Positions 1 to 64,000 of a DNA stretch of 64,000 bases are shown piece by piece. Each line of letters starts with the position of its first letter. The first letter of the stretch is position 1. The stretch is from Acidobacteriota bacterium (lineage in GTDB: Bacteria; Acidobacteriota; Terriglobia; Acidiferrales; UBA7541): the NCBI GenBank assembly GCA_003223215.1, contig QHYH01000080.1:1-64000 (forward strand). The letters run 5' to 3'. A program made the translations under genes and the position numbers. Under the pieces are notes generated by a model. The model was not told where the DNA came from and searched no databases. It saw only the letters and a list, made by a program, of their open reading frames with translations.

Positions 1-153
1 GTCCCGGAGTGAGTTTCTTACGCGGCTGAATACCCGGCCCGCACGTTCCCCTGTCAACGCTTCGACGCCGCCCTCGCGAGCGGCTCCGCATGACTCGGGG
101 CCGATGTGGGTCGCTACCCCACTTTCGTGTGACTTTTTCATTCACTACAACCT

Positions 154-170
154 CGCCGGTTTAACCGGCG
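154..170. promoter_or_regulatory. 17-bp perfect inverted repeat before the cupin gene
   Basis: CGCCGGTT-T-AACCGGCG is a perfect 8-bp inverted repeat with a one-base centre. It ends 15 bases before the cupin ATG and directly abuts the ribosome-binding site (AGGAG). It could be an operator or a small hairpin in the leader. The 153 bases before it show nothing I can assign. Confidence 0.3.
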
Positions 171-185
171 CACAGGAGTCAAAAA

Positions 186-623
186 ATGTCTTTAACGCGC
201 CGTGAAATGTGTTTGCTCTTTCCGTCTGCCTTGCTCCCCGCTCTTCTCGTTACCAAGCAGACGCAGGAGCAATCTACCCTGCCCTCGGTGCTGTATCCGT
301 TTGACAAATTGCCCGTACACATCTCCACCACCGCGGCGACCCGCGCGGTGCTGAAGGGCAAACTTGACACCGGAGAATCCGTGGAGGTCCACGAGACCAC
401 GCTGCCGCCTGGCGGCGCGCCGCACTCGCCGCATCGCCACGCTCATTCCGAAATGTGGCTCATCCGCGAAGGCACGGTCGCTATCACGGTGAACGACGCG
501 ACTACGCGCTTAGGCCCGGGGGCCGTGGGCTTTGTGCGTTCGAACGATGAGCACGGCATCACAAACGTGGGCCTGACACCGGCCATCTACTTTGTCGTGG
601 CCATCGGCCCGGGCGCTTCCTAA
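186..623 (+). CDS. Cupin-domain protein with twin-arginine-like leader
   Basis: A 145-residue protein of the small single-domain cupin class. The N-terminus has an RRE motif followed by a short hydrophobic stretch and may be a Tat or Sec leader. The cupin core is visible from about residue 70: a G-x5-H-x-H-x3-E type metal motif (residues PHRHAHSE near 80-87) and the second motif with a His in DEHGITNVG near the C-terminus. Such proteins often bind a divalent metal, and the substrate cannot be told from sequence. The start is supported by AGGAG eight bases upstream. It stands alone: 285 bases without a gene separate it from the next operon. Regulation is unknown apart from the palindrome in its leader. 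Confidence 0.75.
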   Translation: MSLTRREMCLLFPSALLPALLVTKQTQEQSTLPSVLYPFDKLPVHISTTAATRAVLKGKLDTGESVEVHETTLPPGGAPHSPHRHAHSEMWLIREGTVAITVNDATTRLGPGAVGFVRSNDEHGITNVGLTPAIYFVVAIGPGAS

Positions 624-908
624 GTCCCGGCAAGCAAGAACAACGTTTAGCGCGGCTAAAATGGCTGTTCAGGATTTTCAATTTGACGTTCCAACCGCCG
701 CTTCCTATCATGCCAAACGAAGCGCAATAGAAATTCGAAACAAGCGCTCCGGTCTGGGTGGGCCAAGCGCCGCAAGGGTTGGCGCTCTCAGAATAACGTT
801 GTTCCAGAACGTCAGCGGAAGATCAGCTGGCATCCGTGAAACGCCCCCACACTCGGCCCCGAATCGTCGTTTTCGGCATTTCTTGAAAGTACTCGGGAGG
901 TTCACCGC

Positions 909-1607
909 ATGGCCAAACTAGAGGATCCCAAAGACCCTGCGAAAAGCGATTCCCCAAAGAAACAGGGCCTGCTAAGACGTGAATTCGTCAAGTTGGTAGG
1001 CGGAACCGGCGTCGCCGCCACGGCGCAGGTTCTCGCTGGTCACAAGCTGGCTGCCGCCGCAACAACCGTGCCCAATGCGGTTCTGGGCTCCGGCAAAGTA
1101 GTTGGCCCCGGCCCTGTGGCCATGTCCTTGCGCATCAACGGCCAAGAGAAAAAGCTGACCGTTGAGCCACGCGTCACTTTGCTCGATGCTCTGCGCAACC
1201 ATCTCGATCTCACCGGCGCGAAAAAGGTTTGCGATCGCGGCACTTGCGGCGCATGCACTATCATCGTAAACGGTAAGCCCACGTACTCTTGCAGCGTTCT
1301 GGCGATTGAAGTTGCCGATCGGGACGGGAAACCCGGCGCGGACATCCGCACCATCGAAGGGCTCGCGACCGAAGGAAAGCTGCACCCGGTTTCCGCTTCG
1401 TTTGTTGAAAACGATGCGCAACAGTGCGGCTTCTGCACCCCGGGATTTGTCATGTCCTGTGCTGCCTACCTCGAGACGCATCGCAACCCCACAATAGAAG
1501 ACGTAAAGCAAGCGCTCGGCGGCAACCTCTGCCGCTGCGGAACCTATATGGGTGTTCGAGACGCCGTCGTCGAAGCGGCAGCGTCTATGAAAGGAGGGCG
1601 CGCCTGA
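909..1607 (+). CDS. Xanthine dehydrogenase-family 2Fe-2S subunit with Tat leader (PaoA/YagT-like)
   Basis: Small electron-transfer subunit of a molybdenum hydroxylase. A twin-arginine leader (LRREFVKLVGG, near residues 20-30) suggests export of the folded complex. The plant-type ferredoxin cluster uses C108, C113, C116 and C128 (CDRGTCGAC then a Cys about 12 residues on). The helical second cluster uses QC173GFC176 and C208RC210. At 232 residues it matches the family. It overlaps the Mo subunit gene by ATGA, so the two are translationally coupled. The order 2Fe-2S, Mo, FAD differs from the E. coli paoABC order (2Fe-2S, FAD, Mo). Substrate unknown; periplasmic aldehyde oxidation is the closest family precedent. 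Confidence 0.9.
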   Translation: MAKLEDPKDPAKSDSPKKQGLLRREFVKLVGGTGVAATAQVLAGHKLAAAATTVPNAVLGSGKVVGPGPVAMSLRINGQEKKLTVEPRVTLLDALRNHLDLTGAKKVCDRGTCGACTIIVNGKPTYSCSVLAIEVADRDGKPGADIRTIEGLATEGKLHPVSASFVENDAQQCGFCTPGFVMSCAAYLETHRNPTIEDVKQALGGNLCRCGTYMGVRDAVVEAAASMKGGRA

Positions 1608-3745
1608 TGGCTGACTATCACTGGCCTCCCACCGACAAATGCAGCTTGATTGGCAGGCGCATTTCGCGCCTTGACGGCCCCTGGAAGTCTTCGGGCCGCA
1701 TCAAGTACAGCTACGACGTGAATCGCCCCAACATGCTCCACGGCAAGATGGTGTTCTCGCCGTACGCGCACGCCAAAGTGGTCAGCATCGATACCAGCGC
1801 CGCCGAGAAAATGCCGGGGGTGAAAGCCGTGGAGATCATGACCGAACCCGGCAAGGAAGTCTTCTGGGCCGGCCAAGAAGTCGTGGCCGTTGCCGCGGAA
1901 ACCGAAGAGCAAGCGCGCGACGCCGCGCGGCGCATTCAGGTCCGTTATGAAAAACTTCCTCACCTGGTCTCTGATGTGGATCCTCGAAAAGCCGGCGAGC
2001 ACACCAAGCAACTCGCCGAACAAACCGACGGGAATCCGGACCAGGCCTTGCAACAGGCCGAGGTGACGAGCGAGGGCGAGTATGGAGTTCCTGTCATCAC
2101 CCATTGCTGCCTCGAAGCGCACGGCCAAGTGGCGGAATGGGATGGCGACAATCTGACGATTTATGCGTCTACTCAAAATGTCAGCGGCATTCCTGGCGAA
2201 ATGGTGCGGGCGAAGATCGCAGACTCCGCCGACAAAGTGCGTGTGCTCACTCCCGTAATGGGCGGAGGTTTCGGAAGCAAATTCAGCGCCGACACTTGGG
2301 GCCTCGCGTGCGCGCGGCTTGCCAAAAAGGCGGGACGTCCCGTAAAGATGATGCTCGAGCGCGATCAGGAACTGATGGCTGCCGGAGCCCGCCCTTCGAT
2401 GTATGCAAAAGTCAAAGTAGGCGCAAAAAAGGACGGCACGCTCGTGGGCTGGACGTCGGAATCCTGGGGCACGGGAGGTCCCGACGCGCAAGGCGGTGCT
2501 CCGAGCATCCCTTACGTTGTTCGCATTCCCGACCGCCGGGTCCGGCACACCACCGTGTTGACCAACATCGGCCCGGCTCGCGCCTGGCGCGCGCCCAACC
2601 ATCCGCAGATGTGTCTGATTACCATGTCTGCGCTCGACGACCTGGCGGCTAAGCTCGACATGGATCCGGTCGAGATGCTGCAGAAAAACATCCAGATGAC
2701 CGGGCAACTCGCCAAAACATATTCGGCCGAGCTCGAAAAGGCCGCCGCATTGATGGATTGGAAAAAGAGATGGCATCCGCGCGGCGACAAGACGCCAGGC
2801 CCCATCAAAAAAGGTCTGGGGGTTTCGATTCACACCTGGGGCGGCGCCGGTCATCCGAGCAATTGCAACTGCACCATTCAGCCGGACGGTTCGGTGTCCG
2901 CTTCGCTCGGCTCGCAGGATTTGGGCACTGGAACGCGCACAGTGATCGGCATCATTACCGCGGAAACCATGGGATTGCCCCTGGAAGCCGTGACAGTGAA
3001 TATCGGCGATTCGAAATATCCGCCCGACGGAGCCTCCGGCGGCTCGACCACGGTAGGCGGCGTCAGTTCCTCCACTCGCCGGGCTGCCACCGCCGCGCTC
3101 AATCAGCTTCTTGACAAGGTTGCTCCTTCGCTCAACGCCAAGCCCGATGAGCTCGAAGCGATCGATGGACAAATCCGCGTGAAAGGTAACCCCAGCCGGG
3201 CCATTTCCTGGAAGCAAGCGTGCGCCAAACTGGGCACAACTCCCATCACTGGCGTCGGCCAGCGCCAACGTGGAAACGATGACTTGCTTTCCAGCGGCGT
3301 CGGCGGCGCGCAGATGGCGGAAGTCAGCGTGGATACCGAAACCGGCCTTGTCCATGTCGATAAACTGGTTGCGGTGCAGGATTGCGGGCTCATCATCGAT
3401 TTGAAGACGGCGGAGAGCCAGGTGTACGGCGCTTGCATCATGGGTATCACCTACTCCTTGTTCGAGGACAAGATCATGGACGAACAGACCGGCCGCTGCC
3501 TCAACGCCGATCTCGAGTTTTACAAACTCGCGGGCATCGGCGATTTTGGGGACATTGTCGTGCACATGATGACGGGCCCAGGCTACGACGAGCGCGGCGT
3601 CATAGGGCTTGGCGAGCCGCCCGTGATTTCCCCCGGGGCCGCCATTTCGAACGCGGTGGCCAACGCCATCGGCGTGCGCGTGCCTACGCTTCCGCTCACA
3701 CCTGATAAAGTTCTCGGCGCGCTCGGGAAAGGAGCGGTAGCCTGA
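1607..3745 (+). CDS. Xanthine dehydrogenase-family molybdenum-binding subunit (PaoC/YagR-like)
   Basis: Catalytic subunit of a molybdenum hydroxylase, 712 residues, a normal length for PaoC-like proteins. The ATG at 1607 is chosen because it overlaps the preceding stop (ATGA) and has AGGAGG upstream. The open frame extends further upstream but only through the preceding gene. Visible motifs: the cofactor loop GGGFGSK at 219-225, the RAWRAPNHPQ region, and the C-terminal GLGEPP with E670 as the expected catalytic glutamate. The protein itself has no leader, so it would be exported together with the Tat-tagged 2Fe-2S subunit (inference). No XdhC/PaoD-like maturation chaperone is encoded in this window. 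Confidence 0.92.
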   Translation: MADYHWPPTDKCSLIGRRISRLDGPWKSSGRIKYSYDVNRPNMLHGKMVFSPYAHAKVVSIDTSAAEKMPGVKAVEIMTEPGKEVFWAGQEVVAVAAETEEQARDAARRIQVRYEKLPHLVSDVDPRKAGEHTKQLAEQTDGNPDQALQQAEVTSEGEYGVPVITHCCLEAHGQVAEWDGDNLTIYASTQNVSGIPGEMVRAKIADSADKVRVLTPVMGGGFGSKFSADTWGLACARLAKKAGRPVKMMLERDQELMAAGARPSMYAKVKVGAKKDGTLVGWTSESWGTGGPDAQGGAPSIPYVVRIPDRRVRHTTVLTNIGPARAWRAPNHPQMCLITMSALDDLAAKLDMDPVEMLQKNIQMTGQLAKTYSAELEKAAALMDWKKRWHPRGDKTPGPIKKGLGVSIHTWGGAGHPSNCNCTIQPDGSVSASLGSQDLGTGTRTVIGIITAETMGLPLEAVTVNIGDSKYPPDGASGGSTTVGGVSSSTRRAATAALNQLLDKVAPSLNAKPDELEAIDGQIRVKGNPSRAISWKQACAKLGTTPITGVGQRQRGNDDLLSSGVGGAQMAEVSVDTETGLVHVDKLVAVQDCGLIIDLKTAESQVYGACIMGITYSLFEDKIMDEQTGRCLNADLEFYKLAGIGDFGDIVVHMMTGPGYDERGVIGLGEPPVISPGAAISNAVANAIGVRVPTLPLTPDKVLGALGKGAVA

Positions 3746-4734
3746 TGGAAGCCTTCGAATACGCTCATCCAACCACACAGCACGAAGCAATCGGTCTGCT
3801 CGGCTCCAAGTGGAACGACGCAGCCGTTCTGGCCGGAGGCACCGACTTAATCAGCCTCATGAAAGAGTACCTCGTCACGCCGAAGCGCGTCGTGAATATC
3901 AAGAACGTCGAAGGCTTAAACGGCATCCATTCGAACGCCGAAGGAGTGACCATCGGCGCGCTCGTTACCATGGACGAACTCCTCGAAAACGCAACCATTC
4001 GTTCCGAGTTCCCTGCCCTCACGCAAGCAGCCGGGGGCATCACCAGTCCGCAGATTCGCGCCATGGGCACCGTTGGCGGGGATCTCTGCCAGCGCCCGCG
4101 TTGTTGGTATTTCCGCAATGGCTACGGTCTGCTCGCCAAGGATGAAAATGGAAAGTCACTGGTTCCCGACGGAGAAAATCGCTACCACGCCATTCTCGGC
4201 AACAGCGGACCGGCTTACTTCGTAAATCCGTCAAGTCTCGCGCCTGTGCTCATAGCGCTCGGCGCAAAGCTTCAGTTGGCCGGCACCAAAGGCCAGCGCG
4301 AAGTCCGCGCTTCCGAATTTTCCGTCATTCCCAAATCCGATGAGGAGCGAGAAAACGTTCTTAAACCCGATGAAATGCTCACTCACATTGTGATTCCAGC
4401 GTCCTCTCATGGCCTTCGCAGCGCAACGTATGAAGTGCGTCAGAAAACCGCCTTGGACTGGCCGTTGGCCGCCGCTGCCGTTGCGGTCAAGCTGGAAGGC
4501 GGAAAGGTCAGAGAGGGACGCATTGTCCTAGGTCATGTCGCGCCCATCCCGTGGCAAGCGCGCGAGGCGGAAAAAGAACTCGAAGGAAAATCCATAACCG
4601 AGAGCGCAGCAGCCAGTGTCGGCGAAGCGGCCCTCCGCGGAGCTAAGCCCCTTAGCCAGAACGGTTACAAGGTCCAACTCGCCAAAGTCGCCGTCAAACG
4701 CGCCTTGCTTGCCGCAGCGAAAGGAGAAGCGTAA
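3745..4734 (+). CDS. Xanthine dehydrogenase-family FAD-binding subunit (PaoB/YagS-like)
   Basis: FAD-binding subunit that passes electrons from the 2Fe-2S clusters to an acceptor, 329 residues. FAD-loop signatures are VLAGGTDLI near the N-terminus and the AMGTVGGDL region. Many relatives carry an extra [4Fe-4S] cluster in a loop after this. Here the first two cysteines remain (CQRPRCWYFR, near residue 116), but the positions where relatives have the third and fourth cysteines read GYGLLAKD and RYHAIL. The cluster is therefore probably absent or degenerate (comparison from memory). It overlaps the Mo subunit by ATGA and is followed two bases later by a small Cys-rich gene. Confidence 0.88.
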   Translation: MEAFEYAHPTTQHEAIGLLGSKWNDAAVLAGGTDLISLMKEYLVTPKRVVNIKNVEGLNGIHSNAEGVTIGALVTMDELLENATIRSEFPALTQAAGGITSPQIRAMGTVGGDLCQRPRCWYFRNGYGLLAKDENGKSLVPDGENRYHAILGNSGPAYFVNPSSLAPVLIALGAKLQLAGTKGQREVRASEFSVIPKSDEERENVLKPDEMLTHIVIPASSHGLRSATYEVRQKTALDWPLAAAAVAVKLEGGKVREGRIVLGHVAPIPWQAREAEKELEGKSITESAAASVGEAALRGAKPLSQNGYKVQLAKVAVKRALLAAAKGEA

Positions 4735-4736
4735 CC

Positions 4737-4985
4737 ATGCCAACCTTGAGCGAACTCGTTCAGAACGCCGCGGTGTGCCACTGCCTGCGCGAGAAGAAAA
4801 TGTTTTACGAAGGCGGCGACGTCCCGCGGAACAGCATGGACATCATCTCTCCGCAGGAAAAAGCTGCGATGATGCCTACCGGGCCCTTCTGGTGCGCGCA
4901 AACGCAGTCCCTGATAGGACCCGATGGAGGTTTTGCCAACACGGAGAGATGCCGGCCGGGACGTTCGTGCTGCGAAACCGCGTAG
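4737..4985 (+). CDS. Small cysteine-rich protein at the end of the molybdenum hydroxylase operon
   Basis: An 82-residue protein starting two bases after the FAD-subunit stop, so almost certainly in the same operon. It has six cysteines: CHC near residue 15, one in FWCAQ and three in ERCRPGRSCC at the end. It has no leader and no membrane segment. I do not recognise a named family. The spacing and number of cysteines suggest metal or iron-sulfur binding, perhaps an accessory or electron-transfer partner of the hydroxylase, but this is inference from position and composition only. Confidence 0.65.
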   Translation: MPTLSELVQNAAVCHCLREKKMFYEGGDVPRNSMDIISPQEKAAMMPTGPFWCAQTQSLIGPDGGFANTERCRPGRSCCETA

Positions 4986-5117
4986 CGATTTGCATTCGAA
5001 TTTTGGCATGCCAGAATCAGTGAATCGAAAATGCGAATTTGAATCGAAAACGTTGGAGTGGGAAAATAAGTCTGAGGTTCGAAAAAGTCTTTAGGCCAAT
5101 CAACGGAGGCAGCCACA

Positions 5118-5807
5118 ATGAAAGTGAATCGAGCCGCATCGTCATTGCTTCTCGCAGGAGCGTTCGTCGCTCTGCCTTCTTGCGCGAGGGCGGCCCAGCC
5201 GGCGGGACACGTGTCAGGGGAATACATCGAGTCGCGAACGGCGGACGTCTATACCGGCCCGTGCTTCGCGAATTCCGAAGTCAACCTGACCGGCCAGGAA
5301 GCAGTCCTCGGATGGCACGTGGATAAAGGCACGTGGGAAAACGTTTCTCTGGATGACTTGAACGTAGCCGCGGTGGTGCGCGCGCGCGCCACGCTCGGCG
5401 ATGCCTTCAGCAATCCCTTGCCCGCCAAAGCCGTACTGATCGTGGACCAGCGCGCTAATGCGGCCCAGCGTGCCGCGCTCGTGCATTTCGCGCAAGCGCA
5501 GGCCGGCCAGCTTCTCAGCAACGTAGTCGCCACCGAGACGCAGCCCATCCGCTTCACCGTCGATGCGAGTAAACACGGGACCGCCTCGCTCGAGGCCGGC
5601 GACCTTGCGCAAATCACCACGCGCGCCATCACGGACACGGACGAGATCTGCCACAACGAAGAAGTTTACTATGAACCGCTGGTTTCGCACTTGACCCATG
5701 CGATGCCTGCCGTTGCGAGCCAGTCGTCCTACCGCGGCAACCATCTCGGTAGCACCTGGAATGAATCGAACCGCCGAAGCGCTTTCATCGCTACGTTTGC
5801 GGTCTGA
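5118..5807 (+). CDS. Secreted DUF1326-type protein
   Basis: A 229-residue protein with a clear signal peptide (KVNR, a hydrophobic core, then a cut near SCARA or AQPAG). After it comes the pattern seen in DUF1326 proteins: GEYIESRTADVYTGPC followed by a segment with GWHVDKG and a Cys-containing late region (TDEICHNEE). DUF1326 has no firmly known function. GGAGG eight bases upstream supports the start. It lies 130 bases after the molybdenum hydroxylase operon on the same strand and could be co-transcribed, but the gap leaves room for a separate promoter. Confidence 0.7.
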   Translation: MKVNRAASSLLLAGAFVALPSCARAAQPAGHVSGEYIESRTADVYTGPCFANSEVNLTGQEAVLGWHVDKGTWENVSLDDLNVAAVVRARATLGDAFSNPLPAKAVLIVDQRANAAQRAALVHFAQAQAGQLLSNVVATETQPIRFTVDASKHGTASLEAGDLAQITTRAITDTDEICHNEEVYYEPLVSHLTHAMPAVASQSSYRGNHLGSTWNESNRRSAFIATFAV

Positions 5808-6009
5808 ATTTTCATGTGGTCTAAAATGGGACGGGTCCAAAGTGGACTATCCACGGAAGCCTGTCTTCGCTGGAAAAATTCGCCCGAGTGGCCGGCAAAC
5901 CTTTGCGTCTCTCCGAAAGTGGTGGCTCGGGCGAAGTATCTCCTAGCCTAAAGCAGACTCGGCGCAACACGTGCGCCGCTAATCCCGATCTTCCTGAGGT
6001 GCGCACGGA

Positions 6010-6702
6010 ATGAAAACTTTCCCGTCGCGAACGTCTCTCTTCTGCCTGTTCTTAGCGCTATGTCTCGCGGCGGCCGAATCCGCCGCGGCCCAAAGCTACA
6101 AAGCCGAAGCGCTTAGCGAACCGCCTCCGAGCGAATTGGCCGCGCCCGTTCGAAACGCCGTTTCCGGCACCGGCATCCGCGTCACCGGGCCGAGCGGCGC
6201 CCTGTGCGACATCTGGCTAGGCAAAGCGGTGCCAGGAAAAGCAAACGCTCCGCAATCCCTCGGTGTGGTCTTTCCGCAGTTCGCGCAAGGTACGCTGATG
6301 GCCGTGATTCGTTTTCCCAATTCTGTGAAAGATTATCGCAAGCAACTGATCAAGGCGGGTGTTTACACGCTACGCTACGCGCTCGCACCCGAGAACGGAA
6401 ATCATATGGGCGTAGCTCCACAGCGGGACTTCGTTCTGGCTTCTCCCGCGGCGGCTGACCAGGACCCCTCCACGCTCACCATCGATCAAACCTTGGCCCT
6501 GAGCCGCAAGGCTACCGGTTCGAATCATCCGTCGGTCTGGAGTCTCGCGCCTCCCGAGGATCATCCCAAATCGCTTCCCTCAGTTTTCCATTTGGACGAC
6601 GGCGATCTCTGGCTCGTGGAATTTCAGTTGCCGGTCCAGGGCGGGACCGGCTCACCACTTCCGATGGCGCTCGTTGTGGTCGGTTTCGCCCCCGAAGCCT
6701 AG
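6010..6702 (+). CDS. Secreted protein of unknown function
   Basis: A 230-residue protein with an N-terminal signal peptide (KTFPSR, a Leu/Cys/Ala-rich core, cut near AAAQS). I do not recognise a family. The mature part has a single Cys (ALCDIWLG) and several hydrophobic beta-like segments, including a LVEFQLPV stretch before the end, suggesting a soluble beta-rich periplasmic protein. It ends cleanly at 6702. The region downstream is a pseudogene on the opposite strand. Confidence 0.6.
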   Translation: MKTFPSRTSLFCLFLALCLAAAESAAAQSYKAEALSEPPPSELAAPVRNAVSGTGIRVTGPSGALCDIWLGKAVPGKANAPQSLGVVFPQFAQGTLMAVIRFPNSVKDYRKQLIKAGVYTLRYALAPENGNHMGVAPQRDFVLASPAAADQDPSTLTIDQTLALSRKATGSNHPSVWSLAPPEDHPKSLPSVFHLDDGDLWLVEFQLPVQGGTGSPLPMALVVVGFAPEA

Positions 6703-6757
6703 CAGGCTGCCCCGCAGACCAGCCAGATTGGGCGAACGTTTTCGCTGCGGCTCCGAG

Positions 6758-7275
6758 CTAGTAGAAAAGCTTTTGAGCGAGTTGCCCGATTCTCGGGTCC
6801 GCAGCTTGCCGGATGGGACCTCCCATGGTGCCTCCAAACTGGTTTCGCTTGAGCTGATCCCGCCCCATATCTTTCGTAGGCTGTCCGTTGGGCTGCGTAA
6901 GGGGCGCAAAGAAATTTCTGGCGTTGAATACGGCATTGCGCAGAAACTCGAAGACGTTACGAAGAAAGCTGTTGGTCCCCGACTTGGTGATGACGTTCAC
7001 AACGGCCCCGGCGTTTTGACCGTACTCTGCGCCATAGTTGCTCGTTTGCACGCTGAATTCCTGAAGTGCGTCCGGAAATGGGAACGGCTGGTTGACCTTG
7101 GTGTACTCATCCACGTAATTGCCGCCGTGTCCAGCTGATAACTGACCATGTTTTGGCGCGCCCCGTTAGCCGAGATCGTCACCGCACCGGGGAACGTTTT
7201 GGTGAAACCCTGGTCGGCGCCTTCCCCTGGGGAATTCAGAAGCGCGAAAAGTGCAGTCGCAAGATAGTTTTTCAT
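6758..7275 (-). pseudogene. TonB-dependent receptor (Oar-like) remnant
   Basis: Plug-domain debris of an acidobacterial TonB-dependent receptor. One frame (7275 downward) begins with a leader-like MKNYLATALFALLNS and reads GFTKTFPGAVTISANG and QNMVSYQLD. The continuation, VDEYTKVNQPFPFPDALQEF, then SNYGAEYGQNAGAVVNVITKSG and RNQFGGTMGGPI, lies in another frame, so there is a frameshift near 7115. Homology stops after GGPI (about 6820), where intact receptors go on for several hundred residues of barrel. The N-terminal carboxypeptidase-like domain is also missing. It is a relic with both ends lost. Confidence 0.8.
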
Positions 7276-7586
7276 GTCATCCTTCCTTCCGCGATCCCCT
7301 CCGCCACGCAACCGAGGCATGCGGCAAGCATCCAGGCAACGATTACCCTCGACCACATGACGGCATTTTCCGCATTCAACGGAGTGAAGGACACTACAAC
7401 AATTCTGAGCGATTATGTCGCTCGATCATCGCTATCGGTCTTTTGCATAGACCGGTTGGGTCGGACACTAGGAGGGGGAAAGGGCCATGTCAATCTGGAA
7501 AAGTTAAAGCGGTGGTTTAGCTGGGTTAAAACTCGCGGGTCTTTGGGTTTGGTTTGATCAAAATTACCCAAACGAGTTTGTTTCGT
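7276..7586. other. Intergenic stretch, nothing recognised
   Basis: Lies between the receptor relic and the 3' end of the metallo-beta-lactamase-fold gene. The open frames here have no family resemblance, leader or good ribosome site. Confidence 0.5.
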
Positions 7587-8687
7587 TTAATGCGCTCGAG
7601 CGTAGCGTTTTGTCTGCTTGGTCCGCGAATTGAAGACTTCGAAATCTCCGTCCGGCCACGCGGTCACCTTCAGATAGTTACCCGTATCGGGACCGGCTAG
7701 ATTGGCGATGAATGGATCGGCGGCGTTGTGCGCCGCGCCTCCTTCGTCCGAGTAGTGGAGCTGCCAGAAATCTTCCAGTCGCGTCGAGCTTTTCACAGCG
7801 TCCCAGGAAGAAGGCGCTCCGCCTTTCGCCGCCCCGTTATCCATCACGGCCACGCGCGGCGCGATGGCATCCAAGAATGCCGGGCTGTTACTGCTGCTCG
7901 TTCCGTGGTGGGAGACGATATAGATATCGATCTTCCCGAGTTTGTTCTCCGGACACACTAGTTTCATTTCCCGGTCTGAGGTCAGATCGCCTAAGTCGAG
8001 GATGCGCAAATCCCCAAAACTAAAAAGCACGCCGAGCGACCGCGCATTCTCCGTATGATCCGTAGGATACTGCTTCGAAGTTTTGCAGGCGGGGTTGTCT
8101 TCGCTACCTTCGCTTAGCGGGTTTTCAATCAGCGCTCCATCCGAACTGATCACCTTGGTCTCAATGCCCTTCAGAGGCAGGCTCTCTCCCGGTTTTGCGA
8201 TTATCCGCTTGAACTTTTCCTTCTCCAGCAGCTTTTGATAGTCCTCCCAGACTTTTTCCGTCGCAGCCGCTTGGGGTTCGCGGTTTTGTCCATGATCAAT
8301 CACCATGCGAATCGGAATCTGGGCCGCAAGCTGCGTGATTCCGCCCGCATGGTCTATGTGGTAGTGCGTAAGAAGCACGACATCCAGCTCTTTGATCCCG
8401 GCCAGCTTCGCCGCGGCCATGATCCGATCCGCGTCGCGCCCGTTGCTATCGGGCCAGCCCGTATCGATCAGCAGCGACTCCCCCAGCGGGGTGACAAACA
8501 GCGTGGACTGGCCGCCTTCGACATCCACAAAATAAATTTGCAGCGCCTTTCCGCTTTCGGGCTTTGGCGCCGCCCATCCCGGTGAAGGCAGGCTCGCGAG
8601 CGTTACGATGACGCTCGACCAGAAACGCCGCCGGGCAAAACGCCCGGATCCTTGCGCTATTTGTTGAATCCTCTCCGTCTTTTGCAT
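7587..8687 (-). CDS. Secreted metallo-beta-lactamase-fold hydrolase (ComEC/Rec2-like)
   Basis: A 366-residue protein with a leader containing RRRFW followed by a hydrophobic core ending at GWAAP, which could be Tat or Sec. The fold signature HYHIDH gives metal ligands H108, H110, D112 and H113. Later ligands are suggested by DLGDLTSDRE and SHHGTSSSN. The domain resembles the C-terminal hydrolase part of ComEC proteins but occurs here alone, without the channel domain. A role in extracellular nucleic acid or phosphodiester cleavage is possible but not shown. It follows the alpha/beta hydrolase gene by eight bases on the same strand, so the two form an operon. Confidence 0.8.
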   Translation of the reverse strand: MQKTERIQQIAQGSGRFARRRFWSSVIVTLASLPSPGWAAPKPESGKALQIYFVDVEGGQSTLFVTPLGESLLIDTGWPDSNGRDADRIMAAAKLAGIKELDVVLLTHYHIDHAGGITQLAAQIPIRMVIDHGQNREPQAAATEKVWEDYQKLLEKEKFKRIIAKPGESLPLKGIETKVISSDGALIENPLSEGSEDNPACKTSKQYPTDHTENARSLGVLFSFGDLRILDLGDLTSDREMKLVCPENKLGKIDIYIVSHHGTSSSNSPAFLDAIAPRVAVMDNGAAKGGAPSSWDAVKSSTRLEDFWQLHYSDEGGAAHNAADPFIANLAGPDTGNYLKVTAWPDGDFEVFNSRTKQTKRYARAH

Positions 8688-8695
8688 GGCTCACC

Positions 8696-9373
8696 TCAAT
8701 GGTTTAGCTTCTCAGCCCAGGCTGCAGTCGTCTCCGCCAATTCCTTGATGACCTCTGCGTCCGTTTTTCCCGCTTTTTTCAGAACATGAAAGGAGTGATC
8801 GCCTTCCTGGATAATGTGCAACGTGGCGCGCGATCCCAGCTTTTCGCAGATGGGACGCAGCAACGTGAGGTCGGCGAGCGTATCGCGTGTCCCCTCGAGG
8901 AAAAGCATCGGCACATTTACCTTTGCCAAGTGCTCCGCGCGGCTGGTTCCTGGGCGATTCGGCGGGTGCAGCGGAAAACCGAAGAATACCAACCCTTGCA
9001 CCGGTTTAAGCAACCCTTGCGCGAAAGCTTGCGACGTCATTCGTCCACCCATGGATTTTCCTCCGGCCAGCAGCAGCAATTCGGGTGCGGTTTCCGCAGC
9101 CCTGCGCACCGCAGCAGCTACGGTAGCCGTCAACACTTCCGGTTTGTCGGGGACGCGCCTTCGTTCCTCGATGTAAGGGAACTGATACCGCAGCGTCACC
9201 ACGCCCGCTTCCGCCAACTCTTTTGCAAGGTTCTCGAGGAACGGATGCGTCATGCCCGCTCCCGCGCCGTGGCCCAAGACGAGCAGCCATCGAGCGGTTG
9301 CCGGACGAACCAGCAGCGCGGATACTTCCCCGTTTCCCGGGACGGCAATCCGCAGTCTTTCGCCAGTGGCCAT
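8696..9373 (-). CDS. Alpha/beta hydrolase, Tex30/dienelactone-hydrolase-like
   Basis: A 225-residue cytoplasmic hydrolase. The oxyanion region is GHGAGAG (near 34-40), the nucleophile elbow is GGKS107MGG, the acidic residue is likely in LEGTRDTLADL and the His in EGDHSFHV. This set matches the KANL3/Tex30-like branch of alpha/beta hydrolases, whose bacterial members have no settled substrate. It is the first gene of a two-gene unit with the metallo-beta-lactamase-fold protein eight bases downstream. Confidence 0.8.
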   Translation of the reverse strand: MATGERLRIAVPGNGEVSALLVRPATARWLLVLGHGAGAGMTHPFLENLAKELAEAGVVTLRYQFPYIEERRRVPDKPEVLTATVAAAVRRAAETAPELLLLAGGKSMGGRMTSQAFAQGLLKPVQGLVFFGFPLHPPNRPGTSRAEHLAKVNVPMLFLEGTRDTLADLTLLRPICEKLGSRATLHIIQEGDHSFHVLKKAGKTDAEVIKELAETTAAWAEKLNH

Positions 9374-9970
9374 CGCGCAGCAATTTTAGCAAATCACCGC
9401 GCCTACACCAGGCAAACCACCAAAACGGGCTTCTTCGAACCTGCGGCACGAGGTCGAAAAAACCTTTCCTTTCCGCTTTGGAATTATTTCTAGGCAGACT
9501 GCGCTTGAGCTTCGCTCTTAGGAACAAGAGGTGCTCAAGGGTCTTGCTTCAGTAGCCGCCAAATTCTTCCGTACGGATGTGTCATCGTCAACGACTCCCT
9601 GATCCTGTGCAAAAACCAAACTAAGGAGTGCACCGGCAACCAAAAACACTCCGTGCCGGGACGTCCAAGTTTCGCCGCCAAGATATTCGACCGACCAAAA
9701 AAGCTCAAAGATTCACGGTGCCGCTTCTCGGGCGAGGAAAAGGAGTGTCGGCGGGGAAATTACGCTAGAAGGGTTTCCATTGGTTCCATGGGCGACTTGT
9801 CGAAACCCATCAGCGGGATCAACAGCAATTCCTTACGAAATCCTAATGTCCCCATTACTTCTTTCTAAGCATCGGCAATCCATACTTTAGGACCTTACGC
9901 AAACTTTGCAGCTGTCATGTACCAGATACGGAGAGCGTGCTGACTGAGGCGATTCTGTACGGGGATAAAA
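9374..9970. other. Intergenic stretch between divergent genes
   Basis: About 600 bases between a minus-strand hydrolase and a plus-strand porin relic. Promoters for both must lie here, but I see no convincing boxes. The short open frame at 9653-9868 has no supporting feature. Confidence 0.5.
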
Positions 9971-10960
9971 TTGCTCATCATCGCTCCATTCCGGAACACA
10001 ACATTGGTGGCCTTGATCCTGTACTGCTGCTGCACAGCGTCGGGAGAAACACAAACTTTGTCAACAGAGCCCGGGGCATCCTGCGACCGGGCGACCGCGC
10101 AAACACAAGATCCTCAATGGTTTTACGGAGGATTCGTCGACGCCGCGTATTTGCTCGATTTCAATCACCCTTCGAACGATCTGTTTCGGAGTCGAGGCAC
10201 GGCTTACAAAGTGGATGAGCCAATTGTGAACATCGCCGCAGCTTACCTGCGCAAAACCACGTCGGAATCTTCACGCTGGGGCTTTGAACTGACGACCCAG
10301 GCCGGACAAGATACCAGAATATTCGGATTTTCTGCGACCGCGCCGAACCTCCCTGGATTCAGGGGGCTGCGGCACCTCGGCCCCACGGACGTTTCCTTTT
10401 TAGCGCCTGTTGGGAAAGGGCTGACCGTACAAGCTGGAATCTTCTCGAGCTTGATCGGTTACGACTCGCTGTACGCCAAAGACAACTTCAACTACACGCG
10501 TCCGTGGGGAGCCGACCTGACGCCCTACCTCATGATGGGGGTCAACGCGAGTTACCCATTCACACAAAAGCTCACCGGAGCCGTGTTCGTAGTGAACGGC
10601 TATTTCCATCTGGCGGATGCCAATAGCGTGCCCAGCTCCGGAGGCCAGCTCGCGTACAAGTTGACCGGCCGTACCACGCTAAAAGAAACAGCGTTGTACG
10701 GGCCGGCCCAGTCTGACACCAGCCTGGAGTTTTGGCGCTTCTTATAAGACAGCATTGCCGAATGGAAAACGGATCAAATCACAATCGCATTCGAATATCA
10801 GGCCGGGACAGAAAAACTCGCCCTGCCCGCAAATCGGCGCGCCCTTTGGATGGGCGCTCAATTGCCCGTGCACTGGACTTTCACAAGACACTGGAGCGCA
10901 ACGGTTCGCCCCGAAATGTACTGGGACCGCGCAGGAGTTCCGGCCCACACCTGTAATGCC
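9971..10960 (+). pseudogene. OmpL-like beta-barrel porin, interrupted by a stop and truncated
   Basis: Outer-membrane barrel of the OmpL-like porin class: a leader, then repeated aromatic beta strands (WFYGGFVDAAYLLDF, WGFELTTQAG, LTVQAGIFSS, PWGADLTPYLMMG). The frame stops at TAA 10745-10747 just after LEFWRFL, yet in the same frame the text continues as EWKTDQITIAFEYQ, then ALWMGAQLPVHW and VRPEMYWDR, which is the expected next set of strands. So a point stop interrupts the gene. Homology ends near 10945-10960, where foreign DNA with a transposase begins. The last strands are lost. Confidence 0.75.
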
Positions 10961-12716
10961 ACGTAGTCATTGAAGATCCCCGCGGTGGCGTCATGCGCAA
11001 ATTCCCCCAGCGAAAGAAAGGCCTTGACGCGACGTATTCTTAATGTAATTATACGTGAAGATGAAGTGGTACGATGCCAAGGGCGATCCGGCTTCTCGCT
11101 TGCGTCAGCGCAAGCACGCCTTGCTTCGTGGCCTCTATGTTCCCCCCGACGCTCTGCCCGGCTCACTCGCCCTGACTCACCACCACTGCGGAAAACCCAC
11201 CTGTCGGTGCGCGGATGGAGAGGGACATCCGGCGTGGTCGCTGACATTCATGGTGGATGGCAAGAAGCGCGTCGAGCATATCCCGGAGGAATGGGTGGAG
11301 CAGATCCGTCCTCTGGTCGAGCAGGGACGCGAGTTCAAGGACGCCGTGGCTGAGGTCTTCGCCGCGAATGCTCAACTGCTGGCGCTGTGGCGTCGACAGT
11401 CCATGAAAAAGAGGCCCAAGAAGAAGTGAGCGGACCAGGAGCCAGCATGCGCGTGGGACTCCGGAACGGCTGACGATGGGTCTCACCCTGAGCGAGGAAA
11501 CTTCGAACAGGGTGAGTGAGGTCGTCCTTCCGCCGCGGCTGGGCCGCAACGAGGCGTGCCACTGTGGTAGCGGCAGCAAGTACAAGCGATGTTGTTGGGA
11601 ACGGGACGAAGCGCTTCGCCGGCAACTGCGCGGCGCCGTGTGGCCCGCGTGGATGGATGATTCCCGTAACAAACTCCGACAGTTTGAAAAGTACGTCTGC
11701 AATGTCTTTGATTTGCCGGGTTTGTTAGCGAGCCTAGTCGATACCCGGCGAACTCCGAAAATTCCGACTTGCGATGTCGTCAACAGCTTGTTTCACACCG
11801 CGGTGCTGCGCATCCCCAGCATCAATGCGCTGGAAGGGGATTTGAAGGAGGAAGACTTCCAGAAGCTCATTGGCCGTCATCCCACCCCGGACGTGAAGGC
11901 CTTCAGCGCCGATGTGGTGGCTAATGTTCTGGACAAATTGGAGCTGGACGGTCTGCGGGACGCGAACGAGGAGGTGATTCACAAAGCCGAGAGGAACAAG
12001 GCTTTTCGCGACGGCTACGGTGCTCTGCGCTGTGTAGCCATTGATGGTTGGCAGCCGTTCGCTTCCTATGATCGGCACTGCCCGCGCTGCTTGACGCGCA
12101 AGGTCAAACGAAAACGGGGTGGTCAGACCGAAGAGGTGGAACAGTATTATCACTCCTACGTTGTGGCCATGCTGCTCGGCCCGGTGATCGATGTGGTTCT
12201 GGGGATCGAGCCGGTACGCAACGAGGAAGCTCTGCGCGATATGGATCCCGAGCATGTCGGCCATGAAGGGGAACTGACCGCGGCAAAGCGTCTGATCGAT
12301 TCGCTGCACAAGATCTACGGCGGGTTCATCGATGCCTTCGTCTGCGATGCCCTCTACGCCAACGGGCCGATGATGACCCAGCTCACCAATTACGGTTACG
12401 GCGGCTTCCTGGTTCTCAAGAAGGAAAAGGACGAACCGTTCAAAGAAGCACTCCAGCTCTGGGAGATCGAGGGGCGGTGCGAGAGCTGCGACGATGCGGA
12501 GCGGAAAGAACAGGTGGATTTCTGGGACGTCGACAATATCGAGACACTGGATACCTACCAAGGAAGAGTCCGCGCGGTCCGCGCCGTGGTGACCAAGCCG
12601 GACCAAGAGAAACCAACCACCTGGTGCTTTGCCATCATCGGCCAGCGTGCGCGCCAGATCAGTCGTCGAGCTGAATCTGGATCTGGACGCCGGCCAACCG
12701 CGGAAATAGCGTCAAC
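10961..12716 (+). mobile_element. Truncated insertion sequence (DUF6788 protein plus SEC-C/DDE transposase)
   Basis: This block sits between the broken porin and the 3' end of kdpE. It carries two same-strand genes typical of an insertion sequence. I could not find matching terminal inverted repeats, and the transposase loses its expected C-terminus near 12660, so the right end seems deleted. Bases 10946-11040 also hold a minus-strand coding-like scrap (SLGEFAHDATAGIFNDYVAL) of unknown origin. Boundaries are approximate. Confidence 0.6.
11055..11429 (+). CDS. DUF6788-like protein accompanying the transposase
   Basis: A 124-residue basic protein containing a C-x4-C-x-C motif (HHHCGKPTCRC) and ending in a Lys-rich tail (MKKRPKKK). 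I recognise the pattern of the small DUF6788 proteins that often precede insertion-sequence transposases. Its role is unknown; DNA or RNA binding is likely from the charge and cysteines. The start is GTG at 11055 or ATG at 11061. It lies 46 bases before the transposase gene. Confidence 0.6.
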   Translation: MKMKWYDAKGDPASRLRQRKHALLRGLYVPPDALPGSLALTHHHCGKPTCRCADGEGHPAWSLTFMVDGKKRVEHIPEEWVEQIRPLVEQGREFKDAVAEVFAANAQLLALWRRQSMKKRPKKK

Positions 12717-12774
12717 TCATCCTTTTCGCGCGGCGGGCTTTGCCGTGCTTATGCGGGGAGGCCGAAAGCGGTAG
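11476..12774 (+). CDS. SEC-C motif DDE-type transposase, C-terminus replaced
   Basis: A 432-residue reading frame. Residues near 24-42 form a SEC-C zinc motif (GRNEACHCGSGSKYKRCC). The middle resembles an RNase H-like DDE transposase: CVAIDGWQPF with a candidate first Asp, and FVCDALYANGPMM with a second Asp. The expected third acidic residue and the usual C-terminal helix are not seen, because after GQRARQIS (about 12660) the sequence becomes low-complexity and runs antisense into the end of kdpE. I therefore think the element is truncated and inactive. Confidence 0.6.
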   Translation: MGLTLSEETSNRVSEVVLPPRLGRNEACHCGSGSKYKRCCWERDEALRRQLRGAVWPAWMDDSRNKLRQFEKYVCNVFDLPGLLASLVDTRRTPKIPTCDVVNSLFHTAVLRIPSINALEGDLKEEDFQKLIGRHPTPDVKAFSADVVANVLDKLELDGLRDANEEVIHKAERNKAFRDGYGALRCVAIDGWQPFASYDRHCPRCLTRKVKRKRGGQTEEVEQYYHSYVVAMLLGPVIDVVLGIEPVRNEEALRDMDPEHVGHEGELTAAKRLIDSLHKIYGGFIDAFVCDALYANGPMMTQLTNYGYGGFLVLKKEKDEPFKEALQLWEIEGRCESCDDAERKEQVDFWDVDNIETLDTYQGRVRAVRAVVTKPDQEKPTTWCFAIIGQRARQISRRAESGSGRRPTAEIASTHPFRAAGFAVLMRGGRKR

Positions 12775-13436
12775 CCAACCCACGGTTCCGTCACGATGTA
12801 TTTTGGATGAGCAGGATCGGCCTCCAGCTTTTTCCGCAACTGGTTGATCACCACGCGCAGGCTCTCGGTTTCCTCGCCGTAATCCGGCCCCCAAACCGCC
12901 TGCAGGAGACGGCGATGGGTCAGCGGCTTTCCCTGATTGGCAACCAAGTGTCTGAGGACCTCATACTCTTTGGGAGTGAGATGCACGCTGCGGTCGCGCA
13001 CCGTTACCTGACGTGCCTCGAAATCAATGCTCAAATCTTTCGAGGCAAACGGCGGCGGTCCGTCGCCCGGTGAATACCGGCGAAGTGCAGCCCGAATGCG
13101 CGCAAGCAATTCTTCGATGCCAAAGGGTTTGACGACATAATCGTCGGCGCCGGCGTCGAGAGCGGCAACCTTGTCGCGCTCCGCGCTGCGCACCGTGAGC
13201 ATGATGATGGGCGCATCGGATGCGCGCCGAATCTCGCGGCACGCTTCAACACCTCCCATTCCCGGCATGTTCATGTCGAGCAGCACCAGATCGGGCGGTT
13301 CCTTGCGCATCCATTCCAGAGCCTCTTCGCCGGTCTTGGCTTCGACAATCTCATAACCGTGCGTTGAGAGCGTAGAGCGCAGCACCCGGCGGATTTGCGG
13401 TTCGTCGTCAACCACAAGAATGCTCACTGCACTCAT
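12717..13436 (-). CDS. kdpE: Response regulator of the potassium-responsive Kdp system
   Basis: OmpR/PhoB-class regulator of 239 residues. The receiver domain has the acidic pocket DDE at 10-12, phospho-acceptor D54 (LLDMNMPG) and the conserved Lys in VVKPFG. The winged helix ends in the typical VGYRFRPP. In known systems KdpE activates the high-affinity K+ ATPase genes. It overlaps the kinase gene by four bases and is the second gene of the pair. No kdpFABC is present in the window, and the insertion-sequence scar lies directly after its stop, so targets are either distant or lost. Confidence 0.88.
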   Translation of the reverse strand: MSAVSILVVDDEPQIRRVLRSTLSTHGYEIVEAKTGEEALEWMRKEPPDLVLLDMNMPGMGGVEACREIRRASDAPIIMLTVRSAERDKVAALDAGADDYVVKPFGIEELLARIRAALRRYSPGDGPPPFASKDLSIDFEARQVTVRDRSVHLTPKEYEVLRHLVANQGKPLTHRRLLQAVWGPDYGEETESLRVVINQLRKKLEADPAHPKYIVTEPWVGYRFRPPRISTAKPAARKG

Positions 13437-14908
13437 CGGAGATCCTTTTGCACGCGGTCCACGGGCTGCAGATCCACCGGCAGGGTAAAGGAAAACACCG
13501 AGCCATGGCCCAACTGGCTCGTCACGCTAATCGTTCCATGCTGTGCGGCAATGATAGCTCTTGCAATGGGCAGGCCCATACCCGTACCGCGCACGAGGTA
13601 TCGCTGATCTTTTCCCCGATAGAATTTGTCAAAGATCATGGTCTGCTCAAAATCGTCGATCCCGGGACCGTGGTCGGCAACGCTGGTCGTCACCGTGTCT
13701 CCGGTAAGCTCGGAGGTAATGGTAATTGGCTCCTCTTTTGGTGAATAGAGATTGGCGTTCTCGATCAACTGCACGAGCGCTTCCTTCGCGCGCTCCAGAT
13801 CGGCGCGCACCGGAGGAAGTCCGTCCGCCACACGCACGTTCACGCGGCGGCCGGCCAGCGCACTCTTGCAGTGCGCCAGCGCCGCATCGATGATTTCCTC
13901 AACCGAAGTTGGAGCCAAATCGAGCCTAAGTTCGCCAGCCTCCAGCTTGGCCATTTCCGCAGCCTCTTCGACAAGGTGATTCAACCGGTCGCACTCTTCG
14001 TTGATGATGCTTAAGAGTTCACGAGATTGCGCCAAATTCGAGGCTTTTGATGTTAACAGACCGGTTACCGCGGCCTTCATGGAGGTCAGCGGCGTGCGGA
14101 AGTCATGCGTGATGGAATCGAGCAGGGCGGATTTCAACCGCTCGCCCTGTCTTTCCGCTTCCGTTTGCCCGAGTTGTTCCACCGCTCGCGCGCGTTCGAT
14201 CGCGATGGCGACCATGGTGCTGATCGCATCCACGGTCTGACGCGAAAGCAGCGCCCCGGAAATACCCAGGCTGGCGATGGGGCGCACTCCCATTCGCACG
14301 GGGATGAAGTATTGAGCATGTTCCGCATCCAAAGTAAGTTCATCGTTCAGAAATGCAATTTTCATCTTTTGTTCGTCGAGATGGGAGGCGCCGAATCCGG
14401 AGCGATAGAATTTGTCTTTTTGCGGAAGGAACAATTCCGCCGCGCCTGCTTCAAAGCTCTCGACAATGTAGTCGGGAATGGCATTCATCAACTGGATCAC
14501 GTTGCCTTCCCCCAGCAAGTGCCGGCTGAAGCCGTACAACCGTTCCACTTCGCGCCTGCGCTGATGCGCTTCGTCGGCCTCCTTGCGGATGCGCGACGAG
14601 AGCCGGCTCCCGGTAATCGAGGTAATCAGAAACGCAAGCAACGCCACCCAATTCTGCGGGTCGGCAATCGTGAGCGTTCTCACGGGAGGCAAAAAGTAAT
14701 AGTTGAAGGCCAGCATGGCCACCACCGACATGATGGCCGAAACCAGCATTCCCCATACAGCCGAAACTGCTAAAATGGCTAGCAGAAAAGACAGTGCGAC
14801 CGTGGTTTGGTTTACCCTTAAAACGTGACGATAAGCAAGCACAATGCCGCCGACGACGAGTAGGGACACCACCGCTCCCAGGAGGCGTCCGCCGAGGAAT
14901 CTCTGCAT
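13433..14908 (-). CDS. kdpD: KdpD C-terminal half: DUF4118 membrane domain plus histidine kinase
   Basis: A 491-residue sensor kinase that begins directly with the four-helix DUF4118 membrane module (about residues 10-100), followed by a GAF-like region, a HisKA domain with phospho-His H268 (SITHDFRTPL) and an ATPase domain (N box ENANLYSP, G box DHGPGID). Full-length KdpD has about 400 extra N-terminal residues (KdpD fold plus universal stress domain). Those are encoded here by a separate divergent gene starting 37 bases away. It overlaps kdpE by ATGA. Confidence 0.85.
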   Translation of the reverse strand: MQRFLGGRLLGAVVSLLVVGGIVLAYRHVLRVNQTTVALSFLLAILAVSAVWGMLVSAIMSVVAMLAFNYYFLPPVRTLTIADPQNWVALLAFLITSITGSRLSSRIRKEADEAHQRRREVERLYGFSRHLLGEGNVIQLMNAIPDYIVESFEAGAAELFLPQKDKFYRSGFGASHLDEQKMKIAFLNDELTLDAEHAQYFIPVRMGVRPIASLGISGALLSRQTVDAISTMVAIAIERARAVEQLGQTEAERQGERLKSALLDSITHDFRTPLTSMKAAVTGLLTSKASNLAQSRELLSIINEECDRLNHLVEEAAEMAKLEAGELRLDLAPTSVEEIIDAALAHCKSALAGRRVNVRVADGLPPVRADLERAKEALVQLIENANLYSPKEEPITITSELTGDTVTTSVADHGPGIDDFEQTMIFDKFYRGKDQRYLVRGTGMGLPIARAIIAAQHGTISVTSQLGHGSVFSFTLPVDLQPVDRVQKDLR

Positions 14909-14945
14909 GGGTACATTCTAGCTCAGGCTCCCGCTCGATGGAGAG

Positions 14946-16085
14946 TTGGCGTTGCCCAAAAAACCTGAAGAATGGCTGGAAGCTGTCTCGCCGCCACAGA
15001 AAACCCGCGGCGTCTTTAAGCTTTTTCTGGGCTACGCTCCCGGCGTAGGAAAAACGTTCAGCATGCTCAGCGAAGCCTTGCGGCGGCGCAGCCGCGGCGA
15101 AGACGTGGTCATCGGCGTAGTGGAAACACACGGGCGTCAAGGGATTGAAGAGCTGGCCCAGCAGTTGGAGCGCGTCCCGCTCAAGAAAATCGAATACAAA
15201 GGCACGATTTTTGAAGAAATGGATGTAGATGCCATTCTCGCGCGACGCCCCGCCGTCGTGCTCGTCGATGAACTCGCGCATACAAATATTCCCGGGAGCA
15301 AGCACCGCAAGCGCTACGAAGACGTGCAGGAACTGCTCGCTGCAAATATCGACGTGCTCTCCACGCTGAATATTCAGCATATCGAGAGCATCGCGCCCGT
15401 GGTGCGGTCCATCACCGGGATTGTTGTGCGCGAGACGGTGCCCGACTGGGTGCCGCTGACCGCCTCGGAAACCGTCATGGTGGACCTCACGCCCGAAGCC
15501 CTGCACGCCCGCATGAAGCGCGGCGACGTTTACAGCACCGATAAAGTCGAACGTTCCTTGAAGAATTTTTTCCGGCGCGGCAATTTGATCGCCTTGCGCG
15601 AGCTGGCTTTGCGGCAAGTCGCCGAGCAGGTGGATCGCAGCCTCGAATCCTACATGGAAGCGCAGGACATTCGAAAAAATTGGGGAGTGCGGGAGCGCAT
15701 GGCCGTGTGCATTTCCTCGAATCCCGCCGGCCAGTATCTGATTGCCCGCGGCGCCAGAATGGCGCGGCGCATGGACGCCGAGCTATACGTGGTCCACGTC
15801 GACCGCGAGCTTGCTACCCTCCATCGCGAGTCCAACCCACACGCGCTGGCGGCCAACTTGCGTTTCGCAGAAAGCCTGGGCGCGAAAGTGATTCGCCTGA
15901 AAGGAAAAAGCGTTGCGGACGCCGTGGCCGCTTTTGTTCGCTCCAAGCACATTACGCAAGTCATCTTTGGACGGGCTCCCCTGCGTGACTGGAGGAAATA
16001 CCTTTATCTCTCCGCCGTGCACCGCTTCCTCCGCGAGTCTCCCGCCGTGGACGTCCACATCGTGACCCAGGAACCCGAAGACTGA
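14946..16085 (+). CDS. kdpD: KdpD N-terminal half: sensor domain plus universal-stress domain
   Basis: A 379-residue soluble protein equal to the cytoplasmic front part of KdpD. The Walker A-like motif GYAPGVGKT is at 29-37, the Walker B-like VVLVDELAHTN near 110, and the universal stress protein domain occupies about 245-375 (RMAVCISSNP, HITQVIFGRAP). It ends before any membrane segment or kinase. The start is TTG at 14946 or, better spaced from GGAGA, TTG at 14952. It is divergent from the kinase half, and the 37-base gap must hold both start regions. It presumably acts in trans on the membrane kinase. Confidence 0.85.
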   Translation: MALPKKPEEWLEAVSPPQKTRGVFKLFLGYAPGVGKTFSMLSEALRRRSRGEDVVIGVVETHGRQGIEELAQQLERVPLKKIEYKGTIFEEMDVDAILARRPAVVLVDELAHTNIPGSKHRKRYEDVQELLAANIDVLSTLNIQHIESIAPVVRSITGIVVRETVPDWVPLTASETVMVDLTPEALHARMKRGDVYSTDKVERSLKNFFRRGNLIALRELALRQVAEQVDRSLESYMEAQDIRKNWGVRERMAVCISSNPAGQYLIARGARMARRMDAELYVVHVDRELATLHRESNPHALAANLRFAESLGAKVIRLKGKSVADAVAAFVRSKHITQVIFGRAPLRDWRKYLYLSAVHRFLRESPAVDVHIVTQEPED

Positions 16086-16207
16086 CGGTGTTGCGCGACG
16101 CTGCCAGGTCTACGAGACACGAGGCATTCAAACACCAGTAAAATACTTCACTGCGCTTTGCGAATAGGAGTCCTTAGGAATCTTGGCGGCCCGAAGTGTC
16201 CGAGGTT

Positions 16208-16350
16208 TGCATCAGCTGCCCGCCCCGGTTGCTCCTGCCGGTAGTGTATTAGGTCATCGTGATCGTCGAACTCGAACCGGCTGCAGGCGGTACCAACGTT
16301 CCGCCTGGGTTGATCGGAGTGCCGACCGCGCACGTGTGCCGAGCGCAAAA
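16208..16350 (-). pseudogene. Decayed copy of the giant protein's C-terminal domain
   Basis: Read on the minus strand this gives TCAVGTPINPGGTLV, then SSSTITMT, a stop, and YTTGRSN. This parallels TCAVGTALSAVPPG and SSCTITVTYTPPAGATG near the end of the 3189-residue protein encoded at 17003-26572. Nucleotide similarity is also visible. The copy has an internal stop and no start, so it is a relic of a second, related gene or a partial duplication. Confidence 0.65.
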
Positions 16351-16399
16351 GCCCCGTGCCCAAGAGCGGCGTAAGGGTTATGGCCGTTCTAACGCCAAG

Positions 16400-16921
16400 C
16401 TAATCCACCACAAGTCCTTGCGCTCGGAACGGTCCGATCACCACATCCACGTGATCTCCGCGTTTAACTAACCGCCCCTTGTTCGAGAAAGCCATCCAGT
16501 AAGACTTCCCTGCCTCCGGTGTGGCGCTTTGGCGCAACTGGCCGACTTTTTCGAGCGAAGGAACCACCAACTGAACCCCTGCCTTTGGGTCAATCAGAAC
16601 CGGTTGGGCTTTCTTGTCGTTCAGCGCTTTGGCTTTCTCAGCATCCACCACATAGTAGGCGAAGCGAATCACTTCGCCTGACTCGGTCCACTTCACGCTT
16701 AGAGAGTTCACTCCCCAAACAAGCGCGTAGTACTTGCCAGCGCGTCCCGCGAACCGATCGGGATGGTAGTGCATCGGAGCAGATGCTGCTGGTTTAGGAC
16801 TCGCAACCTGCGAAGCCGTTTGGGCCCCCGCCGACAAAACAAGAAGCCCACCGGCAAGAACTCCCGCAAGCAGCGTCAACTTTGTTCTCAAGATCGCATT
16901 ACGGTCAAGCATCGTAGCCAT
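16400..16921 (-). CDS. Secreted protein of unknown function
   Basis: A 173-residue protein with a signal peptide (basic start, core LLAGVLAGGLLVLSAGA, cut near AQT). The mature part begins with an Ala/Pro/Ser linker and then a compact region with GKYYALVWGV, FAYYVVDAEKAKAL, GKSYWMAFSN and a final DVVIGPFRAQGLVVD. I know no family. It follows the giant-protein gene on the same strand, but a strong stem-loop lies between them, so it is probably transcribed on its own. Confidence 0.6.
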   Translation of the reverse strand: MATMLDRNAILRTKLTLLAGVLAGGLLVLSAGAQTASQVASPKPAASAPMHYHPDRFAGRAGKYYALVWGVNSLSVKWTESGEVIRFAYYVVDAEKAKALNDKKAQPVLIDPKAGVQLVVPSLEKVGQLRQSATPEAGKSYWMAFSNKGRLVKRGDHVDVVIGPFRAQGLVVD

Positions 16922-16950
16922 ATCCTTATCTATAGGTTCTTTTAGCGGAA

Positions 16951-16982
16951 CAGGGCGGGCACCCTAGAGGATGCCCGCCCTG
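16951..16982 (-). terminator. Stem-loop after the multicopper-oxidase operon
   Basis: CAGGGCGGGCA and TGCCCGCCCTG form a perfect 11-bp GC-rich stem around a 10-base loop, 21 bases after the stop of the giant gene. There is only a short T pair after it in the minus direction, so it may be a terminator or a 3' RNA-stabilising hairpin. Confidence 0.6.
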
Positions 16983-17002
16983 CTGCCGGAAGGTTGTTTC
17001 AG

Positions 17003-20000
17003 TTAGTTCGCGTTGTACGTAGTGTTGATTATGGTTGCAGGTTGCGTAGCTCCGGCGGTGCCGTACCCCATTACCGTGAGGCGTGCGCTCCCGTTCAGCG
17101 CCGCCCCTGTTGCTCCCGCAGGCGGCGTATAGGTTACCGTGATCGTGCAACTCGAGACCTGTCCCGGAGGCACGGCGGAAAGCGCAGTGCCAACCGCGCA
17201 CGTGCCACCGAGCGCCCAAGCAGTCTGAGGTGCACCGCTCACCCGTGTGATTGTAATTGATGTTGGGACAAAGGGCCCAGCATCAATGCTCGAACCGCCC
17301 GGGCAGGGTGCCGCGAGGCATAGATGGAGAGTGTTGGTGATCGTTACGGTTCCGGTCTTTGCAGTGGCGTTGGCCGGAGTTGTGGTCAGTGCCGGCGCGA
17401 GCGGCGTGATGCTTAGGGTTGCAATCGTGTCGTGGCCGGTGAGCGAAACGATCTCACCAGCACCGACACCGGCGGGGTTGATGACCAGGTTGGCATTCCT
17501 CGCTGCTTGCGACGCGCTGGTGGGGTTAAAGACCACGTTGATGTCGCAGCTTTGTCCCGGAGCGATCGTGGCGCCGGCGCAGCCAGGGCCATCGGCGGGA
17601 GGCGCGAAGCTGAAGCTTGCCAGATTGCAGCCAGCGACGCCCGTGCACGAGAATGTGATGCCGTTTCCGGGGGGGAAGAACAGCGCGACGCTGCCTGTGT
17701 TGATGACCTGGACGTCCTGATCCACAGTTGTCGGACTGCCGTGCGGCACGAAACCAAAGTCCAGCAATGCCGGTGAGACAGTGAAGTCCGTGTTCGAGCC
17801 AGTCCCGGTGCGTTGCACCGCGCCGGCGTCGATTGGACCGGGCTTCCTCGGGTTGTCGTAGAAGTCGAAGTTAGGAGCGTCTGTGTAGTTGGCGCTGCCT
17901 CCAGCGACCCTACCCTGGGCCGAGGATCCGGTCGCAATGCCGTAGTTGCCAAGCGCAGGACCGCCGCCGTAGTTTAGGTTAGGTCCGCCCACAACGGTCG
18001 GATTGGTCATCGACAACGGGCCCCAGTTGAGGTTGACCCAGTTGTTGCCTTCGTCCACCGTAGCGGCCGGAGCCAGGTTGAAGATCGGGTTGGGCACAGT
18101 CGCATCCGAAATACCCGGAGGTACTTGCCAGCCCGCCGCAAGGAGTCCCGGGGTTTCCGGGGGCATGCGTGAACCATCGCAGTACTGCTGGAGGAAGCGC
18201 GGATCCGCTGTTGAGTTGCCGGCGGCTATAACAGCAGACCCACCAGGCGTTAACACCGAATCCGTCGCGCGGAGTTGGACCCCGGAAGCATGGTTGGTCT
18301 GTCCCGTGTCACCGCGCACACCGATGTCCCAATACTGAGTACCGGTTACACAAGCCCCGGTTCCACCAGTGATGGTCGCGCTCCCGCTTGTCGTCGTGAT
18401 GGCATCGGTCCTCGACTGGCTCGTCACCGCACTGTGTGTGAAGGAGTTAAAGATGGAGACAATATTCTGCTGGTACGTCGGGCTGAGCGCGCCCACACCG
18501 ATGTAGAACGTGCCGTTGCGCCAGAAGATATTGTTCTCCAGCTTTGGATAAGAAACGCTCTTGCAAGACCCGTTCGCTGCCGTCGTCTGGAAATGGCCCG
18601 CCGGGCAAACCACAGTGAGAGTCGAGGGGAGATTCGCCGCCAAGACCGCGCTGTGCTGGATGGCCACCAAACCCGCAGGCTGAGGACACGTTGTCGTCGC
18701 CGTACTCGAGCAACTGCTTCCACCCTGGCTGGCAAGGGGAGCCCCAAGGGTGTTGAACAGGATACCTGACGAGGCAGTGCTGTTGTTGTAAGCGACGGTG
18801 TTGTTGATGATGTTGACATTGGGAGAATCCGCCAGCGAGATGCCGGCTCCATCCCAACCGCCGACGTTGTCGACGATGATGTTGTTGGTTACGGTCACTG
18901 TATTCCACTGACCGGGATCGGTCGGGAAGGCAACCATATCCGAACCGTTGACGGCATTGAAGGCGATGCCGGCTCCGGTGCCGCTCTCCGCGGCGTTGCC
19001 CATAATCAGGTTGGCATTGACCACCAGACCCGGACCAACACCATCGCTTGGCCCCACGCTGGCCGCGCCGCCAACTGCGGCAGTAGGGGCGCAATCCTGG
19101 TCGAGGAGGGCAACAATGGCACTGCAAACGAGGTCCTGATCCGGCGCGCCCATGACCACGAGACCGCCGCCGTTGGCCGGGATCGTGGGGTTGGTGCTCT
19201 GGTTGAAGATGATGGTGTTGTGTTCGATGTCACCGTTGAAGCTGAAACCAAGGTGACCGACACCGCCGCCATCTCCACCGGTCAGGTTGCCGCACACCCA
19301 GTTCCAGTTGAACTTGTAGTAGTCGGAGCCAGTGCAGATGCTGATGCCGCCTGACCCCGCCGGCGTGGCGGCGAACAATTCATCACCCGTGGAAGAGTTC
19401 GACGCGATGTAATTGTTATGAATGTTCACATTCACATTCTGGCAGTATGGCAGCACCGCACCAGGGACGGGGCTGTCCTCGCACGAACCCGGAGCCGCGT
19501 TTGTGGCGCTTCCCTGGACGTACGCGGGAGGATATTCACCCTGGCCGAGGTTGATGCCGCCCGAGAGCGTTCCGGCGTTGTTGTAGATCCGGTTGTTGGC
19601 GATTTGCAGGTTATGTCCCCAGCCGTGGATGTGGATGCCTCCGCCGCCCTGGGAGCTGTTCGTGATACCCAGTCCGTCGATGCTCGACGGGTTGCACATA
19701 AAGTTGCTGGGGTACGGATTGGGATTGTCGGTGCAATGGTCGGTCGAGACGCCCGGAGCGTTTTGCAGAAGTAGTGTCCCGGCCGGGAACCCTGCGAGTA
19801 ACGTAGCGTCGTAGGGATCCGATGGGAATACCACGCCCTTCGAGAGCACGGTAATACCCCCGCCTTCAAGAGCGCCCATCAAGGACGGCTCTTGCAGGAG
19901 TTCTGCCAGGTTGCCGTTGAGTTCGGCGCTCCATCCGACAGTGGCCTCTAGTGGTAAACGATCCACTTGGGCGTTCTTGCCGCCGGCTCCGGTGCTGCTC

Positions 20001-23000
20001 TCGTCGAACGCGTTGAAGTAGTTCCATCCGGCTCCCGGGCAACTGGCGGGCGCGCCAGTTGCGGGATTAAGTACGCCGTTTGCATTAAATTGATTTGGAA
20101 TTTGATTGACGTCAGTTGCACCTGGGTTGGTGTTGATTGGCGCGCCATTGATCCCCAAGCCGAAGAGACAAACGACCTGCTGCCGCCAGGTGTCCAATTT
20201 GCCTGCTGGGTGAGCATTGGCGTTGATAATGCTGGTCGCACCTCCGACACCTTGCAGTCGGACGGGCTTCCACATGATCAACATTTCGTAGTGGTTGGAG
20301 GTTGTTTCGACGCACGTGGTACTCGGCGCAGTTGCCGTGGCGCACGAGGTTCCGGCTGGTGCAGTCGCAGCTGGCGTAAACGCGGGGTCGACCATGATCA
20401 TGTCACCTGGAGTAGCGGCATCAATTGCAGCCTGGATCGACTGCGATGCCGTAACGTGCTTCGGTGGTTTGCCGCCAATCGTCACGGTGACCGTGTCAAT
20501 CGACTGCCTATGAATGGGAGCAGCTGCGGTGCCGACGTTCCCGGTGGTGATGATCAACTCACCGCAGAGGGCCGTCGAGCCGCTGTATTGCGCTTGCTGC
20601 TGAACGGGGCACGGTTGCACTCCGCTCGGCACGGTGACCGTGAGGAGCGAGTCGCTCCAAGTGCCAACGGTCGCGGCTACGCCGCCGATCGTGACAGTTC
20701 CCGCCGCAGTCCCAAAGCCAAAGTGGCGCTTTATGAACTTCTGGTTGTACGGAACTGTTGTAGCACTGGGTCCGGCGTACGCGTTGTTGGGCACCATCTG
20801 GTCGCCCAACGAGTGGATCGTCAGCGTATGACCCGCTGCGCTCACCCAGGGTCCAAGCCCGTCGCCGTCGACTTCAGCAACCGCTGGCGTGGCATCCGGA
20901 TAAGAGCAATCCACATTGTTGTATCCCGCACCCGCGAAAGCGGACGTGGGCACAACGGGAGTGTCCATGTACTGTGTCTGTCCCGGCATGAACGGGATCT
21001 CGTAGCAGAACTGGCTGTATTGCGAGTTGAACAACGGATCGGGCGTCGCTCCCGTTCCAGGATCGTTCATGCAGGTGACCATCATCGTGGGCCCATAGCC
21101 GGTCGGGTTGGGCGGGTTAACTTCCCAGCTCGAATACGTCAAGCCGTCGTAGGTGCCCCAATGATCGGAATACACGCGGTTGATTTCGTTTCCGGCCCAA
21201 TCCTTGATAGAGATTGGCATGTCCGGCGGAGAAAACTTCTCCCCGAATTGCGGCGAGAAGGGATCGAATTCTGAAGTGTAGTCGTCCGTGATGATTCCGG
21301 TGAAGTGGGCGGCGACGTGGGCGGAGCTGAAGATGTAGAACTTCGCCAGCGCCGACATCTGTTCCTGCAAGTCGATTTCCTTGCGGTCGCACAGAGGCCG
21401 TGTCGCCCCAGCGAAGGCCGCTACTTCCTGGGCCTGCGGGAAGATGCTCATGAAGTCCGGCACGACACGCTGCTCGCCTACGCAAGGCCAGAACTGCTCT
21501 ACGCTTCCCGTATCACCCTCGTGTCGCGGCGAACTACCCAGATCCGTCGTTTGGTTCTGGGCATTGTTGGCATTGTAGCTGGCAGCCACCGCGGCCTGGT
21601 CCGGCATAATATAAATGGAGCCGAGTGCGCCGAACTGTTGCGTGACCGGTGCGATGTAATTGTCGCCGATGAGGATGTTCTTGTCCTCTTCCTTAACCAG
21701 CTCGTAACCCGGAGGCACAACCACTTCCACCACATACTTGCCGGGGGGCAACATTGGAGAATTGAACCGGTAGGGGTCGGTTGTGTCGGGATTCGTCGTA
21801 CAACCCGTGCAGTTGGTCCCAAGGGGCTGGCCGTTTGTCGGGTTTATGCCCGTGACACTGGGGAACTGATAAAAGCCGTCGTAAGGTGCCGGCTGTATCT
21901 GGTTCCAGTTGTGCATGCCGTCATAGCATTTGAACTGGGAACTGTTCGGAATCGTGTGCGCCGCTGGCCCGCCGTGCCGGCTATTGTACACATCCAGGTA
22001 GTCCGGCTGGTTCTGCAGCGAAAAGTAGAACAGATCGCTGGTGGATTGCCCGGGGCAGTTCATATTCGGGAGACCGCTGACGGGGTTGAAACCCTGCGCC
22101 CAGTCGTCCCAACTGGTGGTCGTGGTATGGTCCACCAACGTGAGGGTGGGAGTCACCCCGTCCGCCGCAAACCCTTCTTTGTACAAGTTTACCGGTACGT
22201 TCGGCACGTCCGGCGTCCAGCTCACGTGCAGCAAGAGTTGTGGATCGTCAAATGGGCGCGTCGAAGCGTAGTTCACTTCGCCTCGGATGCCCCCGGTCTC
22301 GCCCACGGCAAAAGGCTTCTTGCCGAACTCAATGAAACTGTTCTGTCCGGAGAATCCTTGCCAGCCTTCGCTCGCGACCCACGGCGGATCGATCCGGCCC
22401 GTGCTGTTGTAGACCCCCGTGGTGCTCTTAGTCCCAGTGCAGTCCGCGTTTGAGCAGTAGACCGCGCCAGGGACGTGAAGATTGGCCGGTAGTGGAACTG
22501 CCTCATAAGTATTCGCCATGTTCGCGGCGATGGTCGAAGTGCCGCAGTTCGGGTACGGTGTGCCGCAGGGTGTGCCGTCGGCCGGTCCGCCCGCGTCGTA
22601 CACCACGTGGGTCCCCGTGGTCTTGTAACGCGTGGAATCCGTTTCAATCACATACCAGCTGAACAGCGGGAATATTTCGTTAAACCCGGCGTTCCCGTTC
22701 AGGTCGGTATTGTTGAAGTTGGAATAGCTGCCGTCGCGGAACCGAATGTTCGTCGGAACCAGCGAGAGCCCTGGTTCGGTGTCTTGACGAACACCATCCC
22801 CGTTCTGGTCGAAGAAGGTCGCAGTGATGATATTTGCCTGCCACTGGCTCGTGGCAATCTGGCCCAGATCCTTGGTTGCGCCGCCGCTCAGGCCGACCGG
22901 GGTCGAAAGGCCATCCACCAGCATATCGTTCCACTGGTCAAAGACGGTCAGTCTCCAGATCCCATCGGGAAGACCCGTGAGAGTGAACGTTCCATCGGAG

Positions 23001-26000
23001 TTGCACTTGGTAAAGGCGAAGTCTTCGCCGTCCGGATCGCCAAAGCTTACGTAGCACTGGGTGAAGGCGAAACTGTCGTTTGTGCCGCTGCCGAAGAGTC
23101 TTTCATCGGGTGTACGGCTCATGCGTTCGGTAGTGACGATGCCCGTCACTGTGTTGTGGCAATTACTGCCAGTGATGTTCGGGTCGGTGCCGCCGCAGAC
23201 GCCCGCCAAGCGGCTATTGATGATAGCGGGATTGGCAAAGCCGATGGCCACGTGCCAGCCGGCTGGACCGTACTCCTGGAAGTAGGTTGGTTCACCGATT
23301 CGCAGCCAGGAATCGTGCGCCTTTTGGCCGTCCAGGGTGTTGGTTTGCAGCCACTCTTCTCCTCTCGCAATCCGGTCAGCCGCGGGAGTAGCCACGACGC
23401 CGTACCGTCCCTGCATCATGTTCGGAACCAGGGCTTGGCCGGCAAGCGGGGAGGCAGTTATGCCGTCCGATTCGTACTCCGGGCAGGTCACAATTCTGCC
23501 CGTAATGCCGATCGTGCCTAAAGAACCGGGTGCGTTGCCGTTCGAGCTATCCATACCGACCAACGGTTTCTTCGTTATCGGGCAGGCGTCCTGCCCGGTG
23601 AGGGGGTCGATCGTTCCCGCCAGCGTGTTGGAAAGTGGCTGGTTGAACATGTCGTGGGTCAATTGTCCGGTAGCATCACCAGTGCCGCCGGCATCGTCAA
23701 AGAGCGTGATCTCGAAGCCACCCAGACCCGGCTCGTTGTTCGTATTCACGGCGGCGCCCGGGATTCCACCACCGCCATCCTGCTCGCCGTTCAGCGGGAA
23801 GTCATCCTCGAACACAAACACCGAGAGTTGTGCCGGCGGGAATGGAGTGGGTTGCGTCAGAATCGTGTAAGGCGTCGTTGGATATGCAGTGGTGCCTGTG
23901 GGAAGCGCGGGAATCGCAGCGCCGCCCATGCCGTGGCCGCAGCTTCCAGCCGCGACTCCTGCTGCGGAACAGTCAGGCGCACCTCCATAGGCGTTTATAA
24001 AAGGATTGGCCGCGTCGCCTGGCAGGACGGAAATGAAGTAGCGCTTGGTCGGATCGAGAACAATCGAGTTGGGGTAAGCAGGAGCAAACCCGTTCCCCGT
24101 GGTATCGGGACGGCAAACGCCATTGCCGATGTCGCACACGGCATTCACGTGAGTTCCCGTGGGCGTGACTATCGTCTGACCACCCTCGCAAGAGAGTTGA
24201 CCGGTGCAGCCTGCCGCCACCAAGGGCATATAGCTGGTGTGAAAATTCACACCAAAGGTTGGCGGAACTGTGGTGCCGGTTTGAACTGGGCAGCCTGCTG
24301 GCGGAGTGGCCGTGTTCGTTGTGCAGTTGGGGTCGACGTAGAACGTGCGATCTTCCTCAATCACCCAGCGATAGTCGGTAATCTCGGTTGTCTTGTCAGC
24401 GCCATCCAAAACTTTGACCTGAAGACCGCTTCCTGCTGGGAAGCTGACTGTAACGTTCGCGGAGCTGCTCGTCGTGCCCTGTGAGTTCTTCGCCGTATAC
24501 TGGAAAGTACAGATGCCCGCTGTCGGCGTCGTCCCTGGGGTCGACGGCACCGAAACGGTGAACCCGCCATTCGCGTCCAGAACATACGTTCCCGATCCGC
24601 ACGAGGTCGGGGTCGTCACCGGAACAACCGTAAGCGGATAGTTCTGTGAGTCTGTGTCAGGCAGCGAATTAGTCGTCGTATCGTACTGAGTTCCCAGGAC
24701 ACCGGGACTCTTAAGGGCAAACGATGTGGCTGTGTGTGAGGTATAGGCGCGGTTGTGAACGGTGATGCCGCCCAGGGTTCCTGCACCCAGCGTGACCGTG
24801 GCAGTCAACCCGGAGGAACATGTCGTACCTGTTACAGTGCCGTTCGCACAATACGTAAAGCTATCTGAGGTGCCCGTCCCAGTCGGAACGTAAGTAAAGG
24901 TACCGTCGGCGTTCAAAGTCACGGTACCGCTGGTTGGTGCTGCCAGGAGCTGCACGCCGTACACATTAGTGTCATTGGCGACCACGCCTTTACCGGGATC
25001 CGAGACGGTAAACGGCTGGCCCGCCACCCCCACCAAAGAGCTATAAGAATCCGCCCTGGCTATCGCATTGGCGAAAACACCGCTGGCGGTGCCAGTCGGG
25101 GCTGGGAGCCCAGCGCCGTTGACGCTGACGTAGGCCAACATACCGGAGTCGCGCGCCGTCGCATTGGCCGACAGGCTCAACTGGCGGTCATAAACTGGAA
25201 GAGCCGAAGCGCCAGCAGCCGGTGGGTTGATCATCACGTCGTAAGTTTTGCCCGCGGCCATGAATACTTCACTCTGCACGCGGGGAACGCCCGGCAAGGG
25301 GTTGCCATCCTCAGCAATCAGCGAGAAACCGCCTGGAGGAAGCGCTGGAGCAACCGCAGTCCCCGTTTGCGATCCGACGACCGAAGGTACGTGCATGCGC
25401 AGACCGGCATTCACCAGGCGCAGCAAAACCGTTCCGGTAATTCCGGTCGTGACAGGGAGACCCGTGGTTGCGTCAGTGCCGGCCGCCGCGTTGAACACGG
25501 AGGCGGCAGCATGCGTCTTGTCAAACGCTACGCCATTGATCAGGTAATACAACGGCGAATAGTTGACAGCCGGCGGATAGCAGGTCTGGTAGACGCCAGC
25601 GCCGGAGGACGGGTTTCCGCAGCCACCGGGCTGGCCGGACCACACCTTCGTCTCGCTGAAGCCAACGGTGTTAACAGCCGCCTGTACTGCGTTGTTCTGC
25701 ACCGGGTCGATTTCGCTGAAGAGGAGATTAGCTTCCCCACCGTAGGTCACGGCCGGAACCGCTGCAGTAGTCGTTGTAGCGGCCACAGCCGGATACGCTG
25801 TACCAGGCGTTGGACAAGCTGTCGTAGCAGCCGCGCCGGGCGCACAGGTAACCACCAACACTCCATATAGACCCATGGGGCCCTGGATGGATGGATGTGT
25901 GCCGGACTCAATCAGGTACGTGCCTGGCCGCAGCGGGGCAGTGGCAGTACCAAATGTCAGAGGACATGGATTCGTTGTGCACTGGCCGGCCGCGGGAGTC

Positions 26001-26572
26001 ACGCCCACTTCCGTCCCGAACGACTGCACGCGCGCTCCCTGTGTCGGCGGTGTACCCACTCCAGTCAGCCCCGCACCGGGCGCATCTCCAGCGATCGGCC
26101 ACGTGACCGGCTGCGCCTTGGTGTGATCTGGACTCGCGGTGGCGGTCCGTTGACCAAGGATTCCAAGGCCGCCGCCCAGCTGGCCAACAATGACCAGCGA
26201 GGTCGGCACAGTGTTCGGAGTCGTGGCCCCCGTCGGTGTGAAAGTCAAATTATTCGTGAGGCTGATGGTCAGGTACTGTCCCGAGGGAACCGTGATCACG
26301 ACCGGGGACCAGGTGCCCACCGTTGCGGTCCCTGCAGCGACCGCGTTATTCAACGCGACACACGTCGCGGTCGCTCCTGTTACCGCCGTGCCGCAACTGT
26401 AGCCCCACATCGGCACCGCTGACCCGTCCGGCAGGTATGCTTTCGCCGGCCCTGCGGTCAGATTAATCGTCTGCTGGCCAAGGGCCACACATGCCGCGAA
26501 GGGTAGAATTGCGAGTACTCTTACGGCAGCTTTCAAGATAGCTTTTAAATTATTCGTTCGCATCGTTGTCAT
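17003..26572 (-). CDS. Giant secreted multidomain protein with degenerate cupredoxin N-terminus
   Basis: A 3189-residue exported protein. Order of parts: signal peptide (1-32, ending VALGQ); a cupredoxin-like region to about 500 that resembles the neighbouring oxidase (QTINLTAGPAK...PDGSAVPMWGYSCG) but lacks the HxxHxH and HxH copper motifs; Ig/cadherin-like modules about 515-715; SdrD-B-like and carboxypeptidase-regulatory-like modules, one with a Ca-binding-type DQNGDGVRQD near 1255; a TIG/IPT-like module near 1950; a right-handed beta-helix of parallel repeats about 2020-2700 (HNNYIASNSS, IIVDNVGGWDG); an ASH/choice-of-anchor-D-like module about 2930-3050 (DFGFVPHGS); and a final related beta domain. 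No LPXTG, PEP-CTERM or other sorting tail is seen. It starts nine bases after the second oxidase gene, so it is the last gene of that operon. Probable surface or matrix role. Confidence 0.8.
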   Translation of the reverse strand: MTTMRTNNLKAILKAAVRVLAILPFAACVALGQQTINLTAGPAKAYLPDGSAVPMWGYSCGTAVTGATATCVALNNAVAAGTATVGTWSPVVITVPSGQYLTISLTNNLTFTPTGATTPNTVPTSLVIVGQLGGGLGILGQRTATASPDHTKAQPVTWPIAGDAPGAGLTGVGTPPTQGARVQSFGTEVGVTPAAGQCTTNPCPLTFGTATAPLRPGTYLIESGTHPSIQGPMGLYGVLVVTCAPGAAATTACPTPGTAYPAVAATTTTAAVPAVTYGGEANLLFSEIDPVQNNAVQAAVNTVGFSETKVWSGQPGGCGNPSSGAGVYQTCYPPAVNYSPLYYLINGVAFDKTHAAASVFNAAAGTDATTGLPVTTGITGTVLLRLVNAGLRMHVPSVVGSQTGTAVAPALPPGGFSLIAEDGNPLPGVPRVQSEVFMAAGKTYDVMINPPAAGASALPVYDRQLSLSANATARDSGMLAYVSVNGAGLPAPTGTASGVFANAIARADSYSSLVGVAGQPFTVSDPGKGVVANDTNVYGVQLLAAPTSGTVTLNADGTFTYVPTGTGTSDSFTYCANGTVTGTTCSSGLTATVTLGAGTLGGITVHNRAYTSHTATSFALKSPGVLGTQYDTTTNSLPDTDSQNYPLTVVPVTTPTSCGSGTYVLDANGGFTVSVPSTPGTTPTAGICTFQYTAKNSQGTTSSSANVTVSFPAGSGLQVKVLDGADKTTEITDYRWVIEEDRTFYVDPNCTTNTATPPAGCPVQTGTTVPPTFGVNFHTSYMPLVAAGCTGQLSCEGGQTIVTPTGTHVNAVCDIGNGVCRPDTTGNGFAPAYPNSIVLDPTKRYFISVLPGDAANPFINAYGGAPDCSAAGVAAGSCGHGMGGAAIPALPTGTTAYPTTPYTILTQPTPFPPAQLSVFVFEDDFPLNGEQDGGGGIPGAAVNTNNEPGLGGFEITLFDDAGGTGDATGQLTHDMFNQPLSNTLAGTIDPLTGQDACPITKKPLVGMDSSNGNAPGSLGTIGITGRIVTCPEYESDGITASPLAGQALVPNMMQGRYGVVATPAADRIARGEEWLQTNTLDGQKAHDSWLRIGEPTYFQEYGPAGWHVAIGFANPAIINSRLAGVCGGTDPNITGSNCHNTVTGIVTTERMSRTPDERLFGSGTNDSFAFTQCYVSFGDPDGEDFAFTKCNSDGTFTLTGLPDGIWRLTVFDQWNDMLVDGLSTPVGLSGGATKDLGQIATSQWQANIITATFFDQNGDGVRQDTEPGLSLVPTNIRFRDGSYSNFNNTDLNGNAGFNEIFPLFSWYVIETDSTRYKTTGTHVVYDAGGPADGTPCGTPYPNCGTSTIAANMANTYEAVPLPANLHVPGAVYCSNADCTGTKSTTGVYNSTGRIDPPWVASEGWQGFSGQNSFIEFGKKPFAVGETGGIRGEVNYASTRPFDDPQLLLHVSWTPDVPNVPVNLYKEGFAADGVTPTLTLVDHTTTTSWDDWAQGFNPVSGLPNMNCPGQSTSDLFYFSLQNQPDYLDVYNSRHGGPAAHTIPNSSQFKCYDGMHNWNQIQPAPYDGFYQFPSVTGINPTNGQPLGTNCTGCTTNPDTTDPYRFNSPMLPPGKYVVEVVVPPGYELVKEEDKNILIGDNYIAPVTQQFGALGSIYIMPDQAAVAASYNANNAQNQTTDLGSSPRHEGDTGSVEQFWPCVGEQRVVPDFMSIFPQAQEVAAFAGATRPLCDRKEIDLQEQMSALAKFYIFSSAHVAAHFTGIITDDYTSEFDPFSPQFGEKFSPPDMPISIKDWAGNEINRVYSDHWGTYDGLTYSSWEVNPPNPTGYGPTMMVTCMNDPGTGATPDPLFNSQYSQFCYEIPFMPGQTQYMDTPVVPTSAFAGAGYNNVDCSYPDATPAVAEVDGDGLGPWVSAAGHTLTIHSLGDQMVPNNAYAGPSATTVPYNQKFIKRHFGFGTAAGTVTIGGVAATVGTWSDSLLTVTVPSGVQPCPVQQQAQYSGSTALCGELIITTGNVGTAAAPIHRQSIDTVTVTIGGKPPKHVTASQSIQAAIDAATPGDMIMVDPAFTPAATAPAGTSCATATAPSTTCVETTSNHYEMLIMWKPVRLQGVGGATSIINANAHPAGKLDTWRQQVVCLFGLGINGAPINTNPGATDVNQIPNQFNANGVLNPATGAPASCPGAGWNYFNAFDESSTGAGGKNAQVDRLPLEATVGWSAELNGNLAELLQEPSLMGALEGGGITVLSKGVVFPSDPYDATLLAGFPAGTLLLQNAPGVSTDHCTDNPNPYPSNFMCNPSSIDGLGITNSSQGGGGIHIHGWGHNLQIANNRIYNNAGTLSGGINLGQGEYPPAYVQGSATNAAPGSCEDSPVPGAVLPYCQNVNVNIHNNYIASNSSTGDELFAATPAGSGGISICTGSDYYKFNWNWVCGNLTGGDGGGVGHLGFSFNGDIEHNTIIFNQSTNPTIPANGGGLVVMGAPDQDLVCSAIVALLDQDCAPTAAVGGAASVGPSDGVGPGLVVNANLIMGNAAESGTGAGIAFNAVNGSDMVAFPTDPGQWNTVTVTNNIIVDNVGGWDGAGISLADSPNVNIINNTVAYNNSTASSGILFNTLGAPLASQGGSSCSSTATTTCPQPAGLVAIQHSAVLAANLPSTLTVVCPAGHFQTTAANGSCKSVSYPKLENNIFWRNGTFYIGVGALSPTYQQNIVSIFNSFTHSAVTSQSRTDAITTTSGSATITGGTGACVTGTQYWDIGVRGDTGQTNHASGVQLRATDSVLTPGGSAVIAAGNSTADPRFLQQYCDGSRMPPETPGLLAAGWQVPPGISDATVPNPIFNLAPAATVDEGNNWVNLNWGPLSMTNPTVVGGPNLNYGGGPALGNYGIATGSSAQGRVAGGSANYTDAPNFDFYDNPRKPGPIDAGAVQRTGTGSNTDFTVSPALLDFGFVPHGSPTTVDQDVQVINTGSVALFFPPGNGITFSCTGVAGCNLASFSFAPPADGPGCAGATIAPGQSCDINVVFNPTSASQAARNANLVINPAGVGAGEIVSLTGHDTIATLSITPLAPALTTTPANATAKTGTVTITNTLHLCLAAPCPGGSSIDAGPFVPTSITITRVSGAPQTAWALGGTCAVGTALSAVPPGQVSSCTITVTYTPPAGATGAALNGSARLTVMGYGTAGATQPATIINTTYNAN

Positions 26573-26581
26573 CCCTCTTCG

Positions 26582-28201
26582 TCAGTTGGACTCGTCAATC
26601 TGAAATTCACGGGAATCGACCAGCATCATCATCAACATCCCACCTGGGAAAATATTGTTGGTGGTAATTTCGCGCTCATTGTGCGAGTGCCACATGAAAG
26701 CAAAGCCAGCCTCACCGGTGGGCGAGTTCGCGATCGTGCCCGAGGGCGGAGTTGTACCCGTGGGGCCTACCGCGCGGACAGTTGCATTGGGACCAAGGTA
26801 TGGGCTGCCCCCGAACCAGGCACCATTCGCCAAAATGTTCGGGTCGGGCAGAGTCGCTGGACCGCCACCTGCTACGTCGCCGAACGGCGCCGCTTCCAGA
26901 GGTTTGTTGTGGTCCTGGCACCACTCGTAATAATTAAGCGCTGTTGTCGCCGCGGTGTTGTAGCCGTTCGCATCCGGAGTGCAGGGCAGTTTGGCAGTCG
27001 AGTCAGAAGAAGCGGGATTGTGGCCGTATGGATCCCAGTTCAATCCCTTACCCGTCCAATAGAAAATCCCGTCCATGGCCAGTCCCGGAGTCGTTGTCGT
27101 GGTGAAGAGCAGAGGCCCGGCGAGATTGACTTCACCGGCAGTGGTCGAGCTCAGAATCAGGTTTCCATCACGCCCCAGAATGCGGACGTGGTTGCCGTGC
27201 TCGTGGAACGGATGCTGCCACCGGCCCTGGCCTATAATGCGCAGTAGCACCTGTTCGCCCGGATGCATGTGCGGGTTGCCGTTGTATGGCTGGTGCGGGT
27301 ACTCTCGCGCATAGTTGGGATCCATGTCATCGGGCATCGACCGCCCATTGATCATGAAGTAGGCCGGATGATACGGCTCGGTCGGAACATCGAGATGGCA
27401 GGTCGGAGAAGTCGCCGCGCAGCCAGTCCTTGCGGTGACTTGCGCTAGCGCGTTCTTGTGTATCCCGGGATCCATCTCGGAAAACTGGAACAGGTATTCC
27501 CGGTCATAGCAGCTCCTCGGGTTGTCGTAGGCCGACGCCGCCAGCCGGTAATCCGCTTCCGCCGAGTTGCCCGGAGCAACATAGTGCGCAGGAATACTTC
27601 CTACCGCGGTACAGCCAGTGGGAACCGCGGTCGGTACCACAATAATTGCGCCATACAGGCCCATTTCCACCTGCAAGTCGCCTTGCGTGCCGCTGTAATA
27701 GGCGCGTGTCCCCGGCGACGAAGCAACAAAGGTGTAGCTAACAGTATTAGTCGTGCAGGCAGTTGGGGTTGGGCAGGGTAGTGCCTCATGAGTGAGAAGA
27801 CCAACCACTCCGCCCGTCGCTGTCACATTAAAGCCCGGAAACAGAATCGAAGTATTGCCGGCGGAAGTAGGAAGATTATTGGTCAGGTTGACCGTGACCG
27901 TTTGTCCTTCCATGACGATCAGCGTGGGACCGGGAACCTGCATCGTGGGGCAGGTGGCACCCGGCATCAACGTGGCCGGAGGATTGAACCCAGAAGGCGC
28001 ACTGCTGCAGCCATACCCCCAGGAGTAAACGGACGCTCCGTCCGGCTGGCTGATAAAAGCATCGCGGGCCGTCAGGTTGAAGGTCGTCCCAGTGATGCCC
28101 GGCGCCGAGGCGTAAACCGTGGCGGCGAACAGCATCACCAGCACTGGTACCAGAAGCAATCGGGATTTCGAAAAAGTTGTGTTCATTTTCATCGTCCTCA
28201 T
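26582..28201 (-). CDS. Secreted multicopper-oxidase-like protein carrying the HxH/WHSH half-site
   Basis: A 539-residue exported protein (leader ends near YASAPG) with two or more cupredoxin-like domains. Copper motifs seen: HPFHEHG (H330, H333, H335) and near the C-terminus FMWHSH (H505, H507) followed by a Met-rich GGMLMMML. There is no HCH motif, so there is no type 1 copper Cys. In laccase terms this supplies the two motifs of the domain that contributes half of the trinuclear cluster. The other half is in the preceding gene, 10 bases upstream. I infer the two polypeptides combine to form one oxidase. Substrate unknown; metal oxidation such as Mn(II) or Cu(I) is possible. Many cysteines suggest disulfides. 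Confidence 0.82.
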   Translation of the reverse strand: MRTMKMNTTFSKSRLLLVPVLVMLFAATVYASAPGITGTTFNLTARDAFISQPDGASVYSWGYGCSSAPSGFNPPATLMPGATCPTMQVPGPTLIVMEGQTVTVNLTNNLPTSAGNTSILFPGFNVTATGGVVGLLTHEALPCPTPTACTTNTVSYTFVASSPGTRAYYSGTQGDLQVEMGLYGAIIVVPTAVPTGCTAVGSIPAHYVAPGNSAEADYRLAASAYDNPRSCYDREYLFQFSEMDPGIHKNALAQVTARTGCAATSPTCHLDVPTEPYHPAYFMINGRSMPDDMDPNYAREYPHQPYNGNPHMHPGEQVLLRIIGQGRWQHPFHEHGNHVRILGRDGNLILSSTTAGEVNLAGPLLFTTTTTPGLAMDGIFYWTGKGLNWDPYGHNPASSDSTAKLPCTPDANGYNTAATTALNYYEWCQDHNKPLEAAPFGDVAGGGPATLPDPNILANGAWFGGSPYLGPNATVRAVGPTGTTPPSGTIANSPTGEAGFAFMWHSHNEREITTNNIFPGGMLMMMLVDSREFQIDESN

Positions 28202-28211
28202 TTCCGCTCTC

Positions 28212-29813
28212 CTAATTAATGCGGACCTCGGTCATGAGCCCGCCAAAATTCTCTGCGTCGTTGGACAAGTGGTCGAGGTTCGGCGTGTACAGATAGAACA
28301 CGCTGCCCGACGGATAGCGCGTCGTATCGGTGGCGTCCAGAATCACGTCGAGCGACTCGCCGCCGGCGAGCGTGATCGAATTAGTGTTGTAGTACAGGTT
28401 GTTACCCGCTTGATCGCGTAGCAGCTTGGCGTTGTAGCCAATCACTGTCATCGGGATTCCGAGCGACGCCAGCGTCTGATATTCGGTAACGTCCAGGTCG
28501 GAAATCCGCAGCAAGGCCTTTTTGCCTGCCGGAATGTTGATGATCGAAGGCAGCGGCTGGGAGAAGTGCATCTTGCCATCCGCTGACTGCGTTGCCAGGG
28601 GACCGGTTGTGACTGTATCCGGGTAGCTGCGGCCATTGAGCAGGAAATACTTGTCTTTCATGTCCGCAAATTGTTCCGGGTTGAACGTCATGCCCACAAA
28701 GTGGAAGCTGGGATCGAAACCGTGGATCTGGATGGGATACTCGACATCGTAATAGGTTGAGCCATCACCATCGTTGTAGGCATACCCGCCGCTGTGGCCG
28801 CCATTCACAACAGTGGACGCGGCCGTCGCTGCCGTGTTGATCGCCGGGAGCGGATTGCTGCACAGGATGTCTTGCGTGGAATCGCATTTCGTGCGGTTAT
28901 CAAGCTCCTGTTGTTGCAGGGAAGCATAGAGGTCACCGCCAAGCGCGACGCGGTCCTGCCGCGGCCGCACATAAATTTGGCCGACCATGCCCATCTGCAA
29001 GTGCTCGGGAGGCGTGATGTGGCAGTGCCAGAAGTACGTCCCGGCATCCGGTGCCAGGTAGTAGTAAGTGAAGCTGCCGCCGATGTTGATGGCCACCGAG
29101 GCGTCGGGCACGCCGTCGTAGAAGGTCGAAGCGTTGGGATAACCGTGGAAGTGGACGGTGTGCTGCTCGAACAAGTCCGGCCGCATGATCATGCCCACGT
29201 TCGTGAGCGTGAGGAAGAATTCGTCATCCTCATCGATCGCAAACAACGGTGCGGGAATATTGCCGTTCAGGACTCCCACGTCAATGATTGGGCGAGGATC
29301 TACGTGCCCATCTAAACAGGGCGCGACGCACTTGCCATCTGCTATGGCATCCAGATCGGCAGTTAGCCCCACCGCGCCGTTATAGCCAAATCCGATGGGG
29401 ACGGAGGTCCCGCTGCTGGGAGTGGCCATCGTGGCCGGGGCCCCGGGCAGCAGCGCGCTCGGGGATGGCACGTTGAATTCGGAAGGGAAATCGGTACCGG
29501 GCTGGCCATTCGCAATCTTGCTAAGCCCGGACAATGGCCCGAATGAGAACATGTATGTTTGCGTCCCGTCGCCCATCGTCGAGTAACCATCACCGCCAGA
29601 AATCTGCTGGCATTTGATGGCCCCGTTCACATTTGTCGGAGCGGTGTACGCTGGTTCCGAATTATTGTTGGCGGCATTCGGGTGCGTGATGGTGCTGGTC
29701 GGGCACTGCACGCGAAACGACTGAGCATTCGCGACCAGCGGCGTCAAACAGCACAAGAGTACGAACAAGACAGCTTGGTACAACTTTTTCATAATGGCCT
29801 CGCGTGTTTGCAC
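28212..29813 (-). CDS. Secreted multicopper-oxidase-like protein carrying the type 1 copper half-site
   Basis: A 533-residue exported protein; leader core VLFVLLCCLTPLVANA. Copper motifs: HTVHFHG (H218, H221, H223) and WHCHITPPEHLQMGM (H263, C264, H265, H271, M276). This gives a complete type 1 site plus half of a trinuclear cluster. Spacing in the second motif is two residues longer than in laccase or CueO. No second HxH/WHSH pair is seen in the rest of the protein. The missing pair is in the next gene, 10 bases downstream. It is the first gene of the three-gene operon, preceded by 372 bases with candidate operators and then by a two-component system on the same strand. Confidence 0.85.
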   Translation of the reverse strand: MQTREAIMKKLYQAVLFVLLCCLTPLVANAQSFRVQCPTSTITHPNAANNNSEPAYTAPTNVNGAIKCQQISGGDGYSTMGDGTQTYMFSFGPLSGLSKIANGQPGTDFPSEFNVPSPSALLPGAPATMATPSSGTSVPIGFGYNGAVGLTADLDAIADGKCVAPCLDGHVDPRPIIDVGVLNGNIPAPLFAIDEDDEFFLTLTNVGMIMRPDLFEQHTVHFHGYPNASTFYDGVPDASVAINIGGSFTYYYLAPDAGTYFWHCHITPPEHLQMGMVGQIYVRPRQDRVALGGDLYASLQQQELDNRTKCDSTQDILCSNPLPAINTAATAASTVVNGGHSGGYAYNDGDGSTYYDVEYPIQIHGFDPSFHFVGMTFNPEQFADMKDKYFLLNGRSYPDTVTTGPLATQSADGKMHFSQPLPSIINIPAGKKALLRISDLDVTEYQTLASLGIPMTVIGYNAKLLRDQAGNNLYYNTNSITLAGGESLDVILDATDTTRYPSGSVFYLYTPNLDHLSNDAENFGGLMTEVRIN

Positions 29814-29935
29814 GTGATTCGAAGCTTCTCAGACGGGATTTCGCCGGAAGCGTGTAGAGAGACTAAGGGTGGAAAGGAACTGTCTTTTTGATTCCTAACA
29901 AACAACTGTCACGGAAACCCGGTAATTCAAGATAT

Positions 29936-29989
29936 TTTACAGGCTTTACAATAAGCTATTGATGCTATACTGTGTAAACAGACATTACA
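29936..29989. promoter_or_regulatory. Candidate operators upstream of the multicopper-oxidase operon
   Basis: Within the 372-base gap before the first oxidase gene are a direct repeat TTTACA-ggc-TTTACA (29936-29950) and an inverted repeat TGTAA-n7-TTACA (29973-29989). They share the TTACA core and lie about 125-175 bases before the start. OmpR-class regulators, such as the one encoded just upstream, usually bind direct repeats. I see no clear promoter boxes. The rest of 29814-30185 shows nothing else. Confidence 0.35.
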
Positions 29990-30185
29990 TCAGCGATCTC
30001 GCATTGAGCAGAAGGTCTCTGGGACGCGAGTTATTTCTTGTCCAGAGTAAGGATGCTGCGTACGCGCGACGCCTGGCTCGTCGGTCTAACCGCAAGAGTC
30101 TGTGAAAGGAAGAACGGTTTTACAATAAAGAACCACATCAGCTTGCCGCGATCTGGCGTTTTGTGAACCGATCTGGTGCGGGAAA

Positions 30186-30878
30186 CTAGGCGCGGATTTG
30201 TCCTACAAATTTATAGCCGGTGCCCGAAACCGTGAGGATCAGTTCGGGCCGCTTCGGATTTTCTTCCAACTTTTGTCGAAGACTTGCAACATGAGCGTCC
30301 ACCGTTCGCGTGAGAGAATCCGCCACATAGCCCCAAACCGCCTGTAGCAGTTCCTTACGTGGAATCGTTGTTCCCGGACGTTCAATGAAGTAGCGGAGAA
30401 GCTGGAATTCACGACCTGTCAGATAGACGGACTGTCCAGCTCGCGTAACTTTGGATCGCTTGACGTCCACAATGATCGAGCCAAATTCGTGGATGGCTTG
30501 CCCCGTTTTTATGGGTACGCGGCGCAACAAAGCTTCGATCCGGGCGATGAGTTCAGCGGCCTCAAACGGCTTGGTCACATAATCGTCTGCGCCAAGCTTT
30601 AGTCCCACAACCTTATCCGTGGTTTGGTCGCGAGCGGTCAGGATCAGAATAGGAGTGGCCATTCCCGCTTGGCGGATGTCGCGGCAGACATCAAGCCCGC
30701 TTCGTGACGGCAACATCAGGTCGAGAATGATTAAGTCAAAGGGCTGGCTGGTTGCTTTCTCGGTTGCTTCGAGTCCATCGACGGCGGTGTCAACGACGTA
30801 ACCTTCTCCGCGAAGCCGGTCGCCCAGGGTCGCCCTTAATGCCGCTTCATCTTCTACGAGAAGGATGCTCTCAAACAT
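30186..30878 (-). CDS. OmpR-class response regulator
   Basis: A 230-residue two-domain regulator. The receiver has acidic residues ED at 9-10 (LLVEDEAAL), phospho-acceptor D53 (ILDLMLPSRSG) and Lys in YVTKPFE. The winged-helix domain has LTGREFQLLRYF and ends SGTGYKFVGQ. It is three bases after the sensor kinase gene. The next genes on the same strand are the multicopper-oxidase operon, 372 bases away, so control of that operon is a reasonable but unproven guess. Confidence 0.85.
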   Translation of the reverse strand: MFESILLVEDEAALRATLGDRLRGEGYVVDTAVDGLEATEKATSQPFDLIILDLMLPSRSGLDVCRDIRQAGMATPILILTARDQTTDKVVGLKLGADDYVTKPFEAAELIARIEALLRRVPIKTGQAIHEFGSIIVDVKRSKVTRAGQSVYLTGREFQLLRYFIERPGTTIPRKELLQAVWGYVADSLTRTVDAHVASLRQKLEENPKRPELILTVSGTGYKFVGQIRA

Positions 30879-30881
30879 GTT

Positions 30882-32855
30882 TCATTGTCCTGTCGTTTCT
30901 TGCAGTCGTGACTCGTTGATGAGTTCCTCTGCGCTCGCTGCCGGTAGGTGCAATGTGAAGGTACTTCCCACGCCAAGCTCACTGACAACGGAGATTCTTC
31001 CTCCCAGAGCTTCTGCGATGCGCTTGGCCAATGCTAGCCCCAAACCCGTCCCATGAATTTGAGCGGCCACGACCTTGGGGCTGCGGTAGAACGGTTCAAA
31101 AATACGTTGCAATTCTGAAGCACTGATGCCTTCCCCATGATCCTGAACACTAAATCTAACTTCTTTAGCATTACCCTCTATCTTACGACACGTGGCAGAC
31201 AGGCCGATCCAGCGTTCCTCTCCACCGTATTTGAGGGCATTAGCAATCAGGTTTCGCAAACAGGCACCCACCGCCGACAAATCGCCCAATACGGGCGGCA
31301 GCCCCGGTTCAATATGCTCCTCGAGCGTGCATCCCTCTTCTTCGATTTCCTCTGTCACGTGTTTCCTAACGGCTGCAAGGATTTCAGATACCTTGAGAGG
31401 GTCAACGGAATACCTTGTTTTCCCGGCTCGCGTGGAGGCAAACAGCAGGATGCGGTCTACGAGATCGATCAGCCGACGTGTCTGGCTGGTTAGAATGGAA
31501 CCGTAGAACTTTAGATTCTTCCTGCCTTCCACATATCCGTCTTTGATGTTCTCGCTGGCCGAAAAAATGGCCGCCAACGGCGTGCGCAGTTCGTGCGAAA
31601 CCGACGCCACGAACTCCATTTGCACTTGCGCGAGCTTGTGTGCGCGGTGACTCGAAAAAACCAGGAGACCTATGTTCACCGCAAGAAGCGACAGCACCAC
31701 GCCGCCGATGATCAGATTCCGATACAAGACGCTCTTGGCAATTTGTCCCACCGGTCCTGTCCGGTGCCGGAGCATCAATACCCAGGGTTTGTCGTGCGAT
31801 GAATAGCGGAAGACCGGAAACCAGACCGGCCCTGCAAAACTGCGCCAATCTTGGTCCGATGAATTCTCGCTGTGTTTCACCGCCTCCCAGAACTCGGCCT
31901 TAACATTGTTAGAGGACGAGCCGAAGATGTTCATGATGGAGTCGAAGCTGCCAACATCTTCGATCCTAAGCGTCGAATCGGAGGAATAAATGATTCTTGG
32001 CTTATCGTCGGCAGCCACAACCGCGAGCTTATATTCCAGCCCGTCTGGACCCCCAAAATGCCGGGTCGCCAACTCGGGAAGGATCCTATCCTGAATCACG
32101 CGGAGGTTCAGAACCACCACAAGCCAATCCACCGCGGCGCGATCGATCGGAGTCTCGGAGTTCAACGGATTGGCGTGGTGGACGACGGGGTGAACAAGTG
32201 CAGGGATTCCTTCGTCGAGCTGCCAGCCAGCGAGCGCATCGGTGCGCGAGCCGTGAGTCCGCAGCTGATTGCTTCTGTGCCCGCTCTCGTTTTCAGTTGA
32301 ACCTCCATATTCCCAAGCCCGCTTCGCCGCACTTAGGTTAGAGGAATTCGCCTTTAGTCGAGCCAGTAGCGCTTCCAGTTCTTGCGGCACGCCTGCACTG
32401 TTCCGGGTCCTTGTGTTTGGATCGAGCCGCAGAAGTTCCGGCTTTCCAGGCGCGCTGGTTTGCCAATCATAGATCTCCCGAACGAGGTCTGAGTTTGGAT
32501 AGGCACCCTCGGCCACTTCGCTGTTTATCTCATCCCGATTCCATTCGGCGTACCGCTGAAGGTAATCATTCCAGGCATCATGCGCACCGGAATCCGGTCC
32601 GACCTGAAGGGCGACGCAGACAGCTGACAACTCGTCGTAAAGATCACGGTGCCATCTCGTCATCAGGGACTGCAAGTTGCTGCCAATGCGCACTTCCGTC
32701 GCGGCACTTAGCTGCGTGGCCCACTTGTATTGGAGAACTGCAACGATCACCCACAGCAGCGCCATGCCCGACAAAACAGCGATGCGAAATACGGACGACA
32801 TTCGGACGCCGTCTCTTTCGATCGTCTTGTTCTTAACTCCGGGAGAAGCTCGCAT
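30882..32855 (-). CDS. Membrane sensor histidine kinase
   Basis: Up to 657 residues. If the ATG at 32801 (MSSVFRIAV) is used it is 639, and this start puts the first membrane helix at the N-terminus as usual. There is a first helix near 24-42, a large periplasmic region of about 335 residues with no family I recognise, a second helix near 381-400, a HisKA domain with H421 (SVSHELRTPL) and an ATPase domain (N box NLIANALKYG, G box DHGEGIS, then GTGLGLAL). It is paired with the response regulator three bases downstream. The periplasmic sensor lacks obvious metal-binding clusters. Confidence 0.85.
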   Translation of the reverse strand: MRASPGVKNKTIERDGVRMSSVFRIAVLSGMALLWVIVAVLQYKWATQLSAATEVRIGSNLQSLMTRWHRDLYDELSAVCVALQVGPDSGAHDAWNDYLQRYAEWNRDEINSEVAEGAYPNSDLVREIYDWQTSAPGKPELLRLDPNTRTRNSAGVPQELEALLARLKANSSNLSAAKRAWEYGGSTENESGHRSNQLRTHGSRTDALAGWQLDEGIPALVHPVVHHANPLNSETPIDRAAVDWLVVVLNLRVIQDRILPELATRHFGGPDGLEYKLAVVAADDKPRIIYSSDSTLRIEDVGSFDSIMNIFGSSSNNVKAEFWEAVKHSENSSDQDWRSFAGPVWFPVFRYSSHDKPWVLMLRHRTGPVGQIAKSVLYRNLIIGGVVLSLLAVNIGLLVFSSHRAHKLAQVQMEFVASVSHELRTPLAAIFSASENIKDGYVEGRKNLKFYGSILTSQTRRLIDLVDRILLFASTRAGKTRYSVDPLKVSEILAAVRKHVTEEIEEEGCTLEEHIEPGLPPVLGDLSAVGACLRNLIANALKYGGEERWIGLSATCRKIEGNAKEVRFSVQDHGEGISASELQRIFEPFYRSPKVVAAQIHGTGLGLALAKRIAEALGGRISVVSELGVGSTFTLHLPAASAEELINESRLQETTGQ

Positions 32856-33409
32856 CAGAATCCTCGCAGAGCCATGCGACTACCTTAGCCCTCGAATTGG
32901 AGGCGTATCGGGCAACGATATCGACGGCATTCTAGTAGGCACCCAAGGCTCCCGGTAAATGGCTTCTGTCGTCCGCCAAGATTGCGAAACCTCCTGGTCG
33001 CTGTGGGTTGGCATCCCATCCAAAAAGCGGAACGAGCACACTACCAGGTCAGGAAAATCAGCTTTCCTTCCCAAATCATGACACATCTAAAGAGACTTTG
33101 AGAAGCTGCATGCACAAGTATGGTTTTTTGGAAGTCAAGTGGCCGGAACCGCGCAGAAGGCGCCCAATACTTAAAGCGTACTGTTCCTTTTGGGGAAATA
33201 TTGCGCCACCGGGCAGTCCTTAGTCAGTTGGGACTCAGCCGATAGGTTCTGCGTCCTGGCGTAGGATGCGCCCACGTCTCGATCCCAATTGCCTCCCCTA
33301 GCTCCTAGCAAAAAACTCGGGATAGATTCTTATGCCCTCTCGTATTGGCAAACAAACATTCGTTGTCGGAGCCGGTATGGCAGGGTTGACGGCGTGACAT
33401 CATGTTGGA
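32856..33409. other. Intergenic stretch, nothing recognised
   Basis: About 550 bases between the kinase start and the IS630 relic. It must include the kinase promoter. No open frame has a supporting family match, leader or ribosome site. Confidence 0.45.
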
Positions 33410-34190
33410 AAATGACAATCAAGCGATCGACCGGCGCAATGCCGCTTTTCTTTCGCAGCGCCCGAACACCTTGGCCCGATGTACGTCCCAGGCGGCCAGA
33501 TAGGTCCAGGCGCCTTCACGGAAGTATTCGTGTTCGACTCTGGTGGAACGACCGGATGCGGGAGCCAGTGTAGGTTGCTTGCGGCGGGGCGCTTGAATAC
33601 TGCTTTTTTCGTCGGCTGAGATGACGAATTCACGCGCATTTAGTGCGCGTCCCTGCCAAACGCGATCATACAGGTCGAGGATGCGCCCGGCCTTGGCAGC
33701 GAAATCCGGGTCTCGGGGAAAGATCCAACCGCGATGTCGCCAAGGGCGAAGCGCATCGGCGCTGAGCCAGCGCCACAAAGTCGCCCCGCTAATTTCAGCG
33801 ACTAACCCCCGGGTGATCGCTTCGCGCCGAATCTCGGAAAGAGAAAGTTGCGACAGGGGCAGCTGCAAGCGATGTGGGAGTTCACGGGCGAGAGCTTTAA
33901 CTTGGAGGACGACGCTGGGGGGAAAAGCGGGTGGGTCGGCCGCTCCGAGGTTGCGCCTCGAGGCCGGGGAGCCGCGCGAGGGCAAATCGTTTGCGCCACT
34001 TGCTGACGATTTGCCGGGGCGTGTCCAGGCGAGTGGCGATGACGTCGTTGGAGAGCCCTTCCGCGGCAAGGAGTACGATCTTCGCTCTGATCACATCGCA
34101 ATACGGTGACGTATATTGGCGCACTCGATTCTCTAGCATGATGCGCTCCTCCCTGGAGAGAGCTATCGTGAATGGGCTCAGTCTCGGCAC
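33410..34190 (-). pseudogene. IS630-family transposase remnant
   Basis: Starts intact at 34190 with the helix-turn-helix part (SREERIMLENRVRQ, SNDVIATRLDTPRQIVSKWR, GLEAQPRSGRP). It shifts frame near 33920 and continues as VVLQVKALARELPHRL, SGATLWRWLSADALRPWRHR, the first catalytic Asp in ISADEKSSIQ, and EHEYFREGAWTYLAAWDVHR. A second shift near 33435 gives SGIAPVDRL, after which homology ends. The second catalytic DNGSSHRG block and the C-terminus are missing. Inactive. Confidence 0.85.
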
Positions 34191-34337
34191 ATGAAGGCAA
34201 TCTCCTCAACGCCGAGTCTATCAGAATCTGGCAGCTCGTGGTTATTTGATACGTCACCGTATCTACGAACAGGAGGACTAAGCCCTGTATTCCCCGGTTT
34301 TGTGCCGTGCCGGTGCAGATAACGGGTGCACAACTCC

Positions 34338-34991
34338 TCAGGGCAGGGTCAGAGAGACCCTATTCCCGTTCAGCACGCAATCTAACTGAAGAGGCGTGTT
34401 CTTCTTCTTTGTCAGGGGGAAGTACAGATAACCGGCCACGGGCGCCGAAGCGGTTCCCTCCGGCAGGCCCTTCTCACTCAGCTCGGTCGACATCGTGTCG
34501 CGATCGCGCTCCGACGAACCCGAGTGTGAACCGTGCTCGCTGACTCCAATGGCGACACCAACCTCAGTGTAAGTGCCATGGTAGGTTCCGGATTCGCGAC
34601 CGACGCCAACGGAAGGAGAGACGGTGATGTCTCGCTGCGATTCGGCAGATTTCTGAATGCTGGCCGCCACCACCTTGGCGCTGGAAGGTTTCACGGCCGT
34701 TTCCGCCCCCACCACGCGCACGGAAAAGTCGTCGAGCGACACCGCTTGTGGCTTGTCCTTTGCAGGGTAGAACGCAACCTCGACGACCAAGCAGCAGCGA
34801 TTCACCTCGGAAACGAATGTTTTGTGCACTTCATCGGAAGTAAGCAACGCCGCGCCCACGCTGACGCCGTCTTTCTCCGCATGAGACGGGTAGCGATTGG
34901 CCGAGGCCTTGGGCACGGTTCCTCGAGGACCCGATGCGACAACTGGGGCTGCGGCCAACAATAGCAGCCCCAGCGGAATCTTTCTGTTCAT
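34338..34991 (-). CDS. Secreted protein of unknown function, coupled to a PEGA protein
   Basis: A 217-residue protein with a signal peptide (NRKIPLGLLLLAAAPVVASG). The mature part has a CC pair (NRCCLVVEVAFYP), a Ser/Gly-rich middle and beta-rich ends (YLYFPLTKKK; CVLNGNRVSLTLP). I know no family. Its ATG overlaps the stop of the PEGA-domain gene (ATGA), so the pair is one operon and the proteins likely act together at the envelope. Confidence 0.6.
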   Translation of the reverse strand: MNRKIPLGLLLLAAAPVVASGPRGTVPKASANRYPSHAEKDGVSVGAALLTSDEVHKTFVSEVNRCCLVVEVAFYPAKDKPQAVSLDDFSVRVVGAETAVKPSSAKVVAASIQKSAESQRDITVSPSVGVGRESGTYHGTYTEVGVAIGVSEHGSHSGSSERDRDTMSTELSEKGLPEGTASAPVAGYLYFPLTKKKNTPLQLDCVLNGNRVSLTLP

Positions 34992-35644
34992 GGCTTGACC
35001 CCCTTTTCGTGTGCTGCATCCGGCGCTTCTTCAGGCTCCAACCGGGCGAGAACCTTCAATGATTTTCTGCTAAGGATATAGATCCGCTGGTGAAACGCCT
35101 TATGTCCCTTTGCGGAGAGGGACAGGTCGTAAGCGCCGGAGTCGAGCCACATAGTCTTCAACTGGTCTGCCCCACCCGCGTACCCGCCGTCGATGTACAC
35201 TTCCGCTGTCTTCGGATCAGCCGTCAATTTGACTTGTCCCTTATCTTCGGCGTACGCCAAGCTACCGGAATAAGCCGGATTTAGGAGAGAAGGATAAGCG
35301 CACCCAAACGGGTCGCAAAACAAGGCAGGATATGCCACTCCATAGGGATAAAAGCCGAACACGCGGTACGGATAATAATAGGGTCCGGAAAAATACGAAT
35401 ACCCCAATCCAAACGAGACGGTACCAAGCCGGACGTGAATTTTCTGCTGCGGCTTGGTGTCCCTCTTGTCCTTCGGATCCATCTTTGGTGCCGCCGCAGT
35501 TTGATCGTCGGCTTGTTTTGATGAGTCTCCGGCGGAAGCCGCCGTCTCTTTTTGCACGCTGGTTAACGCCTGCTGGGGAATGGCCATCGCAAGCATCGCA
35601 TGGCCGGTGAGAAGGGTGACAAGGAGAAGCACTCTAGCAGCCAC
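34988..35644 (-). CDS. Secreted PEGA-domain protein
   Basis: A 218-residue exported protein; leader core VLLLVTLLTGHAMLAMA. A Gln/Ala/Lys-rich linker is followed by a Tyr/Pro/Phe-rich segment (YYYPYRVFGFYPYG) like those in surface or amyloid-like proteins. The PEGA domain lies about 130-200: LTADPKTAEVYIDGGYAG, then DSGAYDLSLSAKGHKAFHQRI. PEGA domains are found in envelope-associated proteins of unclear function. First gene of a two-gene unit with the unassigned secreted protein. Confidence 0.75.
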   Translation of the reverse strand: MAARVLLLVTLLTGHAMLAMAIPQQALTSVQKETAASAGDSSKQADDQTAAAPKMDPKDKRDTKPQQKIHVRLGTVSFGLGYSYFSGPYYYPYRVFGFYPYGVAYPALFCDPFGCAYPSLLNPAYSGSLAYAEDKGQVKLTADPKTAEVYIDGGYAGGADQLKTMWLDSGAYDLSLSAKGHKAFHQRIYILSRKSLKVLARLEPEEAPDAAHEKGVKP

Positions 35645-35966
35645 GGTTCACCTCTCTGGCTGGCCGAATTCCTTGAACGTACGATGCGATCTGACCGTCA
35701 GCGGTTTCCCACGACCTGTTCTAATTGTCTGCATTATCGATGGCGTGTAAAACCGCAAAAAACATGTACCAGTTATGCTGCGCCCCAACAGGGTCTAAGG
35801 TCAAACGCATGTTCGACTACCTCCACCAATCGCTACCCTCCCGCCTCTGAACACGGAAGGGATGAACGCGAATGGGAAACATGTCGGCGCCGACTCCGCA
35901 TCGCTTTGCTCCATTGCTGGGTGTGGTGGCGACCGCCGAACGAATAGCTCGGAAACGGGACTCGCG
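35645..35966. other. Intergenic stretch, nothing recognised
   Basis: About 320 bases between the end of the sigma/FecR/ABC operon and the start of the PEGA gene. Both flanking genes are on the minus strand, so a PEGA-gene promoter is expected. I see no clear terminator hairpin for the long operon. Confidence 0.4.
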
Positions 35967-36839
35967 CTACTCCGCGGTATAGGTAATTTCTATGCGATCG
36001 ATGAGAAAGCAAGAAAGAACGAGGACAGCGACAGAGAGGCAAAGCAAACCCAGGATGGCGAGCACGGGTGCGACCGGCTCGGCGACCACCGTGAAGATCG
36101 CCAGGGGTCCCTCGACCGGCAACTCGACCGGACATAGATGCCTCATATAGGAGGTCACGCTCAGCCGTTGGGCCCACGCGGGCAATATCGGAGCGATTGT
36201 CTCCCAGCCCATCAGGACGAGCCCCGGGACGATCGGATTTTTGAAAAGCAGGCTCAGGGCAAGAAACACAGAACCATATCCTATACACGTCAAGGCCGTC
36301 ACCAGCAGATAAGCGCCTAGTTGATGAAGGCCCGGCCCGTCAAAAATGTAGGACCAGCCGGCCGCACCAAATCGGTCGTAGGTCAAGTAAAAGCAAGCGA
36401 GAACAGCGCTTTCGAAAAGAAAGATGGAGATTAACGTGCCCGCCAGGAATTTCCCGATGACCAGTACTTCTCTTCTCACCGGAACAAGAAACTGGTAGTG
36501 CAGGGTGCGCTCGACCACCTCGCCGCGAAACAGCCAGGTGAAGATACCCATGCACGCGAAAAAGATGCCCAGCCGGACGTAGTAAAGATGAACGATGCGC
36601 GCGAGCACGCGAGTTGCGCTCTCGATGTAGAAGGGTTCGGCGGTGTTGCGGGCAAAGGCGCGCTGGACGAGAAGAATCACAACCGGGATCGCGGCCAGGA
36701 GATAGACCCACAGCCGCCGGCGGGCGAACAGGTTGCGGCGGATCTCGTTGCGCATGAGAACGAAGATCTGGGTTGCATAAAGCTCCCAGGGTTGTTCCTG
36801 TGTCCACTCCTTGGCCCGAGTGATGAGGCGTGCATTCAT
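35967..36839 (-). CDS. ABC-2 type permease, last gene of the sigma/FecR operon
   Basis: A 290-residue membrane protein from the ATG at 36839, chosen because it overlaps the preceding ATPase stop (ATGA). The frame is open 18 bases further up. About six hydrophobic helices are visible (for example YLLAAIPVVILLV, IFFACMGIFTWLF, FESAVLACFYLTY, LLCLSVAVLVLSCF). It pairs with the ATPase immediately upstream as an exporter half-set. Cargo unknown. Confidence 0.78.
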   Translation of the reverse strand: MNARLITRAKEWTQEQPWELYATQIFVLMRNEIRRNLFARRRLWVYLLAAIPVVILLVQRAFARNTAEPFYIESATRVLARIVHLYYVRLGIFFACMGIFTWLFRGEVVERTLHYQFLVPVRREVLVIGKFLAGTLISIFLFESAVLACFYLTYDRFGAAGWSYIFDGPGLHQLGAYLLVTALTCIGYGSVFLALSLLFKNPIVPGLVLMGWETIAPILPAWAQRLSVTSYMRHLCPVELPVEGPLAIFTVVAEPVAPVLAILGLLCLSVAVLVLSCFLIDRIEITYTAE

Positions 36840-37786
36840 ATAGGCCCACCGTTGCATCCGATCAAATATTGGTAAATTGAATCGACGTCGTCATCGGCCG
36901 GGGCGACTGCCTCCACTTCTATCAGACCGCTGCACACGATCTTGTTGAGCCGAAGATAAAACTGCTCGGCATCGCGCGTGCGAATCAGAACGCCGCGGCC
37001 GTCGTTCACTATCTTTGCCTCGACGACATGATTCAGTTCGAACGCTGCCGATGCCAGCCGCGCGGCATTCGAGCAACGCACCAGAATCTGCATCGGATGA
37101 TCGCGGACCTCTTGCCGCACTTCACGAATCTGGCCTTCCGCCACGACGTAGCCGCTGCTCATGAGTACGACACGATCGGAGATCCGGTCGACTTCTTCGA
37201 GAATGTGGCTGGAAATGATGACGTGCATTCCCTGCACGGCAAGTGCACCGAACAGAGCGATGGCCTCGGCGCGTGCGATGGGATCCAGCCCGTTGAGAGG
37301 CTCGTCCAAAACAAGCACTGAGGGATGGTGGGCGATGGCCTGCGCCAGACGGATGCGCTGGCGCATACCCTTGCTGTATCCAGCCACCTTGCGCCGCGCG
37401 ACCTGCGTCATGCCGGCCCGCTCCAAGGCCTCGTCGGTCAACCTTGCGGCCTGCTCACGGCCAAAACCATGGAGCCGCAGGGGCCAAAAAATGAAATCAT
37501 AACCAGTGGACCCGGGCGGGAAGGAATCGAATTGCGTGCAATATCCAACCTGCCGGAACAACTCCACAGGTTGACCCGTGGTTAACCCCAGCACGTGAAT
37601 GGATCCGCGCGTCGGCTTGATCAGGCCGGTGAGCAGGTTCAAAAGCGTGGTCTTGCCGGAGCCGTTCGGGCCTACGAGGCTGGTAATTCCCGGATCGAGC
37701 GCGAAACTCACGCGATTCACGCCCAGAACTTCCCCGTAAAACTTAGAGACGCTATCGAACACGATTTGGCGATTCGGACTCGTCAT
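36836..37786 (-). CDS. ABC transporter ATP-binding protein
   Basis: Nucleotide-binding subunit, about 316 residues from the ATG at 37786. That start overlaps the preceding permease stop by ATGA and has [15 protein letters not shown] as a normal N-terminus, while the longer frame adds an unlikely Cys-rich tail. Walker A is GPNGSGKTT, signature YSKGMRQRIRLAQA, Walker B VLVLDEPLNGLDP. A C-terminal domain of about 100 residues follows the switch His. It serves the permease encoded just downstream. Confidence 0.85.
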   Translation of the reverse strand: MTSPNRQIVFDSVSKFYGEVLGVNRVSFALDPGITSLVGPNGSGKTTLLNLLTGLIKPTRGSIHVLGLTTGQPVELFRQVGYCTQFDSFPPGSTGYDFIFWPLRLHGFGREQAARLTDEALERAGMTQVARRKVAGYSKGMRQRIRLAQAIAHHPSVLVLDEPLNGLDPIARAEAIALFGALAVQGMHVIISSHILEEVDRISDRVVLMSSGYVVAEGQIREVRQEVRDHPMQILVRCSNAARLASAAFELNHVVEAKIVNDGRGVLIRTRDAEQFYLRLNKIVCSGLIEVEAVAPADDDVDSIYQYLIGCNGGPI

Positions 37787-38667
37787 CCGCGCACAACCTC
37801 GCGCGCCTGCAAACGCGCATCCAGGATATACAGGGATAATACACACACCAGAATCATCATGATCCACGCTGCGAAAAGCGGAACTTGCGGCAAACCTGCG
37901 CGACCGACGAGTTCAGATTCCAGTCGAAAGCCCTTGACGAGGATTAACCTGAACAGCTCGGAGAAATTGAGCAGGCTTCCCCAGTAGGTGCCCAGGATCG
38001 TGTTGAAAATCGCGCCGAGTCCCGCAGGCACGAGAAACGCACAGAAGATAACACCAGTAGCCACGATGCGTAGCTTCACCCACGCCGAAACGGCCAGCGA
38101 AATGAGCGAGAGCATCGAAATCCAAACCGCCGAACAACATACGATGGGGACCACCATCCACAGATGCGACCAGGTCCAGCCGCCCTCTGCCAGTCCTGCC
38201 TGGAGGGAAAACAGGATCAGGCCAGGCACCCAAGTGACCACGGAGAGAAGTAACGCGATCACGGCGCACTTCCCAAGCACGTACTCGGGCCGGCTAAACG
38301 GCCGGCTCAAGAACAGCGGAAGGGCTCCATTTACCAAGTCCCCCGCGACCAGGGTCGGGCAGACCCAGCAGTTCAATAGAAACGCCAATTGCGTTTGTAT
38401 CATGGTCAGCGTAAAGAAGAATTTGTTCTCGACCGCGAATCCTCCGGCGACGTGGAATTGAAGGAATTGTTGGACGGCACTGTTGTTGGCTAGGAAAATG
38501 TAAGCGGCGAAGAACAACGTCGGCACGAGTGCGAGAACGAATAGCAAAACGAATACGCGGGAGCGGAACAACCCGGCGAAGGCGTAGCGCGTGAGCACCA
38601 GAAAGCGAGACCGTTCCGGCGTGAGCGGGCCGTGGTAGGGCCGGTAGCGGCGCTTATATACGGCCAT
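37783..38667 (-). CDS. ABC-2 type permease
   Basis: A 294-residue membrane protein with about six helices ([80 protein letters not shown]-like, [16 protein letters not shown]). The [21 protein letters not shown] segment is typical of ABC-2 exporters. It overlaps the upstream ATPase by 14 bases and the downstream ATPase by 4, so the four transporter genes are translationally chained. Confidence 0.8.
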
Positions 38668-39592
38668 TGCTCCCTCCTGATTGCTCCATGGCGTTGAGAA
38701 AAATGTCCTCCAATGAGTCGCGCCGCTGATTCATACGGCGAATCTGAACACCACGTTCCGCAGCAACCTTGTAGACGTCTCGGATCTCAACCGCGTCCGG
38801 CAAAACCACCTTCATCCGGCCATTTCCAAAGAGCGCGCACTCGCATCCGAGACCCTGGAGGGCCGAGGCGAATACGGGTTCCGCCCCGCAGGTTTCCATC
38901 TCCAGAAACTTGCGCTTGGTGCGGCGCTCTTCCGCAAGGTTACAAATCGAGGCGATGCGGCCGTCTCGCAGGATCAGCACCTGGTCGCAAGTTTCCTCGA
39001 CGTCGCGTAGAAGGTGCGAGGAGAGCAAGAGGCAGATGTCGCTGGCTTCTCGAATTTCGCAAATGAGTTCGAGGAGCCGCTTGCGAGCGGGCGGGTCCAA
39101 GCCATTGGTGGGTTCGTCGAGGATGAGCAGCCTAAGTCCGTGCGCGATGGCCTGAGCGAGCTTTGTCAACTGCTTCATGCCGAGAGAATACGTTCCCACC
39201 ATGCGATAGCGCGCTTCACCCAATCCGACGTACACAAAAGCTTCGTGCGCGCGTTCCATGGCTTGATCCGTAGGAAGACCGGAGAGTTCGGCCATATACT
39301 GGACGAAACGAACGCCGGACATCTTGGCGATGAAGGCGTCCGTCTCCGGCATGTATCCGACCAGCGCACGCAGTGCCTTGCCGTCTCTGCGACTATCCAG
39401 ACCAAGTACGCGAACGCTACCCTCGGAAGGCGTGTGGAAGCCCAGAATCGTGTTGATGAGTGTGGATTTCCCGGCGCCATTCGGGCCCAGCAGACCGATG
39501 GCCCGGCCGTCCAGAACGCCCGTCAGGCTGCGGAGAATCGTTCTCCCACCGAGCTGGACCTCGAGCCCGTCGAGCTCTATTGTCGGGGCCAT
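38654..39592 (-). CDS. ABC transporter ATP-binding protein
   Basis: Nucleotide-binding subunit, 312 residues from ATG 39592 (a TTG six bases upstream is possible). Walker A is GPNGAGKST, signature [14 protein letters not shown], Walker [16 protein letters not shown]-terminal extension carries [14 protein letters not shown], typical of exporters of the NatA/CcmA type. It is the first transporter gene after fecR (12-base gap) and pairs with the permease downstream. Confidence 0.87.
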
Positions 39593-39604
39593 GGTCAATA
39601 GTTA

Positions 39605-42223
39605 CTACGGATTGCGGCTAAGGGAAGTTCCATGGTCCGCCCGACCGAGCAGGTGGAATAGAGTCATCAGACCCGGATTCAGGTCCAGGAGCGTGCCGTT
39701 GCTAGCGACTTCGATTCGGTCCGTTCCCCCGTACGCACAAATCACGCTCGGCTTCGAATCCGCGGCCAACTGTTGAAGTACCGCGAACTGCTGCGAAGTG
39801 ACCTGAGAAGCAAGGGGTTTCAGGACGGGGCTCAAGTTCTGATACAGCATCCCGGAGAAGTTCGCTTGGCTGTCGCTCGGCAGGAGCGAGCGAAAAGAAG
39901 CGGAGCGAGCCAGCGACGAGCCGCGGGCGTGCGTATCAAGTGCTGCCAAAAGCAGCGCGCGAGATGGCGCCAGGAGCAGGTAGCCGTCGCCCAAGGTGTA
40001 ATCGCACTCTGCTGCCATTCCGGGGCCGAGCATGTGGATGGTGTAGAAGGTCCTGCCTCGGATTTGTTGCTGTTCAAGCCTCAGCGCGGGCGCATTCGAT
40101 CGTTGTGCATCTTGATTGCTGCGCTCGATCCACTTTTCGATCAGGAGTTCGAGAGCGCCCGGATTGTTGACCTCGACGATCATCTTCCACGAGGGAGTCG
40201 GGAGCAGCGGCCCATCCAGCGCGAGGGTCATTTCCCCGCCCAATGCGCCGGCGAGGTCGTCGCGAAGGTCGAACCCGAGCTTGGCGTTCATTTCCGCGAG
40301 ATTACTGCTGAAATGGGGATCGGAGCTAAGCACGCTCAGCAGATCATCGAACATCAATGCGGGCTGTTTCGCAACGAGCGAGACAGCCGCTTCGGCATTG
40401 GCGGAAACATAGTCAAGCGAACCCATCGGAGCCGGTTCTGCCAGCCAGGAGGGAATACCGACCCGCGCGCCAGCAAATTCCAACGTTAGCCGGTTGTCGC
40501 CATGATTCGGCGTGTCGCTGCGCGTCGCAACCAGATATTTCACATTGTTGAAGCCGCTGGTTTGAAACGCCATCGAGGTGCTGTTCTCCGGAGTGTTCAG
40601 GATGGTCGCGAAATTGACGGCTACCAATGTCTCGGCGCCGCCGCTATAAACGCTCAGGATTCTCTGAGCAAAATCGGTGTTACCAAACGGTTTTGTTCCG
40701 CCATCGATTTGCGCGTTCATCTGGCGTACGGATTTGGCGTCGCCGCCGACGACTAACATATTCTGGCGCACAAGCATAACCACCCCATGGGTGTTATCCG
40801 CTAAGGACGCGAGGGATTGCGGATTCACGACGTGCAGGTCCGGCACTCCGTCACGGACTGTGAACGCACCCGCGAGATGGTTCTGCAGAAAATTTTCGAG
40901 TCCCGGATCGCGAACTTCCGACAGCAGCACAGGGCCGTCCTTCGAGCCGCCGCTCATGGTAATTACGACCTCATCCCCCAAAAACCGGCTGAGCGCGCGG
41001 ACTTGTGCAAGCAACTCTTCCAGTCGTTGCGGAGAACGATCCACCCCGCCCCACCACTGCTGAAGCACCGGGCTTTCAGCCAACTGTTGCTGGAAGACCT
41101 GATTCGCCTGTTCGAGAGCTTCGCCAAGATTAGGGATACTGACGTACAGGATTGTATCTTGAGGCAGCAAAGGGAGGATGTTGCTCTCATAACGAGCCGG
41201 AGGCGTGGGAATTTGCTCGAATTTTGCCCGGAGCTTCGAGAACTCTCCAAGCAGCGCCAGTTCGTGATCGAGATCACGGCTCCACGCGATTTCTTCGCGC
41301 ACCGGAACCAACGCCACGGCCTGCGTGGTGGCGAGTTGATCGCCAGAGTGCAGAATACTTTCCCGGCCGGAATGACGGACGTGCACCTCGCCTTCGATCA
41401 CCGTCACGCGCGAGCCCTTGGTGCCGGCATTAATGGCAAACATCGTGCCCGTGACCGCCACGCGGCAATCCGGCGCGCTCACGTACAGGTGACCACGGCG
41501 GCGTTTGGCGGCGTGCACGATGATGCCGCCTTGATCGAGTTGGATGGTAGTGTCGCGGCGAGTCGCGCTGACGGCGAATGCGGAGCGTTGATTCATTTCC
41601 ACATCCGAACCATCCAGGAGCTTCACGGTCGCGTGCGATCCGGCCGCGGTACGAATGAACTCTTCGCTGTCGACTTTGTCCCCGGATTTCAACATGCGAG
41701 TGTTCTTCGCGCTCACCGCGAAGACTTGGCCGTCAGCGGAAGCGATTCGCGCGCGAATACCCGGCGGCCCGGCGAAATACCAGCTAGTCCCCGCCCACAC
41801 CAAACCAACCAGCGCGGCCGCTGCGGCTGCAACAAAGAACGGCCAGGAGGAGCTCCGACGGGCCACGTTCGCTGTCGTTTCCAGCTGCCAATTCGCAGCG
41901 GCATCGGCTTCAAACCCTCGTCCATGAACAACGGCGCGGCAAGAAATGCATTCACGCAAATGGTCTTCCACAATGGCCGCGCGAGCAGGCCGCAGTTCGT
42001 GTTTGTAAAACGCAGGAAGCAGGGCACGAATATCGCCACAACCCTGGAGCACATGCCGGGACTCGGCGGTCGCCAGGTCTCCTTCGCCCGCTTGGATCCG
42101 CTGCCACACCCTCCGGGCGGATGCAGCAAGTGATTCTGCGTCAGGCTGATCTTCGCGAACCTGGGAGATGGCCTGGTCAAGACAGGAGTCCCGCTTTGTG
42201 TCAAAAAGACCTAAAATCTTCAT
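39605..42223 (-). CDS. FecR-domain anti-sigma-like membrane protein
   Basis: An 872-residue protein. N-terminal cytoplasmic zinc-finger-like anti-sigma motif H88-x3-C92-x2-C95, a single membrane helix about 128-150, then a FecR domain about 155-290 (SGDKVDSEEFIRTAAGSHA, DCRVAVTGTMFAINAGTKGS, VIEGEVHVRHSG). The long C-terminal periplasmic part (about 350-870) is of unknown family, with ILPLLPQDTILYVSIPNLGEA and repeated helical/beta segments. It overlaps the sigma factor gene by ATGA, which supports a sigma/anti-sigma pair (family knowledge plus context). Confidence 0.8.
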   Translation of the reverse strand: MKILGLFDTKRDSCLDQAISQVREDQPDAESLAASARRVWQRIQAGEGDLATAESRHVLQGCGDIRALLPAFYKHELRPARAAIVEDHLRECISCRAVVHGRGFEADAAANWQLETTANVARRSSSWPFFVAAAAAALVGLVWAGTSWYFAGPPGIRARIASADGQVFAVSAKNTRMLKSGDKVDSEEFIRTAAGSHATVKLLDGSDVEMNQRSAFAVSATRRDTTIQLDQGGIIVHAAKRRRGHLYVSAPDCRVAVTGTMFAINAGTKGSRVTVIEGEVHVRHSGRESILHSGDQLATTQAVALVPVREEIAWSRDLDHELALLGEFSKLRAKFEQIPTPPARYESNILPLLPQDTILYVSIPNLGEALEQANQVFQQQLAESPVLQQWWGGVDRSPQRLEELLAQVRALSRFLGDEVVITMSGGSKDGPVLLSEVRDPGLENFLQNHLAGAFTVRDGVPDLHVVNPQSLASLADNTHGVVMLVRQNMLVVGGDAKSVRQMNAQIDGGTKPFGNTDFAQRILSVYSGGAETLVAVNFATILNTPENSTSMAFQTSGFNNVKYLVATRSDTPNHGDNRLTLEFAGARVGIPSWLAEPAPMGSLDYVSANAEAAVSLVAKQPALMFDDLLSVLSSDPHFSSNLAEMNAKLGFDLRDDLAGALGGEMTLALDGPLLPTPSWKMIVEVNNPGALELLIEKWIERSNQDAQRSNAPALRLEQQQIRGRTFYTIHMLGPGMAAECDYTLGDGYLLLAPSRALLLAALDTHARGSSLARSASFRSLLPSDSQANFSGMLYQNLSPVLKPLASQVTSQQFAVLQQLAADSKPSVICAYGGTDRIEVASNGTLLDLNPGLMTLFHLLGRADHGTSLSRNP

Positions 42224-42768
42224 AGCGCACCTTTTCTGAACCCACGCAATCCCTTCTTTAATTGCGCACGTGCCCGGAATAACGTTACCGCCACCACCGC
42301 TTGCGACGTGTCCATCAAGCGAGCGATTTCGCGGTTGTCCAACCCTTCGAGATAGCGCAGCGTGAACATCTCCGCAACGCGCGGATGCAGATTGGCAATC
42401 CCGCGGCGGAGCTGCTCGCGAGTTTCGGAAGAGGAAAGAGCCCGCTCAGGGGACATTGCGGAAGTTGCCTGCAGCGTGTCCGCGGGTTCGACCGGCACTG
42501 TCTCTCGACCGCGCCGCGCACGAAGCAAATCCAATGCCGCATTGACCGCGGAGCGCTGAAGATAGCTCTCGAGATGGGTGATGCGGCGGGAAGCGATGTC
42601 GCCGCGCGCCAGCCGCAAGAAGACAGATTGCGCGACGTCTTCGGCGTCTGCCATGCTCCCGGTCACCCGGTAAGCGGCTTGGAGGACACGTGCATGATGC
42701 GCCCGAAAAACCGCCTCAAGCTCCCTAGCCGGCTGGGTCACCATGAGGTTTTCTATCGCGGCTGCCAA
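42220..42768 (-). CDS. ECF RNA polymerase sigma factor
   Basis: A 182-residue sigma factor. Region 2 includes FRAHHARVLQAAYRVTGSMAD with DAEDVAQSVFLRLA. Region 4 has LHPRVAEMFTLRYLEGLDNREIARLMDTSQ. The start appears to be TTG at 42768: a strong AGGAGG lies five bases upstream of it, whereas the next ATG (42744) has no such site. It is the first gene of a six-gene minus-strand operon (sigma, FecR, ATPase, permease, ATPase, permease). It probably controls its own operon in response to the FecR protein. Confidence 0.85.
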   Translation of the reverse strand: MAAAIENLMVTQPARELEAVFRAHHARVLQAAYRVTGSMADAEDVAQSVFLRLARGDIASRRITHLESYLQRSAVNAALDLLRARRGRETVPVEPADTLQATSAMSPERALSSSETREQLRRGIANLHPRVAEMFTLRYLEGLDNREIARLMDTSQAVVAVTLFRARAQLKKGLRGFRKGAL

Positions 42769-42977
42769 GCACCCCTCCTGGCCGTTCCATATCTGAGACG
42801 CGATAGCCGAAGAATTCTTAACACGTATTTTCCTTCTGGAGCAGGAAAATCACCGAGTTAGGCCTAGTACCGAGCTTCGAAAGACATTTGGCTATACTGA
42901 CAGCCGAGCTGAAAACACAGGACTTAGCGGTGTCGATGCGCCACTCTTGACACTCGACGGCTTTCATGAAGTTTCGC

Positions 42978-43175
42978 GGGCGTGCAGCAAGGCTAGAAGT
43001 CAATCCAATGGGTGGAAGTCCCATCGACAGAGCATTCCAGTGGCTGTCGTGGTTATATCCAGCGTCGAGAAGGGCGACCGACTCGATGGAAGCCTGGAAG
43101 TAAAAGTCCCGATGGCCGGGAAATTCCCGGTCAGATCCGCAGACGGGCATGGATGGTAGCGAAAGGCAGTTTGTT
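42978..43175 (+). ncRNA. Possible group II intron 5' fragment
   Basis: The segment starts GTGCAGC, contains the hairpin ATGGGTGGAAGTCCCAT and further short dyads such as CCGGGAAATTCCCGG, and ends near GGTAGCGAAAGGC. Group II introns start GUGYG-like and have a similar GGGTG-AGTCCC hairpin early in domain I. No reverse transcriptase gene follows: the ABC permease stop is at 43194. The reading frame on the minus strand here (42818-43180) looks spurious. The assignment is by pattern memory only. Confidence 0.35.
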
Positions 43176-43193
43176 TCCACGCCGTTTAGAGTC

Positions 43194-43904
43194 TCAGAAT
43201 TCCCGCCTTTCCACGACCAGCATTGAGGCCAGCACCATCAGAGCTGCCACCGCCAAACTGGCCAGGATCCCCGGCCACGGTAGGTGTTTTCCGAGAAGAA
43301 AGGTCTTTCTATCGATCGAGAAATCCCCGGTCACCAGCCGCCAAGCGTTGAAACGGGGGATCCAATTATCGAACACCAATACAGAAAGGAGCACCACTCC
43401 AAACGCTACAGCTGGAGCTGTATATTCACCGACGACCAACGATGAAACCAAAACGGCCATCGCAAAATAAACCAGGCCGCCTCCGGTCAACAGCACAATG
43501 TAAGATCCGACCTGGGTAATCGAAATTGGCATTCCTGCCCAAGCAGAAATTACAAAAACCGTTAGCCAAGGTACTACGCCCAGTACAATTGCCTCCGCTA
43601 ACCCCACTCCAACGCGAACGCCCAACACCGTGGCTCTGCGAACGGGTAAGCTTAAGGTCAGTGACGATGTCCCAACCGCTTTTTCTCGAACGATTCCGCC
43701 CATCCCCAAAAGTACGCACGCCAAAATCCACATAATCACAAGGAACTGCTGATTGATGAACAATAGACGGTTGAAGCCTGACTTCCATTGCGGGCGTAAC
43801 AGACCTTCAGCATGATAGACGAAGACTCCACAGAAGATCGTGACAGTTGCTAGGCTGGTGAGAAATCTGGCTCGCGTCTCAAGCCAGAACCTGTACCAAA
43901 GCAC
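43194..43904 (-). CDS. ABC-2 type permease of the GntR-controlled operon
   Basis: A 236-residue membrane protein with six helices (LATVTIFCGVFVY, FLVIMWILACVLLGMGG, AIVLGVVPWLTVFVISAW, SYIVLLTGGGLVYFAMAVLVSSLVVG, AFGVVLLSVLVF, ILASLAVAALMVLASML). It lies three bases after its ATPase gene. The operon type (YtrA-like regulator, ATPase, permease) is known from exporters responding to cell-wall or antibiotic stress, but the cargo here is unknown. Confidence 0.82.
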   Translation of the reverse strand: MLWYRFWLETRARFLTSLATVTIFCGVFVYHAEGLLRPQWKSGFNRLLFINQQFLVIMWILACVLLGMGGIVREKAVGTSSLTLSLPVRRATVLGVRVGVGLAEAIVLGVVPWLTVFVISAWAGMPISITQVGSYIVLLTGGGLVYFAMAVLVSSLVVGEYTAPAVAFGVVLLSVLVFDNWIPRFNAWRLVTGDFSIDRKTFLLGKHLPWPGILASLAVAALMVLASMLVVERREF

Positions 43905-43907
43905 GAT

Positions 43908-44801
43908 TCAATTCTCCTTGACGGTCTCCAGAAATATCTCTCGCAGTCCCACGGGAGCAACCTCGACGGAAACGGCATTCAAACAGTGCGCACGCTCAAC
44001 CAATGCCTCCGCATTCCTGCTGGCCAAGACGCTCATTTGATGTCCGCTCGTGCGGATTCTCTCGACGCCTGAAATCCGAAACTCACGCTCTGGCGCGGGA
44101 AATGGAAAAACCAAATCAATGCGCCGGTAAGACTGACGGAGTTCGTCTAGCGGCGCATCCACTACTAAGCCACCCTTCTCAAGAATGCAGACGTGATCGG
44201 CTACGCGCTCAACCTCAGCAATTTGGTGCGAGGAAAAGAAAACTGTTACCCCATCCGCCGATTGGGCGACAAGGGTTTGCAGAAGATTTTCAATCCCGAC
44301 CGGATCGAGCCCGTCGCTTGGTTCATCCAAGATCAGCAACTCGGGACGGCGAGCGAATGCCAGCAATAGGGCCAGTTTAGTTCGCATTCCTTTCGAAAGT
44401 TGTTTGATCTTCTGGCGTGTCGGCAACTCGTAGTCGCGAAGCAGCTGGCGTTCGACGTTTGTCCGCCAATCGGAGTAAAAGGAACGGGCAAAACTTATCG
44501 TCTGCTCAACCGTCATGTAGCCATATAGAGGCTTGTCTTCCGCCACGTAAGCAACCCTGCGCCGCGTGTCAAGATTCGCTTTTTTGTCTGTGATTTGTTT
44601 TCCAAGTACCGTTCCGCCGCCGGCAGTGGCACGGACCATGCCGAGTAGCACCTTGATCGTCGTGCTCTTGCCAGCGCCATTTCGGCCGAGAAACGCCGTA
44701 ATCCGATTGCGGCCTACCGAGAGATTCAGCGCTCGGACGGCCTCCCTATTACCGTACGACTTGGTGAGCCCTTGCGTCAGGATTACAGCCTCGTTCGTCA
44801 T
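43908..44801 (-). CDS. ABC transporter ATP-binding protein of the GntR-controlled operon
   Basis: A 297-residue nucleotide-binding subunit. Walker A GRNGAGKST, signature LSKGMRTKLALLLA, Walker B LLILDEPSDGLDP, followed by the switch His in FFSSHQIAEVE. A C-terminal domain of about 80 residues ends LREIFLETV. It overlaps the regulator gene by ATGA at its start and precedes the permease by three bases. Confidence 0.88.
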   Translation of the reverse strand: MTNEAVILTQGLTKSYGNREAVRALNLSVGRNRITAFLGRNGAGKSTTIKVLLGMVRATAGGGTVLGKQITDKKANLDTRRRVAYVAEDKPLYGYMTVEQTISFARSFYSDWRTNVERQLLRDYELPTRQKIKQLSKGMRTKLALLLAFARRPELLILDEPSDGLDPVGIENLLQTLVAQSADGVTVFFSSHQIAEVERVADHVCILEKGGLVVDAPLDELRQSYRRIDLVFPFPAPEREFRISGVERIRTSGHQMSVLASRNAEALVERAHCLNAVSVEVAPVGLREIFLETVKEN

Positions 44802-45193
44802 CGTTTTCTCACGGCCTCGGCCGCGTAGAGCAGCTCTGCTTCGAACGCCCGGCGGATCTCCGCGTCCAAAAGGCCATCCTCGCGTAGTTGCTCGATAAGA
44901 TCTCGAATCCGACGGCGCGCCAAGTTCACGTCATTCTCCAACGATCGGGTGCGACGTTTCACGCACACAAAGGCTCCGAGGCCCTGGCGCAACTCGAGAA
45001 GGCCCTCGTGTTCCAGTTCGCAATAGGCCTTCGCGACAGTATTTGGACTAACGACCAATTCCTCGGCGAGAGTCCGGATGCCCGGCAGTTGGTCACCGTC
45101 ACGTAACGCGCCGGTTTCGGCAGCGTGCCGAACTTGTTGCATCAATTGCAGGTAGAGAGGTTGGCCGGTCGTTGGTGTGAGCTTATAAAACAT
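44798..45193 (-). CDS. GntR-family (YtrA subfamily) transcriptional regulator
   Basis: About 131 residues from the ATG at 45193 (MFYKLTPTTGQPLYLQLM), the usual beginning of YtrA-type proteins. The open frame runs 51 bases further but through a perfect operator palindrome. The winged helix is in LPGIRTLAEELVVSPNTVAKAYCELEHEGLLELRQG. The short C-terminal part has two helices (NLARRRIRDLIEQLREDGL), as in YtrA rather than longer GntR classes. It is the first gene of the regulator-ATPase-permease operon and probably represses it. Confidence 0.87.
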   Translation of the reverse strand: MFYKLTPTTGQPLYLQLMQQVRHAAETGALRDGDQLPGIRTLAEELVVSPNTVAKAYCELEHEGLLELRQGLGAFVCVKRRTRSLENDVNLARRRIRDLIEQLREDGLLDAEIRRAFEAELLYAAEAVRKR

Positions 45194-45200
45194 GCCGTCT

Positions 45201-45224
45201 GCTGTACCGCTGTAAAGGTACAGC
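45201..45224. promoter_or_regulatory. Operator palindrome of the YtrA-type regulator
   Basis: GCTGTACC and GGTACAGC form a perfect 8-bp inverted repeat with an 8-bp spacer (GCTGTAAA), 8 bases before the regulator ATG. A TTGACC box lies 15 bases further upstream on the minus strand (45239-45244). YtrA-type repressors bind GTAC-containing palindromes next to their own start, so autoregulation is likely. Confidence 0.65.
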
Positions 45225-45487
45225 GTGACAGTCGACGCGGTCAAGGATCTCGTCGAAGAGTGCAGCTTGAGGCCGAGAGATCCTTCGGTCGCGCTGGCTG
45301 TTCCACAAACGAGGCTCCGCAGGCGACATTCCTAGGTTCCCCGGATGGGGCATAGAACACATCGTGCGTCGACGTATGTCGACGTACCGTTGACACCGAC
45401 ACGTCGCGGCCTTAAAGTCATCTTTGGGTTACGAAGTCTGCGAAATCTAGAGCTCTTGCTGTTTAAAGATACGAGAGGCCCCAGCCC

Positions 45488-46000
45488 ATGAAACGTATCG
45501 TACCAGCAGCGCTGTCCTTCCTCGCTGCGTTGACAATTGCCACTTACGGTCAGGCCTTCAAAGTGGGACCTGTGCGGGTCTCAGCGGGAACGGTACTGAC
45601 GTTTTACCTTCACGCTCGGCTTAACACCACCAACGGTGATGGTGTAGACGGCTTGCCAAAAGGAACATTGCTTCGCGTCAAGATGCTTGATTCCATCGAT
45701 TCGGCCGTGAATGGCGATGGGACCGAATTTCATGGGACGGTCGTATCGGGCCTGGCTTCGTCGGGCGAAATCGTGATTCACCCTGACTCGGAAGTGCGAG
45801 GCATACTGGCGCTCCTGAGGAGCCGAAGTCACCCGGACGGCTTCCGCTATGAGCTCCTGATTACTAGCCTCACAGACCATGGAAAGTCGTACGTTCTGAC
45901 GGCCTCTCTCAGGCCCTCCTTGACCGATTCCCCTGTCGCTCCGCCGTCGAACCACGGTACAGGAGTTAGCGGGAAGTCATCGGAATCCGGCACACATTGA
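45488..46000 (+). CDS. Secreted protein of unknown function
   Basis: A 170-residue exported protein (leader KRIVPAALSFLAALTIATYGQA). The mature part has a segment GLPKGTLLRVKMLDSIDSA followed by GTEFHGTVVSGLA and SEVRGILALLRS, a pattern I have seen in short acidobacterial envelope proteins without a named function. The C-terminus is a Ser/Pro-rich tail. A direct repeat GTCGACGTA (45368 and 45378, one helical turn apart) lies about 100 bases upstream and may be regulatory. Confidence 0.65.
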   Translation: MKRIVPAALSFLAALTIATYGQAFKVGPVRVSAGTVLTFYLHARLNTTNGDGVDGLPKGTLLRVKMLDSIDSAVNGDGTEFHGTVVSGLASSGEIVIHPDSEVRGILALLRSRSHPDGFRYELLITSLTDHGKSYVLTASLRPSLTDSPVAPPSNHGTGVSGKSSESGTH

Positions 46001-46243
46001 TCCCGGTCGTTTTGGACTCGTTTCACCTGGGCTTCGCCCTTGCGGGTATCTTCAACCCATCGACTGGAAGGTATTTCCCGGCCTAGTACTGCCTTAGCCC
46101 CCATCTCCCAGGAAAGCTATAGTTCCCGTAACCTTAAGACGGGGAAGAAGTTGCCAGCGCCATTCACTTTCGCCGTAAGTATGGTTACTCGCCTGCCCAG
46201 AGAGAATGCCCGGTCAAAAATACAGAGGAGGAGTGTCCCCACT

Positions 46244-46609
46244 ATGAGCAACTCGCGTCGTGTTATTTTTTCCATTCTTGCAAGTCTAATCCTTGTCGCC
46301 GCACTTTCGGCGCTATCCCCAGCCGTTGGGAACGCGCAAACCGCGTCAACAACCCAAACCGCATCCCCGCTATCCGTCTCCGGAAAGATAACGTCGGTCG
46401 CGAAGAACTCCTTCACCCTTGCCGTGGGTGGCAGTCAGACTTCCGCGGGGCAACACTTCGCTCAAGCCCCCGAAACCAAATCCATGACTTTCATGATCGA
46501 TAAGAACACGACTCTCGAGGGCAAACTCAAAGTCAACGCTAACGCCGAGGTCACCTATCGCGAGGACAATGGCAAAAACATCGCGATCAGCGTCAAGGTG
46601 ACTCCGTAA
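46244..46609 (+). CDS. Small secreted beta-rich protein (DUF5666-like)
   Basis: A 121-residue exported protein. The ATG at 46244 is chosen because GAGGAGGAG lies 11 bases upstream and a leader follows at once (SRRVIFSILASLILVAALSAL). The frame is open upstream but without leader or ribosome site. The mature part, SGKITSVAKNSFTLAVGG then MIDKNTTLEGKLKVNANAEVTYRED, fits the OB-like DUF5666 type. Function unknown. Confidence 0.65.
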   Translation: MSNSRRVIFSILASLILVAALSALSPAVGNAQTASTTQTASPLSVSGKITSVAKNSFTLAVGGSQTSAGQHFAQAPETKSMTFMIDKNTTLEGKLKVNANAEVTYREDNGKNIAISVKVTP

Positions 46610-46669
46610 TCGCGATTCTTCTAGCTATTTGCCAGGATGGGATAGGCACCACCGGCCGCTGTCTATCCC

Positions 46670-49101
46670 TCAAGCGGCGGGTAGCATGCACGCTAGCAGG
46701 CCGACGAAAAGAGCAAGCAAGGCCACCACGGCAAAAGTAGAAGGATCTGTTGCGGAAACGCCCCAAACTTCACTCGCCAGTACGCGCGTGAGGAAATAAC
46801 TGGCGAACAGCCCGATGCCGACGCCGGCAACGATCAGACGTATTCCTCTATTCAAAATCAAGCCGAGGATTTGTGTTGAATCGGCGCCGACAGCCATGCG
46901 AATGCCAATTTCGTGTGTCTGCAGCGCGACGCCATAGGAGATGACGCTGAAGACGCCGGCGGCAACGAGGAGAAGTGCGATGGTCGCGAAAGTGCCGAGC
47001 GTAGTCAGGAGGAAGCGTGGCCGAGCGAAGTAATCGTGTTGGAGTAGGGTGGCAATGGTACCCATGGTACCTGTTTCGCCGACGGCGATATTCGGATCTA
47101 GGTCTGCGAACGCGGTGCGGAGTTGTTGGATGACTGCCGGGAGGTAGGCGGTGGTTCGGACCAAGAGATTGTGCGGGCCACTTCCGGTGAGCGTGGAGGG
47201 GAGATAGACTTCGGGTCTTGGCGACTCTTCGAGGCCCGTGTTTTGTGTATCTGCGACTACACCGATGATTTCGAAGTAAGGTTCGCCGTGCCAGTCCTCA
47301 AGCGTTTCAAAATCGCTAAAACGAACTTGCTGCCCGATTGGATTTTCTTCACCGAAGTGATAGCGGGCGAAAGTTTGGTTGACAACGACCACGTGACCGG
47401 CCGCCTCGATGTCCTTCCGTGTGAACAGCCTGCCCCGAAGGAGGGACCGGTTGAGAGTTTGGAAGTATCCCTCGCTGCACATGATCGATGCCGTGTTTCT
47501 GTTTTGCGGCGGCGTTTTGCCTTGAACGATGACCGTGGTCCAGCCCCAGCTATGGGGTGGGTAAGATGACGTTTCCGTGGCAGCAAAGACCCCAGGCAAT
47601 CGTGTAACTCGATCGAGGACCCTGCGCAAAATAGCACTTTTCTTCTGCACAGAGTCGTATTGACCTTCAGGCCACAAGATTCGCGCATAAACAACCTTCG
47701 TAGGGTTGAAGCCGATGTTCACGCTTTGCAGCGCGAAGAGGCTCCGCATGATCAGCCCCGAACAAATCGTTAAAATGACAGAGAGAGCGACCTCGGCTAC
47801 GACGAGGGCGGAACGCAGCGTTCCTTGACGGTGGTCCACGCCGGTTCCCTTCCCCGGGCCGGAGAGCGCGATTTGCGCGTCTGTCCGAAGGGCGTGGATG
47901 GCCGGTGCTAACCCGCATGCAACGGTAGTGAAGACGGTGACGATAAGTGAGAATAACAAGGCGGAGGAGCTGAACGTGATCGCCGCTTCCGGGGGAATGG
48001 TCCCGGAAGGAATCAGGGCAACCATTACCTGCAATCCGAAAATGGCAAAAATGCAACCGAGAGCGCAACTGACCGCTGCTAACGCGAAACTCTCAACCAA
48101 CAATTGTCTGATGATATGCGTGCGACTGGCGCCAACGGCGGACCGAATGCCAAATTCCCTTTCACGGGTTGTCGCACGCGCGAGGAGGAGATTCGCGACA
48201 TTACTGCAAGCAATGAGCAGCAAGATCATGACCGCGCCCATGAGCGCGAGCAGGCCCAGTTTGAAGTTGTCGCCCACGGACTGACTGTTGAGCGTGTTGA
48301 CCACAATTCTGAAATGAGGAGGAAAGTAGATACGGTCGTCGGCTTGAAACGGTGAAGCGATAACTTGGAGATCCGCGGCAGCACTCTCAGGGCTAACACC
48401 AATCTTTAGGTGGCCGACGGTCCAGATTTCGTTAGACTCGATTCCCGCACCCGGCACGAATGTGTCTCTGGTTATGTCGAGAGGAAGCCAAAGATCGCAC
48501 CCGCCGATTTGAAAACGCGCTGGCATGACGCCCACAAGGGCCACGGGAGCACCGTTGAGCCTGTAGGTGTTGCCAAGCACGTTGGGGGCGCGATTGAAGA
48601 GTTTGGTCCAAAGGCCGTAACTGATGACGAAAACGGGAGGTGCCCCAGGCCTGTAATCGTCGGCACGCAGGCCACGGCCGAATAAAGGTGCAATGCCTAG
48701 CGCTTCAAACGTTCCGGGAGTGACTGAGCCGCCGGAGAATTCCTCGCTACCATTGGCACTGGTGAAACGCACTTCGCGGTAGACCAGGCCGAACATATCG
48801 TCGAATGTATGGTTGCGTCCCTTGAAATCAACAAAGGCTCTGGCAGGGAAACGCCAAGCGCGAAACTGTTCGGCCGAGAAGACGGAGAACGTCGCCAAGC
48901 GCTCTGCATTCTTGTAAGGATAGGGTGGAGGAGAGTTCCATCGATGGTGCTGAAAATCGCCGTGCTGGACCCAATGCCGAGAGCCAGGGTGAGGACGGCA
49001 ACTGTCGTAAAGATTGGCGATTTCTGGAGTTGGCGGCGGGCGAAGCGGCAATCGGTGAAGAATGAATGGAAGCAATCCTCAATTCGCATTTCGCGAAGCA
49101 T
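46670..49101 (-). pseudogene. Acidobacterial duplicated orphan permease (ADOP/MacB-like) with frameshift
   Basis: A large ABC-type permease of the MacB/ADOP kind. The start frame from 49101 gives the usual [15 protein letters not shown] and [19 protein letters not shown] up to IDGTLLHP. The continuation [16 protein letters not shown] and everything after lies in another frame, so one base is missing near 48930 in a CCACCC run. The rest reads through two FtsX-like halves (LLALMGAVMILLLIACSNVANLLLAR; LLTTLGTFATIALLLVAAGV). The C-terminus stops at LLACMLPAA and lacks the expected RRA-x-RVDP tail. It may be a true pseudogene or a sequencing error plus a short deletion. Confidence 0.75.
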
Positions 49102-49236
49102 CGGGTGATTCTAGCTCCAAAAGGCAAAATAGCTACCCGTTTCGAGGATTGAGACCTGGACATCGGAAGCGATGCTGACACCGAGTCAGGAGAAATGGAC
49201 CAGAGAAACCCCGCTAGAGCGGCACCTCAGAATCGT

Positions 49237-50010
49237 TCATTCATTGTCGGCGAATTCGCGAAGAGCTTGGATGTTGTGTACATAGACGCATTCGCGTCTT
49301 GCGGTCAGCACGCCGCGCTCCTTCCACCCGGAGAGCAGGCGGCTTACGGTAAACAAAGTCGTGCCGGTCATTTGCGCCAACTCCTCGCGAGAAAGGTTGA
49401 TCTCAAGCGTGCCACTCCCGTTGACGCGACGCCCCAGTTGGTTAAACAAGCGCAGCAGTTGATGACTCAGCCGTGTCGCCACCTTTTCCGTGGAAATCTC
49501 GCGGTAACGCTCCTCGAGTTCTTCGAGGCGCTGTGCAGCCACTTTTATGATATTGCTCTGCAGCGCGGGGAAGCGCTCTGCCAGGGCATGGAATGCGCTG
49601 GACTCCCAGATCAGGGCGGTGGAAGCACTGAGTGCTTGTGCCGTGGAGCAGTGACGACACTGGGCGGGAAGCCCCGTTATCTCTACTACGTCACCTGGCC
49701 CTGCGAGCCGGAGAATAACCTCCGCGCCCTTCTGACCGAGCAGCATGACTTTGACGCTGCCGGAAGTCAAAAGGACGACTTGGCGGATGGGATCGCCTTC
49801 CAGGAAGATGGTGTCGCGGCGCGGGAACTCGCTCTCGCGCGCCGCAGATACGATTTCCCGGCAGTCGGCAGGGGAAACGTTGGCGAACAGCGGCGAGTGC
49901 TGAACCGACGTCACCTTGCGCAAAGTATTGCATTCTCGCGCAGACGCCGCCGGTATCAGCGTCACAGCATCGCAAGATCCTGCAGATTGCACTTCGGGCA
50001 CGGGCTTCAC
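49237..50010 (-). CDS. Crp/Fnr-family transcriptional regulator
   Basis: A 257-residue regulator. The cyclic-nucleotide-binding-type barrel covers about 40-155 (FANVSPADCREIV, FLEGDPIRQVVLLTSGSVKV, RLAGPGDVVEITGL) and the C-terminal Crp-type helix-turn-helix LSREELAQMTGTTLFTVSRLLSGWKERG. Cysteines near the start and in QCRHCSTA might sense redox or an iron-sulfur cluster, but the classic FNR four-Cys pattern is not seen. The start is GTG at 50010. A cluster of palindromes lies about 220-280 bases upstream. Confidence 0.85.
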   Translation of the reverse strand: MKPVPEVQSAGSCDAVTLIPAASARECNTLRKVTSVQHSPLFANVSPADCREIVSAARESEFPRRDTIFLEGDPIRQVVLLTSGSVKVMLLGQKGAEVILRLAGPGDVVEITGLPAQCRHCSTAQALSASTALIWESSAFHALAERFPALQSNIIKVAAQRLEELEERYREISTEKVATRLSHQLLRLFNQLGRRVNGSGTLEINLSREELAQMTGTTLFTVSRLLSGWKERGVLTARRECVYVHNIQALREFADNE

Positions 50011-51098
50011 CCCGCATAACAGTTTCGATATTCAGGCGAATCAAGTCCGGTTGGCACCCGGCTTTCTGAATGGCTTCCAATCCATCTGCTCAATGACCCA
50101 AAACTGCGTTCCTTCGAACATCGCGCGAACGGATTCCGAAAAGCTCAAAAAGTCATCGAGAGCCAAAACTGCAAAGCCTTGTATCTTGGGCAGGCAGACG
50201 ATATCCAAGAGTTCGAGGCTTTGCAAGTTTCTATATCACGTGATATACGTATAATCGGTGAGCGAACAGCTCTGATCGTAAGCTGTTCCCGGGAGCAGGC
50301 AGCAACCATGCACAGAGGTCTTAGCAAACAGCCACCTTCTCGCGCGTTTTAAGAAAATTTCTTGTGGGTCCTACTGGACATGGTAGCGGATCTACGAATC
50401 GCGAAATCGACTATGCTGCCCGGCACCTATGCGAGGACCTCAACCACATGCAGCCCGTAATCTTGGAACTGCAACTCAAGAGCCGAAATGTGCCGCCTGC
50501 TCTTGAATCAGAAAACGGCCCGGCCGAAAACCCACAAGAAATTATTTTGGATTCTCCCTCGTGTAAGCGCTTATTTTTGTGGGACCTATGAAGACACCCT
50601 TTTCAGCGTGGCTGTTTGCTAAGACCTCTGATGCAGCAACGTGCAGACCTCGAGAGACGGATGGTAAGCGGTTTCATGAGATGGTTGGACCGCAAGGAAA
50701 GGCTTGTTGTTATCCATGTTGTCCTATCCATCCTATCCAAATCCTATCCAGCAAAAGATTGCGAGAATGCTTGTTTTAGCGTAGCGTGGATGTGCAATTC
50801 CTTGCGTAGACGTTTTCATCGAGTTCGTGCAACGCCAACAGTGCGGCGCAGACGACTTCGGACTCGGCATTTCTCTCAATCTGGACGTTGTCTTCTCCAC
50901 CACCGCTCGGAATCTCCGCGGCGGTCTCTGCTCTCACTAGCCTGGAGCGGAAGTATCCATGTCCCCCCTTCGCGGACGCGATCACTGTGTACACCAAGAT
51001 CATCGTGCCCGCTTACCCACACCCGTCCGCACGGCCGTTCTTCGAGGCTAGACGTAAGAGATGCCCTTAGGTTTACTTGGTTGTTGAAGCGAACTTTT
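50011..51098. other. Long stretch without a supported gene
   Basis: About 1.1 kb. It holds the dyad cluster described separately, a direct triplet of TCCTATCCA (50722, 50731, 50742) and several short open frames on both strands. The best of these, on the minus strand at 50776-51003 (75 residues), has no leader, no family and no clear ribosome site. I do not call it. Confidence 0.5.
50233..50288. promoter_or_regulatory. Cluster of three dyads upstream of the Crp/Fnr gene
   Basis: ATATCACGTGATAT (50233-50246) is a perfect 14-bp palindrome. TATACGTATA (50244-50253) is a perfect 10-bp palindrome overlapping it. GAACAGCT-n9-AGCTGTTC (50264-50288) is an 8-bp inverted repeat. TCACGTGA-type cores resemble Crp/Fnr-class sites, so these could be targets of the neighbouring regulator. 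Confidence 0.4.
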
Positions 51099-51743
51099 TT
51101 ACGAAGTGCTTACGTAGATCGGCCGCAATCGCACAACGTTCTCGTTAGGATTGAATGTCTCTCTGCTCTTATAGCGCAAGACTCGAATGACTGAAAAGCC
51201 GCAGGCTTCGCCTTTCCAGCCACATCCTGCACACGTCACTGGATATATCCGTGCTTTGATTTGGTCCTCGACCTCAATCTTATCGCTGCGAAAGTTGGCA
51301 GAGGCTTCGTACCTTCCACAGCTAATGCAGCGAAATGTCAGATTGTACCTGTAAGCGGTTGCGTAGAACTCCAGTCCGAGTGCATGGGTTGTATTTTGCA
51401 GGGTCCGACAGTAAACGACTCTCGCGCGGGCCCAGAAATTACCTTCGGAGGATTTCACAAAGACACGGGTATCTGGCGTCCAAAGCCGTTCGGTGCGGAC
51501 GAGCACTCCCCAAGAGCTGACGTTCTCCGTCGACGCGCGTTCCGCGAGCATGGGCTCTCCTCCACTCGAGAGCAGCACCTCGAACTTCCCGGGATTCCGC
51601 TTTTCTCTCCGGCCATCCCCTCGCCTCACGGCCTTCGCCGTTCTTGAGGGCGAGCTCGCCGTAGCGTGTATCGGGGGCGGCAAGGGTGGACCGCCGGGAT
51701 TCCGAGGATGGCGAAAGGCGCGTAGCGTCCCAAGAAGATTCAC
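51099..51743 (-). CDS. PilZ-domain protein with C-terminal zinc-ribbon-like part
   Basis: About 214 residues from GTG 51743. The PilZ domain runs about 38-128, with the c-di-GMP motif RxxxR (RREKR) and N-x-S-x-x-G (ENVSSWGVLV), so cyclic-di-GMP binding is likely. After it come two CxxC pairs (FRCISCGRYE and PVTCAGCGWKGEACG), which look like a zinc ribbon. The N-terminal Pro-rich 35 residues may not be translated. It stands alone, with long non-coding stretches on both sides. Confidence 0.75.
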   Translation of the reverse strand: MNLLGTLRAFRHPRNPGGPPLPPPIHATASSPSRTAKAVRRGDGRREKRNPGKFEVLLSSGGEPMLAERASTENVSSWGVLVRTERLWTPDTRVFVKSSEGNFWARARVVYCRTLQNTTHALGLEFYATAYRYNLTFRCISCGRYEASANFRSDKIEVEDQIKARIYPVTCAGCGWKGEACGFSVIRVLRYKSRETFNPNENVVRLRPIYVSTS

Positions 51744-52385
51744 GACATCACCCCATGAAAAGCGTGAGCTTACTTTGCCTCCGGGGCTCCGCCGCTCAAA
51801 ATTAGGTAGGCACCTGCAATTGCCCTCCGGTCAATCACCTATAGGTTGCTGGCAGCGACACGTCCTCGTATTCACGCACAGCAGTAGTAAACGTAGTGTT
51901 GGCGACGAGGAAGTTTTGATAGGGGCGCGGATACAACTGCCATCTGCCACCGTAATATACTGTAAACAAAAGAGTTGCTAGCGCTCCTGCGGAGATCCAC
52001 TGTCAAAGAAGGCCTGGCTGTCACGCAGCCAGCTCCCCATCGTCGGCCCTTTGTTTAGAAGCAGGTTCGAGCGCTCATGCCGACCAGGCAGTCTGGCATG
52101 GTACCTTGCTGGCGGTTCACTCCTTCGGTTGCTAGTCCCGGTCTATCGAGCACGACAGCATCAAGGGACACGTGACTAGCTCCGGCTGGATAAGGCGTGA
52201 TGGCTAAGACTCCACACCCAGGCGGCGAGCTCAATGAGCGAAAACAACAGACCTTGCTTTCGCTATGCCGCATTGTGTGCTTCCCTTCCCCTTAAACTTT
52301 TCGCCTTTCTCAGACAGGCCGGGCTGGAATGCCGCTATGGTCTGCCCGAGCAATCTTTCCGTAAGACGATGTCCGTCCCATCCCA
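51744..52385. other. Intergenic stretch, nothing recognised
   Basis: About 640 bases between the PilZ gene and the aldo/keto reductase stop. The interval 52060-52240 has several short dyads and could hold a structured RNA or an insertion-sequence end, but I cannot support either. Confidence 0.4.
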
Positions 52386-53267
52386 CTATGACCGCGTTGC
52401 CGCCAATTGAGGCACGCGGGAAAGCTTTTGATATTCCTCGTCGCTTAATTGCAACGCGGCTGCGGCAACGTTCTCCTCGAGATGCTTGACCGATGATGTT
52501 CCGGGAATCGGTAGTATGATCGGCGCTCGTTTCAATAGCCAAGCAATCGCTACCTGGTGTGGCGTAGCTTCATGCGCGCGCGCGATCTGATCGAGTGTCT
52601 GACCTGCAATACGACCTGCTCCTAGTGGGAACCACGGGATGAAGGCGATTCCATTGCGGTTGCAATAATCCACGACATAATCCCATTCACGGTCGGCAAA
52701 GCTATAGCGGTTCTGCACCGAAACAATGGGGACGACCCGACGCGCCCGCTCGATGTGCTCCTGTGTGACGTTCGACAATCCAATAAGCCGAATCTTTCCT
52801 TCGCTTTTGAGCTGCGCAAGCGTTCCCACTGAATCCTCGAAAGGCACCACGGGGTCCGGTGCGTGCAGTTGATACAGATCAATACGTTCCCGTCGCAGCC
52901 TCTTCAGGCTTCCCTCGACCGCCTTCCGCAGGTGCTCTGGAGTCGCATCGTGAGTCCACTGGTTTGGCCCGGGACGGTTCCAGCCGACCTTCGTCGCGAT
53001 CACCAGATCCCTCGGATAGGGATATAGCGCCTCAGCAATCAGCTCCTCGCTCACGCTGGGTCCGTAGGAGTCCGCGGTGTCAATGAAATTCACAGAAAGC
53101 TTTACTGCTAGGCGCAGAACGGCTATCGCCGCAGTGCGATCTTTGGGAAGGCCCCAGATGCCTTCCCCCGTGAGACGCATGGCCCCGAACCCCAGACGAT
53201 TCACGGAAACTTCTCCGCCGAGCGAAACACTCCCGGCCAAGCTTGCAGAAACTTCTCTTGCGTTCAT
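52386..53267 (-). CDS. Aldo/keto reductase
   Basis: A 293-residue NADPH-dependent TIM-barrel oxidoreductase. The start ATG 53267 has GGAGGAG a few bases upstream; the open frame extends 21 bases further. Catalytic tetrad: Asp and Tyr in NFIDTADSYGPS, Lys in VIATKVGW, His in YQLHAPDP. The NADPH-binding end is PIPGTSSVKHLEENV. It resembles the general oxidoreductase branch (AKR13-like). Substrate unknown. It is monocistronic as far as I can see. Confidence 0.88.
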   Translation of the reverse strand: MNAREVSASLAGSVSLGGEVSVNRLGFGAMRLTGEGIWGLPKDRTAAIAVLRLAVKLSVNFIDTADSYGPSVSEELIAEALYPYPRDLVIATKVGWNRPGPNQWTHDATPEHLRKAVEGSLKRLRRERIDLYQLHAPDPVVPFEDSVGTLAQLKSEGKIRLIGLSNVTQEHIERARRVVPIVSVQNRYSFADREWDYVVDYCNRNGIAFIPWFPLGAGRIAGQTLDQIARAHEATPHQVAIAWLLKRAPIILPIPGTSSVKHLEENVAAAALQLSDEEYQKLSRVPQLAATRS

Positions 53268-53595
53268 AATCTCCTCCACAATTCTCATCTACTTCCGATG
53301 CACCGAATCATGTGTTTGATAAGCCCAGCGCGAAACTTCGGTACTCTATTCTTTGTCGGCAGCGTTTGAATGGCGGCGTCCAGTGCGCGGCCCTCCGATG
53401 CGATCCGGTTGAGCTCTGGTATGCCCACATCGAACGCACCGCAACACCCATCTCTAGCTAGCGGATTATTGACACGAGGGGGCCTCCGCCAGCCGCTTGC
53501 CCGCCAACATTGAAGCTCTATAATAAATCTTCCGCATTCTGTATTTTTCTGAAACACAGGGTCATCGTCCAGGGCCGTGGGAAACATGTAGTAAC

Positions 53596-53945
53596 GTGCC
53601 ATTGGACGCGCTGGCACCCGTGCCTACAACCAAGCGCGAACTCCTTGTCTGGATCTGGTATCCGGCGGCTGCTGGTCAACCCGATCCGAGGGCAGACAAC
53701 TACGCGCCCGCTTCCGCGCGAGCGACGGCCCGTCCGGCCAGCGGCCCGCTGACCTTCAGAATTCTGTCGTGGATCTTCGAACTTCTGACGCGGGATCTGT
53801 CGAAGGTCCATGGGCACAGTCTTCCTAGCGTCGATGTGTCGCTACAGCAGCGGTGTACCCGGTCGTGATCATGCGAGCGGGCGGCTCACTCGAAGTGTGG
53901 CATTACTTGACACTCGCCGAGAATTGGCCAGACCAGCAGGTGCGA
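53596..53945 (+). pseudogene. Alpha/beta hydrolase (PAF-acetylhydrolase-like) remnant
   Basis: Frame one reads TKRELLVWIWYPAAA and LTRDLSKVHGHSLP up to VSLQQR. Then a frameshift near 53850 leads to YPVVIMRAGGS and a degraded YLTLAEN segment. These are the first third of secreted PAF-acetylhydrolase-like enzymes. The nucleophile elbow and the rest are missing, because the next gene's coding region begins at 54041. Confidence 0.7.
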
Positions 53946-54040
53946 GCTCGAAGGTCTGCAAAAACGGTTTGACCTCTTTGCGCATCCTCGGGGACAATCC
54001 TGAATCGGCCAAGCAGATTCCCCCGGATAACGGTGAGATT

Positions 54041-55192
54041 ATGACCCACGATGAGGCTACTTTGAGGGCCAGGGAGATCGCTAGTCGGGTGTTGGCGCCG
54101 GCGGCAGGACCTAACGACAAGGCGGGGCGATTCTCGACCGAGGCCGTCGACTCGCTGGGCCAGTCTGGGCTGCTCGCGTTAATGCTCCCGCCGGACCTTG
54201 GCGGTCCTGGCCTGGGCCCGCGCACCTTTGCAGCGGTCGCAGCGACCCTTGCCGAAGCAGACGCTTCGGTCGCGATGGTCTATCTTATGCACATCCTTGG
54301 CGTCGCGACGATCCGATCGGCACGGCCAAGCGCGGCTAAGGGGGTTACACCTCTGCTGCAGGAAGTCGTCGCCGGCCGCCATTTATCGACGCTCGCTTTC
54401 AGCGAACCGGGCTCCCGCAGCCATTTCTGGGCTCCTATGTCGCGAGCGCGTCGGAACGGCAGCGGCGTGTGCATCAGCGCCAAGAAATCCTGGGTGACGA
54501 GTGCGGGTTACGCCAAGAGCTATATCGTCTCTTCCCTGGCCCCGGACGGAGCCGGTCCCACCGACTCGACTCTCTACCTCGTCCCAGCGGATACGCCCGG
54601 CGTGTCGGTCGCTGGCGCCTGGGACGGTTTGGGACTTCGGGCCAACGCCTCAGCGCCGCTTGCGCTGGACGATTGCAGAGTCCCGTCCAGTTTTCAGCTA
54701 ACCGACGACGGCGCGGGATTTCAAGTGATGCTGAACGTGGTGCTTCCGCTGTTCAATTTGGGAGCAGCATGTGTGGCGCTGGGATTGTGTCGAGCAGCGG
54801 TCGCGGGCACCACAGCGCATCTCAAGAGCGCGCGATTCGAGCATCTGGGTCAGAGCCTCGGGGAGAGCCTGCCTACGCTAAGGGCGCAGCTCGCCTCCAT
54901 GCAGATTGATACCGACGGGCTCTCTGCGCGTATCGATGATTTGATTGAGCATCTTGAGAGCCCCCGCGAAGCCACCATGTTGCGCGTGCTCGAAAGCAAA
55001 GCGGCAGCCGGCGACGTCGCCATCGGCGTCACCTCGACGGCCATGCGCATTTGTGGTGGTGCGGCGTTCTCGAAGCATATGAGCATCGAGCGCCTGTTCC
55101 GCGACGCGCACGCGGGCGCTGTTATGGCGCCGACTGGCGACGTGCTGCGCGAGTTCATCGGCAAGGCGCTTTTGGGAATGCCGCTGTTCTAA
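54041..55192 (+). CDS. Acyl-CoA dehydrogenase-like flavoprotein lacking the usual catalytic Glu
   Basis: A 383-residue protein from the ATG at 54041. The open frame continues upstream only through the hydrolase relic. The N-terminal helical, middle beta (LSTLAFSEPGSRSHFWAP, SAKKSWVTSAGYA) and C-terminal helical domains of the acyl-CoA dehydrogenase fold are visible. Where short-chain dehydrogenases have YEGT with the base Glu, this protein has MAPTGDV, so that Glu is absent. The family also includes flavin monooxygenases (DszC/SfnB type) that lack it, and this may be one. It is followed 69 bases later by a PhnD-like binding protein, probably co-transcribed. Confidence 0.78.
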   Translation: MTHDEATLRAREIASRVLAPAAGPNDKAGRFSTEAVDSLGQSGLLALMLPPDLGGPGLGPRTFAAVAATLAEADASVAMVYLMHILGVATIRSARPSAAKGVTPLLQEVVAGRHLSTLAFSEPGSRSHFWAPMSRARRNGSGVCISAKKSWVTSAGYAKSYIVSSLAPDGAGPTDSTLYLVPADTPGVSVAGAWDGLGLRANASAPLALDDCRVPSSFQLTDDGAGFQVMLNVVLPLFNLGAACVALGLCRAAVAGTTAHLKSARFEHLGQSLGESLPTLRAQLASMQIDTDGLSARIDDLIEHLESPREATMLRVLESKAAAGDVAIGVTSTAMRICGGAAFSKHMSIERLFRDAHAGAVMAPTGDVLREFIGKALLGMPLF

Positions 55193-55261
55193 GACGAAGC
55201 CGAGGCAAGACGCGCGAGCGTTTTTTTTTGAAACATTTCCAAAAATGAATCGCGGGGAATT

Positions 55262-56122
55262 ATGAGCAGAACAATGTGGGTGGGAGCCGTTGCATACAAC
55301 CCAAAGGTGGTCACGATTTGGGAGGGGATGCGGCGATATTTTCACGACGAAGCGCATTTGCCTGTGGACGTCGTACTCTTTCAAAGTTATGAGGCGCAGG
55401 TCATCGCGCTCCTCGCGCAAGCAGGTGATCCGCTGCCGTACATCGATATCGCCTGGAATACCAACCTCGCTTACCTGCAAGCCGAAGAATGGAGCGGTCA
55501 TCGCTGCCGCGCGGTCGCCATGCGCGACACCGATCTCGGCTGGATGACTAAGATCGTTGCCGTCACTGGAGGTCCTGTCTCCGCGTTGGCCGACTTGAAG
55601 AACCGAACGCTCGCGCTTGGCAGCCGAGACAGCGGACACTCGGCTATTTTGCCCGTTCACTTTTTGGAGCAGCAAGGAATGCGAGAGGGCACGGATTACC
55701 GCACACTGCGCTTCGACACCGACCTGGGCAAGCACGGTGATACCGGGACCAGCGAAGTGGAAGTCGTCCGCGCCGTACTAGACGGGCGAGCCGATGCCGG
55801 CGCCATCGGCAGCCCTTTCTGGAATACCGTGCGCCGCGAGCGTCTCGTGCCCGAGGGTGCGCTTTCGGAGATATGGACCTCGCCGGCGTACCACCATTGC
55901 ATGTTCACTGCGCGGCCCGATCTCGACCTGGCACTCGAGCGCCGCTTTGCGGACGCGCTCTCCGCGATGAGTTACGATAACCCGGTTCACCGCAGCGTAC
56001 TCGACGCCGAAGGGCTTCAGCGTTGGCTGCCGCCTCACGTTGATGGCTACGATGCGTTGCGTCAAGCCGCGGCCCGACAAGGATTCTTGAAACCGCCACT
56101 TGCCAAGTCAGCTGAACGCTGA
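55262..56122 (+). CDS. PhnD/SsuA-like substrate-binding protein without signal peptide
   Basis: A 286-residue periplasmic-binding-protein fold (PhnD type): ALADLKNRTLALGSRDSGHSAI and DGRADAGAIGSPFWNTV are the typical ligand-loop regions. There is no leader, so it may act in the cytoplasm or be an enzyme or sensor derived from the transporter fold. No ABC ATPase or permease lies next to it. The partner gene upstream is the acyl-CoA-dehydrogenase-like flavoprotein. It converges with the radical SAM gene 53 bases on. Confidence 0.72.
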   Translation: MSRTMWVGAVAYNPKVVTIWEGMRRYFHDEAHLPVDVVLFQSYEAQVIALLAQAGDPLPYIDIAWNTNLAYLQAEEWSGHRCRAVAMRDTDLGWMTKIVAVTGGPVSALADLKNRTLALGSRDSGHSAILPVHFLEQQGMREGTDYRTLRFDTDLGKHGDTGTSEVEVVRAVLDGRADAGAIGSPFWNTVRRERLVPEGALSEIWTSPAYHHCMFTARPDLDLALERRFADALSAMSYDNPVHRSVLDAEGLQRWLPPHVDGYDALRQAAARQGFLKPPLAKSAER

Positions 56123-56175
56123 GCCGACCTCCGTACAGCCGCGTACCCTAATTTGCCGGCAATCGGATCACTGTC

Positions 56176-57198
56176 TCACGCGCAATTGAAGATTCTTGCC
56201 AACTTAAGCGCGTGTTCTCCTTCGCGCTCCAAAGCGCGGCGAACGGCAGCAAACGCCTCGGCCAGCGGGAAAATGTCCCGTGTGACAAACAAGTCGGCGT
56301 CTTCCGCTCCTACGGGGTGCCAATAAACGCCTTCGGCGGTAATCGTAACTTCGGGCACCAAGTCGGACCTGCTGAGAGCGACCCCTTCCGTCGCTGAGCC
56401 GCGCAGCGCGATCCGCCGGATCACCCGGTCTTCGGGAGCAATCTGCTCCTCATCGAGGAAGCGGCGGAACTCCTCGGCCTCTCGATCGCTTGAAACGGTC
56501 GCCGCCAGTCGAACTCGAAAGCCTTGCGCGCGAGCGCGCCCGATACCTTGCCGGGTGCGCATCCAGGTTCCAGCGCCACGGTGGAGATCGTGCCGCTCCG
56601 GCGTGGCGCTGTCCAGGCTGATCTGAAGGACAATGCGATCCCGGGGCAATGCCAGCAAACTCTCAATTCGCCGTCCCGCGAAGAGCATTCCGTTGGTCAG
56701 CACTGTCGTCGGTGCCGCCGCGGCGCAAGCAAGGAGAATCTCGCCGACATCAGGAAGTACAAACGGTTCGCCTCCCGTCACGAAAATTTCTTTAACGCGT
56801 AGTTCGGCCCCTTCCCGGGCGATCCGCTTTACCCGCGCGAGCCCTAGCTCCCGCCGCGGCGCACTCGGTGACGAACGCACGCAGCAGTAGTCGCAACTCA
56901 AGTTGCAGTCGAAGTTCGTGTACAGCCAGAGCCGCGAGCCGACTGGCCGATTACTTTCTAGAGGTACTGTCCCGTGCCGGAACACCCAACGACCATGGTC
57001 ATTTTCGACCGTGGATTCAACCAGCGCATTGCCCGTGAAACGGCACCACGTTTCCAATTCGGTACCAATATTTTTTTCGGCGCCAACAACCGCGATCAAA
57101 TCGCCCGGGTGGCTGCGGCGCAGAGCTGCTATCAGCTCTGGCAACAGGCCAGATGCAAACGTTTTGCTCCCGACATCCAGATCGATGTTTGCCTTCAT
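56176..57198 (-). CDS. TusA-like domain fused to a radical SAM enzyme
   Basis: A 340-residue protein. The ATG at 57198 overlaps the glycosyltransferase stop (ATGA), and the longer open frame runs antisense through other sequence. Residues about 1-75 look like a TusA sulfur-carrier fold (LPELIAALRRSHPGDLIAVVG, WCRFTGNALVEST) but lack the CPxP active Cys. The radical SAM cluster motif is C98-x3-C102-x2-C105, with TGGEPF after it. There is no SPASM cluster tail; it ends ARIFNCA. Last gene of a five-gene operon with three glycosyltransferase-type genes. Reaction unknown. Confidence 0.78.
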   Translation of the reverse strand: MKANIDLDVGSKTFASGLLPELIAALRRSHPGDLIAVVGAEKNIGTELETWCRFTGNALVESTVENDHGRWVFRHGTVPLESNRPVGSRLWLYTNFDCNLSCDYCCVRSSPSAPRRELGLARVKRIAREGAELRVKEIFVTGGEPFVLPDVGEILLACAAAAPTTVLTNGMLFAGRRIESLLALPRDRIVLQISLDSATPERHDLHRGAGTWMRTRQGIGRARAQGFRVRLAATVSSDREAEEFRRFLDEEQIAPEDRVIRRIALRGSATEGVALSRSDLVPEVTITAEGVYWHPVGAEDADLFVTRDIFPLAEAFAAVRRALEREGEHALKLARIFNCA

Positions 57199-58538
57199 AG
57201 GAATACGGAGTATTTTACAACCGCCTGCGGAACCGTAGATAGCTTCGACCTGCGCGCGGCCCAGCAATAGTAGACCAGCCAAAGGTAAACGGGACCGTAT
57301 TCGAGCGACAACATCAGAAGAGAATTCCTGAGCGGCTCCCCTGCTCCGTAGGTGATTGCGGGAGTGTAGGCCAAGACGCTGGTCACGGTCATAAGCAGCC
57401 ATGCAGCGCTTGGGTAAAAGCACAAGAAGGGGATCGACCAAGTGAAATACCAGGGATAGGCAGTCGGCGACACCAGCAGCACCCCGCCCGTAAGGACGAG
57501 ACTCGACCATAACGGCGTTGCGCGGTTTTTCGCCAAGTAGCCCATTGTCGCAATCACGATCAACCCGGCGACCAGCTCGGCACCGGCTCTCGACCCCGCA
57601 ACGAACTGGAGCAGGGAGAACAGGCTCGAATTGTTCACCCAATCTCGTGCGTAGTTCCCCGCACCATCGAATAGATGCCCGCCAGCGCCCAGGAACGGAA
57701 CATAACAGGCGAAAACCAAGGCTACGAAGATGCCTACATGAGCGAGCCGCACGCGTTTGAGGAACGTAAGCAGGAGCAAGACCGGGAAGAACTTGGACAG
57801 GAACGACAACGCGAGCGCGGCCATCGAAAGCGCCGGACGATTCGTCACGAGGAAAAAAAGCGCTGTCAGAAGTGTGACAATGGCCAGGGAGTCAAAATGA
57901 CCACTCATCGCAAACGAAGTGAGCACGGCGGGGTTCCAAGCGTAAGCAAGCACGCGATGCAGAGGCTGCTTCATTGCGGCGAGCAGAAGCATCAAGAGAC
58001 CGGCGCTCGCTAGATCGAGAATCGTGGAGACACGTTTGTATCCGGGCACCGTCTCGATCAGCCTGTAGGCAAATTCAGCGAGCGGCGGGTACATGGTCGG
58101 CGTCTCTTCGCCCGGCGGTTCAGGGTGCTCGGGATTTTGCAGCCACTCCAGCCCCTCTGCATTGGGAAATACCACGTATGGATTTAGGTGTGCTCGTTGC
58201 ACCCGGCCATCCCACTGGTAGCGATACACATCGTCAGAGGGTGTTGACGCCGGCAGCAGCACCACGCGAAAGAAAACCGCGCTCGCCAGGATGATGAGGA
58301 GAGCGGTTGCTCCGAGCGGAAATCTCTCGACCCAAAACACGCCTATCACGTAGAAGATGCCGGCTAGCAGCAGAAGTCCGATGAATTCGGGCATGTGCGC
58401 GTTCACATCCTGCTGGCGCGCGACCCACCTGAAGATGCTTGTCAACCCTACCGCTAGGGCAGCCAGGCCTAGCGTGACCATGCCACTCGGCCAACGAGTC
58501 TTAAGGCCTTCGATAGAACCCCGCCAGAGCTCCTTCAT
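57195..58538 (-). CDS. Multi-pass membrane glycosyltransferase (GT-C type)
   Basis: A 447-residue protein from the ATG at 58538, ten bases after the previous gene. The longer frame overlaps that gene. About ten to twelve helices are seen. The first loop has PSDDVYRYQWDGRVQ, the acidic pair expected for GT-C enzymes that use a lipid-linked sugar, and NPYVVFPNAEGLEW follows. It resembles the GT87/GT39-like mannosyltransferase group. It overlaps the radical SAM gene by ATGA. Probable role: transfer of a sugar from a polyprenyl phosphate carrier outside the membrane. Confidence 0.75.
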   Translation of the reverse strand: MKELWRGSIEGLKTRWPSGMVTLGLAALAVGLTSIFRWVARQQDVNAHMPEFIGLLLLAGIFYVIGVFWVERFPLGATALLIILASAVFFRVVLLPASTPSDDVYRYQWDGRVQRAHLNPYVVFPNAEGLEWLQNPEHPEPPGEETPTMYPPLAEFAYRLIETVPGYKRVSTILDLASAGLLMLLLAAMKQPLHRVLAYAWNPAVLTSFAMSGHFDSLAIVTLLTALFFLVTNRPALSMAALALSFLSKFFPVLLLLTFLKRVRLAHVGIFVALVFACYVPFLGAGGHLFDGAGNYARDWVNNSSLFSLLQFVAGSRAGAELVAGLIVIATMGYLAKNRATPLWSSLVLTGGVLLVSPTAYPWYFTWSIPFLCFYPSAAWLLMTVTSVLAYTPAITYGAGEPLRNSLLMLSLEYGPVYLWLVYYCWAARRSKLSTVPQAVVKYSVFL

Positions 58539-58548
58539 AGAAATCCCT

Positions 58549-59226
58549 TTATTTGCGCCCTGCACCTGCCCGCCCGGAAAGCCATTTAGCCGTTCTTGGC
58601 GCCTTCCCTGGCGAGCGCTGCAGTTCATCGGCGAGCTGACTGAGGTCTGACGCCACATCGATGTCATAGAACGGATCGATCAGCTGTACCGAGAGCCCCA
58701 GCTCGCGCGCGCGCGCCGTCAGCGCCTCAAGCGCGTTTGCAGTTCCCATCCCATCATTACTGAACAGACCCGGATGGGACGCTCTCGCACCCACAAGATA
58801 GTAACCACCGTCGTGAGTGGGGCCTACAACCAGGTCGCAAGTTTCGACTACGTCGAACGCGGCTTCGAGTACTGATGCCGGCAGGTGCGGGCTGTCGCTA
58901 TTGAAGGCAATGACCCCGCGATGGCCAGGAATGGCAAAATGCTGGAACACGGAGGCAAGGCCCGCGGCAAGGCCGCGACCCGTCTGAGCGACGATCGGCA
59001 CTGTTTTAGCCACCACGCGTGACAGATCTTCAACGTCAGACGCGGGGCACATCATGGCAATTTTCACGTGATGGAGTGTTTGTGCTAGAGCTATTGTGTC
59101 GTTCAGAAGACATCGGTACAACTCGGTGACGGCTTCCGGAGGAAAGCTCTCGGCCAAGCGGGTCTTAACCGCGCCGAGTCTGGGTGCTTTGGCCATGATA
59201 ACTAGTGTGCGATTCATCGATGTCAT
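58549..59226 (-). CDS. TIGR04282/DUF2064-family glycosyltransferase-like protein
   Basis: A 225-residue soluble protein with a nucleotide-sugar-transferase-like fold: RTLVIMAKAPRLGAVKTRLAE, IAFNSDSPHLPASVL (DxD-type Asp) and VGPTHDGGYYLVGA. These are hallmarks of the TIGR04282 family, often found near arsenosugar and related clusters and distantly like CofC. Third gene of the five-gene operon, 50 bases after the GT2 gene and 10 before the membrane glycosyltransferase. Confidence 0.85.
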   Translation of the reverse strand: MTSMNRTLVIMAKAPRLGAVKTRLAESFPPEAVTELYRCLLNDTIALAQTLHHVKIAMMCPASDVEDLSRVVAKTVPIVAQTGRGLAAGLASVFQHFAIPGHRGVIAFNSDSPHLPASVLEAAFDVVETCDLVVGPTHDGGYYLVGARASHPGLFSNDGMGTANALEALTARARELGLSVQLIDPFYDIDVASDLSQLADELQRSPGKAPRTAKWLSGRAGAGRK

Positions 59227-59276
59227 CGAAAGGCGTCACCGTTTCGAGGTTTCTACAAGTATCGGCCACATGGGAT

Positions 59277-59984
59277 TCACGCCGACCCGGGCATGTTGCT
59301 TTTTTCTCGCCGGAAGTAGTAGCGCGCGATAAGACTGAGAATAAACCACGTAGCTCCAATGGTGCCTCTGAGCGTACCGCTGATCTTGGATTTCCCGATG
59401 CGTGGATGATAGCTGACGGGGACCTCAACGATGCGGAAACCCCGTATGGCTCCCTTTAGAATTAATTCCACGGCCCATCCGTAAGTGGTCTCTTCAAGGT
59501 CAACCGCGCGGAGTATATCGGCGCGTGCGGCGCGGAACGGACCAAGGTCGCTGATTTTCAATCCGTAGAGGTGCGTGATCAAGCTGGCCGCAAGCCAGTT
59601 GCCGAACAGGGCGTGCCAAGGAAGCGCCCCGCGTGTGCGTGGACCCGCAAGACGCGAACCGATGGTGATGTCGGCGCGACCCGCGGTGATCGGAGCGAGG
59701 AGAAGCGGAAGCTCAGCGGGTCGATCACTGTAGTCGCCGTCCAGAAAAACAACGACATCGGGCGCGCTTGCGCAAGCGAGCCCCGTCAAGCACGCGCGGC
59801 CGTATCCCCGACGTGCTTCGGAAATGACTCGGGCACCCATGCGGGCCGCAATGGCAGGTGTTTCGTCTGATGAGTGATTGTCGACCACGATAACTTCGTC
59901 GACTACCTCCGCTGGGATGTCGGCAAGGACACGACCGATCGCCTGTGCCTCGTTGCGAGTAGGAATGATGACTGAGACCCGCAC
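59277..59984 (-). CDS. Family 2 glycosyltransferase (dolichol-phosphate-sugar synthase-like)
   Basis: A 235-residue enzyme: VIIPTRNEAQAIGRVL, VDNHSSDETPAI, VVFLDGDYSDRPAEL (the DxD-type DGD), and SRLAGPRTRGALPWHALFGN. It lacks the C-terminal helices of some relatives, apart from one hydrophobic segment near the end (TWFILSLIARYYF). Such enzymes make polyprenyl-phosphate sugars, which would fit as donors for the GT-C enzyme downstream. Second gene of the operon. Confidence 0.85.
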   Translation of the reverse strand: MRVSVIIPTRNEAQAIGRVLADIPAEVVDEVIVVDNHSSDETPAIAARMGARVISEARRGYGRACLTGLACASAPDVVVFLDGDYSDRPAELPLLLAPITAGRADITIGSRLAGPRTRGALPWHALFGNWLAASLITHLYGLKISDLGPFRAARADILRAVDLEETTYGWAVELILKGAIRGFRIVEVPVSYHPRIGKSKISGTLRGTIGATWFILSLIARYYFRREKSNMPGSA

Positions 59985-59999
59985 GCGACCTCCGTTTTG

Positions 60000-60509
60000 T
60001 TACCACCAGAGAGCGGATGGCCGCCTGCGCGCCAAGATGGAATCAACACCCCACGTGCGGCCCGCTCCCCCGACGACCAGAGAGAGCGAGGCTAATACAG
60101 GAACGAGCAGTTCCCAGATCCACGCCGTTCCCCACTCCGAAACCCATAAGCTGGCGAGGTACGCAAATGCGACAAATGCAACCGGACGCGTAAAAAGGCC
60201 GAGTATCAGCAGCACTCCAAGGGAAATTTCTGTGAACCCTTGAAGCGGTGCCGCCATGGATGCGTGAGCCGCCGCGAAGGCCATGATACTCTTCCACACG
60301 GCGGGCGCGTGACCGTTGTCAATATAGTCTTGGATGAGGCCCGCGTAACCGGACGGTGTGTACAGGCCTTTCCCCAGATTCTCGAAGAAGACCCACACGA
60401 ACATGGCGCCAATCGTCAGCCGCACCAAAGCAAGCCCCACTCGGGCATGGGGTTGCTCGGCTACTTGGGATCCGTTGTCGCTCGGTTGGAGCGTAGTCGT
60501 AGTCATCAT
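60000..60509 (-). CDS. DoxX-family membrane protein
   Basis: A 169-residue protein (start ATG 60509 or 60506, double Met). Four helices: VRLTIGAMFVWVFFENLGKGL, the ISLGVLLILGLF region, FVAFAYLASLWV and LLVPVLASLSLVVGG. The family (DoxX/DoxD-like, MauG-unrelated quinol or redox-linked small membrane proteins) has no uniform function. First gene of the five-gene minus-strand operon; the gap to the GT2 gene is 15 bases. Confidence 0.78.
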   Translation of the reverse strand: MMTTTTLQPSDNGSQVAEQPHARVGLALVRLTIGAMFVWVFFENLGKGLYTPSGYAGLIQDYIDNGHAPAVWKSIMAFAAAHASMAAPLQGFTEISLGVLLILGLFTRPVAFVAFAYLASLWVSEWGTAWIWELLVPVLASLSLVVGGAGRTWGVDSILARRRPSALWW

Positions 60510-60689
60510 GATCCTCACAGTCTTCCGTTCTAAACGAACTTCTTTGATTCCACCTTCGGTACAGAATGCTGACCAGGAAACCAGGAACAATGTAGCCATG
60601 CTCATGTCAGCCAGCACAGCGTGATACATGCCCGACTGTACCACTCTACCGGAGCGAGTTCAGCAGGGAGAAGCGGTGGTAATCTCTGT

Positions 60690-60930
60690 TCGCCGGAGTC
60701 AATGAATATCGTGCCGCTCATATTTCACGTGGCGGTTTTGATTCCATTCGAACGACGCAGCCCGTCGTATGGCTGACTTACCACGCGACAAGACCGTTGT
60801 CGCGCACTGCGGGGCCCGTACGGCGTGTTGGCGAGGAAGGCTGTCCAATTGCGTGCGCGCCACACATTCCGAGCTTACCGCTTGGAGGATAGCGTTGACG
60901 ACGGGCGGGCACGGCGCGTTCCTTTCGATG
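60690..60930 (+). pseudogene. Rhodanese-domain remnant
   Basis: In one frame EYRAAHIS (from 60704) matches the EYRxGHIPGA motif of rhodaneses. In another frame LPRDKTVVAHCG (from about 60775) matches the segment leading to the active Cys. After it the text degrades (TAWRIALTTGG may be from the end of the domain). The two pieces are out of frame and no complete domain exists. In one frame it is fused upstream of the PLP enzyme's open frame. Confidence 0.55.
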
Positions 60931-60960
60931 TCAGCGGAGAGACTATCGTCCGAGGTGGCC

Positions 60961-62163
60961 ATGAGTGACAACCGGAAGATTACGATCAGCAGTTCCCTGA
61001 CCGCAGCGCACAACGCAATGCGAGTCATGGGCAGGGGATCTCCGGCTCTGAGGCCGGAGACAATCGCGGTGCGGGCAGGCGCAGAAATTGACCCGGATAC
61101 CGGTGCCCTCTCACCTCCCCTCCACCTCTCGACCACGTTCGAGCACGGTCCCGCGAGCGAGGCCATCCACGGGTTCCGCTATGCGCGGGAAAAGAATCCA
61201 ACGCAGTTGCGGCTTGAGGCGGCCCTTCGCGATCTCGAGGGCGGCTTGGCCGCGGTGGTTTTCTCCTCAGGCATGGCCGCGGCGGCAGCCGTGCTACAAA
61301 CATTGAAACCGGGCTCGCACGTTATCTTCTCCGACGATATTTATATCGATGTCCGTAATCTCGCCCGCGATTTCCTGCCCGTGTGGGGTATCGATAGCAG
61401 CATCGAGAACCTGCAGGACTTGGACGGGCTTTCGAGAGCGCTGCGGCCCTCGACAAAGCTCATCTGGATCGAGACGCCCTCCAACCCTCTTCTGAAGATT
61501 TTGGACATTCAGTCTCTTAGCCTAATCGCTCGACAGGCGGGAGCTCTATTGCTCGTTGATAATACGTTTGCCACCCCGATTCTCCAACGCCCTCTCAGCC
61601 TAGGAGCCGATGTCGTCCTTCATTCCACGACGAAGTATTGCGGCGGTCACAGCGACGTTCAGGGTGGCTGCCTGATCGTCAAGTCTCAGGAGTTGCTGGA
61701 CAAGCTTCTGCATGTTCGTGAGATCCTCGGGGCAGTCGCATCTCCGTTCGGTTCCTGGCTGATCCTCCGAGGACTTCGGTCGCTGCCCTGCCGTATGGAG
61801 CGACACTCAGCCAACGGAAACGCGGTCGCCGCCGCGCTCGCTGCATGTCCATCCGTCCAAACCGTCTACTACCCGGGCCTCCCATCTCATCCCGGACACC
61901 ACGTCGCTCGTCGCCAAATGAAGAGCTTTGGGGCCATGCTTTCGTTCTTGGTTCGCGGCGGACGCGAAGAAGCGCTTGGTGTGGCTTCCCGCGTGAAACT
62001 CTTCGTGAATGCAACGAGCCTCGGCGGCGTGGAGAGCCTGATCGAGCACCGAGCCTCGAACGAAGGCAAACTCTCCCGCGTACCGCAGAATCTATTACGA
62101 GTCTCGGTAGGCCTTGAACACCCTGACGATCTGATCGAAGACCTGTTGCAAGCACTAGCTTGA
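60961..62163 (+). CDS. Cystathionine gamma-synthase-like PLP enzyme
   Basis: About 400 residues from the ATG at 60961 (preceded by GAGGTGG). The open frame extends upstream only through the rhodanese relic. Fold type I Cys/Met metabolism PLP enzyme: the PLP Lys is in LHSTTKYCGGHSDVQGG, and other conserved parts are WIETPSNPLLKILD, LLVDNTFATPI and the C-terminal SLGGVESLIEHRAS. It could be cystathionine gamma-synthase, gamma-lyase or methionine gamma-lyase; sequence alone does not decide. It is alone on this strand and convergent with a PIN-toxin scrap. Confidence 0.82.
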   Translation: MSDNRKITISSSLTAAHNAMRVMGRGSPALRPETIAVRAGAEIDPDTGALSPPLHLSTTFEHGPASEAIHGFRYAREKNPTQLRLEAALRDLEGGLAAVVFSSGMAAAAAVLQTLKPGSHVIFSDDIYIDVRNLARDFLPVWGIDSSIENLQDLDGLSRALRPSTKLIWIETPSNPLLKILDIQSLSLIARQAGALLLVDNTFATPILQRPLSLGADVVLHSTTKYCGGHSDVQGGCLIVKSQELLDKLLHVREILGAVASPFGSWLILRGLRSLPCRMERHSANGNAVAAALAACPSVQTVYYPGLPSHPGHHVARRQMKSFGAMLSFLVRGGREEALGVASRVKLFVNATSLGGVESLIEHRASNEGKLSRVPQNLLRVSVGLEHPDDLIEDLLQALA

Positions 62164-62164
62164 A

Positions 62165-62310
62165 GGAGGCGGTGACCAACACCTCATACTCAGCTTCTGC
62201 TCGTCTCAATAGTTCGCCGCTTGCCTTGCCGGCGCGGCCCGCTTCCTGAACCGTCAGAGATTTGTGTCCGTGTTTTGTGAGGAACGCCTTCGGTGCTTTC
62301 GGCACTCACT
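62165..62310 (-). pseudogene. DUF5615 PIN-like toxin fragment
   Basis: The minus-strand frame from a GTG at 62305 reads PKAPKAFLTKHGHKSLTVQEAG and GELLRRAEAEYEVLVTAS, matching the start of DUF5615/PIN-like proteins (LPKAFK...GHxxxTVQE...). A frame break at the expected DEC motif precedes it. It ends in the PLP enzyme stop region without the rest. A relic of a toxin-antitoxin-type gene. Confidence 0.5.
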
Positions 62311-62530
62311 CATGAATGATCAGGGAAGAGAACCGCTCACAGACGCCAAGTCATTGAACCCGAAAGCCCAGGTAGTGCTGGCGTGCGTTGCCGATACGCA
62401 CAACACACTCTGGTCTGGTTCGCTTCATTGAATGAGTGACTTCGTTGGGTTCCCCCGCTAAAATTGGTCGTTGTTCGTCTCGACGAAGGACAAGTTGGAA
62501 CTGAGTTTTTGGTTGACAGTCAAGATTCTT

Positions 62531-63472
62531 ATGATGCCTCCGCATTTGATGCGACTGACAGGGACCCTTAGGAATTCACAGTCCATTGTGCTGAGCTTTT
62601 GGTTGGCGGTTCTCTGCTGCAGTCAGGGTATCGCGGGCCAAGGCAGGGCCGGCCTGAGAGCTGAAGTTCGCCGAAAAAGCCTTCGGAACTTTGTTGCGCG
62701 AGCTTCCGGTGACCAAGATCCCCTTGGGCAGGAGCAAGCTTCGCAGGCGCAGGCTCCGCAGTCTTCTCCCTCCCCACAGGTGCAGGCGGGTCAGACGCTC
62801 TTTACCGCCCAGTGCGCCTTTTGTCATGGACGTGACGCGGCCGGCGGCGAGACCGGCCCGGACCTGACGAGCTCCGAGACCGTGGAAAAAGACGTCGGCG
62901 GGAACGAAATCGGCTCGGTAGTTCGCACAGGGCGGCCGGATCGAGGAATGCCACAGTTCAACCTCACCGATACCGATCTGGCAGCCATCGTTGCATTCCT
63001 TCACGATGAGAAGGCAAAGGCAGAGTCAAAGCCGGGCCGCCGCCGTAACGTTCAACCGGAAGATCTCCAGACTGGCAATGCCGAGGAAGGCCAGGATTAT
63101 TTCAATGGAGCCGGGGGCTGCTCGAGGTGTCACTCTCCTACCGGCGACCTGGCTGGCGTGGCCAACCGGCTGAGAGGACTGGCGCTTTTGCAGCGTATGC
63201 TGTATCCCAAGCCCCGCAAAAGCGGCCCTGCCGATTCCCCGGCGGCGGTCACTGTGACCTTGGCTACGGGGCAGACCGTAACCGGCAAACTGGCGTATCA
63301 AGACGAATTCGTGATCGGACTGACAGATTCTTCCGGGTGGTACCGTTCCTGGTTCAAGGGCGGGGTGAAGGTCAAGGTGGTCGATCCACTCGAAGCGCAC
63401 AGCGAGCAGCTCGGAAAGTACACCGATGAAACTATGCACAACGTGCTGGCTTACCTTCAAACGCTGCGTTGA
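62531..63472 (+). CDS. Secreted diheme-type cytochrome c with C-terminal beta domain
   Basis: About 313 residues from ATG 62531; an alternative is ATG 62549, and a TTG further up is less likely. Leader core SIVLSFWLAVLCC, then a Gln/Ala-rich linker. Two heme motifs: C95AFCH and C197SRCH, with Met ligands probably in MPQFNLTDTDL and later. The C-terminal part (GQTVTGKLAYQDEFVIGL, GGVKVKVVDP) is the domain often attached to cytochromes beside PQQ alcohol dehydrogenases. The PQQ enzyme gene starts 302 bases downstream, so this is its likely electron acceptor. The stop codon overlaps the edge of an IS605-like scar. Confidence 0.82.
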   Translation: MMPPHLMRLTGTLRNSQSIVLSFWLAVLCCSQGIAGQGRAGLRAEVRRKSLRNFVARASGDQDPLGQEQASQAQAPQSSPSPQVQAGQTLFTAQCAFCHGRDAAGGETGPDLTSSETVEKDVGGNEIGSVVRTGRPDRGMPQFNLTDTDLAAIVAFLHDEKAKAESKPGRRRNVQPEDLQTGNAEEGQDYFNGAGGCSRCHSPTGDLAGVANRLRGLALLQRMLYPKPRKSGPADSPAAVTVTLATGQTVTGKLAYQDEFVIGLTDSSGWYRSWFKGGVKVKVVDPLEAHSEQLGKYTDETMHNVLAYLQTLR

Positions 63473-63473
63473 C

Positions 63474-63700
63474 ATCCTCCCCGCCGCAAGCGGCGAGGAT
63501 TCCTACGGCCTCTCGGTTTGTTTTTCCGAGATGGCTTCGGGGGGTTCCTCCCACAACCGCCCTACTTCAGCGGAGGACCACGAAGAGGCTTTACTTTTGG
63601 GCTGCCCGCCCATAGGTCGTTCGGACAGAGAATGGAGAGCAGTTCGGGAGAGAAAGAGGGGCCTTATATCCTCGGCCTAAAAACGCCGAGGCTTTACGGC
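63474..63700 (-). mobile_element. IS605-like end resembling a TnpB omega RNA, without transposase
   Basis: Reading on the minus strand: a hairpin GCCTCGGC-n8-GCCGAGG (63670-63691), a middle hairpin CTCGG/CCGAG (63512-63530) and a final GC-rich hairpin with GCGGCGGGGAGGATGTCAA (end near 63473). The last block is the pattern I know from right ends of IS200/IS605-type elements and their omega RNAs (rich hairpin, GGGGAGGATG, then TCAA). No tnpA or tnpB is nearby. It may be a solo end or a small non-autonomous derivative. Position and identity are by pattern memory. Confidence 0.5.
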
Positions 63701-63774
63701 CCACCTGGTAAGGCGTGTTTCTTTTCCATAGGTCGCGTTTCGGTAGTCGCGGATTTTCTGTAGGGCAGTCAAGA

Positions 63775-64000
63775 ATGAAACTCGGATCTTCCTGTTTGCC
63801 TCTTCTCGCTGCAGGTTTGCTGCTCGGGGTGTTGCACGGCCCGGCGTTTGGTCAAGGCGCGGACGGGGGGCTGGACTCCGCTACGCTTTTGAAGCCGTCC
63901 GCCGACAGTTGGCCCACTTATCACGGAACGTACTCTGGTCAGCACCACAGCCGTCTAGCGCAGATTACTCCCGCGAATGTTTACCGGGTGACGCTTGCGT
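63775..64000 (+). CDS. PQQ-dependent alcohol dehydrogenase, 5' part
   Basis: Open from ATG 63775 to the end of the window. A signal peptide (KLGSSCLPLLAAGLLLGVLHG, cut near FGQ) is followed by SWPTYHGTYSGQHHSRL and QITPANV, the typical start of the quinoprotein methanol/ethanol dehydrogenase propeller. Only about 75 residues are seen. It is on the same strand as the cytochrome c gene and probably works with it, but the IS605-like scar lies between them. Confidence 0.8.
   Translation, partial: MKLGSSCLPLLAAGLLLGVLHGPAFGQGADGGLDSATLLKPSADSWPTYHGTYSGQHHSRLAQITPANVYRVTLA

What the first reader, a model, noticed from the sequence alone, without database searches (positions are those of the whole stretch)
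26582..29813. Split multicopper oxidase: two secreted proteins each hold half of the copper site
The first gene's product has HTVHFHG (H218, H221, H223) and WHCH...H271...M276, a complete type 1 copper site plus half of a trinuclear cluster. The second has HPFHEHG (H330, H333, H335) and WHSH (H505, H507) but no HCH. Laccase-type enzymes carry all four motifs in one chain. Here they are divided between two exported polypeptides encoded 10 bases apart, with the type 1 domain first, a permuted order. I infer an obligate heteromeric oxidase whose trinuclear cluster forms at the interface. The family of large Mn(II) oxidases (MnxG/MofA/OmpB-like) has unusual motif orders, so a metal-oxidising role is a candidate, but the substrate is unknown.
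Basis: partly seen in the sequence, partly recalled or inferred. Interest (0 to 1): 0.87.

Follow-up and report, generated by a model that had tools for sequence, protein, structure and literature searches.

The report
Three-subunit copper oxidase, active site split
A secreted copper enzyme of soil bacteria appears to be built from three separate proteins, two of which each carry half of the oxygen-reducing copper site, and the same gene set recurs in two bacterial phyla, where the one annotated example I read calls all of them hypothetical.

Summary
Two adjacent minus-strand genes (P1, P2) share one multicopper-oxidase (MCO) site: P1 has the type 1 site and four trinuclear-cluster histidines, P2 the other four. 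P1, P2 and P3-N are homologous; P1 domain 1 and P2 domain 2 are closest in the PDB to type C two-domain MCOs (3g5w, 2zwn), which form trimers with clusters between protomers. I read the operon as a degenerate trimer of three different subunits with one surviving cluster at P1.D1/P2.D2. In 80 named loci the order P1-P2-P3 holds wherever the contig allows, with no P1-P2 fusion; one unnamed locus (L045) lacks P2. In a divergent branch the scaffold is a separate gene or fused to P1. Type II secretion genes adjoin some copies, so an extracellular oxidase is likely; the substrate is unknown. Membership of MnxG/MofA/OmpB is unsupported: those are single chains, and no sequence of them was compared. 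AlphaFold of the linked P1-P2 pair failed (pLDDT 47.5), so the interface is inferred, not modelled.

The parts
28212..29813 (-). P1: two-cupredoxin subunit with leader-like N-terminus, 533 aa; domain 1 (about residues 165-290) carries the type 1 copper site and half of the trinuclear cluster, domain 2 (about 300-533) has no HxH
   Evidence: 3g5w E 6.4e-21; domain 2 on 3g5w domain 2, Z 11.5, rmsd 2.2 over 121, other MCOs tied
29142..29162 (-). HTVHFHG, P1 residues 218-224 (H218 type 1; H221 and H223 trinuclear cluster, assigned by homology)
28986..29030 (-). WHCHITPPEHLQMGM, P1 residues 262-276 (C264, H271, M276 type 1; H263 and H265 trinuclear cluster)
28202..28214 (-). P1 stop codon TAG overlapping a Shine-Dalgarno-like AGGAG, then P2 ATG 10 bases after the stop: likely translational coupling
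   Evidence: stop context TAGG in 66 of 76 junctions examined, first start codon 10 bases on in 47 of 76, SD-like sequence near the stop in 68 of 76
26582..28201 (-). P2: two-cupredoxin subunit with leader-like N-terminus, 539 aa; domain 1 lacks copper motifs, domain 2 carries the other half of the trinuclear cluster
   Evidence: (domain 2 on 2zwn and 3g5w domain 2)
27194..27214 (-). HPFHEHG, P2 residues 330-336 (H333 and H335 cluster ligands by homology; H330 also conserved, role unknown)
26681..26692 (-). WHSH, P2 residues 504-507 (H505 and H507 cluster ligands by homology)
   Evidence: (weak secondary stretches of about 5 bits at this motif)
17003..26572 (-). P3: 3189-aa protein with leader-like N-terminus, third gene of the operon
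25088..26476 (-). P3-N: third two-cupredoxin unit (about residues 33-495), no HxH
   Evidence: profile match to P2 at probability 100.0 and E 2.8e-45, to P1 98.9; a separate gene in the divergent branch
17003..24655 (-). Scaffold part of P3 (about residues 640-3189), weak adhesin-like, Ig-like and beta-helix matches, all under Pfam cut-offs; a separate upstream gene in the divergent branch
16400..16921 (-). Conserved small protein (173 aa, no Pfam match) downstream of the operon
   Evidence: homologue in 35 of 80 named loci and in the CH34 locus L154
30186..32855 (-). Upstream response regulator and histidine kinase genes, possible local regulator
   Evidence: matches in 9 of 80 named loci each, but these are common families

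Best explanation
The three genes encode the subunits of one extracellular multicopper oxidase: a pseudo-homotrimer descended from a type C two-domain MCO by gene duplication. Each subunit is a two-cupredoxin unit. P1 domain 1 holds the type 1 copper, which takes electrons from the substrate, and four of the eight trinuclear-cluster histidines; P2 domain 2 supplies the other four across the P1-P2 interface, where O2 is reduced to water. The other two interfaces have lost their copper sites; P3-N completes the ring and, through its giant C-terminal part, tethers the enzyme outside the cell. Shown: motifs, their conservation, homology of the three subunits to each other and of the copper-bearing domains to type C MCOs, gene order, scaffold shuffling. 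Inferred: the complex, its interfaces, copper loading and catalysis, export by type II secretion. Substrate unknown.
For: P1 has cluster histidines only in domain 1 and no HxH in domain 2; P2 has no HxH in domain 1 and no HCH, so neither alone has the usual set. Ligands: P1 33 of 33, P2 34 of 35 ORFs in 35 homology-found loci. PDB profiles: P1 best 3g5w (6.4e-21) and 2zwn (1.7e-16); P2 domain 2 best 2zwn (1.2e-6) and 3g5w (1.8e-4), the second motif only as weak secondary stretches. P1 domain 2 model: top row 3g5w domain 2, ties within Z 1. P1, P2 and P3-N are mutual profile homologues. P1 found before P2 in 78 of 80 named loci, the other two with P2 at the contig start; P3 after P2 in 77 of 80, the other three within 300 bases of the contig end; no ORF with both P1 and P2 motifs in 80. 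In the Burkholderiales sample the same 7 of 349 genomes have strong P1 and strong P2 hits. The scaffold is fused to P3 (window clade), separate, or fused to P1 (L171). T2SS genes next to some copies.
Against: No usable model of the pair: AlphaFold gave mean pLDDT 47.5 and pTM 0.36, and the P1 model has a poor domain 1. No biochemical data. P3 membership in the complex rests on homology, operon and fusions. The whole-P2 profile has 3gdc first, then 4f7k and 3g5w, nearly tied, so type C ancestry is clear for P1 domain 1 and P2 domain 2 but not for every domain. L045, in a 74% complete genome, shows P1 cut after residue 330 followed directly by P3, with no P2. L120 has Ser for H223 in one ORF. 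H330, H313 and H371 are conserved without an assigned role.
Confidence: 0.76

Rival explanations
1. P1 and P2 form the split oxidase as a P1-P2 heterodimer (or a P1-P2 multimer), and P3 is only a separately acting adhesin or anchor that happens to carry relic cupredoxin domains.
For: P3-N has no HxH and no invariant His or Cys in the 10 sequences aligned; most of P3 is scaffold-like.
Against: P3-N stands alone as a two-cupredoxin gene in the divergent branch and still follows P2; P2 and P3-N are close profile homologues; two-domain MCOs form trimers (PMC13151041 passages).
Confidence: 0.14
2. The set is a split member of the large Mn(II)-oxidase group MnxG/MofA/OmpB/McoA and oxidises Mn(II) or Fe(II) outside the cell.
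For: Large MCO with extra domains; cytochrome c (541 aa) and PPIC-type isomerase genes near the CH34 copy, resembling the mof operon (mofA, mofB isomerase, mofC cytochrome c; PMC8218464 and PMC5566968 passages); matches to that cytochrome in 2 of 80 named loci and in 10 of 37 other loci besides CH34.
Against: MofA, MnxG and McoA carry all four motifs in one protein (PMC8218464 passages). Bacterial six-domain MCOs are reported with type 1 in domain 2 and the cluster between domains 2 and 3 (PMC3600357, parts 1-2 of 4 read), not the type C arrangement seen here. No P1 hit in an open frame over 600 aa in 349 Burkholderiales genomes at 1e-12, though only the best candidates per genome were scored. 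No MofA, MnxG or OmpB sequence was compared. The PPIC gene had no match in the 80 named loci.
Confidence: 0.2
3. P1 and P2 are decayed paralogues, each binding copper for another purpose (for example electron transfer or copper storage), without forming a trinuclear cluster.
For: No biochemistry; P1 could act as a blue copper protein.
Against: The trinuclear histidines of both proteins are kept down to about 40% pairwise identity, which decay would not give, and the two sit together in every locus seen with enough contig except L045.
Confidence: 0.05
4. The split is a sequencing or assembly artefact of one long MCO gene.
For: The genes lie 10 bases apart.
Against: No ORF with both motifs in 80 named loci from many assemblies; separate ORFs on complete replicons, CH34 and Paraburkholderia AP028202, where they are separate annotated CDS.
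Confidence: 0.01

Closest known systems
Type C two-domain multicopper oxidases (3g5w Nitrosomonas europaea; 2zwn metagenomic two-domain laccase)
   Same: Type 1 site in the first cupredoxin domain, trinuclear half-sites in domain 1 and domain 2, best PDB matches of P1 and of P2 domain 2, class that forms trimers with inter-protomer clusters (PMC13151041 passages)
   Different: There one protein makes the trimer; here three different proteins, with one cluster predicted, large inserts and a giant scaffold
Ceruloplasmin and other six-domain MCOs
   Same: Six cupredoxin domains with one surviving trinuclear cluster (PMC3600357)
   Different: Single chain; cluster between domains 1 and 6, or 2 and 3 in algal and bacterial forms; here domain 1 of the first and domain 2 of the second subunit, on separate chains
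MnxG / MofA / McoA / OmpB large bacterial MCOs
   Same: Large, extra domains, cytochrome c and isomerase genes nearby in CH34
   Different: All four motifs in one chain for MofA, MnxG, McoA (PMC8218464 passages); sequence relation not tested here
Mnx complex (MnxG with MnxE and MnxF)
   Same: A multi-protein MCO assembly
   Different: In Mnx only MnxG is an MCO; [quoted passage not shown]
Hetero-oligomeric laccases such as that of Podospora (mentioned in PMC10673308, passages read)
   Same: Oxidase made of more than one kind of chain
   Different: Only a passing mention was seen; nothing there says that one copper cluster is shared between different gene products

Membership tests
Multicopper oxidase superfamily | Cupredoxin domains with Cu-oxidase profiles over cut-off | tested here: met
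   P1 55.4 bits and P2 43.8 bits to PF07732, cut-off 21; P3-N has no Pfam Cu-oxidase match and is linked by profile comparison
Multicopper oxidase superfamily | Eight trinuclear histidines plus type 1 His2Cys(Met) | tested here: met
   Met only by P1 and P2 together: 4+4 histidines, type 1 on P1
Type C two-domain MCO | Type 1 site in the N-terminal domain | tested here: met
   P1 domain 1
Type C two-domain MCO | One polypeptide supplies both half-sites | tested here: not met
   Half-sites lie on P1 and P2; no HxH in P1 domain 2 or P2 domain 1 (alignments)
Type C two-domain MCO | Trimeric assembly with inter-protomer cluster | not testable with these tools
   Pair model failed; no complex prediction available
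MnxG/MofA/OmpB group | All four copper motifs in one chain | tested here: not met
   No single ORF with both halves in 80 named loci
MnxG/MofA/OmpB group | Sequence clustering with MnxG, MofA, OmpB | not tested
MnxG/MofA/OmpB group | Mn(II) oxidation or Fe(III) reduction phenotype | not testable with these tools
   Needs experiment
Six-domain MCO (ceruloplasmin-like) | Six cupredoxin domains in one chain | tested here: not met
   Six domains over three chains

The most novel reading that the evidence does not exclude
A distinct class of multicopper oxidase: a secreted heterotrimer of six cupredoxin domains, evolved from a type C homotrimer by keeping one active site across two different proteins and losing two, mounted on a giant surface scaffold and exported by its own type II secretion system, acting as an extracellular metal-oxidising machine in soil Acidobacteriota and Burkholderiales.
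Probability: 0.3. Interest if true: 0.85.

Novelty: new variant of a known kind. Interest (0 to 1): 0.72.

Why it matters
No paper in the library searched here describes an MCO whose trinuclear cluster needs two different gene products (most subscription papers are not held). It would be an intermediate between homotrimeric two-domain MCOs and single-chain six-domain ones such as ceruloplasmin. It also gives a concrete candidate for an extracellular oxidase in soil bacteria and in the metal-resistance model Cupriavidus metallidurans CH34. In the one annotated record read here the three genes are called hypothetical, and motif-based surveys that ask for all four motifs in one protein would miss them. 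The question is directly testable in a genetically tractable laboratory strain.

Tried and rejected
AlphaFold of the linked P1-P2 pair (alignment A3, 38 rows) failed: mean pLDDT 47.5, pTM 0.36; not used as evidence. Larger alignments for the pair (A8, A9) were discarded because the low identities of the P2-only rows (38-50%) and the consensus showed them laid on P1; this was not checked column by column. The P2-P3 alignment A4 was made but not folded because the second job went to P1 domains 1-2 (domain 2 good, domain 1 poor). A11 was not folded.

Foldseek on that model ranked three-domain laccases and CotA first at low TM-scores; VIA-align then put 3g5w first but with many rows tied within Z 1, so it supports an MCO cupredoxin fold for P1 domain 2 and only leans to type C. 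The whole-P2 profile does not single out type C.

Viral contigs gave no confirmed relatives for P1 or P2. No P1 relative in an open frame over 600 aa was found in 349 Burkholderiales genomes at 1e-12 (only the best few candidates per genome were scored). Assembly artefact rejected. Tandem repeats in the operon region: none found.

Bias told: rows of A10 and A11 were picked with motif patterns, and the genome-contig scan used the peptide patterns FMWHSHN and GGML[MQ]MM, so ligand invariance in those alignments, and of P2 H505 and H507 in the 80 named loci, is partly by construction; the counts to trust are those for the 35 loci from protein and profile searches (some of these are the same contigs as named loci, for example L031 and L049). 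Only the best 80 of 164 relatives were kept by the tool. The motif pattern found P1 beside P2 in 73 of 80; L113 and L120 have P1 with altered or unread motif and five loci have P1 cut or missing at a contig end. L094 was dropped from the joining. In L060 P1 is broken over two frames. One search used 76 of 80 loci.
Full report
WHAT IS THERE. The two ORFs are exactly as described, on the minus strand: P1 28212-29813 (533 aa, GTG start) and P2 26582-28201 (539 aa), 10 bases apart. P1 carries H218, H221, H223, H263, C264, H265, H271, M276; P2 carries H330, H333, H335, H505, H507 and no HCH. P2 aligns with the N-terminus of P3 of relatives at 24-32% identity, E 1.7e-12 to 7e-5, and with its own P3 at 29%, 2.6e-5. 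All three begin with hydrophobic leader-like stretches (read from the sequence; no signal-peptide program was run).

COMPLEMENTARITY. In ordinary MCOs eight histidines, four in each of two domains, bind the trinuclear cluster (PMC3600357, parts 1-2 of 4 read). P1 domain 1 has four plus the type 1 ligands; P2 domain 2 has four, and H330 is a fifth conserved histidine without an assigned role. The only HxH of P1 are at 221 and 263; those of P2 at 311, 333 and 505; P3 has none in its first 500 residues. The P2 HMH at 311 is R-M-H in the four compact relatives. Of the P1 domain 2 histidines H364 and H515 vary while H371 is kept in 32 of 33, the other a gap. In 35 loci found by protein or profile search, P1 ORFs were read in 33 loci with all eight ligands in 33 of 33, and P2 ORFs in 34 loci (35 ORFs) with each ligand in 34 of 35, the listed odd one a piece of the frame-broken P2 of L044. 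In the 80 named loci, P1 was found in 78: H263, C264, H265, H271 and M276 in 78 of 78; H218 75, H221 76 and H223 75 of 78, the rest gaps except one Ser (H223, L120); P2 80 of 80 for all five, partly by construction of the scan.

HOMOLOGY. P1 searched alone in the PDB gives 3g5w and 2zwn first, 1.2e-14 and 1.3e-12, and as a profile 6.4e-21 and 1.7e-16. The alignments show the type 1 motif in domain 1 of those proteins, which defines type C (definition from PMC13151041, passages read). P2 domain 2 as a profile of five divergent members gives 2zwn (1.2e-6) and 3g5w (1.8e-4) first, aligned at HxxHxHG to their domain 2 and, as weak secondary stretches of about 5 bits, at the HxH of their C-terminus. 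The whole-P2 profile, dominated by the copper-less domain 1, has 3gdc, 4f7k and 3g5w nearly tied at about 2e-9. The C-terminus of P1 aligns weakly (7.8 bits) to domain 2 of 3g5w, and the confident part of the AlphaFold model of P1 (domain 2; whole model mean pLDDT 60.9, domain 1 poor) superposes best on 3g5w domain 2, Z 11.5, rmsd 2.2 over 121; 2zwn is at rank 6, Z 11.3, rmsd 2.4 over 122, with other MCOs tied. Profile-profile comparison: P1-P2 99.4% (5.2e-22), P2-P3N 100% (2.8e-45), P1-P3N 98.9% (3.6e-17). So the operon is three diverged copies of one two-domain unit: the first keeps domain 1's site, the second keeps domain 2's, the third keeps neither. Two-domain MCOs form trimers in which residues of two protomers make each cluster (PMC13151041). 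A ring of P1, P2 and P3-N with one cluster at P1.D1/P2.D2 follows by inference.

CONSERVATION OF THE SET. The own genome (8.8 Mb, 279 contigs) has three copies, on C80, C110 and C28. Of 61 genomes (own plus 60 relatives), 8 have strong P2 hits and 9 strong P1 hits, the extra one being the fragmentary G029. A scan of genome contigs gave 164 relatives, of which the tool kept the best 80: Acidobacteriota MAGs and isolates (Granulicella, Occallatibacter), Paraburkholderia, Burkholderia, Cupriavidus, Collimonas, Pandoraea, and MAGs with other labels. P1 precedes P2 in 78 of 80, P2 of the other two lying at the contig start; P3 follows in 77 of 80, the other three ending within 300 bases of P2; no ORF joins the P1 and P2 motifs. 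A tblastn of P2 against plasmid records gave 8 records, 2 Cupriavidus metallidurans and 6 Paraburkholderia. Frequencies, centres included: 13 of 347 Acidobacteriota genomes at 1e-30, 7 of 349 genomes of the Cupriavidus order by strong hits, the same seven for P1 and P2, 2 of 398 Pseudomonadota at 1e-25. The exception to the rule is L045, in a 74% complete genome: P1 cut after residue 330, then P3.

A DIVERGENT BRANCH. In four Burkholderiales-order genomes (L142-L145) and in eight of ten acidobacterial loci fetched (L165-L172) the order is scaffold, P1, P2, P3-N, with the scaffold as its own gene or, in L171, fused in one 2290-aa ORF to a P1 with both domains. The scaffold is thus joined to P3 in one branch and to P1 in another, which argues that these parts work together.

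JUNCTION. P1's stop is TAG followed by G in 66 of 76 junctions examined, and the first start codon in the P2 frame lies 10 bases on in 47 of 76. In the window TAGGAG is stop and Shine-Dalgarno-like sequence at once, suggesting coupled translation and matched amounts.

NEIGHBOURS AND EXPORT. In some Burkholderiales loci type II secretion genes lie directly upstream (T2SSE, secretin, prepilin-like; Pandoraea L123; CH34 L154) or 9-19 kb downstream (Paraburkholderia AP028202). In the 80 named loci, matches to the CH34 T2SSE were found in 7, to its secretin in 17 including acidobacterial ones, to two prepilin-like proteins in 10 and 11, to two LolA-like proteins in 23 and 18, to its cytochrome c in 2 (plus 10 of 37 other loci besides CH34), to its PPIC isomerase in none (flanks are short or cut in many). 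The CH34 genome paper describes a small chromosome-2 gsp cluster, Rmet_4704 to 4713 (PMC2864759, passages); it is probably this one, but locus tags were not available here. A small conserved protein downstream (window 16400-16921) has matches in 35 of 80. In the window itself a two-component system lies upstream; none of the CH34 secretion genes had a match in the window and none of the 20 neighbours scanned with Pfam looked like one.

WHAT IT DOES. Most likely an extracellular oxidase coupling one-electron oxidation at the P1 type 1 site to O2 reduction at the P1-P2 cluster. Metal ions, phenols or humic matter are all possible; gene context only leans to metal oxidation and no result decides it.

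KNOWN OR NEW. Searches of the held library for split, heteromeric, two-subunit, heterodimeric or heterotrimeric multicopper oxidase gave 0 papers; a combination of terms for heterotrimers gave four papers, none about such an enzyme by title, one of them looked into by passages; it mentions hetero-oligomeric laccases in passing. Acidobacteria with multicopper oxidase and type II secretion gave none. Most subscription papers are not in that library. The six-domain literature read lists clusters only between domains 1-6 or 2-3 (PMC3600357). I call it a new variant of a known kind.

LIMITS. The interface, copper loading and activity are inferred. The pair model failed. MnxG, MofA and OmpB sequences were not compared. 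That 3g5w and 2zwn are called type C is recalled; it agrees with the domain position of the motif.

Noticed in passing
L171 5857-12726 (minus strand): Natural fusion of the scaffold and a two-domain P1 in one 2290-aa ORF, whereas the window clade fuses the scaffold to P3.
   Followed up: partly
L148 and genome G067 (Acidobacteria bacterium AB60): One genome holds five strong P2 copies, one of them much diverged.
   Followed up: no
window 16400-16921 (minus strand): Small conserved protein without Pfam match near the operon in both phyla (35 of 80 named loci; also CH34 and the compact loci L142-L145).
   Followed up: partly
L045 7594-8724 and 1-7590 (minus strand): A locus where P1 breaks off after domain 1 and P3 follows at once, without P2: deletion, decay or misassembly.
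   Followed up: partly
L154 (Cupriavidus metallidurans CH34, NC_007974.2): The operon sits in a cluster with small type II secretion genes, two LolA-like proteins, a cytochrome c and a PPIC-type isomerase; the PLSDB gene table has no annotation there.
   Followed up: partly
L066 and L080 downstream of P2: P3 is broken into several ORFs in these assemblies, possibly pseudogenes or sequencing errors in the scaffold part.
   Followed up: no
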